This document shows, in pieces, positions 1 to 64,000 of a stretch of DNA of 64,000 nucleotides. Position numbers and translations under genes: made by a program. The first letter of the stretch is position 1. The number at the start of each line of letters is the position of its first letter. The DNA is taken from positions 161,638 to 225,637 of the forward strand of contig NZ_JACEFB010000004.1 of NCBI RefSeq assembly GCF_013694095.1, written 5' to 3'. The notes under the pieces were generated by a model that did not search any database, had not been told where the DNA came from, and saw nothing but the letters and a program-made list of their open reading frames with translations. The stretch comes from Thermogemmata fonticola. Its GTDB lineage: Bacteria > Planctomycetota > Planctomycetia > Gemmatales > Gemmataceae.

Positions 1-1
1 G

Positions 2-448
2 TTTGCGGTGCTGGGCGGCTGGGTCTGGCTGGGGACACGGCTGCGGGCTGTGCGGGAAGCCTGGAGCGGGGTAAAGTATCTGGTGATCGGCGCGGGTTTG
101 GTGCTGGCGGTTCAGGTGTATCTGGGTGTGGAAGCCTGGCTGGTGCGTTATGGCGCGGGCGTTCCGCCGGAATTGGCGCCCATCACTCTGGCCAGTGCTG
201 CCTGGCGAACCGGCCATGCTTTGGTGGGCAGCCTGCTGTGGGTTTTGAGTTTGGCCCTGGCCCTGCACTGGGTCCGGGGTATGACCACCGTCCCCGCGGG
301 AATCGGAACCCGGCGGGTTAGCCCCGAAGGAATGGCTTCTCCGGAATCTCTGGAATCCCGTTCCTCGCCAGAAGGAGCATCGCGTCCATCGCCGGAGTTG
401 CGCCGGTCTTTGAGCGTGGCCGTCCCGGCAGCAGGGGAAGAAGAATGA
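2..448 (+). CDS. Heme A synthase (COX15/CtaA family), C-terminal part, 5' end outside the window
   Basis: The reading frame is open from the first bases, so the gene begins upstream and only about 148 codons are present. Two hydrophobic segments can be seen (around KYLVIGAGLVLAVQVYLGV and HALVGSLLWVLSLALALHW). The second opens with RTGHALVG, which resembles the haem-ligand histidine region of the last helices of COX15/CtaA enzymes. Family members hydroxylate and oxidise haem O to haem A in the membrane. The stop overlaps the ctaB start (ATGA), so the two are translationally coupled, and the neighbouring ctaB and SCO genes support a role in cytochrome oxidase assembly. The last 45 residues are a Ser/Pro/Glu-rich tail with no recognisable fold. 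The assignment rests on context plus a short motif, so it is moderate. Confidence 0.6.
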   Translation, partial: FAVLGGWVWLGTRLRAVREAWSGVKYLVIGAGLVLAVQVYLGVEAWLVRYGAGVPPELAPITLASAAWRTGHALVGSLLWVLSLALALHWVRGMTTVPAGIGTRRVSPEGMASPESLESRSSPEGASRPSPELRRSLSVAVPAAGEEE

Positions 449-1386
449 GACAACACAGTTGGGCCATCGAAGCTGAGGCGATGGTGATGAGCCTGGGCGG
501 CAGCGCGGGAGCGAGCGTCGCCGGAGTGCGCCGCTGGGCGGACCTGTTGGCACTGACCAAGCCACGGATCACGCTCTTGGCCTTGTTCACGGTGGCAGCG
601 GGATATGTGCTCGGAGCGGGAGCGACGGAGGTGCGCCTGGCCGGACTAGTTCACGTGCTCATGGGCGCGGGATTGGTGGCGGCAGCGGGCGGCGTGTTCA
701 ACCAGTTGTGGGAACGGCGCTACGACGGCTCCATGCCGCGCACACGGGACCGCCCCCTGCCGGCAGGCCGGATTTCGCCAGAGTTTGCCGCCGCTTACGG
801 GGCCGCTCTTCTGGGCATTGGTCTGGCCTGGCTCTGGTCCACAACTACCCCCGCCGCTGTGGCAGCCGCGTCGGCCACCTTCGCCCTCTATGTCTTCGTC
901 TACACGCCGCTCAAGCGGAAGACGGTCTGGAACACCGCGGTCGGAGCTGTGCCGGGCGCCCTGCCGCCGGTCATCGGCTGGTGCGCGAGCCGTGGTGCGG
1001 AGGGACTGCTCGCGGCTGCCGGCCTCTTCGCCATTCTCTTCCTCTGGCAGATTCCGCACTTCATGGCCATCGCCTGGCGCTATCGACGCGAATATGCCGC
1101 CGCCGGCTTCCGCATGCTGCCCAATGACGACGCCCAGGGGAAGAAAACCGCCGCCGTTTCCCTGCTCTGCTGCCTGCTGCTGCTAATCGTCGGCGGGAGC
1201 ACCGCCTGGTACCTGGGCAGCCGCTTGGCCTGCGCGGGAGCGATTGCTGCGGGGTTGCTCTTCCTCTACCCCGCGCTCCGCTTCGCCCACCAGCGCAACG
1301 ACGCCACCGCCCGCCAATTGCTCCGCGGCTCGCTCCTGTACGTCCCCCTGGTCTATGGCCTGCTCGTCTTCGATGCCTGTTGGTAG
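445..1386 (+). CDS. ctaB: Protoheme IX farnesyltransferase (haem O synthase)
   Basis: This UbiA-superfamily membrane prenyltransferase adds a farnesyl group to protohaem IX to make haem O. The 313-residue protein has about eight hydrophobic helices. The Mg-pyrophosphate binding motif begins at Asn86 (NQLWERRYDGSM, N-x3-E-x3-D) and is followed by RTRDRPLPAGRI. The second conserved block is YTPLKRKTVWNTAVGAVPGA near residues 153-172. The ATG at 445 overlaps the upstream stop by four bases, which argues for coupled translation. An alternative ATG at 481 would remove the first 12 residues, which are not conserved. Length and motifs match the CtaB family well. It sits between a CtaA-like gene and an SCO gene, the usual haem-copper oxidase assembly context. 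Confidence 0.93.
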   Translation: MRQHSWAIEAEAMVMSLGGSAGASVAGVRRWADLLALTKPRITLLALFTVAAGYVLGAGATEVRLAGLVHVLMGAGLVAAAGGVFNQLWERRYDGSMPRTRDRPLPAGRISPEFAAAYGAALLGIGLAWLWSTTTPAAVAAASATFALYVFVYTPLKRKTVWNTAVGAVPGALPPVIGWCASRGAEGLLAAAGLFAILFLWQIPHFMAIAWRYRREYAAAGFRMLPNDDAQGKKTAAVSLLCCLLLLIVGGSTAWYLGSRLACAGAIAAGLLFLYPALRFAHQRNDATARQLLRGSLLYVPLVYGLLVFDACW

Positions 1387-1540
1387 TCCCCCGATGTCTG
1401 GAAATGCGCCGATGCCCAGTCGTTCGCCGAAAACGACCACTTCCGCTTGTCTCCCTCTCTCCTCAGCCTGCCCCTTGCGGACATCTCCCGCTGGAGCTGG
1501 CGTCAGGGTTCCCGTGCTCCTACCCGTTGTGGGGCAAGTT

Positions 1541-2224
1541 GTGAACCGCTGCGGGAGAGTGCAAAGGGGCCGCGTACCGATCCTAATCCTGGCCAGCCTG
1601 CTGCTGCTCCTCGCGGGATTAGGAGGATGCCGTCCCCTTCCGAGTGGAACCAATCCCCCGGCGGAGACGGAGGACCTGCCGGACCCCCAATGGCCGGTTG
1701 GACCCTTCGCCCTCACAGAACGGAGCGGACGCACTGTCACCGATCAGGACCTGCGCGGTCACGTCTGGATTGCTTCGTTCATCTTCACCCGTTGCACTGG
1801 TCCCTGCCCGTCTGTGGCTTCCACTGTCGCCCGGCTGCAACACGAACTGCGGGACCTGCCCAACGTCCGCTTCGTCACCTTCACTGTAGATCCGAAACGG
1901 GACGACCTGCGCGCCCTCAACGAATATGCCCAAGCCCGCGGGGCCGACCCCCAGCGCTGGCTCTTCCTCACCGGTGAAGAAGAAACCATCCACCGCATCA
2001 TTCGGGAACAGTTCAAACAAGCCGTGGGACGCAATGAAGGGCCAAACGTGCCTCCGGGCGAGGAGTTTATCCATTCGTCCAAATTGGTGCTGGTCGATGC
2101 CCAAGGGCGCATCCGCGGCTGGTGCGACGGCTTACCCCACGAACAATTCCCCGAACGCTTTGAAAGCGATCTGGCCCGCTTCCTCCGCCGCGTCCGCCAA
2201 TTGGCTGCCGCTCCTGCCCCCTGA
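1541..2224 (+). CDS. SCO1/SenC/PrrC family copper chaperone lipoprotein
   Basis: This is a thioredoxin-fold protein expected to deliver copper to the CuA centre of cytochrome oxidase. With a GTG start at 1541 (GGGG six bases upstream) it has 227 residues. It begins with a lipoprotein signal ending LLLLLAGLGGC. The copper motif is TRCTGPCPS (Cys85 and Cys89, CxxxC) and the third ligand is His178 in FIHSSKLVLVD. The block FVTFTVDPKRDD is also typical. The frame is open upstream as far as 1244, but that stretch is out of character (Ser/Pro/Thr-rich, overlapping ctaB in another frame), so I place the start close to the signal sequence; GTG at 1514 or 1559 is possible. It follows ctaB in the same direction. 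Confidence 0.88.
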   Translation: MNRCGRVQRGRVPILILASLLLLLAGLGGCRPLPSGTNPPAETEDLPDPQWPVGPFALTERSGRTVTDQDLRGHVWIASFIFTRCTGPCPSVASTVARLQHELRDLPNVRFVTFTVDPKRDDLRALNEYAQARGADPQRWLFLTGEEETIHRIIREQFKQAVGRNEGPNVPPGEEFIHSSKLVLVDAQGRIRGWCDGLPHEQFPERFESDLARFLRRVRQLAAAPAP

Positions 2225-2449
2225 TCTGGGCCGGCACACAAGGGGCGAGAAGGAAAGATGCGATGGATGGCGGGAAGGATAGCAGCGGGAAGTCTTAGAG
2301 GGAACCGAACGGAGGAAGTAGGGGCAGGAAAATCCCTTTCACAGGGTTGAGTCATTCCGCTATGATACAATTCTAAGGTGCGCAGATCTCACAGGTGCGC
2401 CGATCGGAGCCACAGCAGGGTGGCGGGCTTCATCCCGCGGGGAGGCGTT

Positions 2450-5305
2450 ATGCCCGGCAGTTTCAAGGTCACTTGCCCCAGTTGCGAGAACCTGGTACTA
2501 GTCACCAATCAGAAAAGCGGGGCCAAGGTCGAATGTCCCAAGTGCAAGTATCGCTTCAAGGCGGAGCCGCCCACGGAGGGGGATTCCGCCGAGGGTGAAG
2601 AAAAATCTCCGGCGAAATCCAAGGAGAAGAAAGGGGGCAAGGAGGGGGCATCCAAGGGCAAGAAGAAGGCTGCCAGCGCGGGGAGCAACAAGACGAAACT
2701 GGTCGCCATCGCCGCGGGAGTCGGCGGAGTGCTGGTGCTGGTGGTCGTCGGCGTGCTCCTCTTCGGCGGTGGCAGCTCGAATTCCTCCGGAACGCCTAAA
2801 GGTGGCAGCGGATATGCCGGAATCACCCCGGTCCCACCACCGGGTGGCGGCAACACTGGTCCGGGTGACTCCACGACTCCCAGCGATAATGGCGATCCGA
2901 ACCAGAAGAAGGACGACCCAACCAAGCCGGTCCGCCCCAAATCCACCGCTCCTTCCAGCGACAAGAATGACCAGGCTGCGACCAATCTGCTGCCGAATGA
3001 CACCGTAGCCGTTTATCGCTTCGCTCTCGATCGGCTCCGCACCACGGCACCGGTCAGTGCGCTCTTCGATCGTTCCACGAGCCGGTTGTTCCAAGATTCC
3101 TTCGGTTTTGAGCCGGAGCGGGTCGCCACTTATTACCACGCCTACGTCGGTGCTCAGCGGCTGCCCTTCGGCATCTTGCGCTTGGCGGAACCAGAAGCAA
3201 TCCCCACCTTGGCCCAGGGCATCAAGGGCCTGGAGGAACAGGTGGTGATCCAGGGCCGGCCACTCTTCGCAGTGCGGTCCAATCCCTTCATGCTAGCGTC
3301 GGCGAATACGCTCTCCTTCCGCTCCCTGTTCGGCCCGCTCTTCGACAAGATGCCGCCCTTGGCCAATCTGCCAGCGAACCGCCGCTGGGGAGTATGCCTG
3401 TACGATACCCAACACATTCTGCTCGGCGATCACGAACTGCTGGCCCGCTATTTGAGCGAGTTGACACCCCGCGGCCTGCCGAAGTTCCGCAGCGAAGTGG
3501 CCGAAAATCCTATGTACCAAACGATCGACCCCCAGTTGAAGCGACTGCTCAAGGCCCTGGGAGCCGAGGACGCTACCCCGCCTTTGGTGCTCTACGCGGA
3601 ACAGACTGTCGGTACCGCCTTTAGCCCCCTGGAACTGAAAGGCCCCTATCAGGCGGCGAACGTGTTGCTCGAACCCTTCCAGGACAAAACCCGGTACGTA
3701 GGGGTGCGGATTACGACCCTCTCGCCACGGCAATTGTCCGGAGCCGTTCGGATCGTGTTCCGTTCGGATGCCGCCGCGGTGGAAACCTTGCGGGACGTGT
3801 ACGCTCCCGCCTTGGCTTTAGCCACACCGCTATTGAGCAAGACTCTGGAGAGCCGGGTCGAGTTCCGCAACCTCGCCATGGGGGGAAGCGGACCGGGAGG
3901 CACTCCAAACTATCCGTTCCCCAACCCGCCCGGTGGTTTACCCATGCCGCCGGATGGCCTTGTTCCGCCGCCGGGTGCTCCGCCGGGAGTCGGCGCACCA
4001 GGAGTGCCGCCAGGAGTCGGCCCGCCGGGAGTACCGCCGGGAGTTGGGGCACCGGGAATACCGCCAGGAGGAACCGGTTCCCCAGATGGCGCCGCACCGG
4101 GTGAAGGACCGGGAGTGCCGCCGGGCTACCCTGGCCTGCCGCCGGGCTACCCTGGCCTACCCGGCCAGCCTCCCGCTGCGGGAGGGGACAAAAAGCCGGA
4201 GTCCCTCTTGCAACTGTCCATCTCGGATGCGGACATCCTCCTCAGCTTCGACCTGCGTTGGAGCGACGAAATCTACCGGCAACTGATCGCACCGCCGCTG
4301 TTTGCCACCCTCAACGCCACCAAGGGGAAGATGGCCGTTTATGCCGCGGAAGTCCCGATGCAAGGACTGAGCGAGGTGGTCCAGCGGCTGGCGGCGCAGC
4401 GCAAGGCGTTCCCTGCCGGAACTGTTCTGCCGCGGAGTTCGGAGGCCAGCCGCTATGGTCTGACCCGTCCGCCGCGTTCCCGCGTCAGCTTCTTCTACGA
4501 ACTGCTGCCGTTGCTCGGCCACAACGAGGTCGCTTCCCAGATCGATCCCCAACTGCCGTGGTATGATGAGAAGAACCTCAGCGCCGCCGAGGTCTGGCTG
4601 CCGCAGGTCCTCTGCCCGTGGTATCCCACCAGCGAATGGCGGGCTAGCTCGCCCCTGGTGCCCGACGGCCGCCTGGTCGGAGCCACGCATTTCGTCGCCA
4701 TCGCCGGAGTCGGACTCGATGCCGCACGCTACGATCCCAAAAACCCCGAATTCGCCCGCAAGGTCGGCATCACTGGCTATGATTGGGGATCGACCATCGA
4801 GGAGATCACCGACGGGCTGGATAAGACAATCTACCTGATGCAAACGGCGCCGGGATTGTCCCAGCCGTGGCTTGCCGGAGGAGGAGCCACCGTGCGCGGT
4901 CTGAATGAGACCGACCCCCTTGACGGCTTCCGCCACACGTTCGGAACCCCCGACGGCAAACCGGGCACCTTCGCCTTGATGGCTAACGGCGACATCCGCT
5001 TCATCCCGGCGGACATCGACAAGAAGGTGCTCCTGGCGATGGCCACCCGCGCCGGCGGCGAACCCCTTCCCGACCTCGACCGCCATGCCCCGCTGATCTA
5101 TCCCAAACGCACGCGGGAAGCGGCGGTCAGCACCACCCCCCAACCGGCGGGTTCCTCCAGCTCAACTGCCGAAACCGTCCCCTTGCCCAAACCGGAACAG
5201 CCCAAAGCGGAGCAACCCTCGCCTCCACCGCCTTCGCGCAACGCTTCGCCAGCCGACGCCGCCCTGCCCGTGGCTCCTGCACCGCGGGCGGTTCAGAACG
5301 AGTGA
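2450..5305 (+). CDS. Large zinc-ribbon, single-pass membrane protein with a Gly/Pro-repeat linker
   Basis: The 951-residue protein opens with an MJ0042-type zinc ribbon (Cys9-x2-Cys12 and Cys29-x2-Cys32). A Lys/Glu-rich stretch follows, then one membrane helix (about residues 84-106) and a Gly/Pro/Thr-rich linker. A large globular part comes next, interrupted around residues 500-570 by degenerate PPGVGAPGVPPG repeats. The extreme C-terminus is Pro/Ser-rich. Near the end, GTFALMANGDIRFIPADI resembles the final block of DUF1559 proteins, suggesting a distant link. The start is chosen because GGAGG at 2441-2445 stands four bases before this ATG and the zinc ribbon starts right after it. No enzyme motif is visible. 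Such zinc-ribbon membrane proteins are common in Planctomycetes, but their function is unknown. It converges on the HEAT/TPR gene. Confidence 0.8.
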   Translation: MPGSFKVTCPSCENLVLVTNQKSGAKVECPKCKYRFKAEPPTEGDSAEGEEKSPAKSKEKKGGKEGASKGKKKAASAGSNKTKLVAIAAGVGGVLVLVVVGVLLFGGGSSNSSGTPKGGSGYAGITPVPPPGGGNTGPGDSTTPSDNGDPNQKKDDPTKPVRPKSTAPSSDKNDQAATNLLPNDTVAVYRFALDRLRTTAPVSALFDRSTSRLFQDSFGFEPERVATYYHAYVGAQRLPFGILRLAEPEAIPTLAQGIKGLEEQVVIQGRPLFAVRSNPFMLASANTLSFRSLFGPLFDKMPPLANLPANRRWGVCLYDTQHILLGDHELLARYLSELTPRGLPKFRSEVAENPMYQTIDPQLKRLLKALGAEDATPPLVLYAEQTVGTAFSPLELKGPYQAANVLLEPFQDKTRYVGVRITTLSPRQLSGAVRIVFRSDAAAVETLRDVYAPALALATPLLSKTLESRVEFRNLAMGGSGPGGTPNYPFPNPPGGLPMPPDGLVPPPGAPPGVGAPGVPPGVGPPGVPPGVGAPGIPPGGTGSPDGAAPGEGPGVPPGYPGLPPGYPGLPGQPPAAGGDKKPESLLQLSISDADILLSFDLRWSDEIYRQLIAPPLFATLNATKGKMAVYAAEVPMQGLSEVVQRLAAQRKAFPAGTVLPRSSEASRYGLTRPPRSRVSFFYELLPLLGHNEVASQIDPQLPWYDEKNLSAAEVWLPQVLCPWYPTSEWRASSPLVPDGRLVGATHFVAIAGVGLDAARYDPKNPEFARKVGITGYDWGSTIEEITDGLDKTIYLMQTAPGLSQPWLAGGGATVRGLNETDPLDGFRHTFGTPDGKPGTFALMANGDIRFIPADIDKKVLLAMATRAGGEPLPDLDRHAPLIYPKRTREAAVSTTPQPAGSSSSTAETVPLPKPEQPKAEQPSPPPPSRNASPADAALPVAPAPRAVQNE
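3972..4164 (+). repeat. Coding Gly/Pro repeat tract
   Basis: Degenerate short repeats encode PPGVGAPGVPPG-like units, then two near-identical copies coding PPGYPGLPPGYPGLPG. They lie inside the zinc-ribbon membrane protein and probably form an extended, collagen-like linker. Such tracts tend to change length by slippage. Confidence 0.75.
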
Positions 5306-5386
5306 CTCACTCTCCGGGAAGTAGTTCCCGAAGTAGTCACGAAAGAGTGACATGTAAGAAGTAGTCACGAAAGAGTGACATGTAAG
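5300..5386. repeat. Hairpin cluster with a perfect 28-bp tandem duplication between convergent genes
   Basis: Four small inverted repeats follow each other directly. GAGTGA-C-TCACTC (5300-5312) spans the stop codon of the upstream gene. CGGGAA-GTAG-TTCCCG lies at 5315-5330. Two identical 28-bp units at 5331-5358 and 5359-5386 each contain GTCAC-GAAAGA-GTGAC (5336-5351 and 5364-5379). The block lies between a plus-strand gene ending at 5305 and a minus-strand gene ending at 5423. It may act as a bidirectional transcript end or mRNA-protecting structure, but there is no T-tract of the intrinsic-terminator kind. Confidence 0.7.
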
Positions 5387-5422
5387 TGGAAGAAGGCGGG
5401 TGTTCACACCGGCGGGCAGGGG

Positions 5423-6115
5423 TCAGCCTTCCGATCCGCCCCGTTCCAGGGTTTCTTCCAGAACGGCGATGATCTCCTGGACATCGTCGAGGTCGGGATT
5501 GATCGCCAGGGCAGTGCGGAAGGCCTGGAGGGCGGCGCGGGGACGGCCCAGTTTGAGCAGGCATTGCCCCATTCCCGCGGCGGCGGCGTAATGATGCGGA
5601 TTGAGTTGCAAGACCCGCTCGCAATCCTCGACCGCTCGGGCATACTCGCCGTTCTGATAAAACCAGATAGCCCGCTGATTGTAAGCCTCAGCGAAGTGAG
5701 GCGCTTCACGGATCAAGGCATCGAGGGATTGGCGGGTCTGCAGAGTCCGGCCCTGGCGCAGGGCTTGGCGAAGCCGCTGATTCTGTTCCGCCGTTCCTCC
5801 CCGGAACCACAACTCCCACAGGGCATCCGCGGCCAAGCGGCGCACCAAGGGATCGCGATCCTGCAAAGCGGCGGCCACCGCCGCGTTCGACTCCATCGTG
5901 CCGATCAGCCCCAGGGCCAGCACCGCGGCCCGCCGTGTCCGTACATCTTCAAAGGTCAGCAAGCGTTGCAAGGTGCCTTCCGTGTAGCGGGCAAGGATGC
6001 CATCGCGGAACTCTCGCATGGCATCCCGCACGCCAGCGGCCCAGAGGTCTTCATCATCTCCCGGCTGCAACTCCGGCAAACGCTCGTACAACGTCAGGAG
6101 CACCGAACTGGCCAC
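5423..6115 (-). CDS. HEAT-repeat and TPR-repeat protein
   Basis: The 230-residue soluble protein has no signal peptide. Residues about 45-105 contain two HEAT-like helical pairs (RRAAVLALGLIGTM and PLVRRLAADALWELW). From about 135 to 215 there are two TPR units, for example AEAYNQRAIWFYQNGEYARA and AAAAGMGQCLLKLGRPRAAL. Such proteins are protein-protein adaptors; no catalytic residues are visible. The GTG start at 6115 is supported by a GGGGGAG ribosome-binding site eight bases upstream. It is transcribed toward the zinc-ribbon membrane protein and separated from it by the hairpin cluster. The Tricorn gene lies about 180 bases upstream on the same strand. Confidence 0.8.
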   Translation of the reverse strand: MASSVLLTLYERLPELQPGDDEDLWAAGVRDAMREFRDGILARYTEGTLQRLLTFEDVRTRRAAVLALGLIGTMESNAAVAAALQDRDPLVRRLAADALWELWFRGGTAEQNQRLRQALRQGRTLQTRQSLDALIREAPHFAEAYNQRAIWFYQNGEYARAVEDCERVLQLNPHHYAAAAGMGQCLLKLGRPRAALQAFRTALAINPDLDDVQEIIAVLEETLERGGSEG

Positions 6116-6291
6116 GGCAGCGTCTCCCCCTGGGCCGGATTCCGCGACTGCCTTATCACTTTAGCACATCTTGGCCCCTGCGGACAACTCCTCCCCTCTT
6201 CCCCCCGCAGGCGGCGACATTCGACAGCAGGTAGTGACATTCGGCAGGAGAAACCTATTGGGGCAGAATGCCATCTCCAGGGTGCGGCGGT

Positions 6292-9200
6292 TCAATCCTC
6301 GGCCGCGGGCGGAATGCTTGGCGGAATGGCCGGAGCAGCAGGAGCAGCCGGGGAAGGAGGAAGGGTGCCGTCCGGTTCTGTTCCGCGAGGCGATGACATT
6401 GGCGTGGCAGTTGGGGAGGGTGCCGGCGGACGGCGGCTATTTCCCCCACCGGCAGGCACGCTCGAAGGATGAGCTGGGCGGGGCGACTCAGGCGGCCGAG
6501 AGGACTCGGCAGGCCGAGGCATCGGCGCTACCGGACAAATGTGCGTCATGTGGGTATCGGGAAGCAGGGGATGGCCCGTCTCCTGCCGCTTGGCCCGCCA
6601 GGTCCGTACCTCCGCCGCCACGACCTCCACCGCTACCAGCAACTGCCGATCGATTCCCTGCTTCCAGTCCTCGAAGGTCACTTCCACCGGCACATCAGGT
6701 TCCACTCCTTGCTTTTCCATGTTGATCCCTTCGGCGGTGAAGACGCCGATGCGCGGCAGGCGGAAAGTGGAGCCATCGATCAGCCGCATCGAGGTGGTGC
6801 CGATGACATGGCCGCCCGTCGCTTGACCCACCAGCTTGCCCAAGCCCATCGTCCGGAAAGCATGGGGGAAGATTTCCGCGTCGGAGTAGGAACGGTTGTT
6901 GATCAAGACCACGACGGGGCGCGTCCAGCGGCGCTGATCGCTGCGCAGGACCAAGCCGATGCCGCCATCCCGCTGCCGGAAGAAGGTGTGTTCCTTGCCC
7001 GCCAGGTAATTGAGCACGTGATCGTGGGTGAAGCCGCCGCCATTGTAGCGAACGTCGATGATCAGCCCCTCTTTGTCGAAATGGTCGGAATAGAGACTGC
7101 GCACGAACACTTCCAGGCCGTTGTCGTCCATGCTGGGAATGTGGATGTAGCCGATGCGGTTCTGGCTGGCTTGAGCCACGCGCTCGGCATTTTTGCGCAC
7201 CCAGCGTTCGTACATGAGTTGGGCCATGCGGCGGCGATCCACGGGCACCACCTCCACCTTCCGCCGGGTCTTGGGATTGCTGGGGTCCCGGATCACGTCC
7301 AAGAGGACTGTTTCATTGGCCTTGTTGTTGAGCAGGCGGGAGAGGTTGACCTGGTCTGTGAGTTCGACCCGGTCGATGGCCAGGAGAATGTCACCCGGTT
7401 TGATGTCCAACCCCCGGCGGTCACAAGGGCCGCGGGCCACCACCTCGGCGATCTTCAGGCCCCGCCCGCGGTATTGCTCATCGAAGATGAGGCCGAGTTC
7501 CGCCGTCGCTTCCTGGGGCACAGGCAGCTTGCCGCTGATCCCCAGATGGGAGGCATTCAGTTCGCCCAGCATCAGGCTGATGAGGGCATACATGTCTTCG
7601 CGCAGGGCCACATGGCTGACCACTGGCTGATACTTGGCCCGGACGGCTTTCCAGTCCACGCCGTGGAATTGCGGATCGTAGAAGGCGTTGGCCAGACCCT
7701 GCCAGCACTGGGCGAACATTTCGGCGAACTCGTCTTCCCGGCGGATGGTCATGGCCGCCTCGAAGCGGACCCGCTGCGGTTCGGCAGGGAGAGCACTGGC
7801 GGCTCCCAAGGCGGGAGGCAATCCGGCCACGCCGGCGGCGCGGAACCAGCACAGCTCCCCTTGGCCGTTGAGGAAGTAAATCAGGCCGGGGGTACGGCGC
7901 GACCAGGTGATCTGCCGGGGGGCTTGATCGCCAGTGGTCAGGCGGATGAGGGTGGTGCCGCTGCTGGTGGCCAGCCAGAGGTCGTCGCCGGTGCCTTTGT
8001 GGCGGAAGGCGACGTGCAAGCCGTTGGGCGAAATGGCCGCTGTTTCCGCCGTGATCCCCGCCGCCCGTACCGCTCGCAGGTGGATGTCCTCCCAATCGAT
8101 CTCGTCGTTTCCACCTGGCGCCCCCGGCTTTTGCAGGCTGAGCACATAAGGGGAAGACTGGCCGCGGCGCTGACTGATGAAAGCGATCCGCTGGCCGGTC
8201 CGGCTCCACGTCACATCTCCGTTATAGGTGGCATAGCGGGTGATGTTGCGCGGCCGATCGCTGCCATCGACCGGTACGATGAACAGCTCGCTGGCAAAGT
8301 GGCCGTCCATGAGGCTGTAGACCAGCCACTTTCCGTTGGGGGACCAGTCGTAATCCAGCACCGTGGCCCCATCCCCCGCGGCCAAGCGCAGCTCGCTGCC
8401 GTCCGGCTTCATCGTCCACAACTTCCCCTGCCGCAAAAAGGCGATCCGATCCCCGCGCGGGCTGAAACTCACTCCCCGCTCCGCTTCCGGCGTTTGCGTC
8501 AAGGGGCGGACCCGGAACTTGTGCGCCGCCAGCAACTCCGGGTGTTCCACATCGTCCGGTTCCAGAAGGTAGATGTCCTCGTGGCCGGAACGATCCGAGA
8601 GAAACACGAGTTTTTTCCCATCAGGACTGAACGCGGGGCTGTGGTCGTAGGCTGGCGAGTCGGTCAGGCGGGTGGCCTTACCCCCTTCCGGCAGTCGAAT
8701 GAGGAACAATTCCCCTTGCACTGTGATCACAGCGGCGCGCTCTTCTGGATGCAGGGCGAAACCGCTGATGTCCTTCGTGAACTTGACGTGCCGCTCGGTG
8801 TTCGATTTGTCATCGGCGTGGACTTCGATGGCGAGTTTGCGCGGGATGGAACCGGGGCGGGTGCCGACAATCCACAGGTCGACACCGCATTCATACACGA
8901 TCCACTGGCCATTGCGGCTGATGCGGGCGCGGCGGACCGTGTCCTGCTCGTGCTGGGTCAAACGCCACCAGGCTCCCTCTGCTTGCAATCCTGGTCCCAG
9001 GGGCTGGGCCACGATATTGGCGCATCCCCGTGGGCTGCCACGCTCCGTGACGTAGTACAGCGTCCGTCCATCCGGCGACCACATCGGCGAACCATCCGGA
9101 CCGGCGAACTCGGTGAGCCGCTTCTGGAGGCTTCCATCCGCCGTGGCCAGCCAGATTTCATCGTTGCTCGAACCGCGGTAGCCCCGCCGATACCACACTC

Positions 9201-9738
9201 CCGGACCACGCACAAAGGCCAGCACCTGTCCATGGGGCGCGTAATGGGCTTCTTTGCCCTCGAACAGCGGCAGCTTTCGGTCCCGTCCCCCTTCGACGCT
9301 GATCACATAACACTCGATCTGCGACGGGTAATCCACCTCCCGCAGCGAGGAAAACACGATTCCCCGGCCATCGGGCGTCCAGCCCAGGACCATATCTGGG
9401 GCGCTGTCATAGGTCAGCCGCCGCGGACGACCCCCCTGCACCGGTACCACATACACGTCGTAACTGCCATGACGATTGGAACTGAACGCGATCCACCGCC
9501 CATCCGGACTGAACACCGGGTTGATGTCGTGGGCCTCATGCATTGTCACCGGACGGGCCACACCCCCAATCGACGGCACCACCCAGATATCCCCCAGATA
9601 GCTGAAGGCCACCTGCGTCCCATCCGGGGAAATATCCGGCGTTCGGGCGAAGCGGATCGGCTCCTGACCTGCTGCCAAAGGCGAGCCGCCGCTGAACAGG
9701 AACATTACCCACAACCACCACGAACCGCGCACCCTCAT
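6292..9738 (-). CDS. Tricorn protease homologue (S41-type peptidase with beta-propellers and PDZ)
   Basis: At 1148 residues it has the Tricorn layout: an N-terminal six-bladed propeller with PD40/TolB-type repeats (ISPDGTQVAFSYLGDIWVVP, FSPDGRWIAFSSN), a second propeller, a PDZ domain (GPCDRRGLDIKPGDILLAID) and a C-terminal S41 peptidase. DKEGLIIDVRYNGGG and NNRSYSDAEIFPH are seen, with the nucleophile expected to be Ser952. Family members degrade oligopeptides produced by larger proteases. Archaeal Tricorn is cytosolic, but here a signal peptide (MRVRGSWWLWVMFLFSGG) suggests export. I use the ATG at 9738 because GGGAG stands eight bases before it; ATG 9759 or 9765 is possible. A Pro/Ser-rich tail of about 75 residues after the peptidase is unusual for the family and may be a linker or anchor. 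Confidence 0.92.
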   Translation of the reverse strand: MRVRGSWWLWVMFLFSGGSPLAAGQEPIRFARTPDISPDGTQVAFSYLGDIWVVPSIGGVARPVTMHEAHDINPVFSPDGRWIAFSSNRHGSYDVYVVPVQGGRPRRLTYDSAPDMVLGWTPDGRGIVFSSLREVDYPSQIECYVISVEGGRDRKLPLFEGKEAHYAPHGQVLAFVRGPGVWYRRGYRGSSNDEIWLATADGSLQKRLTEFAGPDGSPMWSPDGRTLYYVTERGSPRGCANIVAQPLGPGLQAEGAWWRLTQHEQDTVRRARISRNGQWIVYECGVDLWIVGTRPGSIPRKLAIEVHADDKSNTERHVKFTKDISGFALHPEERAAVITVQGELFLIRLPEGGKATRLTDSPAYDHSPAFSPDGKKLVFLSDRSGHEDIYLLEPDDVEHPELLAAHKFRVRPLTQTPEAERGVSFSPRGDRIAFLRQGKLWTMKPDGSELRLAAGDGATVLDYDWSPNGKWLVYSLMDGHFASELFIVPVDGSDRPRNITRYATYNGDVTWSRTGQRIAFISQRRGQSSPYVLSLQKPGAPGGNDEIDWEDIHLRAVRAAGITAETAAISPNGLHVAFRHKGTGDDLWLATSSGTTLIRLTTGDQAPRQITWSRRTPGLIYFLNGQGELCWFRAAGVAGLPPALGAASALPAEPQRVRFEAAMTIRREDEFAEMFAQCWQGLANAFYDPQFHGVDWKAVRAKYQPVVSHVALREDMYALISLMLGELNASHLGISGKLPVPQEATAELGLIFDEQYRGRGLKIAEVVARGPCDRRGLDIKPGDILLAIDRVELTDQVNLSRLLNNKANETVLLDVIRDPSNPKTRRKVEVVPVDRRRMAQLMYERWVRKNAERVAQASQNRIGYIHIPSMDDNGLEVFVRSLYSDHFDKEGLIIDVRYNGGGFTHDHVLNYLAGKEHTFFRQRDGGIGLVLRSDQRRWTRPVVVLINNRSYSDAEIFPHAFRTMGLGKLVGQATGGHVIGTTSMRLIDGSTFRLPRIGVFTAEGINMEKQGVEPDVPVEVTFEDWKQGIDRQLLVAVEVVAAEVRTWRAKRQETGHPLLPDTHMTHICPVAPMPRPAESSRPPESPRPAHPSSVPAGGGNSRRPPAPSPTATPMSSPRGTEPDGTLPPSPAAPAAPAIPPSIPPAAED

Positions 9739-9874
9739 GACCAACGCTCCCTTCTTCATTTTCATCTCACTGCAATCTTGCTGCGTGTTCTCCTGCGATC
9801 GCACGTTAACGCCCCTCCCGCTCTTCCTAATCTCCATTCTCCGTTTCTTCCGCCGTGCCTTGGATTGCCGGCTC

Positions 9875-9970
9875 TGCCCGTGCATCTCCGCTCCATCCGC
9901 ACCTCGCCGGCTTCGGCTCCGCATCCCACTTTGCCCGTGCATCTCCGCTCCATCCGCACCTCGCCGGCTT
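9875..9970. repeat. 39-bp perfect direct repeat, two copies
   Basis: Identical 39-bp copies lie at 9875-9913 and 9932-9970, separated by 18 bases. They sit upstream of the Tricorn gene start. The 18-base spacer is unrelated to the unit, so this looks like a duplication, not a CRISPR unit. Confidence 0.85.
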
Positions 9971-10273
9971 TAGGGAAGGCGCCATTACCGCCATCCTAGC
10001 ACTCCCATTTCTGCTTCCCTAGGGAAAATTATGCCCAGAATCCCCATTTTTTCTTTCCGGAATCCTCATGGTTCATCCCTCAGCTTCTCTCTCTCCAGCG
10101 GCCACCTCTCGTTCCTGCTGATTCCTCCGGCACTGCCCCTTCGGCGAATCCTTAGGATCCCTTTTTCCGGCCCGCTCTCCGGGCTTTCCTGCACCTCTGT
10201 CCCTTCCCGCCTTCGTTTCCCTTCAGCCGCTGGACGTATCTTTATCAAACCTACCCATAATTTTCATGGTTCT

Positions 10274-10310
10274 GGCGGAGAAGATCAGTAAACTAGTCGT
10301 ATTCTCCGCC
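10274..10310. promoter_or_regulatory. Perfect 9-bp inverted repeat, possible operator or leader hairpin
   Basis: GGCGGAGAA (10274-10282) pairs exactly with TTCTCCGCC (10302-10310). The 19-base spacer itself contains the near-palindrome AGTAAACT. There is no T-tract, so it is not an intrinsic terminator. It lies 245 bases before the DUF1559 start. A regulator-binding site is one reading; no regulator is identified. Confidence 0.4.
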
Positions 10311-10554
10311 TCCTCTCCCCCGGTTCCGATAGTCCGATGCGGGGGCTGATGGTTAGCACTCCTCAGCCGTCGGGTGTGGCCCAAGGCCATCACCGCCGTG
10401 TGAAGGTGTGAGCGTGCTGCACCCTGGGCAGAACGAGGGGGAGGGAACTTGATTCGGGTCATGGACTCCGAGGATGGGCGTATCATCGGTGTGTCATTGG
10501 TGTGTCATTGTTATGCCTCCAATTTGGGGGCGGGATTTCGGGGAGGACTCATCT

Positions 10555-11613
10555 ATGAGGATTTGGGGTCGAAGTGGGCGAAGCGCGGGGCAGCGCGGCG
10601 GCGGCTTTACGCTGATTGAGCTGCTAGTCGTGATTGCAATCATTGCGATCCTGATCGGCCTGTTGTTACCGGCGGTGCAGAAGGTTCGGGAAGCCGCCGC
10701 GCGGATCAAATGCAGCAACAATCTCAAGCAGATCGGTTTGGCGATTCACAATTACGAATCGACCTACGGCGTGTTGCCGCCGGCGATTGTGAACAATCCA
10801 GGTTCTACGGACTGGGCACAGTTGCAGGAGTATCAGAAGAATCCGGCGGTGGCGCCGACTTCGGGAGCCGACTTTGCCCGTCACGGTTTTCTGTCGATTC
10901 TCTTGCCGTATTTGGAGCAGGCGAACGTCCTGGCGCAAGCGGTTGGGGGGTACAATTTGCGGCGGGACTGGTTTGATCCGGTGAATCAACCGGCGGCGAG
11001 CCTGCGCATTCCGGTGTATGAGTGTCCCTCGGTTCCGAGCGATCACTTTGTCACGCCGGTTCCTGCGGGCTGGAGCCGTCCTCCGGCGACGGGGGATTAT
11101 TGGCCGGTGACGCGGGCCAACAATGTCGCCGCCGTCTGGGCAGCTCTGGGGCTGGTCTATCCAGGGGATGACAATGTGCGCGGCGTGCTGACGCACAACC
11201 GTCCGACGCGCATGCTGGCTGTGACCGACGGCCTGAGCAATACGATCATGATCGGTGAATCAGGGGCGCGGCAGGAGGGTTGGGCCGCAGGGCGCCTGTA
11301 TGCTCCAGCGGGGACTCTCTCCGGCATCCGCGGCGCGTGGGCCGCCGAAAGCAACAACATTGTCTGTGCCGGAACACGGGGACCGATTGTGCCAGGTTCT
11401 GCACCGGCGGGCAAGGTGTCCAGCGCCAGCCACGTTCCCGGAGCCATCGCGATCAACGGCTGGAACCAGGGCGAACTCTATGCCTTCCATCCGGGACTGT
11501 GCAATGTCACCATGGGGGACGGTTCCGTGCGCGGACTGCGGGATACGATCGGCCTGGCCACGCTGTTCAAACTCGCCGCGCGCGCCGACGGCTACCCCAA
11601 CGATCCCGATTGA
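10555..11613 (+). CDS. DUF1559 family pseudopilin-like secreted protein
   Basis: The 352-residue protein starts with a class III (prepilin-type) leader: a basic stretch ending GGG, then [18 protein letters not shown]. Cleavage and methylation of the Phe by a prepilin peptidase would be expected. The family-specific continuation [20 protein letters not shown] follows. Near the C-terminus, [16 protein letters not shown] fits the H-x9-DG motif of DUF1559. These proteins are strongly amplified in Planctomycetes and are thought to be surface-exposed pilin-like components; no enzymatic role is known. The start is set by GGGAGGA seven bases upstream of ATG 10555. A second DUF1559 gene lies 3.6 kb downstream on the same strand. 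Confidence 0.93.
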
Positions 11614-11826
11614 TCCGGCACTCACGGGGCCATCTCCGGACCAATGGCCGTCCCCTGAATGGGACTCCTGCCGTGCCCCTGCCGGACCGCCGCCTGGTTC
11701 GCCTTTCGTTCTTTCTCGTCGGCCTGGCTCCGCACCTGCACTCCCCAGCGATTCCGACCTGCTGCTTCCCCTTTCGGACTGGTACAATCGACAGGAAGGG
11801 CGGAGGGAGCGGAGGGAGAAGGGGCG

Positions 11827-12543
11827 ATGATGCTTGCCAGCGGAGTACGCCATCCCTGGCCATGCCTGTGGTTCGTCGGGTCATTATGGCTGCTCTACGA
11901 GGCGGGTCTGTGGCGGCTCAGCGCCCAGGGCCAGGCCGTTAGCCGCTGCGGGGTGGACCTCTGGCTCCGCTGGCTGAGCGAACAGAGTGGCATGCCCGTT
12001 CTGTCTCTCGCCCCCGCCCTGGCGCTGGCCATTCTGGCCGGAAGTTGCTTCCTACGCTGGAAGGAACGGCCCGCGTCCACCCCCGCCGTTCTCCTGGCCA
12101 TGTTGGTCGAAAGCCTCATCGCCGCCCTACTACTCTGGTGGGTCAGCCGGAACTTCGACATGATCTGCCAGCGGGCCGGCATTGCCTTGACGGTCCCCGG
12201 TATCTCGTTCGCCCGGCTTCTCACGTTCCTTGGGGCAGGCGTCTATGAAGAGATCGTCTTCCGCTTTGGCCTTTTTGGCGGGACGTTGTTGCTGTTGCGC
12301 CTGCTCTTTTTCCCGCGCTTGCTGGCAATACCCCTGGCCGCCATCGCCTCAGCCCTGCTCTTTGCTCTCGCCCATCATGTCGGACCGTGGGGCGAACCCT
12401 GGCGGCAGGACTACTTCCTGTTCCGAACCGCCGCCGGCCTGTACTTCACCGCCCTGTATCTGTTCCGCGGTCTGGGAGTGGCGGTGGGCGCCCACGCCGC
12501 CTATGACCTGTTGATCGGCCTGAGCCAGCAACCAGCGGCGTAA
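11827..12543 (+). CDS. CPBP (CAAX/Abi) family intramembrane glutamic protease
   Basis: The 238-residue polytopic membrane protein has about six hydrophobic helices. The CPBP catalytic motifs are present: YEEIVFR with Glu141, Glu142 and Arg146 (EExxxR), FALAHH with His183/His184, and HAAYD with His223. In characterised relatives this site cleaves prenylated proteins or processes peptides within the membrane; substrates of bacterial members are mostly unknown. ATG 11827 is followed at once by a second ATG at 11830; a purine-rich GGAGGGAGAAGGGG stretch precedes both. It begins about 210 bases after the DUF1559 gene in the same direction and could be cotranscribed with it. It converges on the sulfatase gene. 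Confidence 0.85.
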   Translation: MMLASGVRHPWPCLWFVGSLWLLYEAGLWRLSAQGQAVSRCGVDLWLRWLSEQSGMPVLSLAPALALAILAGSCFLRWKERPASTPAVLLAMLVESLIAALLLWWVSRNFDMICQRAGIALTVPGISFARLLTFLGAGVYEEIVFRFGLFGGTLLLLRLLFFPRLLAIPLAAIASALLFALAHHVGPWGEPWRQDYFLFRTAAGLYFTALYLFRGLGVAVGAHAAYDLLIGLSQQPAA

Positions 12544-12734
12544 ACCTGCCTGCGCTGGGGAGAGACCGCCTCGGCGGAGCGAAGGCATTCCGCCTGACTT
12601 CCCGGAACGAGAAGAGATGATGAGGAACCCTGCCGAGATCAATTCAGCAGGGAAAAAGCTGGTTCAGTCTGACTCCGCGGCGCGAAGCCGTTGAGCAAGG
12701 TAGGGTCGTTGGCCCACGAGAACCGGGAGCAAGC

Positions 12735-14135
12735 TCATTTGCCTGGCTTTTTGTTGCCTTCGGGGTCTTCGGTAGCGCCGCCGCGCCAGAGGGGAGCGAT
12801 ATTGTGCCGGTCCCACTCCTGCCATTTCTGGGCCATTTGGCGGACGCGCTCCGCCTCGTGGGCGGCCAGGTTCTGCTTTTGGCCGGGATCGCGCCCCAGG
12901 TGGTACAGTTCCCAGCCGCTGTTGGTCCGCTTGGAAAAATCCCGCCAATCGACGAGCATCCAGTCCCCCTGCCGGATCGCCTTTTGCGGGCCGAAGCGCC
13001 AGTAGAGCGCCTCGTGGGGATCGCCCGCTTTCTCCCCGCGCAGGTAAGGCCAGAGGTTCACTCCGTCGGCGTTGGCAGGTACGGGCACACCGGCCAGGTG
13101 ACAGGCGGTCGGCAGAATGTCCAGAGAGATGATGGGGCGGTCGTACGTTTGGCCCGCCGGGAGAACGCCGGGCCAGACCCAGAAAAACGGCACGCGAATC
13201 CCGCCTTCCAGGACCTGCCCCTTATATCCCCGCAGCGGATCGTTGCGGGCGGCATTGTAAGCCAGGTACGGCTTCTGGCCCGAACCGCCGTTGTCGCTCA
13301 GAAAGATCACCAGGGTCTTGCGGTCCAATCCGGCTTTGGCCAAATACGCCTGGAGGCGGCCGATGGCATCGTCGAGGTTCAGCAACAGCAGCAGATAGGC
13401 CCGGCGCTGGGGGTCCTCAATCGGGCGAGACAAACGCTTTTCCAGGCCGTCGGGTACTTCCAGGGGAGTGTGCACCGCGTTGTAGGACAGGTAGACGAAC
13501 CAGGGCCGGTTCTTGTGCTGCTCGATAAAACGGATCGCCTCCTCAGTCAAAAGATCGGTTAGGAATCCCTCCGTAGGTTCCACCTGTTCCCCCCGATAGA
13601 TCATGTTCTCGGACTGGCTGGTGCGGAAGAGCGGCTTGGCCTCTTTCTTGAGGCGGAAGTTATGGGCACCGACGAGGAAGCCGTAGAAAAAGTCAAAGCC
13701 GCGGTTCTGCGGATGATAGGGGCGGGCAAAGCCCAGGTGCCATTTGCCAATGCAGGCGGTGGCGTAACCGGCGGAGCGCAGAGAGTCGGCCAGCGTCTTT
13801 TCGCTCAGAGGCAACCCCAGTTTTCCTTCCTCGCCGACGTGGGGGTTGAACTCATGGCCGAAGCGCGTCGGATAACGCCCGGTGAGCAGACCCGCACGGG
13901 AAGGACTGCAATAGGGGCTGCACACATACCCCTGCGTGCAGCGGAGGCCGGAGCGGGCCAGGCGATCGATGTGCGGCGTCTCTATTTCCCGGCAGCCGTG
14001 AACGCTCAAATCGCCATACCCAAGATCATCGACAAAGATCAGCAAGAGGTTGGGTCGCGGAGGAGACTCCTGACCCGCCGCTCCCGGCGCCGACAGTAGC
14101 ATGCCGACCCCGGCCCAGATTAGGACGCGCCGCAT
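12735..14135 (-). CDS. Secreted sulfatase (arylsulfatase family)
   Basis: The 466-residue protein with an N-terminal signal peptide (about residues 1-22) hydrolyses sulfate esters. Planctomycetes use many such enzymes on sulfated polysaccharides. Motifs visible are the metal-binding Asp pair in LLLIFVDDLGYGD (residues 36-37), the sulfatase signature CSPSRAGLLTGR with Cys76 as the residue converted to formylglycine, IGKWHLG, and IFLSDNGG. The Cys form requires the SUMF1-type activating enzyme, which is not in this window. The start at 14135 is supported by GGGAGGG seven bases upstream; ATG 14159 would extend it by eight residues. The last residues (EGNKKPGK) are charged. The exact substrate cannot be told from sequence. 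Confidence 0.93.
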   Translation of the reverse strand: MRRVLIWAGVGMLLSAPGAAGQESPPRPNLLLIFVDDLGYGDLSVHGCREIETPHIDRLARSGLRCTQGYVCSPYCSPSRAGLLTGRYPTRFGHEFNPHVGEEGKLGLPLSEKTLADSLRSAGYATACIGKWHLGFARPYHPQNRGFDFFYGFLVGAHNFRLKKEAKPLFRTSQSENMIYRGEQVEPTEGFLTDLLTEEAIRFIEQHKNRPWFVYLSYNAVHTPLEVPDGLEKRLSRPIEDPQRRAYLLLLLNLDDAIGRLQAYLAKAGLDRKTLVIFLSDNGGSGQKPYLAYNAARNDPLRGYKGQVLEGGIRVPFFWVWPGVLPAGQTYDRPIISLDILPTACHLAGVPVPANADGVNLWPYLRGEKAGDPHEALYWRFGPQKAIRQGDWMLVDWRDFSKRTNSGWELYHLGRDPGQKQNLAAHEAERVRQMAQKWQEWDRHNIAPLWRGGATEDPEGNKKPGK

Positions 14136-14451
14136 GGCCTCACCCTCCCGCAGGAACACTCATAAGGGGAATGCACATCATCAGGGCAGCACAACCGCCT
14201 TATTCAGGAACGGTACCGCTGCTGTCTCCAATCTGGCTCGACCACCGGATGATTGTAACGGAATACAGAAGCAGAGGGGAGCACCCCCTGTAACGGCGTC
14301 CGCAAACGGAATCAGCAGCAGGGGGAATACCCAGAGTGCAGAGGGAAAGAAGCCCCTGGAGAGTTTGACACCACGATGACACCATAGCTTTTGGGAACAC
14401 CAGCAGAATCATTGGAGCGGCAGAAGCAGAATCACCGGAGCGGCAGAAGCA
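14136..14451. repeat. Intergenic stretch with an imperfect 23-bp tandem repeat
   Basis: There are 316 bases between two minus-strand genes. Two 23-bp units (14403-14425 and 14426-14448) differ at two positions and end just before the stop of the next gene; both contain GGAGCGGCAGAA. I see no gene or clear promoter in the rest. Confidence 0.6.
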
Positions 14452-14955
14452 TCACGGGTGGGCAGGTACCGTTAGCTCGACGGCGAAGGAGTAGAGATTG
14501 ACCTGGCCGGCGCGGATGTCGCGGAGCAGGCCAGACTGATCGGGCCGAGTCAAAGCGAGCGGGAAAGGCGCAGCATGAGGGGCATAGCGCCAATGGGGAG
14601 GCGGAGCCAAGGCCACGCGGTAGTAGCCGGGAGCGATCGGGCGCTGCGGTGTTTCGACGATGGCGTACGACCCATCCGCGGCGATGTCCGCCGTCAAGGG
14701 CGGTCCTTGACCGCCGCGCTCCGGGTCGGGAGCGAAGACGATCACCCCTCCGGATAAGGGTTGGCCTTGAAACGTCACCACGCCGCGGATGCTAGTGGCT
14801 TCCATCTCCCCGCTGTCGGTCCTGCCCCCGCAACCGCTACAGGCCAATACCAGCGCCAACACGGCATACGGACTCCATCTCCCCCTGTCGGAGTGAGCCG
14901 TAAGTTCCGAGCCTCCTGTCCCGGCTCGCCGCGGTTTGGCCGTCATTCTCCGCAT
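14452..14955 (-). CDS. Small lipoprotein with a carboxypeptidase-regulatory-like fold
   Basis: The protein has about 167 residues. After a basic N-terminus, the hydrophobic stretch AVLALVLAC gives a lipobox with Cys39. The rest looks like one beta-sandwich: IRGVVTFQGQPLSGGVIVFA, then DGSYAIVETPQRPIAPGYYRV. This pattern is typical of planctomycetal lipoproteins often found beside DUF1559 genes. The start is uncertain: ATG 14955 or 14946 have no clear ribosome-binding site, and the frame continues upstream into AT-rich DNA. It is divergent from the DUF1559 gene at 15222. Function is unknown; such domains usually bind partner proteins or carbohydrate. Confidence 0.7.
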   Translation of the reverse strand: MRRMTAKPRRAGTGGSELTAHSDRGRWSPYAVLALVLACSGCGGRTDSGEMEATSIRGVVTFQGQPLSGGVIVFAPDPERGGQGPPLTADIAADGSYAIVETPQRPIAPGYYRVALAPPPHWRYAPHAAPFPLALTRPDQSGLLRDIRAGQVNLYSFAVELTVPAHP

Positions 14956-15221
14956 ATTCCGTTTATCGGCCGCCGATCGGATCAGGTTTGAGAAGAAAAG
15001 AGATATTATGAAGAAATGATGTATTTTTAGTGAAAATATACACATATGTAGAATTTGTGTTTTATTCGAGAAAAGTTAAGTAGTGCACTAGTCATAACGC
15101 TACGCAGCTACTTTCATAGGGGATGTAGTTCTTTCGCGCCTAAGGTTGTTTTTTCACTCATGGTGAAGGGAATTTGAAAGTCCCGGAACCACGACATGAT
15201 CTTCCTCAGGAGGACCCAGGC
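14956..15221. promoter_or_regulatory. AT-rich divergent promoter region
   Basis: Bases 15001-15060 contain only 13 G or C out of 60, in a region that is otherwise strongly GC-rich. The island holds A/T runs and the palindrome ACATATGT at 15042-15049. It lies between the divergent lipoprotein and DUF1559 genes, so it probably carries both promoters and may bend or be bound by a nucleoid protein. No single -35/-10 pair stands out. Confidence 0.5.
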
Positions 15222-16133
15222 ATGCCACACCGTCGCCAGGCTTTCACCCTCATCGAGCTGTTGGTGGTGATCGCCATCATAGCGATTCTGATTGGCCTTT
15301 TACTGCCGGCGGTGCAGAAGGTGCGGGAAGCCGCCGCCCGGATGAGCTGCCAGAATAACCTCAAGCAGATCGGCTTGGCTTTGCACAATTACGCCTCGGC
15401 TTACGACAGCCAACTGCCACCGACGCGCGTCAACGTGCCAAGCAATAAGTTCCGGTCTTGGACGCCGATTGTGGTGTCCTACGTGGAGCAGGACAATGTG
15501 GCTCGCCAGTGGGACATGAATACACGTTGGGATCAAGGCTCCAATCTGGTATTGGCCCAAGTTAAGATGAAGGTCTTTATGTGTCCGTCGGCTCCCGAAG
15601 ATCGGCCGGCGCCGGTCCAACCGCCCTTGGGACCGTGCGACTACCTGGTCTTCCACCGGATTCGCCCGCGGTTTTACGCCGCCAATAACCTGCCCGTTCC
15701 TCCCGCTGAGCTGGACGGTGCCATGCATATCACCAGGCCCACCCGCCTGACGGACATCACAGACGGCACCTCACAAACAATCTTGATTACGGAAGACGCC
15801 GGGCAGCCGGCCTCGTATATCCTGGGCCGGGCCACCGGAAACGTCCTGCCGGAAGGGCGCGGTTGGGCGGACCCGGATGGAACATCGGGCAGTTTGGATG
15901 GCTCCCATCCGGCCACAGGTGCGATCAACAGTAGCAGCATTACGGGGACAGCGGGTGCCACCTGTATTATGAACTGCAACAACTTCAGCGAACCGTATAG
16001 CTTCCACCCCGGCGGGATCAACGTGTGCATGGCAGACGGCTCGGTCCGCTTCATCTCCAGCTCAGTCTCCGCGGCTACTTACGCCGCTCTGTCCACCCGC
16101 AGCTACGGCGACATCCCCGGTAACGACTGGTAA
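15222..16133 (+). CDS. DUF1559 family pseudopilin-like secreted protein
   Basis: The 303-residue protein has a short basic leader (MPHRRQA), then [18 protein letters not shown] and [20 protein letters not shown]. The H-x9-DG block near the C-terminus is [16 protein letters not shown]. The residue before the presumed cleavage site is Ala instead of the usual Gly, which could affect processing by prepilin peptidase. AGGAGGA seven bases before ATG 15222 fixes the start. The N-terminal 40 codons are very close to those of the DUF1559 gene at 10555, whereas the later parts differ, as is usual for this family. It is expected to be exported and anchored by its N-terminal helix; function is unknown. 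Confidence 0.92.
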
Positions 16134-16285
16134 GCCTTCTGAGCACACCCTCGCTCTCGTTCCTGGGGGCGGCTCGCCGTGATCCCCCAAAGGATACATG
16201 GCGCCGCCTCCGATGAGCCGGACAGCACACCCGCTGTAGAGTGCGCCCTCTATCATCCGCAAACCTCATTCCGGGAGTCAGGACA

Positions 16286-17524
16286 ATGCTTCGCCACCTG
16301 TGGCTACTCGTCGGCCTGACGGCACTGGCCGCCTCCTCAGTTCAGGCTGACATCCAACTGCTCGGCGTGGGGACGGTTCCCGGAACCGCCGCGGATCGCT
16401 CCGGATTAGAGGGGCAAGCGTCGGATGGCACGCCGTTGAACCGCCTAGGAGGGCAGGGGTCGGCGATTGCCTACACCGGCAAGGGTTCGGAGTATTGGCT
16501 GCTCTCCGACCGCGGACCGAAAGATGGCCAAGTCGATTTCCCCTGCCGTCTGCATCGGATGGAAATCCGGGTAAGACCGGGGGAACGCGAACCGGTCCAA
16601 CTGCGCTTGCTGGAGACCGTGCTTCTATCCGACGAACAGGGCCGCCGCCTCACCGGGGCACTGGAAGCGGTGGAAGCAGACGACCCGCGGAAGAACCGGC
16701 GCTATGATCCCGAAGGGTTGCGAATCGGCGCAGATGGCACGATTTACATCGCCGAGGAATATGGGCCGCTCGTGGATGCGTTTCAGCCCCAGGGCCGGCG
16801 CGTGCGTTCCCTGCCGGTGCCGGACGCCTTCCGCCCTCTGCACCTCAGCCGTCGACCCGCGGAGGAGCTTCCCCCGAAAAACAGCCGTGGCCGTCAACCC
16901 AACCGCGGGTGGGAAGGATTAGCCATCTCCCCCGACGGCCAAAAACTCTTCGCCATAACTCAGGGACCGCTGATTCAGGACGGCGCTTTGGATGCTAACG
17001 GCAAGCGCGTGGGCCGCTTCTGCCGCATCCTGGAAATCTCCCTCCGCGACGGCAGCACCCGGCAGTACGCCTATCCCCTGGAGGACCCCCAATATGGGGT
17101 GAGCGAAATCCTCGCCCTCAATGATCGGGAGTTCCTCGTTCTGGAACGGGATGGCAAAGCGGGAGCGAAAGCTCAAAGCAAAAAGATTTTCCGCATCGAT
17201 CTGCGCGAAGCCAGTGACATTTCCGCCGTGGAACGCTTGCCGAGCCAGGAATTGCCCCCGCCGCTGCGAGCGGTTTCCAAGCAACTTTTTCTCGACCTCC
17301 TCGACCCGCGCTGGGGGATTGCCGGGGCCGACTGCCCGGAAAAATTCGAGGGACTGGCCTTCGGTCCGGACCTACCCGATGGCCGCCGCCTGCTGCTGGT
17401 CACCGTGGATAACGACTTCCTGCCTGATCAACCTTGGCGCGTGTATGCCTTCGCCATCGACCGGGCCGACCTGCCCACTTACCAGCCGCAGCACTTCTCC
17501 CCTTCCTCATCGGACAAAAAGTGA
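16286..17524 (+). CDS. Secreted esterase-like protein of the phytase-like family
   Basis: The 412-residue protein begins with a signal peptide (MLRHLWLLVGLTALAASSVQA). The body fits the 'esterase-like activity of phytase' propeller family: GGQGSAIAYTGKGSEYWLLSDRG split by short gaps, YDPEGLRIGADGTIYIAEE, NRGWEGLAISPDGQKLFAI and EFLVLERDG. Acidic residues in these loops usually bind calcium. The enzyme is predicted to act on phosphate or other esters outside the cytoplasm, but the substrate is not known. A start at ATG 16286 removes 15 upstream residues and places the signal peptide first. It follows the DUF1559 gene by about 150 bases in the same direction. Confidence 0.82.
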   Translation: MLRHLWLLVGLTALAASSVQADIQLLGVGTVPGTAADRSGLEGQASDGTPLNRLGGQGSAIAYTGKGSEYWLLSDRGPKDGQVDFPCRLHRMEIRVRPGEREPVQLRLLETVLLSDEQGRRLTGALEAVEADDPRKNRRYDPEGLRIGADGTIYIAEEYGPLVDAFQPQGRRVRSLPVPDAFRPLHLSRRPAEELPPKNSRGRQPNRGWEGLAISPDGQKLFAITQGPLIQDGALDANGKRVGRFCRILEISLRDGSTRQYAYPLEDPQYGVSEILALNDREFLVLERDGKAGAKAQSKKIFRIDLREASDISAVERLPSQELPPPLRAVSKQLFLDLLDPRWGIAGADCPEKFEGLAFGPDLPDGRRLLLVTVDNDFLPDQPWRVYAFAIDRADLPTYQPQHFSPSSSDKK

Positions 17525-17911
17525 CGCTGGATAAGACCGGATCAACCCCCAGGATCGGATCGTAACCGCGGTCCAGGAAGTGACACTGCTCTGACCTCAA
17601 TCCTTGGAGCTGTTCAAGGCCGCGGAGGACGAGACGGCCCAAGAGTTCCCGCCGCCTGATTATCGCATTTTCCCTCGGCGAAAAAATAATCATCCAGCTT
17701 CCGGCTTCGATCCCGCCAAGCGAATCCTTATGATGATACTGATTCTCAAGCGGTGTAGCGGCCCCCTATTACCAGGGGCGGGTACCGCCAGGCTGCTGTT
17801 GGGAACCTCAGGAAGGGAAAGCCTTAGAACTCCAGGAAGGGAAAACCTTGGAGCCACAAACCGACAGGCAGGCGGGGTAGGCCTGACTCAGTTGCTGGAA
17901 AGGATCGCATC
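17525..17911. repeat. Intergenic stretch with a 19-bp near-perfect direct repeat
   Basis: There are 387 bases before the amidase-family gene. Two 19-bp copies, 17809-17827 and 17833-17851, differ at two positions; both begin CAGGAAGGGAAA. I see no gene. The closeness to the amidase start suggests the repeat lies in its leader. Confidence 0.5.
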
Positions 17912-19648
17912 ATGACAGCGGGATGGAGCAGGCGAGAATGGCTGACTGTGATCGGCAGCTTGGGAGTGGGGAACGTGGCCTTCCAGCGGGCGTTGGCGGC
18001 CACCGCCGCGCAGATGCCCAGCGAGGGGATCACCCCGGAGATGGTGAAGAATGCGGAGTGGATCGCCGGGATTTCGCTCAGTGACAGCCAGCGGCGGGCT
18101 GTGGCCAATCGCCTGACGGCCAGTCTGCGGCAACTGCGGCAACTGCGGGACACGGCGGTGGGATACGAGGTGCCGCCGGCGCTCGTGTTCACTCCGGTGC
18201 CGGGACAAGCCCACGGGACAGGGGAACGAGGCCAGGTCCAGCCTTCGCCGCTCAGCGAGCCGGTCCGGCGGCCCAAGAGCGACACGGAACTGGCCTATCT
18301 GCCCGTCTATCAACTGGCGGAGTTGTTGCGCACGCGGCAGGTTTCCTCCGTCGAACTGACCCGCTTGTACCTGGATCGCCTGCGCCGGTACGATCCCGCC
18401 CTGCTGTGCGTGGTGACGCTGATGGAAGACTTGGCTTTGCGCCAGGCAGAGCAAGCGGACAAGGAGATCGCCGCGGGGCGCTATCGAGGGCCATTGCACG
18501 GCATTCCCTGGGTCGCCAAGGACTTGATCGCCTATCCGGGATACCGGACCACATGGGGGGCGGAGCCGTTCCGCGAGCAGCGGCTGGAGCAGAAAGCCAC
18601 AGTGGCGGTCCGCTTGGAGGAAGCCGGCGCGGTGCTGCTAGCCAAGACCAGCCTGGGAGCTTTGGCCCAAGGGGATCAGTGGTTCGGCGGGCAGACGCGC
18701 AATCCGTGGAATCCGAAGCAAGGGAGCAGCGGTTCGTCCGCCGGAACAGCAGCAGCGGTAGCGGCGGGACTAGCCGCTTTCGGTCTGGGCAGCGAAACCC
18801 TCGGCAGCATCATCTCCCCCAGTGCCCGCTGCGGGGTGACCGGCCTGCGTCCCACCTTTGGCCGCGTCAGCCGCTTTGGGTGCATGCCGCTAGCCTGGTC
18901 GCTGGACAAGATCGGCCCGATGGCTCGCTGTGCCGAAGATTGCGCCCTGATTCTCGCAGCCATCCACGGCGCTGACCCCCAGGACCCCACCACGGTCACG
19001 CGGCCGTTCCACTGGCCGGGGAAAAAACCCTTGCGCGAGCTGCGCGTCGGTTACTTCGAGGAAAAGGGACTGGCCACGGCGGAAACCGACCTGAAAGTGC
19101 TCCGCTCGCTGGGAGTGCGCCTGGTGCCGATCCGCTTGCCCTGGCGCCTGGCCAGTGCGCTGGTCGGGATCATTCTGGAAGCGGAAGCGGCCGCTGCCTT
19201 CGATGATCTGACGCGCTCCGGCGTGCAGACTGGCATCGGCAATTGGGCCATCACCTTCCGCCGAGCACGCTTCCACACCGCCGTGGATTACCTCCGCGCT
19301 CAGCGCCTCCGCACCCTCCTCCTGCGGCAGATGCAGGAAGTGTTTGAAACCATCGACCTCTATGTCGGCGGCAACGATCTGGCCATCGCCAATCTCACCG
19401 GCCATCCCACCATCTGTTTGCCCAACGGCTTCACGTCGGCCGGCACGCCCACCGCTATCACCTTCACGGGGCCGCTCTTTGGCGAAACCGATCTTCTCGC
19501 CCTCGCCAGGGCCTATCAAGAGGCCACCGGCCACCATCGCCGCCGCCCTCCGGAGGAGAAATGGCTTCCTATCGAGAAGGAAAAAACCCCACCGGAAAAG
19601 GAAAAGCCCCCGCTGGAGAAAGAAAAAACGCCGCTGGAGAAAAAGTAA
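17912..19648 (+). CDS. Amidase-signature family enzyme with a Tat-type signal
   Basis: The 578-residue protein has an N-terminal SRREWLTVIGSLGVG, which fits a twin-arginine export signal. The amidase signature core starts near residue 125 (PVYQLAELLRTRQVSSVELT). The catalytic triad is apparent: Lys203 in GIPWVAKDLI, a Ser in GSSGSSAG (residues 271-278) and Ser299 in GSETLGSIISPSA. The last block departs from the common GSDTGGSIR, so substrate or activity may differ. Family members hydrolyse amide bonds or form part of transamidases; the export signal argues against GatA. The C-terminal 30 residues are a Lys/Glu/Pro repeat (EKEKTPPEKEKPPLEKEK), probably a flexible tail. GGAAAGGA precedes ATG 17912. 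Confidence 0.85.
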   Translation: MTAGWSRREWLTVIGSLGVGNVAFQRALAATAAQMPSEGITPEMVKNAEWIAGISLSDSQRRAVANRLTASLRQLRQLRDTAVGYEVPPALVFTPVPGQAHGTGERGQVQPSPLSEPVRRPKSDTELAYLPVYQLAELLRTRQVSSVELTRLYLDRLRRYDPALLCVVTLMEDLALRQAEQADKEIAAGRYRGPLHGIPWVAKDLIAYPGYRTTWGAEPFREQRLEQKATVAVRLEEAGAVLLAKTSLGALAQGDQWFGGQTRNPWNPKQGSSGSSAGTAAAVAAGLAAFGLGSETLGSIISPSARCGVTGLRPTFGRVSRFGCMPLAWSLDKIGPMARCAEDCALILAAIHGADPQDPTTVTRPFHWPGKKPLRELRVGYFEEKGLATAETDLKVLRSLGVRLVPIRLPWRLASALVGIILEAEAAAAFDDLTRSGVQTGIGNWAITFRRARFHTAVDYLRAQRLRTLLLRQMQEVFETIDLYVGGNDLAIANLTGHPTICLPNGFTSAGTPTAITFTGPLFGETDLLALARAYQEATGHHRRRPPEEKWLPIEKEKTPPEKEKPPLEKEKTPLEKK

Positions 19649-19752
19649 AACTTCGGCGGATACAAACGGCCCGACCGGTATCGAGCCAGTCTGAGCGTTT
19701 TCCTCCCCCCGGCCGACAAACAAAGAGGGCGCCGCGTTACGACAGCGGTTTG

Positions 19753-22107
19753 TCAGCGGCGGATGAGGATGCCGGGGGTTTGGGGCAGCGGAGCGCCGAG
19801 CTTGGCCAGGGTGCGGCGAACGGCGGGGGCCAAGGCGGGGTTATCGCTGAGGCGGCGGAGCTTGTCTACCGCGGCTTGGGCAGCCGGTCCGAGCCGGGCG
19901 AGGGCTTCAATGGCAGCCGTTTGCACGGCGGGGTCGGGGTCATCCAGAAGTTTTGTCATGGCAGGAACGGCGGCGTGGGCCACCGGTCCCAAGTGGCCGA
20001 TCGCTTGGACTGCGGCAGCCCGTACCTCAGGATTGGGTTCGGCCAGCAGGCGCTGGAGGTCCGGCAGCTCGGCGGAGGTGGGCGAGAGCACCAGCAAGGC
20101 GTCCACCGCGGCACTGCGGAGATCGGGCCGTGGGGAACTCAATGCCGTCCGCAGGAGTTGGCGTGCCCGTCCGGTCTGCTTGTTGGCATTGGCCCGCACC
20201 ACCTGGGCTAGCAGAGCGAGGGCATCGGGAGGCGTCCGCTCGGCCAAGGCTTGTAACGCGCTGGCGGCCTTTTGGGCTTGGGACCCCGCCGCGATCAGAG
20301 CCAGCAGGGCGGCCCGGCGCGGGGGCAAGCGGTTATCCGTCTGGGCCATCGTAGCCAGGCGCTGGATCGCCTCAGCCGGCAGCGAGGGAATCTGTCCCAG
20401 AGCGCGAGCGGCAGCCACCCGCACATCAGTGTCTTTCTGCTGCGTCAGTTGGAGAAGAGACTGGACCACGCGCGGGTCTGTTCCTCCTGCCTGGGGCAAA
20501 CCGGCGATGATCCGCAGGCGGCGGGCCACGGGGAGATTGTCATCGGCGACGGCTTGCAAAAGCACCTCCAGCGCCGGTTGGGCCTGCCCCGCCATTGCGA
20601 GGAGGGCATCGATCCAGGCATCGCGCAAGGCTTCATCCATCTCCCGCTGCCAGGCTTGAGCCACGGCGCTGGCCGTGGGACCGGCGAGCGGACCCAACTG
20701 TTGCAACACCGCGGCCACTTGCTGGCGGATCAACACCTCCCTATCCGCAGTGAGCTGACCCAGTTGGGGCAGATAGCGCTGCGCTTGTTCCGGCGGCAGG
20801 GTGGCGATCAGCCCCACGGCGCCATAGCGGGCATAGGGATTGTCACTCTCCAAGCGGGCCAGCGCCTGGGGGAGCAGTTCTTTAGCTCCCTCGCCCAGCC
20901 GGGGCAAAGCGGCGAGAGCGGACAAAGCCACGGCATTGGGGGCATCCATAGCAGCTTGAAGCAGTTGGCGGGCGTCCTCCTGGGCGACACCCAGACGGAT
21001 CAAGGTGCAAGCCGCTTCGATGGCCACGTCGGCGAACGGGTCCTGCAATGCTTTTTTCAGGGGTTCTTTCGCCGCCTCGGCAGCCGCAGGGCCGATTTCC
21101 CCCAAGGTATTCGCCGCCAGATAGCGCACCAGGGGATGGCCGTGTTGCATCAATTCGACTGTTGCCTCGACCGCGGGTGCACCGATGGCTGCCAGAGCCT
21201 GCCAGTAGGCCAGATCAGCTCCCAGGCGGAAGATCGTCGGCTGGGCGGGGTCCAGCATCGGGGGATAACTCTGGCGGATGGCCGCAAGCAATTCGGGGAT
21301 GGCCGGAGCGGCCTCAGACTTCAGATTCACCAGCAGGCGGGCCGCCGCCGTTCGCACCTCTTCGTCGGTGGAGCGCAGGGCTTGCCGGAGTGTCTCCACG
21401 CTCTCGGCCGGCACAGGCGGAACCAGGGCGGCCAGCTCTGCGGCCAAGCGGGCCACTTCCCCATCCGGGTGAACCAGGAGCCGGACATACTTACGGGGGT
21501 TCCCCACGCCGACCTGCCGCAGGGCATCCAGGGCCGCCCGGCGTACTTCGGCTTGCCCATCCTGGCAGGCATCCAGCAGATCGTCCGCCGCCGCCTGCGC
21601 CAAAGGTCCCAGCAACCCCAGCGTGTAGGCGCTGTGTTCACGTACCGCCGCCTGGGGATCCCGCAGTCCGGCCCGCAACACGGCCACTCCCTGCTGCCGC
21701 AACGCTGCCTCCCCTGCCTCGCCCAACGCTAGCAGAGTCCGCGCCGCTGCTTCCCGCGTGCTGCCGATCCGTCCGCTTTGCGCCTTGCCCACACCGGCTG
21801 TGCTCGGATCACTCAGCAAGCTGACGAGCCGCGCGATCGTGTCCCCTTGGGCGCCTTGCTGGGCCAGATAGGCGATGGCATCGCGCCGCGCTTGCTCACT
21901 GGGACTACCCAAGGCTTTCCAATGCCGCTCGGCCAGCGTATCCCGCTGATCCGAGACTTGGCCCTCTTCCGATGCTCCGTTCCCCGCGGGTCCAGCGGCA
22001 CCGCCGGGATCGGTTCGTTTGCTACAACCCCCGCTGCTCAGACCCATTAGCACCGCCAGCATTCCCGCCAGTGCCCATCTTCCTCCCCCACGCGTCCGAG
22101 CCATCAT
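19753..22107 (-). CDS. HEAT-repeat lipoprotein
   Basis: The 784-residue protein has a lipoprotein signal (LAGMLAVLMGLSSGGC, Cys28) and then almost nothing but HEAT/PBS-lyase-type helical repeats of about 30-37 residues. Examples are AAVREHSAYTLGLLGPLAQA, HPLVRYLAANTLGEIGPAA and NPEVRAAAVQAIGHLGPVA. I count at least fifteen. The fold is a long solenoid for binding proteins; there is no catalytic motif. It would be tethered to the outer face of a membrane. Two consecutive ATGs (22107, 22104) are possible starts. It is convergent with the amidase gene and shares its strand with the downstream-lying PolX gene. Confidence 0.87.
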   Translation of the reverse strand: MMARTRGGGRWALAGMLAVLMGLSSGGCSKRTDPGGAAGPAGNGASEEGQVSDQRDTLAERHWKALGSPSEQARRDAIAYLAQQGAQGDTIARLVSLLSDPSTAGVGKAQSGRIGSTREAAARTLLALGEAGEAALRQQGVAVLRAGLRDPQAAVREHSAYTLGLLGPLAQAAADDLLDACQDGQAEVRRAALDALRQVGVGNPRKYVRLLVHPDGEVARLAAELAALVPPVPAESVETLRQALRSTDEEVRTAAARLLVNLKSEAAPAIPELLAAIRQSYPPMLDPAQPTIFRLGADLAYWQALAAIGAPAVEATVELMQHGHPLVRYLAANTLGEIGPAAAEAAKEPLKKALQDPFADVAIEAACTLIRLGVAQEDARQLLQAAMDAPNAVALSALAALPRLGEGAKELLPQALARLESDNPYARYGAVGLIATLPPEQAQRYLPQLGQLTADREVLIRQQVAAVLQQLGPLAGPTASAVAQAWQREMDEALRDAWIDALLAMAGQAQPALEVLLQAVADDNLPVARRLRIIAGLPQAGGTDPRVVQSLLQLTQQKDTDVRVAAARALGQIPSLPAEAIQRLATMAQTDNRLPPRRAALLALIAAGSQAQKAASALQALAERTPPDALALLAQVVRANANKQTGRARQLLRTALSSPRPDLRSAAVDALLVLSPTSAELPDLQRLLAEPNPEVRAAAVQAIGHLGPVAHAAVPAMTKLLDDPDPAVQTAAIEALARLGPAAQAAVDKLRRLSDNPALAPAVRRTLAKLGAPLPQTPGILIRR

Positions 22108-22354
22108 GATGTCGCCTCCGCAATCGGAACCAAGAGCCGCTCAGTTGGTCCAGCCGAACCCGCCCTCGTAGGCCGCTCTGCTAGCAAAGTTAACACACTC
22201 TGGGATGCGAACCGTCAGGCTCGCCCCTTCCCCGTCCCCGGCCTCCTGCTCGTCTGGTCCCGTTCAGTTCGATCCCGCTCAGTCGGGTCCTGTTCCCTCT
22301 TGAAACCGACCCTGTCCTGGGATGAGGGCGGGAAGCAGCGCATGGGAGACTCGC

Positions 22355-24145
22355 CTAGTGGGAACGATGGGCGGATTTCTTGCGGGCGGGTGAAGCCGAG
22401 AGCCAGGCTTGCTTGCGCCGCTGCAACTCTTCTAGAACCTCTGGCAACGAGCGGGTATTGAAGACCTGGCGGCGTTCCAGCCAGCCGCGGCGAGCCACCA
22501 TCACGCCGTAGCGGACGTATTCCAGCTCTGGGAGGGCGTGGGCGTCCGGGTTGATCACCAGCGGCACGCCCAGAGCGCGGGCTTGCTTGACATGGAGCCA
22601 ATCCAGGTCCAGGCGCTGGGGCTGAGCGTTGATTTCGATCATTTTGCCATACTGGGCCGCGGTGCGAAGGACCGCCTCCAGATCGATCTTGTAGCCGTCG
22701 CGTTTGAGCAGCAGCCGCCCGGTGGGATGGCCGAGCATGGTTACCGCCGGATGGGCCAGGGCTTTGCAGACGCGCGCCGTCATCGCTTCGCGGGACATCT
22801 GGAAATGTGTGTGGACACTAGCCACGACATAGTCGAACCCGGCCAGCAGCTCGTCCGGATAATCCAGGCTGCCATCGTCGAGAATGTCTACCTCCGTACC
22901 TTTGAGCAGGCGTACTTTGTGGAGGCGAGCGTTGAGGCGGTCGATCTGCTGCCATTGGTCTCGGACCGCTTGCGGGGACAACCCCCCGGCCACCGTCAGC
23001 GATTGCGAATGATCGGCGATGCCCAGGTATTCCAGTCCCAGGCGTTCGGCGGCAAGGGCCATCTCCTCCAGGGTCGCTCGGCCGTCACTGGCAGTGGTGT
23101 GGCAGTGGAATACGCCCCGCAGGTCGCTCTCTTCCACCAAAACCGGCAATTCTCCCCGCTCGGCCGCCTCGATCTCCCCCGTGTCCTCACGCAACTCCGG
23201 CGGAATGTAGGCCAAACCCAAAGCGGCATAAATCTCTTCTTCCGTCTTCGCCAGGATCGGCTGGGACTCCGTGCCCATCATGTACTCGTTCAACGTCCAG
23301 CCGCGAGACAAGGCCCGCTGGCGCAGCCGGATATTGTGCTCCTTACTGCCCGTGAAATACAGCAACGCGTAGGGATACTGGGAGGGAGTCACGATGCGCA
23401 GGTCCGCCTGTAAGGTGATCTTTTCTCCCTGGATGTGCTGAACCAACACCACGCTGGAGCGGGTAGGACCCTGAGCCAGTACCTGTTGAACTTGCGGCAG
23501 CCGCACAAAGCGGTCCATCACCGGCTGCGGAGCTTCACTGCACACCAGAATGTCCAGATCATGGACTGTTTCCCGGCGGCGGCGGACGCTCCCGCAGACG
23601 GCGATCTGCTGCACGTGCCCCCCGCGGCGCAGTTGCTCCATCAGTTCCTCCGCCAGCGGCAATGCCTGATCCAAGCGCACCCGCTGCCCCTGCCTCTGGA
23701 GGAACTCGATCCCTTCCAGGATTTTCGCCTGCGTCTTGTCTCCGAACCCCTTGAGACGTGCCACCTCCCCCCGTTCGCAGGCCGCCTTCAATTCGCCAAT
23801 GTCCCGGACGTGCAACTGCTCGTAGAGGGCCTTCACCTTCTTCGGGCCGAGGCCGGGAATGCGCAGCATCTGGACCATCCCCGCCGGGACCGAAGCACGT
23901 AACTCGTCCAGAAACGACAGGCGGCCTGTGGTCACCAGGGTGGCGATCTTCTCCTGGAGCGCCTCGCCAATGCCTCGAACCTCCGCCAACTTGCCGGAAG
24001 CGACCAACTCGTGCAGATCACCCTCCAGTTGCTGGATCATCCGGGCTGCCTGGTGATAGGCGTTGCAGCGGAAAGGGTTCTCCCCCTTCAGCTCCAGCAG
24101 CGTCCCGATCTCATCCAGTGCCGCCGCCACTTCCTCTTTGGTCAT
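22355..24145 (-). CDS. polX: PolX family DNA polymerase/3'-5' exonuclease with PHP domain
   Basis: The 596-residue protein starts with an HhH-type N-terminal domain (LLELKGENPFRCNAYHQAAR). The helix-hairpin-helix IPGLGPKKVKALYE and a second (LKGFGDKTQAKIL) follow. The nucleotidyltransferase block is AVCGSVRRRRETVHDLDILV, with the two catalytic Asp in DLD. Residues from about 350 form a PHP domain (FHCHTTASDGRATLEEMA, GIADHSQS, GTEVDIL, VINPDAHA), which binds metals and acts as nuclease. Bacterial PolX fills short gaps in base-excision repair. MTKEEVAAALDEIGTLLELK at ATG 24145 is the canonical start; AGGAGG lies rather far (12 bases) upstream, and ATG 24187 is an alternative. It is divergent from the WD40 gene. 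Confidence 0.93.
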   Translation of the reverse strand: MTKEEVAAALDEIGTLLELKGENPFRCNAYHQAARMIQQLEGDLHELVASGKLAEVRGIGEALQEKIATLVTTGRLSFLDELRASVPAGMVQMLRIPGLGPKKVKALYEQLHVRDIGELKAACERGEVARLKGFGDKTQAKILEGIEFLQRQGQRVRLDQALPLAEELMEQLRRGGHVQQIAVCGSVRRRRETVHDLDILVCSEAPQPVMDRFVRLPQVQQVLAQGPTRSSVVLVQHIQGEKITLQADLRIVTPSQYPYALLYFTGSKEHNIRLRQRALSRGWTLNEYMMGTESQPILAKTEEEIYAALGLAYIPPELREDTGEIEAAERGELPVLVEESDLRGVFHCHTTASDGRATLEEMALAAERLGLEYLGIADHSQSLTVAGGLSPQAVRDQWQQIDRLNARLHKVRLLKGTEVDILDDGSLDYPDELLAGFDYVVASVHTHFQMSREAMTARVCKALAHPAVTMLGHPTGRLLLKRDGYKIDLEAVLRTAAQYGKMIEINAQPQRLDLDWLHVKQARALGVPLVINPDAHALPELEYVRYGVMVARRGWLERRQVFNTRSLPEVLEELQRRKQAWLSASPARKKSAHRSH

Positions 24146-24649
24146 CGGTCTGATCCGCCTCCTTTTCTCGACCGCCGTCCACTTCATCAGGGTTTCGGCT
24201 GCCCCCTGTTTTGATCCTAGCAAATGACCCACCGGCCTGGGAATCTTTCCGCAACCGTTGGGAACCGGTGGAGATCGGTAGTTACCATCCTTTCGCCACG
24301 GTTCAAGCAAACGGAGCCGGAAGCCGACCCCTTCCCAGGCGAAGCCTTTGGACCAGCGTCGGAGCGCGGGCATCGGAGGCAAGCTACAGCGAGGAGGGAC
24401 CAGGCCGGGTCAGGCCAAGTTGTTTGGACAGTTCCAAGGCAGGGTTTTCACTCCTGCCTGAAAAAAGTGTACTAGACTGTAAGCAAGGTGAGGAACCGCT
24501 GAGGCGAGGATGATGCAGGCGCCAAGCCCCCCGTGGCACCTCAGGCGACGAGGGAATAGCCCCGGCGGTTCGAGGCGAGGGAATCCATCCAGCGGTTCAA
24601 GCAGGCGGGTCCTGCGCTCCATCGGATGCCTTGGGAGGGAAGCCAGGAG
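24146..24649. other. Divergent intergenic region (PolX and WD40 genes)
   Basis: About 500 bases hold no credible gene. The only distinct structure is an inverted repeat at 24437-24459, listed separately. A promoter for each divergent gene should lie here; none is clear. Confidence 0.5.
24437..24459. promoter_or_regulatory. Inverted repeat AGGCAGG-N9-CCTGCCT
   Basis: There are seven perfect pairs with a 9-base spacer, followed on the plus strand by GAAAAAA. The absence of T residues on the downstream side excludes an intrinsic terminator for the plus strand. It could be an operator between the divergent genes. Nothing shows which gene it would control. Confidence 0.35.
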
Positions 24650-26488
24650 ATGTCGCTCTTTTCTCTGATCGATGCGAACCGAGGGAACGTTCCGCTCCCA
24701 GACTATGTGGAACGGGTGTATGGGGAAGCGGAATTGCGGGTGTGCAGTGAAGTGCTGGCTCTGGCGTTTGACCGGGATGGCGCCCTCTGGTCGGTGGAAG
24801 AGCAAGGGATATTGCGGCGATGGTCGGCCCAGGGGCGGCTGCAAGGGCGGTATTATTTGAGCGATCTGATGACCGTGTGGAGTTTCAGTGCGCAGGCTCA
24901 GTATGTAGCGGGGGGCAGCGACGAAGTCCTGATTTGGGATGTCCGCAGCGGGGAATGTGTGGGGCGCTGGAGTGGCGGGGAGTGGATCACGGCGCTGGCC
25001 TGGAGTACCAGCGGCGCATGGCTAGCCAGTGGTCATGAAGATGGCAGCGTTCGTGTCTGGGATGTCCGCCGGGGACAGTTACTCCGAGTCTTGGCCGGCC
25101 GTGGACAGCCGTGCGCCGCCGTCGCTCCCTCGCCGGATGGCGCACTGCTCGCTGCCGCGGGAGAAGATCGCCACATCTACGTCTGGGACCTGACCACCGG
25201 CGAGCTGCGCGCCCAATGGCAGGGCCACCCCGACCGGATCGCCGCCTTGACCTGGAGTCCTGATGGCCGCTGGCTCATCTCCGCCGGCTGGGATAGCTCC
25301 GCCCGGGTCTGGCAGGTGGGGCAGGCGGACCCGCTGATGCTCCTGAACAGCCACGCGGAGCAAGTCGTCGCCCTGGCCTACAGCCCGGATGGCCGGTACC
25401 TGGCCTGTGCCGATTCCGATTTTGCCATCCACCTCTGGACGGACCCGGTGCAGGCCCAATTGGCGGGGATTCTGCGCGGGCACGCCGACGAGGTGCGCTG
25501 CCTGGCGTTTTCCACCGATGGGCAACGATTGGCCAGTGCCAGCGCCGACGGCGTCATCTTAATTTGGGATGTCGAACGACGCACGGTGGTCGCCGGCGGC
25601 TCCCGTGGGCACCGTCACCGCCTGGCCTGGCTCTCTGGCGAACGCCTCCGCCTGGCCTCCGTCTTTGCGGGCCGGGCACGCCTCTGGGATGCCGAGACCG
25701 GCGCCCCGGCGGAACCTTGCCCCAGTCTCAACGCGTCCAGTGTGGCGGCTAGTCCGGAGGGACGGTATCTAGCCTTCGGCGGCACCGATCACTTCACCCA
25801 CCTTTACGATCTGAGCCGCCCAGACGCACCGCCGGTGCTGCTGGAAGCGACCAAACCCCCGATCGGCCAGCTCGCCTTCGCCCCCGATGGCCGACGCCTG
25901 GCCCACACCAGCCCCGCCGATGGCCTCGTCTGGATTTGGAACACCGCCAGCGCTCAGCCGGAACTCATCCTCATCGAGGCCGCCGACGGGTGCACGCTGG
26001 AAGGCCTTTGCTTTCACCCCGATGGTCAAAGGCTTGCCGCCGGCGGACTGGATTATCTCGCCACCGGCCAACGCAACGGAGCGGTCGTCGTCTGGCATCT
26101 GCCTACACGGGAACAACAGTATGTCCTGGACACCGGTGTCACCGCACTGGCAGCGGACCCGCAGGGGCGGTGGTGGATCGGCGCGGGCCTGGACGGCCAG
26201 GTGTATCTGTGGGACGCCGCCAGCGGTCAAGAAGCCCTGGTTCTGCCCGGCCCTTCCGGACGCCTGCTGGATGTCGCCTGCTCCCCCTGCGGGCGCTACA
26301 TCGCCGCCTGCGGAGAGGATCAGACGGTCCGCATCTGGACCCCCTACGACGGCCAAACACGCATCATCCGCGAGATGGAAATGACCGTGGAAAGCGTGGT
26401 CTTCTCCCCGGACAGCCGCCGCCTGTTCCTCGGCTTGGCCAACGGTATGGCCTGCGCCGTCCGCCTGGCCGCCTTCCTGGAGGAGTGA
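24650..26488 (+). CDS. WD40 repeat protein (double propeller)
   Basis: The 612-residue protein without signal peptide is built of about thirteen WD40 repeats across its whole length. Well-formed blades include SGEWITALAWSTSGAWLASG with VRVWDVRRG, and HADEVRCLAFSTDGQRLASA with ILIWDVERR. This number fits two seven-bladed propellers. There is no kinase, caspase or ATPase domain fused to it. The role is probably as a protein-binding scaffold in the cytoplasm. ATG 24650 is preferred: AGGAG directly precedes it, and GGGAGG stands 11 bases upstream; ATG 24626 would add eight residues. A 63-residue membrane protein follows in the same direction. Confidence 0.85.
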   Translation: MSLFSLIDANRGNVPLPDYVERVYGEAELRVCSEVLALAFDRDGALWSVEEQGILRRWSAQGRLQGRYYLSDLMTVWSFSAQAQYVAGGSDEVLIWDVRSGECVGRWSGGEWITALAWSTSGAWLASGHEDGSVRVWDVRRGQLLRVLAGRGQPCAAVAPSPDGALLAAAGEDRHIYVWDLTTGELRAQWQGHPDRIAALTWSPDGRWLISAGWDSSARVWQVGQADPLMLLNSHAEQVVALAYSPDGRYLACADSDFAIHLWTDPVQAQLAGILRGHADEVRCLAFSTDGQRLASASADGVILIWDVERRTVVAGGSRGHRHRLAWLSGERLRLASVFAGRARLWDAETGAPAEPCPSLNASSVAASPEGRYLAFGGTDHFTHLYDLSRPDAPPVLLEATKPPIGQLAFAPDGRRLAHTSPADGLVWIWNTASAQPELILIEAADGCTLEGLCFHPDGQRLAAGGLDYLATGQRNGAVVVWHLPTREQQYVLDTGVTALAADPQGRWWIGAGLDGQVYLWDAASGQEALVLPGPSGRLLDVACSPCGRYIAACGEDQTVRIWTPYDGQTRIIREMEMTVESVVFSPDSRRLFLGLANGMACAVRLAAFLEE

Positions 26489-26508
26489 CCTCTGCGAGTA
26501 ACAGCTTG

Positions 26509-26533
26509 CTGGAAACCGCAACCGGTTTTCCAG
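26509..26533 (+). terminator. Imperfect hairpin after the WD40 gene
   Basis: CTGGAAACCG (26509-26518) pairs with CGGTTTTCCAG (26523-26533), leaving one bulged base and a CAAC loop. It stands 20 bases after the WD40 stop. The T-run is inside the stem and not after it, so this is a weak terminator candidate or an mRNA end structure. Confidence 0.3.
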
Positions 26534-26610
26534 TCCAATCGCCCCAGAAAAAATCAAACCCGTCGCCCAAACAACATCTACCTGGATTGACACCTGGAGG
26601 AGGCAACGCC

Positions 26611-26802
26611 ATGAAGCGATTCCTCGGCTTGCTGCTCGCCCTGACCGGTTTAGGCGGTGCCTTATGGGGCGGCGCTCATGTCCTCACCACCGGGGCCACC
26701 ACTCCCCTGCATCTGACCCCCGATTGGTCCCTGCCCGCGATGGGAGTCGGACTGATCGGAGTTGCCCTGCTCACCTTGGGCTTTGTCTGGCTCCGCGAGT
26801 GA
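26611..26802 (+). CDS. Small two-helix membrane protein, 63 residues
   Basis: The start is unusually clear: GGAGGAGG at 26596-26603 lies seven bases before ATG 26611. The protein has two hydrophobic segments, FLGLLLALTGLGGALWGGAH (about residues 4-23) and LPAMGVGLIGVALLTLGFVW (about 41-60), with a short Thr/Pro loop between them and Arg-Glu at the end. It belongs to no family I recognise. It lies 122 bases after the WD40 gene in the same direction, with a weak hairpin between, so partial cotranscription is possible. Confidence 0.7.
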   Translation: MKRFLGLLLALTGLGGALWGGAHVLTTGATTPLHLTPDWSLPAMGVGLIGVALLTLGFVWLRE

Positions 26803-27022
26803 CACCGGAGTGGCAGCCCTCCTCTCCTTCCTTCCCCCTCTCTTTGTGCGCTTTGCCGGCTGACCCGCATGGGGCCTTTCCCCCCTCCGGGGCGGCACAG
26901 GAGGGGAATCTGCACTGATCCTTCTGCCCTTCGCTTCTCGGAGGAACACCCGGCTGGATCCTTTCAGCGAGGACCGCCCTGAGCGGCGGCACGAGGTCCT
27001 CCGCTGCCTTGCACATTGAGGA

Positions 27023-27050
27023 TTGACAAATTTTTCATTTAGTTTAGGCT
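27023..27050 (+). promoter_or_regulatory. Sigma-70-like promoter before the broken DUF1559 gene
   Basis: A perfect TTGACA at 27023-27028 is followed after 16 AT-rich bases by TAGGCT (27045-27050), which keeps the first two and last positions of TATAAT. The start codon follows 48 bases later. The local AT richness supports a promoter. The weak -10 keeps confidence moderate. Confidence 0.45.
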
Positions 27051-27098
27051 AAATAGCCAGGAAAGGTCTTCCGTAACAAAGTCCGGGAGGAAAAGGCC

Positions 27099-28045
27099 AT
27101 GAGGCGAAGGAATGAAGCCGGTATGTCTCTGGTGGAACTGCTGGTGGCGATCGCCGTGATGGGGCTGCTGATTAGCCTGCTGCTACCGGCGGTGCAACAG
27201 GTGCGTCAAGCGGCGGCCCGCTTGCAAAGCCAAAACCATCTGCGTCAGCTCGGTCTGGCCTGCATGGGTACCAAGACGCGGAAGGGATGTTCCCGCCGGG
27301 GTATCAGTCCGGGCGCTGGGGCGGTCCGGCGGTGGCGGTCGATACCGCCCCGGGTTGGGGTTGGGCCGCTTTCCTCTTGCCGTATCTGGAACAGGAAGCC
27401 CTTCACCGGCAGATTCGCTGGGACTTGCCCTGCTGGGACCCAAGCCAGCTCCCCGCCGTGAGCCGAACCATTCCCGTCTTCCTCTGTCCCGCTGCGCCCA
27501 ACGCCGATCCCACGATGACGGTCCGCGATGCTTCTGGGGCCGCCCTGGCGGTGTTCGGGCGCTGTCACTATGTGGCCAACAACGGCCAGCCGGAATCCTG
27601 GGCTTATCCCTTAGCCGATCTGGGCCAACTGCCAGGAATCGGCCCCTTCTACCGCAATTCGCGCACGCGGATCGCCACCGTCCAGGATGGCCTGAGCAAC
27701 ACGGTCTTCCTCGGCGAACACACGACCATCAGCGACAAGACCTGGGTCGGCGTCGTCCCCGGTGCGGCAGTCTGCCCGCTGGACCCGCAGCGCTACCCCT
27801 TCACCGCCTGCGACAGAGCAGCGACCCTCGTGCTATGCCACAGCGGCCCGGCGGAAACGGAACCGGGCGTCATCCATCCCCCCAGTTTCCCCACCTGCCA
27901 TGTGTGCCAGATGTACGCCCCCTGGCCGGGAGGCAATGTCCTGCTCGGCGATGGCAGCGTGCGCTTCATTCCAACCTCGATCCACCTCGACACCTGGGCC
28001 GCTTTGTGCAGCATGCGCGCCGGCGACCTGCCGGGGGATTTCTGA
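27099..28045 (+). pseudogene. DUF1559 family gene interrupted by a one-base frameshift
   Basis: The N-terminal part reads [20 protein letters not shown] and [15 protein letters not shown], a good pseudopilin-like leader, up to RQLGLAC (codon ending at 27263). The following frame is nonsense, but the family reading resumes in another frame as [11 protein letters not shown] and runs to GGNVLLGDGSVRFI and the stop at 28045. Inserting one C after 27263 would give [16 protein letters not shown], exactly the family pattern, so one base is missing. Start ATG 27099 has GGGAGG eight bases upstream. Either the gene is freshly inactivated or the assembly lacks a base. If restored, it would encode about 315 residues. 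Confidence 0.85.
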
Positions 28046-28171
28046 CCCGAAGAGGCTTCCGAACCCAAGGACTTTTGAACCTGGAAACCCCAGCTCTCCG
28101 AACATCCCGTGAGCGCAGGGACAAGCTGATACGGATATCGACGTGTCATTCCCAGAAGGAGGCAAGCGGCG

Positions 28172-28534
28172 ATGGCAAAGCGAAGCGAAGCGGAGCGGCC
28201 CCGCCCCTGGCTTTGGGTGCTGCTCGGTGTGCTGGCAGTGGCCGCAGCGGTGGTCTGGTGGCCGGGATGCCGCAAGTATCCCCAGGTAACCAGCCCTGAA
28301 GCCCTGAGTCTGGCCCGGCGGCTGTACACCGCTTGCAACACCCGCCACGAAGGCCGCCTGACCGCTGTCGAAGCGGAGGTGGACCGCCTGGCCCAGCAGG
28401 GCATCCTCACGCCGCGGGAAGAGGAAGCCTTCCGCTTTATCGTGGGGCTGGCCCGCGCCGGCCAGTGGGAGCGCGCCGAGCGGGAAAGCTTCCGCCTCGC
28501 CGAGGATCAACTCCGGCCCGGGGCGCGCCGCTAA
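28172..28534 (+). CDS. Small N-terminally anchored protein, 120 residues
   Basis: AGAAGGAGG stands nine bases before ATG 28172. A basic N-terminus is followed by one membrane helix (WLWVLLGVLAVAAAVVWWPG, residues about 13-32). A mostly helical part of 85 residues follows, for example EAEVDRLAQQGILTPREEEA. I do not recognise a family. It follows the DUF1559 pseudogene by about 125 bases in the same direction; small anchored or lipid-modified proteins commonly follow DUF1559 genes in these bacteria. The Cys at the end of the helix is preceded by PG, which does not make a convincing lipobox. Confidence 0.7.
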   Translation: MAKRSEAERPRPWLWVLLGVLAVAAAVVWWPGCRKYPQVTSPEALSLARRLYTACNTRHEGRLTAVEAEVDRLAQQGILTPREEEAFRFIVGLARAGQWERAERESFRLAEDQLRPGARR

Positions 28535-28814
28535 GCTTATGGCCGTTGCAGGTGGAATGGTGGGCACTGAGCGTTTCTGCGACGCGCCGCCCCGCCAGTA
28601 ACACCCGAACAGCTAACGGCCTGAACAGCGAGGTGGCCGCAGCGAGGCGGGCACTACTTATGGACACGCCCCTGTCAGAGATGTCATCCGCCGTGCGCGA
28701 CCACCGCATGGACCCTGGCCGTAGGACCAGCACAAACCTCCTTCGGTCCCCCTCCTCCGCCGCGTGCTGGATTAATCGATGCTCTGATAGGAACATCCCA
28801 CGATGCCTGTCGAA

Positions 28815-29306
28815 TCAGCGGATGATCTGACAACGCGGCCAGGCTTTTTGCAGTTCCTGGACACCCGCAGCCGTGACTTGGGTGTTGCTCAGGTCCAGCC
28901 ATCGCAGGTTTTGGAGTTGGGTCAATTCCTTCAGGCCCACGTCGGTCCATTTCTTCAGGTCCGCGTCCGTGATTGCGGTGCCGCTCAGGTCTAGGCCGAA
29001 GGGCATGCGGGGATCGGGGAGCTTTTCTCTCGCGCCATCCTCTGGCCAAATCCTGAACCGAAACCGCGGCAGGTCCCCCGCTTTCGCCTCACGCTCTTCC
29101 ACGAACTGAATGAATCGATCTTCCGTGACGCGAAGCCAGCCCACTTGGGCACCCGCCGCACGCCATTACTTGACCACCTCCTCCGGCATGCGACGGAGTT
29201 TGTCTTTCTCCGCTGATTCACTGGATTGACCCAGATTTGGCCCCCCGCTTAGCAGCCACACAGCGGCCAGAGCGAACGCAATAGTGCTGCCAACCCGCCG
29301 CTTCAT
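28815..29306 (-). pseudogene. Leucine-rich-repeat protein gene interrupted by an in-frame TAA
   Basis: ATG 29306 opens a secreted protein (MKRRVGSTIAFALAAVWLLS) that stops after 46 codons at TAA (29168-29166). Without any shift the same frame continues WRAAGAQVGWLRVTEDRF and reaches an LRR-type C-terminus (LTQLQNLRWLDLSNTQVTAA) ending at 28815. Restored, it would be 163 residues: signal peptide, a charged helix, and two LRR units of the planctomycete type. The GTG at 29144 could start a leaderless fragment, but the continuity of frame across the stop shows a nonsense mutation. GGGGGCGAG lies before ATG 29306. Confidence 0.75.
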
Positions 29307-29513
29307 GGCTCGCCCCCAACTAAGATTTGCACGAGGAGAGGGAATTGACCCCTTCAGTGTAACCCTCCGTCATCATCCCTAACCAGCGAAAAAACGATCC
29401 TGGCGATCGCGGCGACTGTGACGGTCTGGTATCAGGGCGTCGGGGTGTCATGGCACAAGGGATGTCAGGACGAAGTGGAGGGAACCCATCCTACGGCCAG
29501 AGCGGCGGGGGGA

Positions 29514-30947
29514 TTAGGCCGAGCTGGACTCAGCCGGTGGCGGCTCTGGGGTGCGGCGCGGCGGCTGCAAGGCTTGCACCTGCTTCCAGATTGGGCCGTA
29601 CACCTCCTTGTCGAAGGGCGGGCAGCCCGTGGGAAACTGGCCCAAGGGATGCTGCTTGGCCCGCATCAGAGCAGTGCAGTAGCTGAAGGTGCGGCAGATG
29701 CGCTTGCGGTCGAGCCGGCCATGCTCGCGGAGCTGGCGGACCCAATCGGGTTGAGCCAGGGACAGCCGCCCTAATCCCACGCAGGTGACGCGCGCATCGC
29801 GGATGTTGGCTGCCCCCGCATAAGGGAAAAACTCCTGCAAGTAGCTGTAGCCCGTGCCGACCACGACCAGGTCGGGAAACGCCTGCTGCACCGCCGCGGT
29901 GAGACGGAAATGGCGATCGACTCCCACCAGCGGATGCTCCGGCGCCGGGTAGCCATCCGGCGGAGGATACTCAAACGGACGCCCGATATGCGGCTGGGCA
30001 TACGGATTGCCCATGCTGATGTTCACCAGCACCACGCCGAGCGCCCGCATCTGGCCGATCCACTCGATCGGTTCCCGCAGATCGGGCTGGAAGGGGTCGT
30101 CCAGATTCATGCCCCAGCCGTTAGCCAACGGCGTGGTGAAGGGCACAGGCTGGCCATTGGCTTGATAGGGGATGCCGTCATAAACGTTGATGCGGGTGGC
30201 GAGCAAGACGTGGGAAGGCAGAACGGCCCGGACCGCTTCGAGGACCAGGCGGATCAGGCGCGTGCGGTTTTCTAAGGAGCCGCCGAAGCGCCCCGGACGA
30301 TTGCGTGCGCCGAGCAACTCGCTGAAGAGATAGCGGTGGCATTGTTTGATGTCCAAAAAGTCGAAGCCCGCCTGAACGGCAAGGCGCGCGGCGGCCACAT
30401 ACGCATCCACCAGCCGGAGCAGGTCGTCATCACTTAAGAGCGGTGTCTCCGCGGTGACACCGTATCGCCCGACCAAGAGCGGGTCGTGGGTAGCCAGCAG
30501 AGGGCGGGGATAGCTGTAGCGGCCGGAGTGGGTCAGTTGCAGGCCGATGAGCAGATCGTTGTCGTTTTCCCCGGCCTGGCGGTGGGCCTGCCGGCAGGTG
30601 TCCACCAGGCGGGCGAAGTCCCCCACCGTCTGCTCGTTGAGCCACAATTGCCGAGGGGTGGCCCGGCTCTCCTGGACCACCGCGCACGCCTCGCCCCAGA
30701 TGAGTTTGGCTCCGCCAGCCCCGAAACGCTGGTAGCGGCGAAAGGTCAGTTCACCGGGCCGGCCGTCCAGCTCCCCGTCGCAGCCTTCCATCGGGTGGAT
30801 GCACCAGCGGTTGCCCAGCCGCCGCCCGGCGATCTCCAGCGGCTGCCACAGCGGCGCGAGGTCCTCGGAGAAGCGCAGGTCGATCCCCAAGCGGGCATTT
30901 TCCGCCTCGATGTCCGCTATCGTCTTGTAGTGGAAGAAGGTTGCCAT
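29514..30947 (-). CDS. NADH:flavin oxidoreductase (old yellow enzyme family)
   Basis: The 477-residue protein is an FMN-binding TIM barrel. Typical blocks are IHPMEGCDGELDG, GAKLIWGEACAV, GLQLTHSGRYS (with the substrate-binding His), and SELLGARNRPGRFGGSLENR. Family enzymes reduce enones or open related ring systems using NAD(P)H. The C-terminal 40 residues, ending in a Pro-rich tail, continue past the barrel; the large Fe-S/FAD domains of 2,4-dienoyl-CoA reductase are absent. Cys residues in VCRTFSYCTALMRAKQH-like sequence near the end recall the Cys cluster of that subfamily but are fewer. The start is ten bases after the MFS gene ends, so both are likely one operon. Confidence 0.85.
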   Translation of the reverse strand: MATFFHYKTIADIEAENARLGIDLRFSEDLAPLWQPLEIAGRRLGNRWCIHPMEGCDGELDGRPGELTFRRYQRFGAGGAKLIWGEACAVVQESRATPRQLWLNEQTVGDFARLVDTCRQAHRQAGENDNDLLIGLQLTHSGRYSYPRPLLATHDPLLVGRYGVTAETPLLSDDDLLRLVDAYVAAARLAVQAGFDFLDIKQCHRYLFSELLGARNRPGRFGGSLENRTRLIRLVLEAVRAVLPSHVLLATRINVYDGIPYQANGQPVPFTTPLANGWGMNLDDPFQPDLREPIEWIGQMRALGVVLVNISMGNPYAQPHIGRPFEYPPPDGYPAPEHPLVGVDRHFRLTAAVQQAFPDLVVVGTGYSYLQEFFPYAGAANIRDARVTCVGLGRLSLAQPDWVRQLREHGRLDRKRICRTFSYCTALMRAKQHPLGQFPTGCPPFDKEVYGPIWKQVQALQPPRRTPEPPPAESSSA

Positions 30948-30957
30948 AGGTGCCAAC

Positions 30958-32292
30958 TCACGCGCGGGACTGCCGGGAGGGTGCGAACCCAGTTGGAGAC
31001 ACACTAGAAGCCTGTCCTTCCCGGAACAAGGCGGCGAAGAGGAGCAGGATGGCCAGATACGCCAGCAACGGCCAGCGCCAGACGGCTTCCCAGTCGGTCC
31101 ACAGCTCGTGCCGGTGGGCCGCGACGATCATCCCCGCCAGCAGGTTGCCCGCCAGGATAGCCGGGCCATGAGCCAGAAAGGTCACCAGGGCTTGGGCGCC
31201 GGCTCGCAAGTGCGGCGGAGCTTGCCGATCCACATAATGCATTCCCACCAGTGTGTAAAAGGCATAGCTCCAGCCATGCATGGGCAAGGCGATGGCGACA
31301 ATCCCGGCCCGCCAGCCGCTGTAAAGCAAGGCATTGCGCAGGAGCCACCCCGCCAGACCCAGCAGCATCACCCGCTTCAAGCCCAGCCGGTGCAACAGCC
31401 ACGGTGTCACGGCCATGCAACCCATCTCGCACCACTGGGCCAGGGTCATGATTAGCTCCGGCGTCCACCGCCCCCACCTCCCCAGGTCCGCCTGCACTCC
31501 CAGGTCCGCCAGATAGCGGGAAGTGAAGACGGTGTAGAACTGATTCATCGCCCCGCCGACAAACAGCACCACCGCAAAGACCACCAGGGACCGCTGCGTG
31601 AACAATTGCACGGCAGGCAAACCGAGCACCTCGCGGATCGGCCGGCCATAACCCTTGGGAGGGGTATGGGGCAGACCCGGAGCGAGCAGGGCTAGCATCC
31701 CGGAAGCCACCGCCGCCACTCCCAACGGCTGCACCGACACCGGTTCCAAGAGCCAGCCCACTACGAAACCGGACACAATCCAGCCCAACGTCCCTGTCAA
31801 GCGCACATACCAGAAGGTCCCGGCGCGATCTTCCAGATTGCGGAAGCTGATGACGTTGGTCAGCGTTAGGGTGATCTGGCAACCGATGGCGTAACCAAGC
31901 AGACTGACAAACAGCAGGGTCAGAGTCGCCTCTGGTCCCGTGAGCGGAGAGATGCAGGCCCAAGCGGCCAGGGTCATGAGCACCGCCATGCCCGCGTGCG
32001 TGACGGCCAAGACACGTTCCACGGCGAACCAGCGATCCGCCAGCGGACCGACCAGGAGCGGCGCGGCCAAGGCCCCAAAGGCAAAGGTGCTGTAAACCAG
32101 GGCGACCTGGAACGGGTCAAATCCCAGCCCTCCCTCCGCCGTCGGGGCTTGCAAATAGCGCGTCAACGGAACGACCCACGCCCCCAGGCCGAAGTATTGT
32201 AAAAACATCATCCCCGCCAATTGCCAGGGAACGATCCAGCGGCGCCGGCCTGTACTCCCCGTTTCACCACTTCCCTGCCCTCCCGCATCCAC
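30958..32292 (-). CDS. MFS transporter, nucleoside:H+ symporter-like
   Basis: There are about twelve hydrophobic helices in 444 residues. FRNLEDRAGTFWYVRLTGTL resembles the NupG/XapB type of the major facilitator family, and LVGPLADRWF is a degenerate loop 2-3 motif. The substrate cannot be read from the sequence; nucleosides or sugars are likely. I prefer a GTG at 32292, because AAAGGAG lies eight bases upstream and the membrane part starts soon after. The frame also allows ATG 32370, which would add 26 basic residues. The oxidoreductase gene starts ten bases downstream, suggesting that the transported compound, or a derivative, is its substrate. It is divergent from dapL. Confidence 0.82.
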   Translation of the reverse strand: MDAGGQGSGETGSTGRRRWIVPWQLAGMMFLQYFGLGAWVVPLTRYLQAPTAEGGLGFDPFQVALVYSTFAFGALAAPLLVGPLADRWFAVERVLAVTHAGMAVLMTLAAWACISPLTGPEATLTLLFVSLLGYAIGCQITLTLTNVISFRNLEDRAGTFWYVRLTGTLGWIVSGFVVGWLLEPVSVQPLGVAAVASGMLALLAPGLPHTPPKGYGRPIREVLGLPAVQLFTQRSLVVFAVVLFVGGAMNQFYTVFTSRYLADLGVQADLGRWGRWTPELIMTLAQWCEMGCMAVTPWLLHRLGLKRVMLLGLAGWLLRNALLYSGWRAGIVAIALPMHGWSYAFYTLVGMHYVDRQAPPHLRAGAQALVTFLAHGPAILAGNLLAGMIVAAHRHELWTDWEAVWRWPLLAYLAILLLFAALFREGQASSVSPTGFAPSRQSRA

Positions 32293-32682
32293 CGGAGTTG
32301 CTCCTTTCCCTGATGGCCCCCGCCTGCTCCGCTTCCCCGCTTCCACCCCAGGGATTCCAACCGGGAACATTCCCCTGCCAGGGCGGGCGAGTGTTTCCTG
32401 TCCTGGGCCGCGAAGCCGCCTGAATCACGTTATACAAACCCCGTCGCTGCGGTAGGGGAGACCCCGCGGACGCCTCGTCACCGAGCAGGGCAGATTGCTA
32501 CAACAATTATTCCGGTTGATGGCGGGCTAGCCTCGGCCTGGCTGCGGGGGCGCGACCGGCTCCCCAGGAAGCCGAAATTGCGACCGACTTGAGGGGAGAA
32601 GGCTCGTGCCGCAGGGCAGTGACAGAGCCTGGTCCGGACCGGGCATCGACTTGGACAGTGATCTGCGAGGGAGTGACCCACC
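32293..32682. other. Divergent intergenic region (MFS transporter and dapL)
   Basis: There are about 390 bases (312 if the MFS protein starts at 32370). There is no credible gene, and no strong repeat or hairpin. GAGGGAG upstream of the dapL start at 32683 serves as its ribosome-binding site. Promoters must be here but are not evident. Confidence 0.4.
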
Positions 32683-33918
32683 ATGGCAGCAGACCCGTGG
32701 TTTCAGGATTTGTTTGCCGAACGGATCGGGGGGGCCAACTACGGCAAGGGGACGGAGATCTACAAATTCGAGAAGATCAAGCGAGCCAAGCGGAAGGTGC
32801 TAGCCGAGCATCCAGAGCGGCCGCTGCTGGATTTTGGCATCGGCGAGAATGACGACATGGCGGACCCGCGCATCCGCGAAGCGCTGGCCCGCGAAGCCAA
32901 CAAGCTGGAAAACCGCGGCTACGCCGACAACGGCATCATGGCCTATCGCGAAGCAGCGGCGGAGTTCATGGAGCGGCAATTCGGCGTCCGCCTTGATCCG
33001 ATGACAGAAATCTGCCACTGCATCGGTTCCAAACCGGCGTATGCCCTGCTGCCCGCTTGCTTCATCAACCCCGGCGATGTCACCCTCATGACGGTCCCCG
33101 GCTATCCCGTGGCGGGAACCTGGACCCGTTACTTCGGCGGGGAAGTCTACCGCCTACCGCTGTACGAGAAGAACGGCTTTTACCCTGAGCTGGACAGCAT
33201 CCCTGGCGACATCCTTCGCCGGGCCAAATTGCTTGTCCTCAATTACCCCAACAGCCCGACGGGCGCGGTGGCCAGCCGGGAGTTCTACCAGCGGGTCATC
33301 GATTTCGCCCACCGGCACCGCATCGTGGTCATCCAGGACGCCGCCCACATCCTGCTCACCTACAAAGGGGAACCCTTGAGCTTTCTCCAGGTGGACGGGG
33401 CCAAGGAGGTGGGCGTCGAAGTCCATTCCATGTCTAAGGGGTTCGACATGATCGGCTGGCGCCTGGGCTTCGTCGCGGGCCATCCCCGGATTGTGCAAGC
33501 CTACGCCGACGTCAAGGACAACACCGACAGCGGCCAATTCATGGCCATCCAGCATGCCGCCGCCCTGGCTTTGCGCACTCCTGATATTCCCCAGCGGATT
33601 CGTGCCAAGTATCGCCGCCGCCTGGAAAAACTGGTGGCCGCTTTGCAACAGGTCGGCTTCCGCTGCCAAATGCCCGGAGGCACTTACTTCCTCTACACCC
33701 CCGCTCCGATCGCCGCGGGAGAGCGCCGGTTCGCCACCGCCGAAGAGGCCGCCCACTTCCTCATCCAGGAACAAAGCATCTGCACCGTTCCGTGGGATGA
33801 TGCCGGGGCGTATCTCCGCTTCTCCGTCACCTATTTCGCACCCGATGAAACGGCGGAGGATGCCCTGATGGCCGAAACAGTACGGCGGCTTTCCACCCTC
33901 CGCCTGCAATTCGCCTGA
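32683..33918 (+). CDS. dapL: LL-diaminopimelate aminotransferase
   Basis: The 411-residue class I/II aminotransferase converts tetrahydrodipicolinate to LL-diaminopimelate in one step, feeding lysine and peptidoglycan synthesis. The N-terminal GGANYGKGTEIYKFEKIK and LLDFGIGENDDMADPR fit DapL. LVLNYPNSPTGAVAS and the PLP-binding Lys252 in SMSKGFDMIGWRLGF are fold-type I hallmarks. VKDNTDSGQFMAIQ matches the DapL substrate loop. Length matches the family (about 410). The gene stands alone on the plus strand, flanked by divergent and convergent neighbours, with its own ribosome-binding site. Possession of DapL agrees with a planctomycete and with the presence of peptidoglycan there. Confidence 0.88.
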   Translation: MAADPWFQDLFAERIGGANYGKGTEIYKFEKIKRAKRKVLAEHPERPLLDFGIGENDDMADPRIREALAREANKLENRGYADNGIMAYREAAAEFMERQFGVRLDPMTEICHCIGSKPAYALLPACFINPGDVTLMTVPGYPVAGTWTRYFGGEVYRLPLYEKNGFYPELDSIPGDILRRAKLLVLNYPNSPTGAVASREFYQRVIDFAHRHRIVVIQDAAHILLTYKGEPLSFLQVDGAKEVGVEVHSMSKGFDMIGWRLGFVAGHPRIVQAYADVKDNTDSGQFMAIQHAAALALRTPDIPQRIRAKYRRRLEKLVAALQQVGFRCQMPGGTYFLYTPAPIAAGERRFATAEEAAHFLIQEQSICTVPWDDAGAYLRFSVTYFAPDETAEDALMAETVRRLSTLRLQFA

Positions 33919-34126
33919 GCTGCGCTCCATTCGTCGGAGCTGCTCGCGCAGTTCCCAAGGCTTCGAGCCGCTCCGGCGGAGCTTTGGGGCATCCGAGCTT
34001 CAACGGTCCTCCCTGTCGAGTTCGCGCGGCGCGGCGAGTCGGCCTGGCGGCGCTCGGCGAGGGCATCCGGAGGGGCTACGGCAAGCAGCCCGGCAAAGGC
34101 CGTTGCTTTGAGAGAAAACCCGGTGC

Positions 34127-34834
34127 TTATCCGTGCGGCAGACGGCGAGGGCGGCGGCATTTCGGGGGACCGAGGACTTCCTGCAAAATCACCGCCAGCG
34201 CCAGCCCCTGTCCCGTCGAGAGCAGAGTTGTCAGGTTTTTGGCCAACGGGGTTTTCGGAACGGGGCGGGCACGGGGTGCGAAACGGGTGACTTGGGTGGC
34301 AGGAGCGCCGGTCTCGCCGCTGGGAGGCGTGGCCGCGGTCGCGGTGTAGGGCACAGCAACCGGAGGAGGGGGAGGAGGAGGCGGAGGCGGCGGAGTGGAA
34401 CGCGCTCCAAACTGGTCCGGCATCATCAGCTCAGCCCCGCCGGGCGCACGCGACGGCAGCGGCGGGGGAGGGGGAGGAGGCGGCGGAGGGGGCGGCGGCG
34501 GAGGGGGCGGAGACGCCAGAGGTTCCGCCACTCGGCGTGGGCGCGACGGTTTCTTCACCGGAACAACCACAGGTGCCGGCGGCGGTGTGGAGGGCTTGCG
34601 GGCATTTTCCTTTTTGCCGCGTAACCGATCCAACTCCGCCAGGAAGCGCTCCATCTCCTTTTGGCCGGAGGCGCCTCCTTCCTCTTCCCCAAGAACGGGG
34701 CGGGCGGGACGGGGACGCCCCATCTGCTGCTGGTGCTGCTGTTCCTGGAAATTGCTGAGCACCTTGGCGATCATCCCCACCACCGAGGATAGGACGATGA
34801 TCCCCACAATGATCCAGATGAGCGGTCCCCCCAT
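34127..34834 (-). CDS. Polyproline-rich membrane-anchored protein downstream of floA
   Basis: The 235-residue protein begins with a membrane helix (GGPLIWIIVGIIVLSSVVGM). A charged, Gln-rich helix follows. Two polyproline runs of 11-17 residues are separated by a short spacer. The C-terminal block is LAKNLTTLLSTGQGLALAVI followed by LQEVLGPPKCRR. That last block looks conserved, because it is not low-complexity. I do not recognise a named family. GAGGAG five bases before ATG 34834 sets the start; GTG 34840 is less likely. It follows floA by about 125 bases on the same strand, so it may belong to the same membrane-organising cluster. Long polyproline runs normally need elongation factor P. Confidence 0.75.
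   Translation of the reverse strand: MGGPLIWIIVGIIVLSSVVGMIAKVLSNFQEQQHQQQMGRPRPARPVLGEEEGGASGQKEMERFLAELDRLRGKKENARKPSTPPPAPVVVPVKKPSRPRRVAEPLASPPPPPPPPPPPPPPPPPLPSRAPGGAELMMPDQFGARSTPPPPPPPPPPPVAVPYTATAATPPSGETGAPATQVTRFAPRARPVPKTPLAKNLTTLLSTGQGLALAVILQEVLGPPKCRRPRRLPHG
34365..34512 (-). repeat. GGC/GGA simple-repeat tracts coding polyproline
   Basis: On the plus strand two dense G-rich stretches (about 34365-34393 and 34458-34512) consist of GGN triplets; the opposite strand reads them as CCN proline codons. They could form G-quadruplexes on the non-template strand and are prone to length change. Confidence 0.7.
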
Positions 34835-34959
34835 GATCACTCCTCAGTTTATGGTGACAATGGCGCGTCCTGGCGGAGCCGAAGCAGCCGGGGCGAGCGG
34901 CAGAGGCTTTCGAGCGGTCCCCCCTCACGGGAGCGGGCGGGACAGCACGACGCCCCGGT

Positions 34960-36045
34960 TCAACTGGCACGTCCCGGAGTGGCTTCACTGCCGCCGCCGG
35001 TCATGGCCGCGATGTTATTGCGCATCGCCGTGTCGGATTGCAGATTGCGTAGGGCATAATAATCCATGACGCCGAGGTGGCCGCGGAGGAAGGCTTCGGC
35101 AATCGCCTTGGGGATCAACGCCTCGGCTTCGACCACTTTGGCGCGGTTTTCTTCGACCAGGGCGCGCATTTCCTGTTCGCGAGCCACCGCCGCCGCCCGC
35201 CGCTTCTCCGCTTCCGCCTGGGCCACGCGCAGGTCCGCCGCTGCCTGGTCTGCTTGCAGCTTCGCCCCGATGTTCTCCCCCACCTCGATGTGGGCGATGT
35301 CAATCGACACGATCTCGAAGGCCGTCTGGGCATCTAGGGCATTGTGCAGCACGGTCTGGGAAATCATGCCGGGATTGGCCAGCACCTGGCGGTGATCATC
35401 GGCGGAACCAATGGCCTTGACGATGCCTTCCCCGACACGGGCAATGATTGTTTCCTCGGTGGCGCCGCCCACCAGGCGCTCCAGCTTGGTGCGGACCGTC
35501 ACGCGAGCCTTGGCCAAAAGCTGAATGCCGTTTTTGCACACGGCATCCAGGAACTGCTTTCCCTTGGACGGGTCCGGGCAGTCGATGACTTTGGGGTTGA
35601 CGCTAGTACGGACCGCTTCGAGGATGTCGCGGCCTGCCAGATCGATGGCCGCCGCCGTCTTCCAGGGCAGCTCCAGCCCGGCCTTGTGCGCCGCGATGAC
35701 CGCCGTGGCCGTCTTCGGCACATTCCCGCGGGCCAAATAGTGAGACTCCAAATCCTGCGTCGTGACTTTGACCCCGGCTTGCACCAGAGCGATCTTCTGC
35801 CGCACGATCATCGCATAGTCCACGTTCCGCAGCTTCATCCCGATCAGGGTTCCCATGCCAATGTCGGCCTTGGTGAGCAGCGCTTGAATCCACAAGCGGA
35901 TGAAGCTGAAGAACACGAACAGGAACACCAGGATGATCAGGACGGCCACGAAGGCCAGGACAATGAGGATCATGTTCCCCTGGCTGATCCCCTCACTGCC
36001 TGCTTTCTGTTGGGCGAACATGAGGAAGGAATGGAGTGTGTTCAT
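34960..36045 (-). CDS. floA: Flotillin-like protein FloA
   Basis: The 361-residue protein has one N-terminal membrane segment ([21 protein letters not shown], in shorter blocks, about residues 25-47). The SPFH domain follows, with [20 protein letters not shown] and [20 protein letters not shown] at its front, then an Ala/Glu-rich coiled-coil stretch ([20 protein letters not shown]). It matches bacterial FloA (YqfA) in length. FloA proteins form membrane foci that organise lipid domains and influence secretion and signalling. GGGAAG lies near the ATG at 36045. Upstream on the same strand are two NfeD genes, the usual partners of FloA; a polyproline protein gene lies downstream. Confidence 0.93.
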
Positions 36046-36257
36046 CGTCGGCTTCCCTTATATCGGATCGAGAGTTCTCTCCCTGAGAGCTTCGGAGCAC
36101 AGCGCAAGGAAGATGTTTCAGTGGCTTATATGCAGTTGTTCGTGATCTCGTGATATTCCTTTTAGCGAAGATCGGGGTATTGGTCGAGACTCTCCCTGTT
36201 CGGCGCAGGTCGGTTTCCAAGCCGAGGTTCGGGGTCCCAAGGCGGCTCCTCTGCCTA

Positions 36258-36911
36258 TTAGCGCAGGTCGAGGTCCAGGTCGAGGTCGTCGCCGCTGCGC
36301 CGGGCCGGAGGCGGGGAAACCAGAGGGTCCGCCGCACTGCTAGAGCTAGGAGAGGCACTCGGTGCCGCACCCGGCGGGGCCGCGGGGGAGGCGCCGCCTT
36401 GGGGTTGGATTTCTTCGAGCGCTTCCGGCGGCACTTCCAGTTTGCGGACAATGACCCGCCCCGGCTTGACATCGATGCAGCGGACCCAGACGCCGGCCTC
36501 CAGCATTTCGCCTTCGGTGAGGGCATCCACCCGCTTGTTGCCAAAATCCACGATCCCGGAAGGACGCATCGGTGAGACAGTCTTGCCCACCCGGTTCTTC
36601 AGGGCCTCCAATTCGAGCACAGCGGGGATCGTGCTGGGGGCCGTCGCCGTATCGGGAGGCACCATGCCGATCGCCATGCGCCGCCAGGCCGCCACGATAA
36701 AGTAGAAAGCGGTCGGCAATCCGAGCGACAGGGCCGTGATGGCAATGACTGCCTCCAGGGTCGTCCCTTGCGAAAGGATAATCCCCACTCCGCCTGCGAA
36801 GGCCAGCAGGGAAATGACCACCAGAATCCCGCCGCTGGGCAGGAAAATCTCCGCCACCAGCAGCACTAGCCCAACCGCGAAGAGCACCAGGGAAAGCGTC
36901 AAGTAGTCCAT
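36258..36911 (-). CDS. Short NfeD family membrane protein
   Basis: The 217-residue protein begins with tightly packed hydrophobic helices (LSLVLFAVGLVLLVAEIFLP, GILVVISLLAFAGGVGIILS, VIAITALSLGLPTAFYFIVA). It ends with the NfeD-type OB-fold (VGKTVSPMRPSGIVDFGNKR, DALTEGEMLEAGVWVRCIDV). It lacks the ClpP-like protease domain, as in short NfeD proteins. The C-terminal 50 residues are Ala/Ser/Pro-rich and finish with DDLDLDLDLR. NfeD proteins bind FloA and are thought to help place or regulate it. It lies between floA (212 bases downstream) and the long nfeD gene, all on the same strand. Confidence 0.88.
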   Translation of the reverse strand: MDYLTLSLVLFAVGLVLLVAEIFLPSGGILVVISLLAFAGGVGIILSQGTTLEAVIAITALSLGLPTAFYFIVAAWRRMAIGMVPPDTATAPSTIPAVLELEALKNRVGKTVSPMRPSGIVDFGNKRVDALTEGEMLEAGVWVRCIDVKPGRVIVRKLEVPPEALEEIQPQGGASPAAPPGAAPSASPSSSSAADPLVSPPPARRSGDDLDLDLDLR

Positions 36912-37003
36912 GACTGTCTATTGTCATACTGGCATCGGGGAGCAGGGGCGAGTCAACTACCCCACCCGGCCCGTCCGCCTTCCGTCACCGGTTCCGAGTC
37001 CCG

Positions 37004-39223
37004 TTAGACTTCCTTTACCACAATCCGAGTCCCTTCTACCTGGATCACTTGGACGCGCGTGCCGGCGGGGATGAAGCTGCCATCGGAGACCACATCGACG
37101 AATTTGTCGCCGAAGCGGACCACGCCGGCGGGCCGCAAGGGTGTGTGACTGGTCCCAATAGCGCCGAGCAGTTCGGCTGCCTCTTCCGCACCGGGCAGAA
37201 ACTCCACGGCCCGTTCTCCCCGTTCCGCCGGGGCCTCCAAGATCAACCGGTTGGCATACGGCACCTTCGGGAGAAACCGCGCGATCAGGAACGCGGACAA
37301 CAGCGCTCCCAACATGGCCAGCAGGTACATCAGGATCCGCCAGCCGAGTTGGCCCCACTCCGCCCCGCTCTCCGGCAAACGGTCGAAAGTGACCAACGCC
37401 AGCCCGGCGAGCATGGATAGAATACCAAATAATCCAGGGGCACCAAAACCCGGCAGCACAAAAATCTCGATGCCCACCAGCACCAGACCTAACAGGAATA
37501 GCAGCAGCGCCAGGACAAAGGTCTGGCCGCTGAAGCGCGACTGGGACCAGAACACCAGAATGAAGCACAGAGCCGCCACGATGCCGGGGACGGTCAGCCC
37601 GGGGACCTTGAGTTCCAGGATCAAACCGGTAAAGCCGATGACGACCAGCAAGACCGTCACGACCGGTTTGCGTAAGAACTCAGCGAAGCGGTCGAGCCAG
37701 CCGGGGTCCGCCGGCCGCAGCTCGCGGAAGCCGAAGAGGGTGGCCACCTCGCTGACCTGCTTTCCTGTCACGGTGTAACGGGCCACGCCAATGTCCTTTG
37801 CCAAGGCGGCATCGAGCACCAACCATTCCCCCGGATGCTTAATGACCTTGTCCAGTTGCCATTCGTTCTGTTGGGCTTCCAGGTCGGCACGGGTCATGAG
37901 GCGGCGCTGCCGGGCATCGTCTTTGCGCACGGCCCGCACAATTTCCACCTGACGATCCAGCATCCCGTCGATGAGCACTTCGGGATACCCTTGCAGCCGG
38001 GCCAACTCGCGCAAGCTGAGGCGATGCGCCTCGATGTCTTTCGGCGGAGCCGACTCCACATAGCGGCTGAAATCGCCCAGGGTGGCACTGGGCAGCGGTT
38101 CGCCGCCGCCTTCTGGCGGCTTAGGCAGCGTCATGACAATCTGGGTACACCCCAACGCCACAACCGTCCCGGCGGCCGGGGCGGATTCAGGAATGAAGGC
38201 GATGATCTGCAAGGGTTGGTCGCCGCTCTGAGCGGCGCGGAGGTCTTCGGCTAGGCCGCGGGCCGCCACCAGATCGTTGCCGCCGCAGTGCAACTCCAGG
38301 ATGAGCACATTCCCGCCCCGGCTGCGGACATTGCGGAGCACGCGCTGCACCGATTCCCGCATCGCCCCGTCGACGTTTCCCCGCAGCACGTAGGTGAAAA
38401 CTTCCGGCGTCCGCCCGCCCAAAGGATCATCCCGTACCACCGCCGCCGGCAAGCCGTACATCTCCGCCACTTCCGCCCGGCTCTCCACGAGCGCCCCTCG
38501 CCGCAAACCCACGTCCCGCGCTACCTCCGCTGTGTACAAACCCACCGTGTTATCCGCCACGCCTCTCACCGGCTCCAAGCCCACGTAGAGCTTCTCCACG
38601 TTCGGATCGCGGGCATCCACATACGCCTTCTGATTCGGGTCCTTGCGGGCGGAGGCCTTACGCAGTTGCACCTGGGGATCGTACATCTTCTTGATCAGAG
38701 CGAAGCGCTGCTCCCCAAAGCGAGGATCGCCGCGCAGGAAGTACCCCTCGTACTCGGTGCGGGGCGGTTCGATCCCTGGTCCTGTGATTTCCCCCAGCGC
38801 TCCGTTGCGGCCCATGACGATCTCGTCGCAGGCCAGCACGGGCATGACTGTATGGCCGCTCACCTTATTGTGCACATAGGCCACCGTGGTGGCCCGACCC
38901 CGCAAACTGCGGATCAGATTCGTCAGGTCGCTACAGACGCCGGGCCGAGCGGTCCACGCCGGCTTTCCATCGGGATTGAAGTCAAAAACGATCACCCCCA
39001 GACTGCGGCCTCCATGCTCCCGCGCTTCGATCTGCTTCTGAATCCGTTCGACGGCCTCGCTGGTGATCGGACTGGGCACCGTGATGAAGAGTCCTTCCGA
39101 CACTTCCGGTTGGGCCGCCGGCCCGCTCGCCGCTGCCAGCAGCAGGGCCAAGCTGGTCCACAACTCCACGGCCGGCCGCCGGAACCTGCTACCTCCTGTC
39201 ACTGCCGCGCCCCTCCCCATCAT
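37004..39223 (-). CDS. Long NfeD protein: duplicated ClpP-like domains, membrane helices, OB-fold
   Basis: The 739-residue protein has a signal segment and then two ClpP/crotonase-like domains (about 40-270 and 280-430). Several membrane helices (about 510-680) and a C-terminal NfeD OB-fold (LRPAGVVRFGDKFVDVVSDG) follow. Canonical long NfeD has a Ser-Lys protease site with Ser in a SAG motif. Here domain 1 reads KVSGHTVMPVLACDEIVM and domain 2 reads SAPAAGTVVALGCTQIVM, so the nucleophile is doubtful in both. It is the first gene of the NfeD-NfeD-FloA cluster. I prefer ATG 39223 because GAGGA lies nine bases upstream; ATG 39232 would add three residues. Confidence 0.85.
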   Translation of the reverse strand: MMGRGAAVTGGSRFRRPAVELWTSLALLLAAASGPAAQPEVSEGLFITVPSPITSEAVERIQKQIEAREHGGRSLGVIVFDFNPDGKPAWTARPGVCSDLTNLIRSLRGRATTVAYVHNKVSGHTVMPVLACDEIVMGRNGALGEITGPGIEPPRTEYEGYFLRGDPRFGEQRFALIKKMYDPQVQLRKASARKDPNQKAYVDARDPNVEKLYVGLEPVRGVADNTVGLYTAEVARDVGLRRGALVESRAEVAEMYGLPAAVVRDDPLGGRTPEVFTYVLRGNVDGAMRESVQRVLRNVRSRGGNVLILELHCGGNDLVAARGLAEDLRAAQSGDQPLQIIAFIPESAPAAGTVVALGCTQIVMTLPKPPEGGGEPLPSATLGDFSRYVESAPPKDIEAHRLSLRELARLQGYPEVLIDGMLDRQVEIVRAVRKDDARQRRLMTRADLEAQQNEWQLDKVIKHPGEWLVLDAALAKDIGVARYTVTGKQVSEVATLFGFRELRPADPGWLDRFAEFLRKPVVTVLLVVIGFTGLILELKVPGLTVPGIVAALCFILVFWSQSRFSGQTFVLALLLFLLGLVLVGIEIFVLPGFGAPGLFGILSMLAGLALVTFDRLPESGAEWGQLGWRILMYLLAMLGALLSAFLIARFLPKVPYANRLILEAPAERGERAVEFLPGAEEAAELLGAIGTSHTPLRPAGVVRFGDKFVDVVSDGSFIPAGTRVQVIQVEGTRIVVKEV

Positions 39224-40019
39224 GGTCTGCATTCCTCACTGCCTGGAAACCAAACTTACGTGTCTTCATGGTCGAGAAAATCACTTCTCACCATCTCACC
39301 ATCGGGAAAACGCACAACCGGGAAAACCGCGCAATCCGCCGACGCCGTCGCTCTTCTGATTTTTTTCCTACTCGCTCTTCAGTCCCAATGACGATTCAAA
39401 GTCCTGAATCCCTTCTGGCTCCGCTAGCCGCGCCTTTTCTGTTGCCCCTGCGGACGGAGTCGAAGAGGCCGGTCCCCCCGCGCAGGGGGTTCGCCTTCGG
39501 GTAGCAAGTTTCGGAGCATCCCATCGCTTCCCGCCCTGGTCTGGGGAAGACAGCACCCTCCCCTTAGACCGGACCCCTCAAACCAGAATCCCCCCGCATG
39601 CCAATTATAACGCTTTCGCGTGCTCAAGCCAAAGGCTTAACAGAAGGCAACGCCAGAAGGAAGGTTGGGACGGCAGAAGCTAGCGGATTGCGTGCAGCCT
39701 CGCGCCCTGTCCCCTGGGTCCCTGCTCCACGGTGTCCTGGAACCCGCCCTGTGCCCCCGCCCGTTCCCAGTTTCCGAAATGGAACCGATGCTTCTCAGAC
39801 GCTCACCTCCACCTCTCCTCCATGAGCGTCGATAGGCGTGCCGCTCCCCCATACCGACCGTCAGGGCGCCGCTTCGTCTCGATATGAGGAACCGAACTCT
39901 CGCATCGAACCGAACTCTCGCACCGAGAGGAACCGAACTCTTGCGCCCTTCCGCCGAGGTCTCTGGCGCTGTCTCTTGTCCAACTCCCGCTCGTCATCTA
40001 ACATGTCTTACACCTGTGC
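39224..40019. other. Long intergenic region between the NfeD-FloA cluster and the tRNA
   Basis: Nearly 800 bases contain no credible gene. Three copies of a 16-bp unit stand near the tRNA end and are listed separately. The promoter of the minus-strand nfeD cluster is expected in the first 100-150 bases, where the sequence is locally AT-richer (about 39240-39380). Confidence 0.5.
39889..39945. repeat. Three short direct repeats upstream of the tRNA
   Basis: GAACCGAACTCTCGCA occurs at 39889-39904 and 39907-39922, and a third copy with one change (GAACCGAACTCTTGCG-like end) begins at 39930. Spacing is 18 and 23 bases. The copies lie 75-130 bases before the tRNA gene and could mark a duplication or a protein-binding array. 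Confidence 0.6.
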
Positions 40020-40092
40020 GGCGGGGTAGCTCAGGGGTTAGAGCAGTCGCTTCATAAGCGACGTGTCGTGGGTTCGATTCCCACCCCCGCTA
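40020..40092 (+). tRNA. tRNA with CAT anticodon (elongator Met, or Ile2 if lysidine-modified)
   Basis: It folds into a full cloverleaf. The acceptor stem is 40020-40026 with 40085-40091 (one G-U pair at the end), the D stem GCTC/GAGC, the anticodon stem GTCGC/GCGAC, and the T arm GTGGG-TTCGATT-CCCAC. The anticodon CAT is at 40053-40055 in the loop TTCATAA. The three G-C pairs typical of initiator tRNA are missing, and position 1 pairs with 72, so it is not the initiator. CAT in a non-initiator can be elongator methionine or isoleucine-2; sequence alone does not settle this. The CCA end is not encoded. Confidence 0.9.
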
Positions 40093-40303
40093 CTGGGATT
40101 TGTGCAGCTTGTTGCAGGCCGATCAAAGCAGTGGCCAGCCGCAACTCCCAACCTGGAATACAAGCTCGCCCTCGTCCCGCGTCCAGTTCCGCACAAAATG
40201 CTTCCGTTTAACTCCTCGATGACATAAAATAAAGTCTCGCAACCTACGGCGGGTTGTGGGTGACCCTTCTCCTTTCCACCGTTCCATCTCTGGAGACCTG
40301 GTC

Positions 40304-42058
40304 ATGACACGGATTTCGTCGAAGCCGGCCCCTGCCGCGCTGGGCATTCTGTTGGTTGGTCTGACCGCAAGCGTGGCTTTAGTTCCCTCAGGCGATTCGT
40401 TGGCTCAACCGCCCGGTTCCCTCCGAACGAGCGGCCAGGCGCGGGAGGCCCAAGTCCCCCTGGCTTCGGACTTGGCTCTCATTCCCCCCCACGCGTTTGC
40501 TCTGGTGCACGTTCAGGCCGCGGCCATCTGGAAACACGAGCGCATGGCCCCTCTGCGGAACATCGTGCTCAAAGCCGGTCCGGAAGCGTTGCAGCGTCTC
40601 GACACTCTCTTTGTCCCCAAAATCTCCACTTTGGACCGCATCAGTGTCTGCCTTCTGGAGGAAGAGCGTCAGGATGGAGAAGTCCGGGAGCCGTTGCTCT
40701 ACGTGATCCTCCGCTTCCGGGAAGCGTTTGATCCTCAGGAGGTGGTGCGGGCTTACATTCCCGCCGCGGCTGCCGTCCGTCTGGAAGGGGGCCGGACTGT
40801 CTACCGCAGCGAGGCCGACCCTATCGAGTTGTGGTTCCCCGACCGCCAGCATATTGTCGTCGGCCAGGTTCAGAAGATGCCGCTGCTATGGGCCAAGCCG
40901 GAGGGACGGGATCATCCCTGGCACGCGATTCTGCGTCAGGCTGAACGGAATCACGTCACCGTGGCGGTCCACATGGCCTCTCTGCCGATTCCTGAGCACG
41001 TCCGGCGCGAGATTCCCCCGCCGTTCCAGCCGCTTTTGAAGATGCGGACCGTGGTCGGCGCGCTGCAATTGGCCGACAAAATCAGCCTCGATGTCACGGC
41101 CGAGTTCGGAACCGCAGTGGCAGCTCAAGAGGCAGAAAAAGCCTTGCAAGCCTTGTGCGAGCTAGGCCGCCAACAACTGGCCTTGTTCGCCAAGGAGATG
41201 GAACAGCAACTGTTCGATCCGAAGCGCCAACCGCCGCTGCCCCTTTCCGAGCTGCCCAACACCGCCGGAGCCGTGGTCATGTTGGGCATGCTCAAGACGG
41301 TCGACGAGTGGCTGGCCAAACCCCAGGAGTGGATCAAGCGGGAGGAAAGCCGCCTCTACACCCGCGTCCAACTCGAGGACATCAACCAGTGGACCAACGT
41401 AGTGAGTCTCGGCATGGGTTTGCTGGTGCCGGCGGTGCAGAGGGTCCGGGAGGCTGCCAGCCGGTTGTCTTCGCAGAACAACCTCAAACAGATCGCTCTG
41501 GCTTGCCACAACTTCCACGATGTGCACGGCCATTTACCCCAGGATATTGTGGACAAAAACGGCAAACCGCTGCTGAGCTGGCGCGTCGCCATCTTACCCT
41601 ACATCGAACAGGAGGCCCTTTATAAACAATTCAAGCTGGATGAACCCTGGGACAGCGAGCACAACAAAAAGCTGATCGAGCAGATGCCCAAGATTTACGT
41701 ATCCCCCAGCCTGCCTCAGTTCCCCGGCTTGACTTACTACAAGGGGTTCTCCGGTCCGGGAGCCGTCTTTGAAACCGGCAAGAAGATCAAACTCCAAGCT
41801 ATAACGGATGGCTTGTCCAACACTATTTTGGTGATCGAAGCCGGTCCGCCGGTGCCCTGGACGAAGCCCGAAGACATTCCCTTCGATCCCAAAAAGCCGC
41901 TGCCCCCGTTGCAACCGCTGCCCCGCGAGACCCAGACCAACGCCGCGCTCTGCGATGGCTCGATCCGCGTCCTGGACTTGAAAAAGATCGGGGAGAAAAG
42001 GTTACGCCTGCTGATCCAGCGTGACGACGGCCAACCCATCGATTTCGACTTCGAGTGA
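40304..42058 (+). CDS. Secreted fusion protein with an internal DUF1559 domain
   Basis: The 584-residue protein begins with a signal or anchor (ALGILLVGLTASVALVPSGD). An N-terminal domain of about 330 residues follows, with a pattern like other planctomycetal 'all-beta' secreted proteins (LALIPPHAFALVHVQAAAIW). From about residue 370 a DUF1559 module begins: VSLGMGLLVPAVQRVREAAS, SQNNLKQIALACHNFHDVHG, LSWRVAILPYIEQEALYKQF and TNAALCDGSIRVL. The module keeps the second half of the pilin-like helix but has lost the prepilin cleavage site, so it cannot be processed as a pilin. GGAGA eight bases before ATG 40304 sets the start. Function is unknown. Confidence 0.85.
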   Translation: MTRISSKPAPAALGILLVGLTASVALVPSGDSLAQPPGSLRTSGQAREAQVPLASDLALIPPHAFALVHVQAAAIWKHERMAPLRNIVLKAGPEALQRLDTLFVPKISTLDRISVCLLEEERQDGEVREPLLYVILRFREAFDPQEVVRAYIPAAAAVRLEGGRTVYRSEADPIELWFPDRQHIVVGQVQKMPLLWAKPEGRDHPWHAILRQAERNHVTVAVHMASLPIPEHVRREIPPPFQPLLKMRTVVGALQLADKISLDVTAEFGTAVAAQEAEKALQALCELGRQQLALFAKEMEQQLFDPKRQPPLPLSELPNTAGAVVMLGMLKTVDEWLAKPQEWIKREESRLYTRVQLEDINQWTNVVSLGMGLLVPAVQRVREAASRLSSQNNLKQIALACHNFHDVHGHLPQDIVDKNGKPLLSWRVAILPYIEQEALYKQFKLDEPWDSEHNKKLIEQMPKIYVSPSLPQFPGLTYYKGFSGPGAVFETGKKIKLQAITDGLSNTILVIEAGPPVPWTKPEDIPFDPKKPLPPLQPLPRETQTNAALCDGSIRVLDLKKIGEKRLRLLIQRDDGQPIDFDFE

Positions 42059-42146
42059 TCGCTGGCGACTTCGAGCGAGGGGGTATGGCTGCCCTGGAGC
42101 AGGTGGATGGGTGGAGCTTGACTGTCTCTCACCACCTGATCCAGGT

Positions 42147-44435
42147 TTAGGTGTGTACCGGCATGCAGACCTGAGTGAGCAGGTGCTCGCATTTTTGCTG
42201 GATGAGGTCGGCGAGATTGGGCAGGGGCACGCCTTCCGGCAGGCTTTCGCGCAAGGCGGCGAGCCAGCGGGGGAAGGCGTAAATCTGGGCCAGGGTGTCG
42301 AGGGAGGCAGGTTCCAAGCGGGCCAGGTGCCCCCGCTGCTCGGCTTCGCTCCAGAGTTTTTTGCTTCGTCCGGTCAGGGAGAGGTCGTCTTCGGGGCGCA
42401 GCAGGACGAGCAGGTCCAGGGGCGGGGGTTGTTGGTCGAAGAGGCTGAATTTGATTTCCAGTTCGCGCGGTTTGCCCGCCCCCCGTGCGAGGAACAGTCC
42501 CACGGCCACCTTCCAGGGCTGGCCATCCTTGCAGGCCCAGTATCCCAGGGAGACAACGCCGTAGGTGGGATGATCGCTGAAGACATATTCGGGCACCACA
42601 TGTTGCAGGCGCCAGGGTCCGACTTTGACCCCATGTTCCAGGCAGTGGGCGAGGAATTGTCCCAGGGCGGCTTGCAATTCGCGGGTGGCGCCCGTGAGTG
42701 CCCCTTCCGGTTCGAGTTGGCGGCGGGCGGTGCGGTGTTCCTGGTCCCACAGTTCGGCCATCATCTGGGGGGTCAGGGTGGTGCGGGCGGCAGACGGAAC
42801 CGGTTCCGGGCAGGATGCCACAGGGATGGCCGCCGGGACTTCCCCCGGTGCAGGGGGAACCGTGGCGGTGGAGCTAGCCGCCTCCGCCGGCGGGATCGGC
42901 GACTCTGCCGGCGCTTCATCCCCGCAGGCCGGAGCGGATTCCGCTGGGATTTCAATCACGTCGACCTGGCGGAGGGTCACACCGGCGGCCGTCGCTTCAT
43001 TCTCCACCGCTTCCAGGGTCGAAGTGATCCGAGAGGGAGGGGGGGAACCCGCTTCCCACTCCGCCGGGCCATAGACCAGATGGTCGTAAAGATGGCGGCA
43101 CTGCTGGAGCATGTCGCGCAGGGTCGGTTCGGTCCGGGCGATGCGCTGGACCTGCTCTTCACGGAAGGGGAAGATGTCGGAGAGGACCTCTTCCGGCGGC
43201 AACTCCGCATGGCAGGGGCGCAGGCGGGCAGCGATGACCTGGCGGACCAACTCCGGCGGCGGCGCTTCCAAGCGCACGGCGGAAACCGTCCCGTAACCGG
43301 CCACGTGCACCGGATGGGTCAGGCGATCCTGAATGTAGCCGTCCAGCGAGGGGACAAAGCGGTTCCACAAGCCGCGCTCCGCGAAGATGAGGAAGCAGAG
43401 GCCATCCAACTGATGCAGGACCTGGACGATACCAGCGAAGAAGGCTTCGGCCGTCCGGTGGACATCGTCGCCACGGCGGACCAGGAGCAAGTCTTCCAAC
43501 TGATCGAAGGCCACCACGACCGGGATGTGCAGGGAGGCGAACAGGTCCATCAGCACTTTGAACAGGGCCAGCACCAGGTCCTGGCGGGTCGGGCGGACGT
43601 GGAACTCCAGCTCCGCAAAACCGTAGGTGAGGAAGTTCGCCAATTCGGCTTCATCCCGGCGGAGGATGGCATGGGCGAAGCCGCGAAGGATGAAGCGGCG
43701 CATCAAGCCGGCGGGGTTGCGCGGATCGCCTTCGTTACGGAAGTGGTCGAAGAGTGGAAGCAGGCGCTCCGGTTCCACGCCAGTTTGGTGGAGCAGGGCG
43801 AGCAGGGAAGGCGGCGCCAGGAACGGGGGGGCCTGTTCGGCGGCTTGCAAGCCTTCGAGCAACTGGTGCCGCCGCTGGCGGGCTTGGGCCAGTCCCCAAC
43901 CCAAGCGCCGGCCCCAGCGCCCCAAGCCTCCCGCAGGGAACAGGTCCAGCAGGGCGTTATCCGGAAGTTGCGGCAGGGTCTGGAGCAGGGCCTGACGCAG
44001 CAGACGCTCCCCAATGTACTCCAGAGGCCGAAGCCCTTTCTGTCGTCCGCCGCCCAGCAGAGTGTCCAGAATCTGAAACAACAGATACTCCAGGAAGTCG
44101 CATTCCCGCTGGTACACTCCCGGAGTGACGAGCAACTGCCATTGTCCTCCTTCGCCGTGTTTGATGGAGTGCAGTAAGTGGGTTTTGCCCGCTCCTTTGT
44201 TGCCGAGCACCGGCACCACTTCGGAATGCAACCGCGGTTGATAGCGGTACTGGTCGATGATGGCGTGGAGCAACTGCCGCTCCTCGGCAAAGAGTTCCGG
44301 GACGTGATAGCGGGCGCAGACTTCGTCGTCGGGATTGCGGGCGAAGTAGTTGCGGAAGGGGTTGCCGAGCCGTTGCAGAATGCGGCGGGTCGGCTCCGAG
44401 AGAGCAGGCGGATCGGCAGCAACGCTTCGGGTCAT
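42147..44435 (-). CDS. Large P-loop ATPase of unknown system, coupled to a winged-helix partner
   Basis: The 762-residue protein without signal peptide has a Walker A motif GNKGAGKTH (residues 78-86). A Walker B-like VVVAFDQLEDLL with Asp311 follows, spaced from it by a long helical insert. DQLEDL resembles the DQxE motif of STAND-type NTPases. From about 380 there is a helical lid (EAPPPELVRQVIAARLRPCH). Residues about 480-590 are an Ala/Pro-rich linker. A C-terminal domain (LQAALGQFLAHCLEHGVKVG, VSLGYWACKDGQPWKVAVGL) follows; it resembles no family I know. The ATG overlaps the stop of the preceding gene by four bases (44432-44435). It is not a standard replication or secretion ATPase. Confidence 0.75.
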   Translation of the reverse strand: MTRSVAADPPALSEPTRRILQRLGNPFRNYFARNPDDEVCARYHVPELFAEERQLLHAIIDQYRYQPRLHSEVVPVLGNKGAGKTHLLHSIKHGEGGQWQLLVTPGVYQRECDFLEYLLFQILDTLLGGGRQKGLRPLEYIGERLLRQALLQTLPQLPDNALLDLFPAGGLGRWGRRLGWGLAQARQRRHQLLEGLQAAEQAPPFLAPPSLLALLHQTGVEPERLLPLFDHFRNEGDPRNPAGLMRRFILRGFAHAILRRDEAELANFLTYGFAELEFHVRPTRQDLVLALFKVLMDLFASLHIPVVVAFDQLEDLLLVRRGDDVHRTAEAFFAGIVQVLHQLDGLCFLIFAERGLWNRFVPSLDGYIQDRLTHPVHVAGYGTVSAVRLEAPPPELVRQVIAARLRPCHAELPPEEVLSDIFPFREEQVQRIARTEPTLRDMLQQCRHLYDHLVYGPAEWEAGSPPPSRITSTLEAVENEATAAGVTLRQVDVIEIPAESAPACGDEAPAESPIPPAEAASSTATVPPAPGEVPAAIPVASCPEPVPSAARTTLTPQMMAELWDQEHRTARRQLEPEGALTGATRELQAALGQFLAHCLEHGVKVGPWRLQHVVPEYVFSDHPTYGVVSLGYWACKDGQPWKVAVGLFLARGAGKPRELEIKFSLFDQQPPPLDLLVLLRPEDDLSLTGRSKKLWSEAEQRGHLARLEPASLDTLAQIYAFPRWLAALRESLPEGVPLPNLADLIQQKCEHLLTQVCMPVHT

Positions 44436-45388
44436 GGCTGGTTCTCCGGGAAAGCCAAGGCAGGGGCGAGAGTCGATGTCAAGGGGGCAGCGCCAGCGAC
44501 GGCGGCCGGAGGCGGGTTCCCTGCTTCACGAACGGGAGGCGGGTTCCCTGCTTCACGAATAGGGCGGGCAGCAGCCGAGGTGGGAGTGCACGGGCGGAGG
44601 CTGGCGTAATAGGCGACACCGTGACCGGCGAGGAGAGCGTAAGCCGGTTCCGGCAAGGCGTAGAGGGGGCCGGTCCAGGGATGCAAGGCCAGCGCCTGGC
44701 GTGCCTGCAAACGGCGCAGGGCATCGTGGAACAAGCCGATACTTAGCGCCCGGCGCTGGGACACCGCCCGGAACAGCTCCGGCAAGGGGCAATCGGCCCC
44801 ACCCTGGCGGGACCATTCCGCCAGAGCGTGCAGGATCGCTTCCGCCGCCGCTATCTCCGCAGTGGCCGCTCCGGACGAATCGGGAGGCTCCTGAAGCGAA
44901 ACGCTGCGTTCCGGCGAAGATATGCCACGATCCAGCGGCGGAGGCGTATTGCGGCTCGGTTGGGCTGGCAGCGGCGGTGCACTCGCGGCGAGCCAGCGGT
45001 TCAGGGCCTGCCGCAGTTCCTGCAATTCCTCCTGGAGCCGCTGAGCGGCACTGAGCCATTCCGCGACGAGGGCCGTCCGCTTTTCGACCACCCGCAGGAA
45101 ATCTTCGAGGACCTGACGGGGCTGGGCTTCCTGGAGCAGGCGTTGCCAGCCGCGGTCGCTGAGGGTGTAGCGCTCCGAGGCCGCGGTTCCCGCGCCGGCG
45201 GCACGGGAGGGGGGAACGAGTTGCAGCCAATTCTCGGCCAGGCATTTTTGCGCCGCGGTGCGCCCCGCTTTGCTGGCGGGAAACAACCCCCCTTCCCCCT
45301 GGCGGGAAGGAAACAGAGGCAGGCCGCCGGGATGGGCAGCCGCCCGGCTCAAAGCGGCGGTGATCAGGTGCGTGAGTGCATCGGCCAC
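44432..45388 (-). CDS. Winged-helix and coiled-coil protein coupled to the P-loop ATPase
   Basis: The 318-residue protein has an N-terminal winged-helix-like region (TAAQKCLAENWLQLVPPSRA to ERYTLSDRGWQRLLQ). A coiled coil of about 50 residues follows (VEKRTALVAEWLSAAQRLQE). After a Pro/Ser-rich linker a second winged-helix-like region follows (AAEAILHALAEWSRQGGADC, LFHDALRRLQARQALALHPW). The C-terminus contains two copies of REAGNPPP and is low-complexity. The GTG start at 45388 has AAGGA nine bases upstream. Its stop overlaps the ATPase start, so the two proteins are probably made together in fixed ratio. A DNA-binding partner for the ATPase is the simplest reading; no known system is recognised. 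Confidence 0.7.
   Translation of the reverse strand: MADALTHLITAALSRAAAHPGGLPLFPSRQGEGGLFPASKAGRTAAQKCLAENWLQLVPPSRAAGAGTAASERYTLSDRGWQRLLQEAQPRQVLEDFLRVVEKRTALVAEWLSAAQRLQEELQELRQALNRWLAASAPPLPAQPSRNTPPPLDRGISSPERSVSLQEPPDSSGAATAEIAAAEAILHALAEWSRQGGADCPLPELFRAVSQRRALSIGLFHDALRRLQARQALALHPWTGPLYALPEPAYALLAGHGVAYYASLRPCTPTSAAARPIREAGNPPPVREAGNPPPAAVAGAAPLTSTLAPALAFPENQP
44508..44559 (-). repeat. 25-bp perfect repeat in the winged-helix gene
   Basis: Two identical 25-bp copies at 44508-44532 and 44535-44559 (period 27) encode the two REAGNPPP units near the C-terminus. The period is a multiple of three, so the frame is kept. It is a recent internal duplication. Confidence 0.85.
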
Positions 45389-45547
45389 AACGGTGCGTCC
45401 TTGCAGGGTCCCTCAAACCGGGCGTATGCTAACCATAGCTCGGATCGCCTTGCAAGCCCGATCCCCACAGGGCAAGATGACGATCCCTCGCCTCGGTGGC
45501 ACAACGATCCCCGCCCGCTTGGGCTTCCAGTTGTGGGAGGATTTCCG

Positions 45548-46240
45548 ATGTCTCTCCGGCTCCCGCCTCGATGGTCGCCTTGCATTCTCGGCAGCCCGCC
45601 GGCTTGGACCTGGCTGCTGCTCTTCCTCACTCTGGCCTTAGGGAGCAAGCCGGTCTTGGCCCAACCCCCTGCTCTCCTCGCCCTTCAGCCGGTCCCTTCC
45701 GCTCAGCCGCCCGCGCCATCCGCTGGCCAACCGCCCGCACCACCCGCTGCCCCACCGGCTGCCCAGCCACCCCTCCCCTTACCCACCGATCCGGCCGCCT
45801 TTGACCGCCTGGTGGTCGATACCCTGCGCGATGTCCACAACCTCGGAGCGGAGCTGTACAACAACTCCCGCGATTACGCCGGCACCTACCGCCTCTACCA
45901 CGGCGCCCTGCTCACCGTGCGACCGCTGTTGTCCCATCGGCCCCCTGTCCAGCAGCGCATCGATCTGGGACTGCAAGAGGTGGAACGGGAACCCACCCTG
46001 GCCCATAAAGCCTTCCGCCTCCATGTGGTCATCGAGGACGTGCGCAGCGAATTGAAGAAGACGGCATCCGCACCCAAACCCCCGGAAAAGAAACCCCAGG
46101 ACAAACCACCGCTACCCCCGGAAAAGAAACCCCAGGACAAACCACCGCTACCCCCGGAGAAAAAATCTCCTCCTCCGCCGCCGGAGAACAAACTGCCGCC
46201 TTTACCCGTGGCCCCACCCCCACGACCGGCCCTGAAGTGA
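45548..46240 (+). CDS. Secreted protein with Pro-rich linkers and a Lys/Pro repeat tail
   Basis: The 230-residue protein begins with a signal peptide (WLLLFLTLALGSKPVLA, cleavage near residue 38). A Pro/Ala/Gln-rich linker follows, then a helical domain of about 90 residues (DRLVVDTLRDVHNLGAELYN, YHGALLTVRPLLSHRPPVQQ). The tail has two perfect 12-residue repeats PPEKKPQDKPPL and a degenerate third. GGGAGG seven bases before ATG 45548 sets the start. No enzyme motif is visible; the tail may bind acidic cell-wall or matrix polymers. It is divergent from the winged-helix gene and converges on the large TIM-barrel-like gene. Confidence 0.75.
   Translation: MSLRLPPRWSPCILGSPPAWTWLLLFLTLALGSKPVLAQPPALLALQPVPSAQPPAPSAGQPPAPPAAPPAAQPPLPLPTDPAAFDRLVVDTLRDVHNLGAELYNNSRDYAGTYRLYHGALLTVRPLLSHRPPVQQRIDLGLQEVEREPTLAHKAFRLHVVIEDVRSELKKTASAPKPPEKKPQDKPPLPPEKKPQDKPPLPPEKKSPPPPPENKLPPLPVAPPPRPALK
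46076..46165 (+). repeat. 36-bp coding tandem repeat (Lys/Pro)
   Basis: Two perfect copies and one partial copy of a 36-bp unit encode PPEKKPQDKPPL. The unit is in frame and probably varies in number between strains. Confidence 0.8.
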
Positions 46241-46326
46241 AACGGCTTCGCCCCGCTAGCTTCCCCCTCCTCCCTCTTCCGCCCTGTTGGATGGAATCTG
46301 CCTTCCACCAACCCCACAGACCATCG

Positions 46327-46489
46327 GCTAGCACCGCGGAGGCACGGTGAGATCAGGGGGTTTCCCCTGACCCAGTCGAGCGCTCCTGGCTTCCCCCCCT
46401 GAAAAGAGAACGGTCTTTTTCCTCGGCGTCCGGTCCTGCGGTGCTAGCGGGATGACATGCGGATTCCCTGCGGTGCTAGCGGGATGACA
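46327..46489. repeat. Direct and inverted repeat family between convergent genes
   Basis: A 23-bp sequence containing GCGGTGCTAGCGGGATGACA occurs perfectly at 46435-46457 and 46467-46489. An inverted 11-bp copy of its core (GCTAGCACCGC) is at 46327-46337. The second direct copy includes the stop codon of the minus-strand gene ending at 46476. Convergent transcripts would form hairpins between the inverted cores; this may end transcription or be a small dispersed repeat. Confidence 0.7.
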
Positions 46490-49460
46490 CGGCGGAATCT
46501 TCGGCCACGGCTGCCGGAGCGGGCGGCGGTGTCGCGGGAAGGAGAGGTTCGATCCGCAGGTCATCACAGTAGGCGACGCCGACGGCGGTGAGGGCGACGG
46601 TCAAGGCGAGGCGTCCATCGGCGGGGACGCGGCGGTAGAGATGGAAACGCTTCCAGTGGGGCTGGTAATGGAGGCGTAGGGCTAGGGGTTCGCCCGCGGC
46701 GTCGTCGTAGAAGAGCAGGCCGTCAGCGGAGCCGGTCAGAGGCTGGGGAATGCAGAAGGCGCCGCTGATGCGGACCAACGTGCCAGGGGGCAGAGTCACC
46801 GCGGGGCTATCCACAGCGAGGAAGGTACGCTCCAGGGGTGCGGGGGCGGGTTCGGAGCGCTCCGGGGCGGCGGCTTCCACCCGGCGGCGGACTTCCAAGC
46901 GCAGGACGGAGCGGCCCACGGCCACAGGAGGGGTTGGCTCAGCCTCTCCCGCACTCAGGGGGGGCAGGCGGCTCGGCTTGAACAGCCCCACCGTCAAGGG
47001 TGCGGGACGGCTCGGCGGAGAAGCCGGCTTGGCGCGGACCGTTTCGGCGGGAACAATCCCGGCTGCGGCTTCTACCCGGTCGGTCGTTCCAAAACGGGCG
47101 GACCAGCCAGGCATGGCCGACACGGGCGCCCCAGACGGCGGCAAAGTGGCCAACTCAAACTGCCCAGAAGGAAGCCGGTTGTCTCCGATTCGGGCGTTCT
47201 GCACGGCACGGGCCAGGTGCCAGTGCTTGGGCAAGGTGGCAAAACTGACGACGTAGGGACTAGCGGTTGGTACATCGAGACTGCTGGCCGCTTGCCGCCA
47301 GTGGGCGTGCATGAGCACCCGTAGCGGCCGCAGGGCGCGCTGGGCCTCGCGGAAGGCTTTATCGTACAGCTCCGCGGAATAGTGCCGCCGGGCCTCGGCA
47401 TAGAAGCGGGCCGACTGGAGGAACAGCTCCTCGCTGTCGCGCACTCTGGCTCCCAGGGCTTGCAGTTGCTCGTGGACTTGGCGCACCTTGTCGTAGCTGA
47501 CCGCCGCCTGATCCATCGCCCAGCGGGCAGCCAGCCGGCCATATTTGCGGACGTAATCCTGCCACCAGGCCACCAAGCCGAGGCGGTCGCTGGTGAAGAC
47601 GATCGGCGTGACCAGGTCGAATTCGTGGAGGGTCAGTTCGGTCCCTCCCACGACTTTGCGGGTGTGATGGGCCAGGCATTCGACGCCGGCGGGGGTGATC
47701 CGCCAGGGGTCCGCCCCTTCTGGCACCAAGGGCACCACCACGGTCAAGGCCGCCACTGCTCCCTGTTCCGGGACGTATTGAGTTGCGGGACCGAACCAAA
47801 TGGGGAGCACAATCAGGCCGCGTTCGGAACGAATCAGTGCCGCTTGCACCTGGGGATGGCTGGTCTTGAGCCACTGCGTGCGCTGGGTATCTCGTGGGGC
47901 GAGCAGCACGGGACTGAGCATATCGAGTTCACAATTGAGGATGGCCAGGGCCTGCAAGCGGTCGCGGCCATGATGCGAATCGGCCAGGAAGCGGTCAGAC
48001 CAGAAGCCCAGTCCTTGGCAGCCGCAGGCCACGGCGATGTAGGCCAGCAGGCGGACTTGTTCCGGTTGCGGTCCCAGAGGCAACGCTGCTTCGCCGCTGC
48101 CCGGCTCTGGCGCCTCCAGGACGGACTCCAGATACCAGTCCGGCAGGTGGTTCTGCACCCAGGTCCAGAAGACGGCGCGGTGGGCGGTCAATTCCCGGCG
48201 TTGGGCCAGCCAGTCGCGGTAGCCGCTCAGTTCCAGCGAGGTGAACAGCGGCCAGCGGTGGGCACCCACGACATCGACCAGGGCGGAATAGCCGGCGAAG
48301 CTGTCCCAGGCATCCACCCCTTGCGGCCGGCGCGGATCGATGGCCCGCACCGCCTGATGGGTGCGCTCCACCCGTTCGTAGTCGGCCCGGCTGCGACCGC
48401 CGCCCAGATCGTAAAAGAGCACATCCGCCTCGCTGAAGCGGCGCAGGGCCGGACTCAACTCCGACACCGCACGTTCCACCACCGGCCCCCCCTCTGCTTC
48501 TTCGCGGGCCGGAGCCAACGGCAGGGTCGCAATCACCAGCCAGCCTTCCCGTTCCGCCTCGGCGAGCAATTCGGTAGCCGCATCAGGGGGCAGCCAAAGG
48601 GTGTCAAACCCGGCTTGCCGCAAGACGTGAAGGGGCGTGCCAGTATAACGAATGGCCCGGAAGAAAAACGGTTTGCCATCGACCAGCAACTGCCCTCCGC
48701 TCTGCTCGACCAGCCGCGCCCGCCGCCAGCGGCTGCCGCCCCCTCGACCGGTCATCTGAGCAGCCCCTTTCTCCACCTGCCGGGAGGCATCCACCGGACC
48801 AATGTCCAAATCGTCGATCCACAGTTCCAGCGGGCCGGGACCGGTGTACACGTTGAGGATCAAGCGGTCGATGTACGCCCCTTGGGGGTTGACTGTGCGG
48901 CCAATACGCGCCTGCAAAATTGGCAACTGCCGGGATAACAGGCGGGGCACATCCTGCAATTTCAACGGCCACCACCGCCGCGACCGCTCCGCCGGATACG
49001 TATCCCCCTGGAGCAGCAAGGTGAGCGGCGTCTGAGGATTGGCCGGGTCCGGTTCCTTGGGGAAGACCACCCGTGCCCGCAACTGGATGCCGCCGCGCGT
49101 CGCTTTCACCCACACCGTCGCAGAGAGCAACTCCGTCACCAAGGCCGGCGGCGTCTCGTAATACCAGTGAATGTACGCCGTCTCCCCTGTACCTGCTTCC
49201 GCGACCAGCTTGATATGCTCGCTCGACGGCTGACTGTGAAATGCCACACGCGAGATGTCATGCTCCAGGACATCCACCCGCACATTGGCTTCCCCCCGCT
49301 GCCAGGCCGTCTGGCGGCCGCTGAATTGATGCCGGTGGATCTGCTCCGCCTGCACAGGCCAGACTGCTACCGCCAGCGCCAGCAGGACCAACACCGCTCC
49401 CCGCCCCAGCCCGGACCGCTGGAGCCATCGCGGAACCTGCCTTCGCACGCGCCCAGCCAT
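46476..49460 (-). CDS. Large secreted protein with a glycoside-hydrolase-like TIM barrel
   Basis: The 994-residue protein has a signal peptide ending VWPVQA (about residue 38). A beta-sandwich-like N-terminal domain (TELLSATVWVKATRGGIQLR, LELWIDDLDIGP) follows. Then comes a stretch resembling the start of glycoside-hydrolase barrels: LLVDGKPFFFRAIRYTGTPL, LRQAGFDTLWLPPDAATELL, EREGWLVIATLPLAP. The C-terminus is Pro-rich and ends with another carbohydrate-binding-like beta domain (RISGAFCIPQPLTGSADGLL, YCDDLRIEPL). Catalytic acids cannot be assigned. GGAGGAGG eight bases before ATG 49460 sets the start. The substrate is unknown; polysaccharide use would fit a planctomycete. Confidence 0.65.
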   Translation of the reverse strand: MAGRVRRQVPRWLQRSGLGRGAVLVLLALAVAVWPVQAEQIHRHQFSGRQTAWQRGEANVRVDVLEHDISRVAFHSQPSSEHIKLVAEAGTGETAYIHWYYETPPALVTELLSATVWVKATRGGIQLRARVVFPKEPDPANPQTPLTLLLQGDTYPAERSRRWWPLKLQDVPRLLSRQLPILQARIGRTVNPQGAYIDRLILNVYTGPGPLELWIDDLDIGPVDASRQVEKGAAQMTGRGGGSRWRRARLVEQSGGQLLVDGKPFFFRAIRYTGTPLHVLRQAGFDTLWLPPDAATELLAEAEREGWLVIATLPLAPAREEAEGGPVVERAVSELSPALRRFSEADVLFYDLGGGRSRADYERVERTHQAVRAIDPRRPQGVDAWDSFAGYSALVDVVGAHRWPLFTSLELSGYRDWLAQRRELTAHRAVFWTWVQNHLPDWYLESVLEAPEPGSGEAALPLGPQPEQVRLLAYIAVACGCQGLGFWSDRFLADSHHGRDRLQALAILNCELDMLSPVLLAPRDTQRTQWLKTSHPQVQAALIRSERGLIVLPIWFGPATQYVPEQGAVAALTVVVPLVPEGADPWRITPAGVECLAHHTRKVVGGTELTLHEFDLVTPIVFTSDRLGLVAWWQDYVRKYGRLAARWAMDQAAVSYDKVRQVHEQLQALGARVRDSEELFLQSARFYAEARRHYSAELYDKAFREAQRALRPLRVLMHAHWRQAASSLDVPTASPYVVSFATLPKHWHLARAVQNARIGDNRLPSGQFELATLPPSGAPVSAMPGWSARFGTTDRVEAAAGIVPAETVRAKPASPPSRPAPLTVGLFKPSRLPPLSAGEAEPTPPVAVGRSVLRLEVRRRVEAAAPERSEPAPAPLERTFLAVDSPAVTLPPGTLVRISGAFCIPQPLTGSADGLLFYDDAAGEPLALRLHYQPHWKRFHLYRRVPADGRLALTVALTAVGVAYCDDLRIEPLLPATPPPAPAAVAEDSAVSSR

Positions 49461-49809
49461 CGTCCCGTCCTCCTCCCCCCACCGCCTATACCCACAACTT
49501 CGGATCGGGGAAAGGGCAACATGACCGTTCCCACGGAAGCTGCCGAGGGACCGGTTGGGTCCCCGGACTCTGACCCAATTCACGCCAAGGGACCAAAGAG
49601 CGGGAAGCAAACAAGGAAGGACGACTGGGCAAAGCCGGCAGGGTTGGCCGCGCAGTCCCGGCTCTGAGAGCCACGGCCGGCTCTCGGAGGAAGTCTACCC
49701 CCGCAGGGAAGGCAGTTCCCTGGTCTACCGCCCTCACGGCGTCCAGCGAGGGGAACGAATCGGTGCAGAGAACTGTTTTCAGCGCGGCCAGAGGAGATGG
49801 GAGAGGCGG
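49461..49809. other. Intergenic region between two large secreted-protein genes
   Basis: There are 349 bases between minus-strand genes. I see no gene, no strong terminator and no recognisable promoter. The two genes could be transcribed together, though the gap is long. Confidence 0.4.
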
Positions 49810-52206
49810 TCAGCTTCCCTCTTCGGCCTCAGCGGCCCGCTGGCGATAAATCTCGATGGCTTTGCGGAAGGTTTTCTCTGCTTCAGGCCGTTCTTCGGGT
49901 TTGATGTGGTCGGCCCGCATGCGCCAGAGTTGCTCGATGACCCCGGCGCACCACAAAGCGCTGGCCCGGCTGGCCCGGATCGGCTTCCCTCCCACCAAAA
50001 CCTCCACGGGATTGGTGTGCATCTGGGGGAGATGCCGCAGGGCCACCCAGGAGCTTTTGCGAATCGGCACTTCCCATTCCACCTCATGGACCTGATCGTC
50101 GGCGGGGACTTCCTGACGTGCTGCCACCTGGCCGTTGACCACCAGCTCCACCAACCGCGTTTTCCCCTGGGGAACGGCCGCTCCCGGAGCAGTTCCGAGC
50201 GCCACTTCGCTGCCGAAGGCGACCTTGGCCCGAATTCGCACCTTGCCGGGGGAGTTCAGTTGGACGGTGCCGAAGCCGGGAGCCACACCATTGACCGTAA
50301 ACTCCAGGGCGTGGGCATAACCATCCGAGACGTAGGAGCGCCCCTTGGCCAGGTGGGCGCACCACTGGGCGAAGTCCAGGGCTTCGATCTTGCCCATCTG
50401 CACATAGACGCGTCCCTGGCCCACCCGGCTGCCGGAGATGCAGGGGAAGTCAGTTTCCCCGGAGATTTTCAGCGGGAAGCCGCTGTTGAGAATGTGGTAC
50501 CAGCAGTTCCACTCCGGAATCCGGTCGGTGTCCATCGCACTGAGGAAGTCGCACACTCCCATCGCGGTGGTAACGCAGACTTCCTGGGCGCCGATGCCGT
50601 CCATCTGGGGAATGTTGAGATTGGGCAGTTGCCGCAGGGTGCGCCGGGTGCTTTGCAGCAATTCCTCCGCCGTGAGTCGGCCATCCTGATCGCGGTCGAT
50701 GGCGGCAAAGGGTTCCGGCAGAGGTAACAAACCCTGGCGGGCTTCCTCCGGGCTGACCTGCTGATCCCGATTCGTGTCGAGGGCGGCGAGCAGCCGACGG
50801 GCGGCTTGTTCCGGCTGGACTCCCAAACCGCTGGCGGAGTGGGCATAACCGGTCACCGCTCCCTGGGCTTTGGCCCAGCGCATCAAGGGGGTCGTCCAGC
50901 TCGGCCAGCCTTTGTACTTGGTTCCTTCGGAACCGGGGTAGGTCTGGTCCTGGAGATTGAGCAGGCAGACATGCCCCAGGGCTTGGGAGCCGAAACCGGA
51001 GACTTCCACGTCATACTTGAGGATGGTGAACGGTTCGCTGCGGGACCAGGGGCGTGCCTCGAAGAACTGCCGCTGATACTCGTAGCAGGGTCCCCAGGTC
51101 AGGCAGCAGCCGACATTGAGGCCTTCCCCTTTGACGTGCAGGAACATGTCCTGCGGCAGGACCCCTTCGGTCGGATTGGTGTAGTGGGCACAGCCCGCCG
51201 CGTGAATGTGATGGTCCCCGCTGTACCAGCCCCAGGCCGCCGGGTGAATCCACCGCTCCAGGGTGAAGCTCAATTCCACCGGCCCCTTGTCGGGAATGAC
51301 AATCCGCTGACGCTTGAGGCGGTACTCCGGTCCGCGGCCGTATTCCACCTCGAACTCGCCGGGCGGCAGCAGGACGGTTCCTCCATCCGCTCGGTAAATC
51401 TGCCGCTGGAAGAAAAAGTCCGGGGCAAGCCGCTTGGGCTGCGGGGGATAGACATGCCCCCATTTATCGGTGAAGGTGAAGCGGCCCACGGTAGGCGTGC
51501 CATCGAAGTCGCGGACCTTCAAGCGCACCTCGATAGCCGGGCGGACCTCGAAGAGGATCGGCACTTCCCCACGGAAGCCCAAATCCTGGGTCCCCTGGCC
51601 CACGTCGAAGGCCAGGGTCGCCTCTCGTTGGCCAGCATCACGGGAGTAGATCAAGGCAATGACATATTCCACCCCCAAGCCGCTAAGCTGTCCGGTCATC
51701 GGCGGCGAGCGGAACATTTCTACCTGCAAAAAGCGGCGCACAATGTTCGGGTCCGCCTTGGGGTCCCGCTGCTGGCGCCCCGGATCGCTGTACACCGGTC
51801 CGGCCTGAGGACTGCTGATGTTGAGCGGCTTTTTGACAGTGCTCTCATTGATGACCTTGATCAACACGGGGGTGTATCCCGCTTGCTGGAGCCGGGCCGA
51901 CGCCGGTCCGCGGGCGGCCTTGACCCGCGACTCCGGATTGAGCGTCACCACCACGAGCACCTGCTGGTCCAGAATCTCCTGGATTCGGCGGGCATCCTGC
52001 GCTTGCACGGCCTGGCGCAGCGACCGGGCGGTGGCAGCCTCCAGCGGCGCGCCGAGAAATTCCAGCGCCTGCATGAGCCGTTCCACATTCGCCGCCAACG
52101 GCTGGCCTTCCACCGCCACCACCGGCGGCCCCTCTGCTCCCCGCAGCGGCACCGCCAGCACCAGCACCACACCGGCGGCCAATCCCATACGACTACGGCA
52201 GACCAT
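49810..52206 (-). CDS. CehA/McbA-like metallohydrolase with EF-hands, secreted
   Basis: The 798-residue protein has a signal peptide (GLAAGVVLVLAVPLRGAEG). A beta-rich N-terminal half is followed by GWYSGDHHIHAAGCAHY near residue 330, the H-x-H metal motif of PHP-like CehA/McbA hydrolases. Around residues 475-505 an inserted EF-hand pair is seen: DTNRDQQVSPEEARQGL and DRDQDGRLTAEELL, both with good calcium-binding loops. The C-terminal part (GKIEALDFAQWCAHLAKGRS, FTVNGVAPGFGTVQL) also fits the family. Members hydrolyse carbamates or similar esters; the real substrate is unknown. AAAGGAGG seven bases before ATG 52206 sets the start. EF-hands inside the hydrolase domain suggest calcium control. 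Confidence 0.8.
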   Translation of the reverse strand: MVCRSRMGLAAGVVLVLAVPLRGAEGPPVVAVEGQPLAANVERLMQALEFLGAPLEAATARSLRQAVQAQDARRIQEILDQQVLVVVTLNPESRVKAARGPASARLQQAGYTPVLIKVINESTVKKPLNISSPQAGPVYSDPGRQQRDPKADPNIVRRFLQVEMFRSPPMTGQLSGLGVEYVIALIYSRDAGQREATLAFDVGQGTQDLGFRGEVPILFEVRPAIEVRLKVRDFDGTPTVGRFTFTDKWGHVYPPQPKRLAPDFFFQRQIYRADGGTVLLPPGEFEVEYGRGPEYRLKRQRIVIPDKGPVELSFTLERWIHPAAWGWYSGDHHIHAAGCAHYTNPTEGVLPQDMFLHVKGEGLNVGCCLTWGPCYEYQRQFFEARPWSRSEPFTILKYDVEVSGFGSQALGHVCLLNLQDQTYPGSEGTKYKGWPSWTTPLMRWAKAQGAVTGYAHSASGLGVQPEQAARRLLAALDTNRDQQVSPEEARQGLLPLPEPFAAIDRDQDGRLTAEELLQSTRRTLRQLPNLNIPQMDGIGAQEVCVTTAMGVCDFLSAMDTDRIPEWNCWYHILNSGFPLKISGETDFPCISGSRVGQGRVYVQMGKIEALDFAQWCAHLAKGRSYVSDGYAHALEFTVNGVAPGFGTVQLNSPGKVRIRAKVAFGSEVALGTAPGAAVPQGKTRLVELVVNGQVAARQEVPADDQVHEVEWEVPIRKSSWVALRHLPQMHTNPVEVLVGGKPIRASRASALWCAGVIEQLWRMRADHIKPEERPEAEKTFRKAIEIYRQRAAEAEEGS

Positions 52207-52509
52207 GACCCTTCCTCCTTTCCGAATGACCGCGGCATCCACCAACCCGATTGTCCCAGTACAGGGAGGATGCTCCTGAACTTTTCCTTCCGGCGGACGG
52301 CAGCACGGGAGGCATCCTCGGCGATAGCACGGGAAGCATCCGCAGGGCAGGATGTTATTATCCCACCAGAGCGGCAGGGTTTTGTCCAATGAAAAATACC
52401 GCAATCCCCGCTTACCTCAAAGCGGCAAGGAGTCTTACGGAGCTTGCATCCTCAAAGATAGCCGGCAATAATACGACCGGTTTCCTTATCGAAACTCCAG
52501 GAGTTCGCG
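52207..52509. other. Divergent intergenic region with a short direct repeat
   Basis: There are 303 bases between divergent genes. AGCACGGGAGGCATCC (52302-52317) and AGCACGGGAAGCATCC (52326-52341) differ by one base. The following 120 bases are richer in A/T and probably contain the plus-strand promoter. No gene is seen. Confidence 0.45.
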
Positions 52510-53292
52510 ATGAACAACCTGTGCCCAGCCTGTGGAGCAGCTTACAACATCCGACCTACCGATGTCGGCCGAAAGGTCCGGTGCAAACGTTGCGGGGCGG
52601 CTCTTGTGGTCGCCCCGGAAGGTCTGGTCGCGGAAGCGGCAGCCGGGGCTGCCCCTACTGACCCCAGTGCGGTTTCCCCGCCAGTTCCAAGTGCCGATCC
52701 GCCGCCTGCTCCGGCCCCAGCGGAAGCCTACATGGAGATACCGGTCCCCTCCCTCGTGGCATCACCGTATCAGCGGCCCTATCCTCCCAACAACTTCCTG
52801 GCTGCCATCGGCGGAATACCCACCGTGCTGTTTGCCCTGGGCGTCTTCTTCGTGATCCTGTTCACCTTTATGACGCCAATCGGAGAGGCTGCCACGCGGC
52901 GCGCCCAGGCCCGTGTGGACCTGCTCAAATGGGAGCAAGATTTGGAAATACGGCGTCTCAAAGATAAAGACATCGAGAAGGCGGCCAAAATTGCCGAGAG
53001 TTACCTCCCCAAACTGGTGGAAGCCAGTAGCAGCGCCGAATATACCCGCATCAGCAACATCCGTTCCCAGTGGTACGATCGATATGGCCAGTTGCTGGGT
53101 TTTTTGCTGCTGGCCTTCGGCTGCATCGGCTATTTGCGGACGGAGCAGCCATTGGTCTTGCGGATCGTCGCCGCCGTGACCCTTAGCTTCATGCTCATGG
53201 TGATCTTCGTACTGGGTGTATCGGGAGGATGCAATAGCACCCCTGTGGCAAAGATGCCTTCCCCTCCCAAGCTCCCCTTCCCCCCGGATTGA
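52510..53292 (+). CDS. Zinc-ribbon membrane protein, 260 residues
   Basis: The N-terminal MJ0042-type zinc ribbon has Cys5-x2-Cys8 and Cys25-x2-Cys28. A Pro/Ala-rich linker follows, then membrane helices (IPTVLFALGVFFVILFTFMT, LLGFLLLAFGCIGYL, LRIVAAVTLSFMLMVIFVLG). Between the first two lies a charged coiled-coil-like segment (LLKWEQDLEIRRLKDKDIEK). AGGAG precedes ATG 52510. The ribbon is like that of the gene at 2450, but the rest differs. Function is unknown; the soluble segment may face the cytoplasm or periplasm. pyrH begins 134 bases downstream in the same direction. Confidence 0.75.
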   Translation: MNNLCPACGAAYNIRPTDVGRKVRCKRCGAALVVAPEGLVAEAAAGAAPTDPSAVSPPVPSADPPPAPAPAEAYMEIPVPSLVASPYQRPYPPNNFLAAIGGIPTVLFALGVFFVILFTFMTPIGEAATRRAQARVDLLKWEQDLEIRRLKDKDIEKAAKIAESYLPKLVEASSSAEYTRISNIRSQWYDRYGQLLGFLLLAFGCIGYLRTEQPLVLRIVAAVTLSFMLMVIFVLGVSGGCNSTPVAKMPSPPKLPFPPD

Positions 53293-53426
53293 CCAATCCC
53301 TATTGCCGCGGTGCCGTTCCCCTTCCCGCCGGGATGGAGGCCAGGATGTCGACGTGAGGGAGCCAGCATGGGGGGATGACGGCTGGGACTGGCAAGTCCC
53401 CGTGCCGTTCGTATAACGAAGCTACT

Positions 53427-54167
53427 ATGCCTGAGACACACTCTCTGGTTCCGAAGTATCGCCGGGTGCTGCTCAAGCTCAGCGGGGAGGCTCTCGGTTA
53501 CGGAGGCAGCCGCCTGGGGATCAATCTCGATGAAGTGCGGCACATGGCGGTCCAGTTGCAGCGGGTGCATCAGCGCGGGGTGCAACTAGCCGTGGTCGTG
53601 GGCGGGGGCAACCTGCTGCGGGGCGCTCAATTCACCGCAGGTGGCGATACCATCAAGCCGGCCACCGCTCACTACATGGGCATGCTCGCCACCGTCATGA
53701 ACGGCCTGGCCTTGCAAGATACTCTGGAGTCCCTGGGACTGGAAACCCGCCTCCTATCGGCCATCCGCATGGAGACAGTGGCCGAACCCTTCATCCGCCG
53801 CCGAGCTTTGCGCCACCTGGAGAAAGGCCGCATCGTCATCCTCGCCGCCGGAACTGGCAATCCCTTCGTCACCACCGACACCGCCGCGGCCCTCCGCGGG
53901 ACGGAGTTGGAAGTGGACATCGTCCTCAAAGCCACGCGGGTCGATGGCGTTTACTCCGCCGACCCCGAACTGGACCCCAACGCCGTCAAGTATGACCACC
54001 TCACCTACGAACAGGTCATCCGGGACGGCCTGCGGGTCATGGACATCGCCGCCTTCGAGATGTGCCGCCAAGCCTCCTTGCCCATCCTCATTTTCAACTA
54101 CAAACAGGAAGGAGCCATCGAACGCGCCATCGCCGGCCACCGCATCGGAACCCTCATCAGCGCCTAA
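53427..54167 (+). CDS. pyrH: Uridylate kinase (UMP kinase)
   Basis: The 246-residue enzyme phosphorylates UMP to UDP, the first committed step to pyrimidine triphosphates. Family blocks are YRRVLLKLSGEALGYGG, LAVVVGGGNLLRGAQF, HYMGMLATVMNGLALQDTLE, and ILAAGTGNPFVTTDTAAALR. KATRVDGVYSADPELDPNAV closes the phosphate site. The amino-acid-kinase fold is complete, and the length is normal. ATG 53427 has only a weak purine stretch before it, but the conserved N-terminus begins right after it. In most bacteria pyrH is followed directly by frr; here 1 kb separates them. Confidence 0.96.
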   Translation: MPETHSLVPKYRRVLLKLSGEALGYGGSRLGINLDEVRHMAVQLQRVHQRGVQLAVVVGGGNLLRGAQFTAGGDTIKPATAHYMGMLATVMNGLALQDTLESLGLETRLLSAIRMETVAEPFIRRRALRHLEKGRIVILAAGTGNPFVTTDTAAALRGTELEVDIVLKATRVDGVYSADPELDPNAVKYDHLTYEQVIRDGLRVMDIAAFEMCRQASLPILIFNYKQEGAIERAIAGHRIGTLISA

Positions 54168-54581
54168 GAGTATCCCCTCACTCCGTCAGCTCGACGCTGT
54201 TCGAGCCGCAACTTCTCCTCGTGACCTCCGCCGGGACTCCTTCCCTGGCCCTTCCTTTGCCGAAGAGCAAGTGATCCCTTTTGGAAACTGCCTCGCGGCA
54301 GGAAAACGGAATGCCAAAAGAGGAAGGCCGAAAGAGGAAAAAAAGCGAACCGATTGCTGTGGTCCGGGATCATTTCTTGGAGACAACGCCAGTGGCGAAA
54401 GAAAAGGGAGCGCAACGATGGGAGCGAACCATTCAGAACTTCGGAGCTTCCTTAGAAAAGGGAGCCTTAGCAGGGATTGCGACTCCGCGAGGCGATCGAC
54501 GCTCTGATGACGGCCTCGTGCTCAGAACGTCCTGGGGTCGTGCCGCGGTGAATCCAAAGGTATCCTAACGGAGGAACAGTT
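54168..54581. other. Intergenic region after pyrH
   Basis: About 410 bases. An open frame at 54311-54568 codes a very basic 85-residue sequence whose codon use (many AAA, GAA) is unlike neighbouring genes, so I do not count it as a gene. The region likely contains the promoter of the small membrane protein gene that follows. Confidence 0.4.
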
Positions 54582-54680
54582 ATGAGTTATCTTTTGGGCT
54601 TGCTGGTGCTGGTGTACGTCATCCTCTGCATTGCTCATGAGATCATCCGCCTGCTGAAAGACCTGTTTTGCTCCTGCTGA
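54582..54680 (+). CDS. 32-residue single-helix membrane protein
   Basis: The start is very well formed: GGAGG at 54570-54574 lies seven bases before ATG 54582. The product is a single hydrophobic helix (MSYLLGLLVLVYVILCIAHE) followed by a charged amphipathic end IIRLLKDLFCSC. It ends with two Cys close to the C-terminus. A strong intrinsic terminator follows 60 bases after the stop. This complete transcription-translation unit argues for a real small protein. I recognise no family. A 23-bp tandem duplication covers its last codons and the bases after the stop. Confidence 0.65.
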   Translation: MSYLLGLLVLVYVILCIAHEIIRLLKDLFCSC

Positions 54681-54693
54681 AAGACTTGTTTTG
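54651..54693 (+). repeat. 23-bp period duplication over the end of the small ORF
   Basis: CTGCTGAAAGACCTGTTTTG (54651-54670) is repeated with one change at 54674-54693, with three bases between. The first copy encodes LLKDLF of the small protein; the second begins before and runs past its stop codon. Confidence 0.8.
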
Positions 54694-54741
54694 ACGCTGA
54701 GCTACCGAACTGCTATCCGTCCAGTTCCATCCCTACCGCCG

Positions 54742-54772
54742 CCGGTGAAAACCGCAATTCACCGGATTTTTT
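54742..54772 (+). terminator. Strong intrinsic (Rho-independent) terminator
   Basis: The eight-base perfect stem CCGGTGAA/TTCACCGG (54742-54749 and 54758-54765) has loop AACCGCAA. It is followed by A and six T residues (54767-54772). It ends the transcript of the 32-residue protein and isolates frr from pyrH. Confidence 0.85.
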
Positions 54773-55194
54773 CTCCCGGATCGATTCTCCGAGCGCTACC
54801 TACTCCGTGAGCCGCCCTGCGGGCAGAGGGGGCGCCTCCTTCCCATGGCCCGATCTCCCCAATCTTCATCTCCCAATCCCCCTCGCCCTACGGCCCATTC
54901 CACCGCCTGACCCAACTGGCCGATCTTCAGCCATTCCAACAACCGACCCAACCGGGTGCATGACCGACCCACCCCGGTTGGCTTGAAGAATCGATCCCAA
55001 TCCGTGGAATGCTCTCTGCCGGTTTCTGTCCTCGAAGTCTGCACTGAGCTGGGGAAGAGAGCCGTTTTCCAGCGGCGGGTTTCGGCATCTTTCCTTCCCT
55101 GGCCTGGCTTGGGATAATCATGATGAGGCCACCTGGTGGAGGTGGGATTCCGGGAGCGTGCATTCTCAGGCAAGCGGGATAGCAGGGGAAAGCT
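54773..55194. other. Intergenic region before frr
   Basis: About 420 bases without a gene. Because a terminator precedes it, frr must have its own promoter here; I cannot place it. AGGGGAAAG before the frr ATG is its ribosome-binding site. Confidence 0.45.
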
Positions 55195-55755
55195 ATGACC
55201 ACTCAGGAAATTCTCAAGGACGCGGAAACGCGGATGGAAAAGGCCTTGGAGGTGTTCCGCAACGATTTGAAGGGCTTGCGCACCGGGCGGGCGTCGCCCC
55301 ATCTGCTGGACCCCTTGCGGGTGGATTACTACGGCAGCCCGACGCCGATCAAGAACATCGCCTCGATCACCTGTCCGGATGCGGCCACGATCGTCATCAA
55401 GCCGTACCAGGCGGAGATGCTCAAGGACATCGAGAAGGCGATCCGGGCGAGCGATCTGGGGCTGGCCCCCAACAACGACGGCAAGGTGATCCGCCTGAGC
55501 CTGCCGCCGATGAGCGGGGAACAGCGCAAGAAGCTGGTCCAGCAGATCAAAAAGCAAGCGGAAGCCGCCAAGGTCGCCTGCCGCAACATCCGCCGGGATA
55601 GCAACAAGCATTTCGACGATGCCGAAAAGAACAAGCTCATGACAGAAGATGAACGGGATCGTGGCAAGGCCAAGATTCAAGACCTGCTCAAGTCTTACGA
55701 AGCCAAAATCGACGAACTGGCAGCGAAAAAGGAAAAGGAAGTGATGGAACAGTAG
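55195..55755 (+). CDS. frr: Ribosome recycling factor
   Basis: The 186-residue protein splits post-termination ribosomes together with EF-G. The family pattern is complete: MEKALEVFRNDLKGLRTGRA, LLDPLRVDYYGSPTPIKNIA, LGLAPNNDGKVIRLSLPPMS, EQRKKLVQQIKKQAEAAKVA and NIRRDSNKHFDDAEKNKL. AGGGGAAAG stands shortly before ATG 55195. The length is standard. The long gap from pyrH and the terminator between them show that the usual pyrH-frr operon is split here. Confidence 0.97.
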   Translation: MTTQEILKDAETRMEKALEVFRNDLKGLRTGRASPHLLDPLRVDYYGSPTPIKNIASITCPDAATIVIKPYQAEMLKDIEKAIRASDLGLAPNNDGKVIRLSLPPMSGEQRKKLVQQIKKQAEAAKVACRNIRRDSNKHFDDAEKNKLMTEDERDRGKAKIQDLLKSYEAKIDELAAKKEKEVMEQ

Positions 55756-55979
55756 AATAACCCTTTAATAGGGGAGCTGTTCCGCCGAAAATCCCGGAGT
55801 TCCCGGCAGGAGAGGACTCCGCGGAGGAGCGTTCTCTGCCTTCGGCAAGGTGATGAAGCAGGGCGGAGACTGGCGGCAGGACCCCGGCTGGGATTGCTGC
55901 CTGCGAAACCAGGAGGCCTCCCGAACTACGTGTTTTCTTTCCCTGACAGCAACCTTTCTTTCCCAATACTGACTCTGCC

Positions 55980-58900
55980 ATGCGTTCCTTGCAAGAAATC
56001 ACCGCCCAGTATCCCAAGGCGACGGATCACGGACTGAGCGAAGCGGAGGTAGCAGATAGCCGAGCGCGTTTTGGTTCCAATCGCCTGACGCCCTTGCCGC
56101 GCGTGCCCGCCTGGCAGAAGTTTCTGGAGAAATTCGACGAGCCGATTATCAAGATTTTGCTGGCTGCCTCACTGCTCAAGATCGTGGTGGACCTGTTCGA
56201 GGCCAGTATGTCCGCGGGGCTGGGCATGTTGGCGCTGGTGGTGGCCACGGGAGTCGCTGGCTGGCTCTGGCAACGTCTGGCGGCGTGGCTGCCCTCCTTG
56301 TTTTTCGCCCTGGCCTGTGTCGGGGTGGCCGTCAGCATCGCCCAGGGACATCCCTCCTACGAAGGGCTGGCCGTCATGGTCGCGGTGGTGCTAGCCACCG
56401 GCGTGTCCTTCCTGAGCGAGTACCGCAGCGACCGGGAGTTCGAGAAACTCAACGCTGCCCGCGAGTCGGTCATGGTCAAAGTCGTGCGCGGCGGCACGGT
56501 GCACGCCTTGCCCTTGGAAGAAGTCGTCGTCGGCGACCTGATTCTCCTGGAAATGGGGGATGAAATCCCTGCCGATGGGCGGGTCATCCGCGCCAATGAG
56601 TTATACGTGGATCAGTCGCTGTTGACCGGGGAGAGCGAACCGGTACGCAAGCAGCCGGGACCGGCCGAACCGGCCCATGACGATCCCCACGACCCCGCCA
56701 ACGTATTCCGCGGCACCCAGGTGATCGACGGCGTCGGCTACATGATCGTCACCAACGTCGGCGATGATACCCTGTTGGGCCAGATCGCCCGCAAACTTGC
56801 CGGCGAGGAGGAGGAAGACCGCGAGACCCTCTCCAGAGAGGAGACGCCCGAAGCCCGTGTCCAGCGGAAATTGACCATCTCCAAGCAATCCACCCCGTTG
56901 CAGGAAAAGTTGGCCGTCTTGGCCCAGCTCATCAGCCGCGTCGGCTACGCCGCTGCCATTGCCATCTTCCTCGCCTTGCTGATCCGGGGAGCGTTCTTCG
57001 CCGAGCCGCGGGAGATTTTCCTGCCGGAAACGTCGGCCCAGGCTTTGACCGTCATCCGCCATTTGCTCTCCTACTTCGTGTACATGGTGATCATCATTGT
57101 AGTGGCCGTGCCGGAAGGGCTGCCAATGAGCGTGACGGTCTCGCTGGCGGTTGCCTGGCGGAAAATGAGCCGAGCCAATTCGCTGGTGCGGCAACTGGTG
57201 GCGTGCGAGACCATCGGGTCGGCCACAGTCATCTGTTCGGACAAGACAGGCACGCTGACGCAGAATCGGATGCAGGTGGCGCGCTACGGCATCGGGGAGC
57301 AGGTGTGGGAGCGTCGCAGCAGCCGGGCATCCGAGGAGGGGTCGTCTTCTTCCGAAGCCGCCGCGCCCTCCGAAGCGGCCCGCCGTTGGCTGCTCCTCAA
57401 TGCCGCCGTCAACTCCACCGCCAATCTTGAAGAGCGCGACGGCCGCCCTGCCGTCATCGGCAACAGCACCGAAGGGGCCTTGCTCCTGTGGCTGCGCGAC
57501 GGCGCCGACGCCGGTGCCGGACCCATCGACTACCGCCAGTGGCGCGAACAGTACCCGCTGATCTACCAGTTGCATTTCTCTTCCGAGCGCAAGCGGATGA
57601 CCACCGTCACGCAGGTGGATGGCCAGGCCGTGGTGCTGGTCAAAGGGGCGCCGGAGATGCTCCTGGAGCACAGCACCCACTACCAAAAGGCGGACGGGAG
57701 CGTCCACCCGCTGACAGCGGAAGTGCGCGAGGCCATCCGGGAACAACTGGCCGCCGCCGCTCGCGAAGCCATGCGGACTCTGGCCTTCGCCCATGCTCCC
57801 TTGCCCCCCCATCTGCCGGCGGACGAAGACGTCCTCCACGCCCACCACGACGAGCTTGAACAGGGCCTCATCTTCGACGGCTGGGTGGCCATCCGCGATC
57901 CCCTGCGGGAAGACGTGCAGGAAGCGATCCAGCGCTGCCGCTCGGCGGGAATCGAAGTGAAAATGATCACAGGCGATACTCTGGAGACGGCCAAGGCCAT
58001 CGGGCGGGAAGTCGGCTTGCTCGATAGCCCCGATGCTTTGGCTCTGACCCACGATGAATTCGCCCGGCTCAGCGATGAGGAAGCCCTCCGCATCCTGCCT
58101 CGCCTGCGGGTGCTCGCCCGCGCCCTGCCAGGAGACAAATACCGCCTCGTCCGGCTGCTTCAGCAGCAAAACCATGTCGTCGCCATGACCGGGGATGGCA
58201 CCAATGACGCCCCCGCTCTGAAAAAGGCCGATGTGGGACTGGCGATGGGTTTGTCCGGCACGGAAGTCGCCAAGGAAGCCAGCAAGATCGTCCTGCTCGA
58301 TGATGCGTTCGGCACCATCGTCCGCGGCGTGCTCTGGGGCCGGGCCTTGTACGAAAACATCCAGCGCTTCGTCCAGTTCCAACTGACCATCAACGTCTCC
58401 GCCCTGGCCATCGCCTTTTTGGGGCCATTCCTGGGCCTGCGCCCTCCCTTCACCGTCCTGCAACTGCTCTGGATCAACGTCATCATGGACACCTTCGCAG
58501 CGATCGCTCTGTGCAGCGAACCGCCGCGCTGGCGCCTCATGGAAAAGCCCCCGAAGCGCCGCGATGAAAACATCGTCACCCGCGAAATGCTCGTGACCAT
58601 TCTGGGCACCGCTGCCTTCTTCGTCGTAGTCATGATCGCGTTGCTTTTAGGCATGAAGCATTACGGCTGGTTCGCCGCGGGCAGCGGCCCCAACTACGAA
58701 CCCTGGGAATTCGCCCCCCTCAATGTCCGCCAGGTGACCATCTTCTTCACCGTGTACGTCTTCTTCCAGGTCTGGAATCAGATCAACTGCCGCTCGCTCG
58801 ATCCGGCGGAAAGCGGCCTGCACCGCCTCTGGGAAAATCCCCAATTTTTGCTCATTGCCTCGCTGACCGTCATCGGACAAGTGCTGATTGTGACCTTCGG

Positions 58901-59072
58901 TGATGGGATTTTCCACGTCGAGCCGCTGCGGTGGACTGACTGGCTGCTGATTGCGGCCGGAACCTCCAGCGTGCTGCTGTTCCGCGAGATCGCTCGCCAT
59001 TTCCGCCTGTGGTTCCGATCTCCCGCAGCGGCCCTGCCCGTCCGGCCTCCTTTACCCCAGCGCTTGTCCTGA
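55980..59072 (+). CDS. P-type calcium-transporting ATPase
   Basis: The 1030-residue protein has the complete P-type layout: cation N-terminus (HGLSEAEVADSRARFGSNRL), A domain with SLLTGESEPV, and phosphorylation site SDKTGTLTQNRM with Asp421. The nucleotide domain contains LVKGAPEMLLEH, and the hinge is MTGDGTNDAPALKKADVGLA. VVAVPEGLPMSVTVSLAVAW in the membrane helix and the C-terminal helices with QFQLTINVSALAIAF and INVIMDTFAAIALCSEPP place it with type IIB/PMCA-like Ca2+ pumps. Extra hydrophobic residues follow the first two helices (GMLALVVATGVAGWLWQRLA). It probably exports calcium from the cytoplasm. It is followed after 26 bases by the ferredoxin gene. Confidence 0.92.
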   Translation: MRSLQEITAQYPKATDHGLSEAEVADSRARFGSNRLTPLPRVPAWQKFLEKFDEPIIKILLAASLLKIVVDLFEASMSAGLGMLALVVATGVAGWLWQRLAAWLPSLFFALACVGVAVSIAQGHPSYEGLAVMVAVVLATGVSFLSEYRSDREFEKLNAARESVMVKVVRGGTVHALPLEEVVVGDLILLEMGDEIPADGRVIRANELYVDQSLLTGESEPVRKQPGPAEPAHDDPHDPANVFRGTQVIDGVGYMIVTNVGDDTLLGQIARKLAGEEEEDRETLSREETPEARVQRKLTISKQSTPLQEKLAVLAQLISRVGYAAAIAIFLALLIRGAFFAEPREIFLPETSAQALTVIRHLLSYFVYMVIIIVVAVPEGLPMSVTVSLAVAWRKMSRANSLVRQLVACETIGSATVICSDKTGTLTQNRMQVARYGIGEQVWERRSSRASEEGSSSSEAAAPSEAARRWLLLNAAVNSTANLEERDGRPAVIGNSTEGALLLWLRDGADAGAGPIDYRQWREQYPLIYQLHFSSERKRMTTVTQVDGQAVVLVKGAPEMLLEHSTHYQKADGSVHPLTAEVREAIREQLAAAAREAMRTLAFAHAPLPPHLPADEDVLHAHHDELEQGLIFDGWVAIRDPLREDVQEAIQRCRSAGIEVKMITGDTLETAKAIGREVGLLDSPDALALTHDEFARLSDEEALRILPRLRVLARALPGDKYRLVRLLQQQNHVVAMTGDGTNDAPALKKADVGLAMGLSGTEVAKEASKIVLLDDAFGTIVRGVLWGRALYENIQRFVQFQLTINVSALAIAFLGPFLGLRPPFTVLQLLWINVIMDTFAAIALCSEPPRWRLMEKPPKRRDENIVTREMLVTILGTAAFFVVVMIALLLGMKHYGWFAAGSGPNYEPWEFAPLNVRQVTIFFTVYVFFQVWNQINCRSLDPAESGLHRLWENPQFLLIASLTVIGQVLIVTFGDGIFHVEPLRWTDWLLIAAGTSSVLLFREIARHFRLWFRSPAAALPVRPPLPQRLS

Positions 59073-59098
59073 AAACTAGTCCCTCAGGAGCGAACCAC

Positions 59099-59563
59099 AT
59101 GGCTGATGCCTCACCTTCACCCGTAGCAGCATCTCGCACTCCAGAGGAAGGGAATGATCCCCTGGCGGCGGAGCGCCAGCGCCTCGCCCGCATCGCCCGC
59201 CAGCTCAAAATCGGCTGCTACCATCGCCATGTCTTCCTCTGCGTCGGCGGGAATTGCTGCTCCACAGAAGTGGGAACCGCGGCCTGGGAATGCCTCAAAG
59301 GAGAATTGAAGCGCCGCAATCTATCCCTGGCCGAAGGGCCGCAGGCGTGCTACCGCACCAAGGTCGATTGCCTCCGCGTCTGCACCGGCGGACCGATCCT
59401 CGTCGTCTATCCCGAGGGAACCTGGTACATGGGCATGACGGCGGAACGCATTCCCCGTTTCGTCCAGGAGCATCTCGTGGAAGGCCGGCCCATTGCTGAG
59501 TGGATCTTCGCTTCCAATCCCTTACCGTTGCTGCAAGAAGCGCCCGCCGCCTCGGAGGAATGA
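59099..59563 (+). CDS. Thioredoxin-like [2Fe-2S] ferredoxin
   Basis: The 154-residue protein has a thioredoxin-like ferredoxin core: YHRHVFLCVGGNCC with Cys48-x4-Cys53, and TKVDCLRVCTGGPILVVYPE with Cys91-x3-Cys95. Those four Cys are expected to bind one 2Fe-2S cluster, as in Clostridium-type ferredoxins. GTWYMGMTAERIPRFVQEHL is also typical. An unconserved N-terminal extension of about 35 residues precedes the core. AGGAG eight bases before ATG 59099 sets the start. It follows the calcium pump by 26 bases and may be cotranscribed; a functional link is not evident. Its redox partner is unknown. Confidence 0.88.
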   Translation: MADASPSPVAASRTPEEGNDPLAAERQRLARIARQLKIGCYHRHVFLCVGGNCCSTEVGTAAWECLKGELKRRNLSLAEGPQACYRTKVDCLRVCTGGPILVVYPEGTWYMGMTAERIPRFVQEHLVEGRPIAEWIFASNPLPLLQEAPAASEE

Positions 59564-59758
59564 AGAACGGACCGGCCCGGCAGATGTGCCCCGTCTTGAA
59601 GGAATGAGGAATCCCGTTTCTGCCCTTCCCATTCCCCCATAGGACTCAGATCAGAAGGATGGAGGCGCTCGACTGCGAGCGCTGGCAAAGACTCTTCTCA
59701 AACGCTTGCCGTTCTTCGGAAGCGCTCCACCGATTGGCTTATCGATGCCGCCGGTTGG

Positions 59759-60880
59759 TCAGGCATAGGCTTGGGCGTAGCGGTGGGTGGGCACGGGGCG
59801 GCCGGGGCGCAGGCTTTGCATCTGGACCAGTTCCACCGCGATGTTCCGCTGTTGCCCCTCAGCGGCGAGGACCTGTCGGAGTTGCTCGGCCAGCCACTCC
59901 GGCTCGACGGCGACCCGGGCATTGATGATCACTTCCGCCTGCTGAACTATCGCCCGGCTGGCCAAACTCAACTGACTGCCTCCTGCGCTGGTGATCGCGT
60001 TGGCCACCGCGTAGCTCCCCCCTTCTTCCCACCCGATCCCCTTGAGATGGGCAATTTCCGCCCCCTGCTGCTGGCATCGCTCCGTCAGGTTTTGCACTAC
60101 CTCCAGGACAATCTCATCCAAGGCGAAGCCGGTGCTGGATTGCCACCGCGTGGCCGCATTGAGCCAGCCCAGCTCGGCTTCTCCCGCCGCGTAGATGTCG
60201 TAATCAATGTCCAGAATCCGGCGGCCAAATCCCCCTTCCTGTTCGAGCCATTCCACCAGGGCGTCAAACCCCTCGCCAGTGCGGGCGGAGAGGCACAACA
60301 GCGGCGTCTGGGGATAATGCTGCCGCACCAACTGCACCAATTCCTCCCGCTCTGCGGCAGTCAGTTCATCGATCCGATTGAGGGCGATGACGTCGGCTTC
60401 TTCAAGCTGTTTGCGGAAAATGTAAGCGGCCTTGGGGCTGAATCCCCCTGGCTTTGTCCCTTCCTGACTGGGACCGCGCAAGATGCGCTGGCCGTGACTC
60501 GGCTTGAACAGCACCACATACGGCGCCACCTGGACCTGCTGGCCATAGAGATGCCGCAGCGGCTGAATCACAGTCGCCACCAGATCGGTGCAACTGCCCA
60601 CGGGTTCCGCCAAAATCACCTCCGGGCGCTCCGCGGCTTGCAAGGCACCGACCCGCTGCATCAGCTCGTCAAAGCGGCAGCAGAAGCAGGCGCCGGCGAC
60701 TTCCTCCACTGCCCACCCCTGCTGGCGCAACGTGACCGTGTCCACCAGGCCAGCAGCTTGATCGTTGGTCACGATCCCCACTCGTTTCCCCTGGGCCTGA
60801 TAGTGCCGGGCCAGGCGGCCCAAGGTGGTCGTCTTCCCCGCCCCTAGAAAGCCGCCCACCATCACGAAACGGAGCGCCAT
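59759..60880 (-). CDS. COG0523 (CobW/P47K family) GTP-binding metallochaperone
   Basis: The 373-residue GTPase has Walker A GGFLGAGKTT (residues 9-18), the metal-binding GACFCC with Cys65, Cys67 and Cys68, and LAEPVGSCTDLVATVIQPL. The guanine-specificity motif is LNRIDEL. The C-terminal domain (about 230-373) is distinct from the usual CobW C-terminal fold, with DYDIYAAGEAELGWLNAATR. COG0523 proteins insert or deliver zinc, cobalt or other metals; the family assignment is firm but the metal is not. AAGGAG eight bases before ATG 60880 sets the start. It is divergent from the cytochrome gene. Confidence 0.9.
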   Translation of the reverse strand: MALRFVMVGGFLGAGKTTTLGRLARHYQAQGKRVGIVTNDQAAGLVDTVTLRQQGWAVEEVAGACFCCRFDELMQRVGALQAAERPEVILAEPVGSCTDLVATVIQPLRHLYGQQVQVAPYVVLFKPSHGQRILRGPSQEGTKPGGFSPKAAYIFRKQLEEADVIALNRIDELTAAEREELVQLVRQHYPQTPLLCLSARTGEGFDALVEWLEQEGGFGRRILDIDYDIYAAGEAELGWLNAATRWQSSTGFALDEIVLEVVQNLTERCQQQGAEIAHLKGIGWEEGGSYAVANAITSAGGSQLSLASRAIVQQAEVIINARVAVEPEWLAEQLRQVLAAEGQQRNIAVELVQMQSLRPGRPVPTHRYAQAYA

Positions 60881-60996
60881 GGTTTTTTCTCTCCTTATCC
60901 CGCCACTTGGCGGCTATGTTATCTTACACGCACTGGCGGATCCTCTTTACACCCGCTGATCGATCCCAACTGGCCGCACTGCTACGGAGAACCTCC

Positions 60997-63966
60997 ATGC
61001 TGCACGCTTGGCTTCGATGGCGCCTGTCCCTGGGAAGTGGGATATTTCTGGCTCTCCTCGGAGGGGGAGGGCTGCTGTCTTCGGTCCTTGTAGGCGCGGC
61101 GGGAGGCACAGCCACTTCTTCGGCGTCTGAGGGAAAAGCCTCACCGGCGGTCCCCCCCGCCACCCGGCAGTTTCGCCTCAACGGCCACACCTTCACGTTG
61201 CCCGACGGCTTTGTGATCGAAGTGGCCGCTGCCAGCGATCTGGCGCCCCGCCCCATCACAGCGGCCTTCGATGACCAGGGGCGGCTGTATGTGGCCGACT
61301 CCAGCGGTTCCAATGAAAATGTACAAATTCAGCTCCAGAAGAAACCTCATCGTATCCTTCGTCTGGAAGATACAAATGGAGACGGCGTTTTCGATAAAGC
61401 CAATGTCTTTGTGAAAAACATCATGTTCCCTGAAGGGACAATGTGGTACAAAGGTTCCCTCTATGTTGCTGCTCCGCCTCAAATCCTCAAGTTCACGGAT
61501 ACCGACGGGGATGGTCAGGCCGACCGGGAGGAAGTCTGGTTCGACGGCAAGACACTCACCGGCTGTGCCAACGACTTGCACGGCCCCTATCTCGGCCCCG
61601 ATGGCTACATCTATTGGTGCAAAGGGGCTTTCGCCCGGCAGGAATACACCCTGCCCTCCGGACGGAAGTTTGTCACCCGTGCCGCCCACATCTTCCGAGC
61701 CACTCCCGATGGCAAGCAGATCGAACCGGTCATCACCGGCGGTATGGATAACCCCGTGGATGTTGTCTTTATGCCTAATGGAGAAATGATCTTCAGTACA
61801 ACGTTTTTCCAACATCCAGCCTATGGAAAACGAGATGGATTGATCCATGCCATCTATGGCGGTATCTACGGCAAAGATCACGATCCGATCTATGAGCATC
61901 CTTGGACGTCGCCCCAGTTGATGCCAGTGTTGACTCATATGGGGCCGGCTGCCCCCTGCGGCCTGCACCGCTACACCAGTGATCAGTTCGGACCGGAATA
62001 CCGCCACAATCTCTTCTGCTGTCAGTTCAATCTCCGCAAGGTCAGCCGCCACGTTCTGACGCCTCATGGCTCGACGTACACCTGCCAGGATTTTGACTTC
62101 CTCGTCTCCGATAACATAGACTTTCATCCCACGGATGTGCTGGAAGACCGCGATGGTTCGCTGCTGGTGGTGGACACCGGCGGCTGGTACAAAATCTGCT
62201 GCCCGACCTCGCAATCCATGAAGCCGGATGTGACCGGGGCCATCTACCGCATCAAACGTGTCGGGGCGCATCAGCAGCGCCAGGCTCCCCTTCCCGAACC
62301 GCTGCCCCGCCTCAAGCGGATCGCCCTGGAACGAGATGCGAGCGGCCTGAAGGAAGCCCTTGCTGCCTTGCGTGATGCGGACCTCATGAAGCGGCGCTGG
62401 GCCGCGGAAGCGTTGGGGCGCATCGGCGATCCCCAGGCCGTGCCGGCCTTGCTGGAGGCACTAGCCGATCCGGCGAACGACCGCCCCCTGGATCATGCCC
62501 TCACCTACGCGCTGCTGGAAATCGGAGACGCTTCCGCTACGGCCGCTGGCTTGCGCCATTCTTCCCCCCGCGTCCGCCGTGCCGCCCTCACGGTGCTCTC
62601 CTATCTCCCCGCTGCCCGCTCGGACCCCCAGCCGGTCTTGGCCGCCCTCAACGACCCCGATGCCGACTTACGGGCCACTGCCTGGTGGATCGCCGGACGC
62701 AATCCTCCGTGGGGCGAGCATCTCGCCGGTTACTTCCGCAACCAATTCCGCCACCTCGAACGCCTGGATGCTGCCCAGCGACAGGAGCTAGTCGATCGGC
62801 TCACCCGCTTCGTGACCCATCCGCTGATCCAGCAGGTCGTCGCCGAAGCTGCCGCCCAGGAAAAGACGGCCCCCCTGGCTCTCACGGTGATGGCACACAG
62901 CCGGCTCAAGACTCTGCCCGAAAGTTGGCAGAAGGCCCTGATTGCTCTGGCGCCTCAGATCACCCAGCGCTCCCTTTACGAGGCCGCTCTCGCGGTCTTT
63001 CGCGCCGTGCCCTTGAACAGTCCGGCAGAAGCCCGCTCGTTCGCCGCTTTCCAGGCGGCCTTGCCCCTCGCCCGCCTCTGGCCGGAGGGAACGCCTCCCG
63101 CCGAGGTCCGCCTCCTGATCCTGGCTTCCCGGCCCCCCAGCCACACCCTCTCGGAAAGTGACCTGGCACTGACACTCGAATACCTGCATCGCCAAGCCGA
63201 CACCTCCCCGCGTGCCCTGGCTGCTGCCGCCCTGGCCCGCGGCCCCCTTTCCGCGGATCAACTCCGCCGCCTCGCCCGCACCCTCCCCCATGTGCACCCC
63301 CTGGAAATTCCCAAAGTCCTCGATGTGTTCAGCAAAACTCCCTCGCCGGAAGTCGTGCGGACCCTCCTGGAAACCCTGGAGCAACCGGAATGCCGCAGCC
63401 TCGTCCGCCGCGAAATGCTCCAGCCCATCCTAGACAAGGTTCCCGCCTTGCGAGCGGAAGCCGAACGATTCTACGCCCTGCTCGAACAGGATCGCGCCGC
63501 GGAAAAAGCCCGTCTGGATCAGTTGCTGGCAGAATTGCAGAAACTCCCCGCTGATGTCCGCCGCGGCCAACGCGTCTTTCACTCGGCGAAAGCCAATTGT
63601 GCCGCCTGCCACAAAGTCGGCTACGTCGGCGGGATTGTCGGACCGGACCTCACCCGCATCGGCAGCATCCGTGGCGAACGCGACCTGCTGGAAGCCATCG
63701 TCTTTCCTAGCGCCAGCTTCGTACGCAGTTACGAACCGGTCCGCGTCATCACTGCCGATGAACGGGTCCTCAACGGCATCATCACGCGGGACAATCCCGA
63801 AGAAATTGTCCTCGTCCTCGATGCGGACAAACAGGAGCGCGTGGCCCGGCGCGACATCGCGTCCATCACGCCCAGCACTGTTTCTATCATGCCGGCGGGA
63901 TTGGATCAGCAGCTCACGCGCCAGGAACTAGCCGACCTGCTCGCCTTCCTCAAAGCCTGCCGTTGA
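60997..63966 (+). CDS. PVC-type cytochrome c protein: sugar-dehydrogenase-like domain, HEAT repeats, CxxCH
   Basis: The 989-residue secreted protein starts with a signal or anchor (LSLGSGIFLALLGGGGLLSS). Residues about 45-420 are a six-bladed propeller like membrane-bound sugar dehydrogenases (FDDQGRLYVADSSGSNENVQ, RILRLEDTNGDGVFDKANVF, DVLEDRDGSLLVVDTGGWYK). HEAT repeats follow to about 830 (AAEALGRIGDPQAVPALLEA). The C-terminal haem domain has NCAACHK, with Cys868, Cys871 and His872, and IVGPDLTRIGSIRGERDLLE. The combination is typical of planctomycetes. Electrons from an oxidised sugar or alcohol could pass to the c-type haem. GGAG seven bases before ATG 60997 sets the start. The first domain contains stretches with lower GC and different codon choice. 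Confidence 0.93.
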   Translation: MLHAWLRWRLSLGSGIFLALLGGGGLLSSVLVGAAGGTATSSASEGKASPAVPPATRQFRLNGHTFTLPDGFVIEVAAASDLAPRPITAAFDDQGRLYVADSSGSNENVQIQLQKKPHRILRLEDTNGDGVFDKANVFVKNIMFPEGTMWYKGSLYVAAPPQILKFTDTDGDGQADREEVWFDGKTLTGCANDLHGPYLGPDGYIYWCKGAFARQEYTLPSGRKFVTRAAHIFRATPDGKQIEPVITGGMDNPVDVVFMPNGEMIFSTTFFQHPAYGKRDGLIHAIYGGIYGKDHDPIYEHPWTSPQLMPVLTHMGPAAPCGLHRYTSDQFGPEYRHNLFCCQFNLRKVSRHVLTPHGSTYTCQDFDFLVSDNIDFHPTDVLEDRDGSLLVVDTGGWYKICCPTSQSMKPDVTGAIYRIKRVGAHQQRQAPLPEPLPRLKRIALERDASGLKEALAALRDADLMKRRWAAEALGRIGDPQAVPALLEALADPANDRPLDHALTYALLEIGDASATAAGLRHSSPRVRRAALTVLSYLPAARSDPQPVLAALNDPDADLRATAWWIAGRNPPWGEHLAGYFRNQFRHLERLDAAQRQELVDRLTRFVTHPLIQQVVAEAAAQEKTAPLALTVMAHSRLKTLPESWQKALIALAPQITQRSLYEAALAVFRAVPLNSPAEARSFAAFQAALPLARLWPEGTPPAEVRLLILASRPPSHTLSESDLALTLEYLHRQADTSPRALAAAALARGPLSADQLRRLARTLPHVHPLEIPKVLDVFSKTPSPEVVRTLLETLEQPECRSLVRREMLQPILDKVPALRAEAERFYALLEQDRAAEKARLDQLLAELQKLPADVRRGQRVFHSAKANCAACHKVGYVGGIVGPDLTRIGSIRGERDLLEAIVFPSASFVRSYEPVRVITADERVLNGIITRDNPEEIVLVLDADKQERVARRDIASITPSTVSIMPAGLDQQLTRQELADLLAFLKACR

Positions 63967-64000
63967 GTTTGTCCCTGAACTCAGGAAAGAAAACAGGTCA

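Follow-up and report, generated by a model that had tools for sequence, protein, structure and literature searches.

What process is served by two adjacent genes that encode a winged-helix, coiled-coil protein and a P-loop ATPase is the question raised by this locus of Thermogemmata fonticola. The genes lie on the reverse strand of the window, which is the whole stretch of 64,000 nucleotides that was analysed (Table 1), and a first-pass annotation had read them as a conflict or defence module. No description of the pair was found in the literature searched. Both genes can be taken as real since they are conserved across Gemmatales, and the pairing is not unique to this genome. The four-base overlap that had been reported between them is present; the fixed product ratio deduced from it is a weak inference, because the overlap is not a conserved trait of the family: L064 alone clearly repeats it among the 32 homologous loci in which the two genes are both present. 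Most of these loci have intergenic gaps of 6 to 200 bases. A 1052-aa open reading frame that would fuse the partner to the ATPase in L011 and L040 was discarded, as it looks like a frame change with the remaining partner in another frame, and a scan for terminators and promoters gave results at chance level.

Table 1. Features of the two-gene locus and of its divergent neighbour, in window positions.
Feature	Residues	Positions	Strand	Basis or remark
Partner gene		44432..45388	(-)	ORF 45388->44432, GTG start, 318 aa; homologues and alignment
Partner protein	318 aa	44432..45388	(-)	Winged helix, coiled coil, disordered linker, winged helix (model)
Partner N-terminal winged helix	2-87	45128..45385	(-)	AlphaFold2 secondary structure; PadR/MarR-like winged-helix matches
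Partner coiled-coil helix	90-136	44981..45121	(-)	47-residue helix in AlphaFold2 model
Partner C-terminal winged helix	172-264	44597..44875	(-)	AlphaFold2 model; structural and weak HMM matches
ATGA, partner stop/ATPase start overlap		44432..44435	(-)	Sequence; not conserved elsewhere
ATPase gene		42147..44435	(-)	ORF 44435->42147, ATG start, 762 aa
ATPase protein	762 aa	42147..44435	(-)	AAA+ domain, variable linker, C-terminal alpha/beta domain
AAA+ (ORC/Cdc6-type) domain	14-461	43053..44396	(-)	Model and VIA
Walker A, GNKGAGKT	78-85	44181..44204	(-)	Sequence; types I and II both keep the core Gly, Lys and Thr without exception
Walker B, AFDQLED	D311, E314	43491..43511	(-)	Sequence; D-[QN]-x-E form, shared with STAND NTPases
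ATPase C-terminal domain	556-761	42153..42770	(-)	Restriction-endonuclease-like topology in model
Divergent neighbour gene		45548..46240	(+)	Small proline-rich protein, probable signal peptide, no known family

The ATPase is present in 92 of 102 Gemmatales genomes, including 68 of the 71 good ones, and in 43 of 44 genera. The partner family occurs in 94 of the 102 genomes and in all 71 good ones when paralogues are counted, which in some genomes are the basis of the tally. With two candidates scored per genome, a setting that may miss very distant relatives, a scan of 397 genomes of the class placed all 92 ATPase hits within Gemmatales and none in the about 295 other genomes, and a scan of a phylum sample returned a full match only from the T. 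fonticola genome, the rest being short P-loop or coiled-coil stretches. Collections of plasmids, phages and viral contigs yielded no relatives. The ATPase tree argues for vertical inheritance, since all 11 genera represented by at least two rows come out as single branches and the number of genus-label changes (20) is the minimum, a value as low as which was reached in 0 of 200 shuffles. Over the same 13 genomes, the mean identity is 0.68 for the ATPase, 0.58 for FolC and 0.51 for the partner; within the ATPase it is 0.71 for the AAA+ domain and 0.74 for the C-terminal domain, which is the best-conserved part of the module. Judged from these sequences, the pair belongs to the core gene set of the Gemmatales, is specific to this order and is passed on vertically.

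The structure of the partner was explored using an AlphaFold2 model (mean pLDDT of 80.8), which bears out the earlier description of a coiled coil flanked by two winged helices. The coiled coil is a probable dimerisation segment. The C-terminal winged helix is the best-conserved region of the partner, and the invariant residues of the homologue alignment cluster there. VIA matched it to the winged-helix domain (WHD) of MCM4 with a Z of 10.5, and to the Rpa2 WH and the Cullin WHB with a Z of 10.2, at an rmsd of 1.4 to 1.9 Å, and the MCM4_WHD HMM gave a weak match to the partner consensus (E of 0.017). These are generic folds, and the likeness to MCM4, Rpa2 and cullin winged helices is no pointer to function.

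The model of the ATPase has a pLDDT of 76.2 (residue n of the model is residue n+1 of the protein), with a disordered linker at about 460 to 555 between the AAA+ domain and the C-terminal domain and, ahead of Walker B, a large insertion made up entirely of helices. The top VIA match of the AAA+ domain is yeast Orc4 (Z of 13.0, 251 residues, 6.0 Å), accompanied by archaeal Cdc6 (Z of 12.8), RdrA (Z of 12.0, 4.2 Å) and TnsC (Z of 11.3), and BrxC gives the longest low-rmsd alignment (Z of 10.9, 264 residues, 4.6 Å). Rows within 1 Z of each other are ties, so that the model supports the class, an ORC/STAND-type AAA+ ATPase, and does not support an exact nearest family.

The GNKGAGKTH and AFDQLEDLL motifs reported by the first-pass annotation are both found in the sequence and are near-invariant across 35 homologues. 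The D-[QN]-x-E form of Walker B, together with the predicted fold, upholds the label of STAND-like P-loop ATPase in the sense of an ORC/STAND type. D311, L313 and E314 are invariant in paralogue types I and II, as are R371, located just before the strand formed by residues 375-377, and R440, located in the lid helix. From its position in the model and this invariance, Arg371 is a candidate trans-acting arginine finger, and on the same basis Arg440 is a candidate sensor-2 arginine. Neither window protein passed the curated cut-offs of Pfam and NCBIfam, PADLOC gave no match for either, and a PDB sequence search returned nothing meaningful. AAA_16 was matched by 35 of 35 aligned ATPases (best 5e-6), and all 35 also gave a sub-threshold match to the Sll1717 P-loop ATPase profile; weaker HMM matches among them were to AAA_22, DnaA, nSTAND5 and ORC-CDC6-like.

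The C-terminal domain of the ATPase displays the secondary-structure order a-b-b-b-a-b-a-b-a in the model of the whole protein, which is of moderate confidence in this region (pLDDT of about 58-90). This order resembles that of restriction endonucleases and may correspond to the abbbab core of PD-(D/E)XK nucleases. Foldseek gave weak matches to AddB, BstEII and EndoMS. No catalytic D/E/K set in strands 2 and 3 is conserved between types I and II, which indicates that the domain is probably nuclease-dead.

In genus g29 (L127-L130) the adjacent partner is gone, while the ATPase and the divergent gene are retained, and the same partner gap is seen in L051-L053 and L058. This retention of the ATPase indicates that the partner is either not strictly required or is replaced by a paralogue that serves in trans. 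Two of the three good genomes that lack the ATPase also belong to g29, a pattern that fits either a functional link, by which the ATPase becomes less needed once the partner is lost, or a partner-type paralogue that takes over. A stand-alone paralogue of the partner type is found elsewhere in most genomes, often beside trpS and divergently oriented.

A second ATPase-partner pair, whose ATPase is about 21-28% identical to that of the window, occurs in 8 of 102 Gemmatales genomes and in all 8 a third gene, whose product has about 210-255 aa, lies downstream. One copy of this three-gene paralogue has a phage-type helicase/DUF3987 gene nearby. For the divergent paralogue ATPases, the consensus exceeds the AAA_16 gathering score (36.2 versus 32.6 bits). 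The three-gene branch looks accessory; given its patchy occurrence, it may have a conflict or defence role. It may show the origin of the core pair, or the reverse.

Building on the observed folds, conservation and inheritance, we give an even chance to the reading that the pair is a core Gemmatales module that acts on the chromosome, in normal chromosome biology and not in phage defence. The partner, probably a dimer held by its coiled coil, would bind DNA through its winged helices and recruit or position the ATPase there. Upon ATP binding the ATPase would assemble, with the candidate Arg371 acting in trans and with the candidate sensor-2 Arg440, and the assembled ATPase would switch or remodel the DNA-bound complex. 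The C-terminal pseudo-restriction-endonuclease domain would provide a second DNA- or ligand-binding surface and no nuclease, and the output would be chromosome regulation, maintenance or replication control. We infer the DNA binding, the complex formation, the ATP-driven assembly and the process served from fold and conservation. The Gemmatales are a lineage with an unusually condensed nucleoid. A more far-reaching version, which we consider rather unlikely, is that they gained a second DNA-loaded AAA+ machine, ORC/Cdc6-like and equipped with a winged-helix loader of its own, and that this machine would act in chromosome organisation or replication control in every cell beside DnaA.

Among the 36 loci whose flanks are long enough, 21 retain the divergent secreted-protein gene, as would be expected if the pair were a local transcription switch, where the partner controls transcription of this gene and of its own operon, with the AAA+/STAND-like ATPase as an ATP-dependent co-regulator. 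The placement of the partner-type paralogue divergently beside trpS is consistent with such a switch, as is the precedent of archaeal Orc1-2, which is described as a non-initiator ORC-family regulator of DNA-damage-responsive expression (PMC9738581). The ATPase persists, however, in the 15 of 36 loci where the divergent gene is missing, and its mean identity of 0.68 is far above the 0.36 of the divergent protein. Moreover, the divergent regions share no conserved operator or palindrome, the best 8-mers being found in 5 of 16 loci versus a random maximum of 4, and we regard the switch as unlikely.

The structural neighbours of the two proteins, with ORC/Cdc6 on one side and the MCM4 WHD and Rpa2 WH on the other, would also suit an accessory of replication initiation or helicase loading that works beside DnaA, in which the loader would be ORC/Cdc6-like and the partner MCM-WHD-like, and most ATPase members give weak DnaA/Hda HMM matches. 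This role is quite unlikely, given that winged-helix and AAA+ folds are generic, that DnaA is present in 102 of 102 Gemmatales genomes, that in complete genomes some 1-3 Mb separate the pair from dnaA, and that the ATPase is missing from 3 of 71 good genomes and is thus not universally essential. The ubiquity of DnaA led us to reject its replacement by the pair, and the distances from dnaA give no support to origin linkage.

The neighbourhood of the pair is an ordinary one. Downstream of the ATPase, folC is found in 16 of 35 loci, and in the window itself a DUF1559 gene stands there instead. PADLOC gave no match on ten window neighbours, no transposase was found among the Pfam matches of the neighbours, and PglZ (PF08665) is absent from the whole T. 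fonticola genome. Defence genes are usually patchy and fast-changing. A conflict or defence module, with the winged-helix protein as sensor of foreign DNA and the ORC/STAND ATPase as trigger of a response as in BREX-type and other ORC-plus-wHTH systems, is suggested by the recurrence of ORC/Cdc6 ATPases and wHTH proteins in defence loci (PMC12839542), by RdrA and BrxC among the structural matches and by the patchiness of the related three-gene paralogue (8/102), but is highly improbable in view of the vertical core inheritance, the ATPase conservation above that of FolC, the ordinary neighbours, the genome without PglZ, the lack of relatives in the phage, plasmid and viral-contig collections and a pair that has no effector. 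For the window copy, the order-wide core presence, the vertical tree, the conservation and the neighbours led us to reject it; the first-pass annotation had itself set a housekeeping context in all Gemmataceae against its defence reading, and by that criterion the reading is refuted here.

An uncharacterised ATPase that is better conserved across the order than a folate enzyme, and that was not found outside it, points to basic, lineage-specific cell biology of the Gemmatales. The ORC/Cdc6-plus-winged-helix layout, which is usually read as defence, is here part of a vertically inherited core gene set, and this is a warning that defence should not be assigned to such pairs from architecture alone. 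Dependence can be studied in two natural experiments, the partner-less genus and the three-gene paralogue with its patchy occurrence.

The earlier statement that the pair matches none of the named known systems agrees with our comparison, where membership of BREX, Tn7 and MukBEF failed on the lack of PglZ, a transposase and an SMC/ABC ATPase, respectively. MukBEF and condensin-like systems have, as here, a winged-helix and coiled-coil partner beside the ATPase, but MukBEF/SMC uses an SMC/ABC ATPase, whereas that of the window is AAA+ and has no long coiled coil. TnsC-type ATPases of Tn7/CAST have transposase partners, in contrast with this locus, which has none among the Pfam matches of its neighbours and is inherited vertically. 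The only NCBIfam match of the window ATPase below 1e-3 is the Sll1717-family P-loop ATPase (NF047389), at 21.8 bits against a cut-off of 75 and confined to a stretch of about 46 residues that surrounds the P-loop.

STAND NTPases, comprising the nSTAND families and RdrA of RADAR (Z of 12.0), share the D-[QN]-x-E Walker B with the ATPase. As regards their C-terminal repeat superstructure (TPR, WD and similar), no repeats were seen in the ATPase model and no repeat family was matched. The STAND-family HMM scores are below the curated cut-offs (14 bits versus 34 for nSTAND5 and 16.6 versus 26.7 for NACHT).

The likeness to the ORC/Cdc6 class, which includes archaeal Cdc6/Orc1, eukaryotic Orc1/4/5 and TnsC, extends over the AAA+ core and lid helices (Z of 11-13) and the Walker residues, and may include the arginine finger, placed in this class at the base of strand 5, and the sensor-2 arginine of the lid, for which Arg371 and Arg440 are the candidates. 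The window ATPase differs from this class in its helical insertion before Walker B, its STAND-like DQLE Walker B and its extra C-terminal restriction-endonuclease-like domain, and its identity to ORC/Cdc6 is 10-15%. Orc1/Cdc6 carries a C-terminal winged helix in the same chain, while here this position is occupied by an alpha/beta domain and the winged helices are in the partner, so that the ATPase is no Orc1/Cdc6 protein in the narrow sense. In BrxC of BREX and in related DUF499/PglY-type proteins, an ORC/Cdc6 ATPase is associated with winged helices and a coiled coil (PMC12839542), and the same elements are present in this module, but split over two proteins; there is no BREX or other defence gene among the neighbours, and the alpha+beta domain of BrxC is not seen in the ATPase. 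ORC/Cdc6 proteins, archaeal Orc1-2 among them, and the BrxC-type ATPases are precedents for the DNA-bound AAA+ module that we propose.

The gene divergent from the core pair, which encodes the winged-helix/coiled-coil partner and the ORC/Cdc6-like ATPase, is kept beside it in many Gemmatales, and its product is probably secreted. In one genus (g29; loci L127-L130, L051-L053 and L058), the adjacent partner gene has been lost; the ATPase is retained, as is the divergent gene for the secreted protein.

Coordinates of features related to or near the core pair
Feature	Position	Remark
Stand-alone partner paralogue, own genome	L140:4569-5381 (G000:C12:68637-69173)	
Small proline-rich protein	window 45548-46240	no known family; divergent from core pair
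Protease-like gene with NfeD domain	window 37004-39232	Pfam NfeD

A partner paralogue standing alone, without an ATPase, was observed at loci L107-L118 and in the own genome and is found in most Gemmatales, often with trpS divergent from it; in the own genome, groES/groEL lie nearby.

Two DnaA-like genes were seen in most genomes across the whole order, one of ∼480 to 600 amino acids and a short form of ∼350 that lies at position 1 of several complete genomes.

Within the window, probable flotillin-like and NfeD genes, recognized by eye only, adjoin the protease-like gene, in what looks like an ordinary membrane-quality cluster (34960-39232).

Loci L099-L106 carry a diverged paralogue of the pair (e.g., L099:5047-8630), comprising a partner-type gene, an ATPase and an uncharacterized third gene of 210 to 255 amino acids. 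Its distribution is patchy (8 of 102 Gemmatales genomes), and a phage-type helicase/DUF3987 gene lies close to one copy. This three-gene paralogue is possibly an accessory or conflict system.
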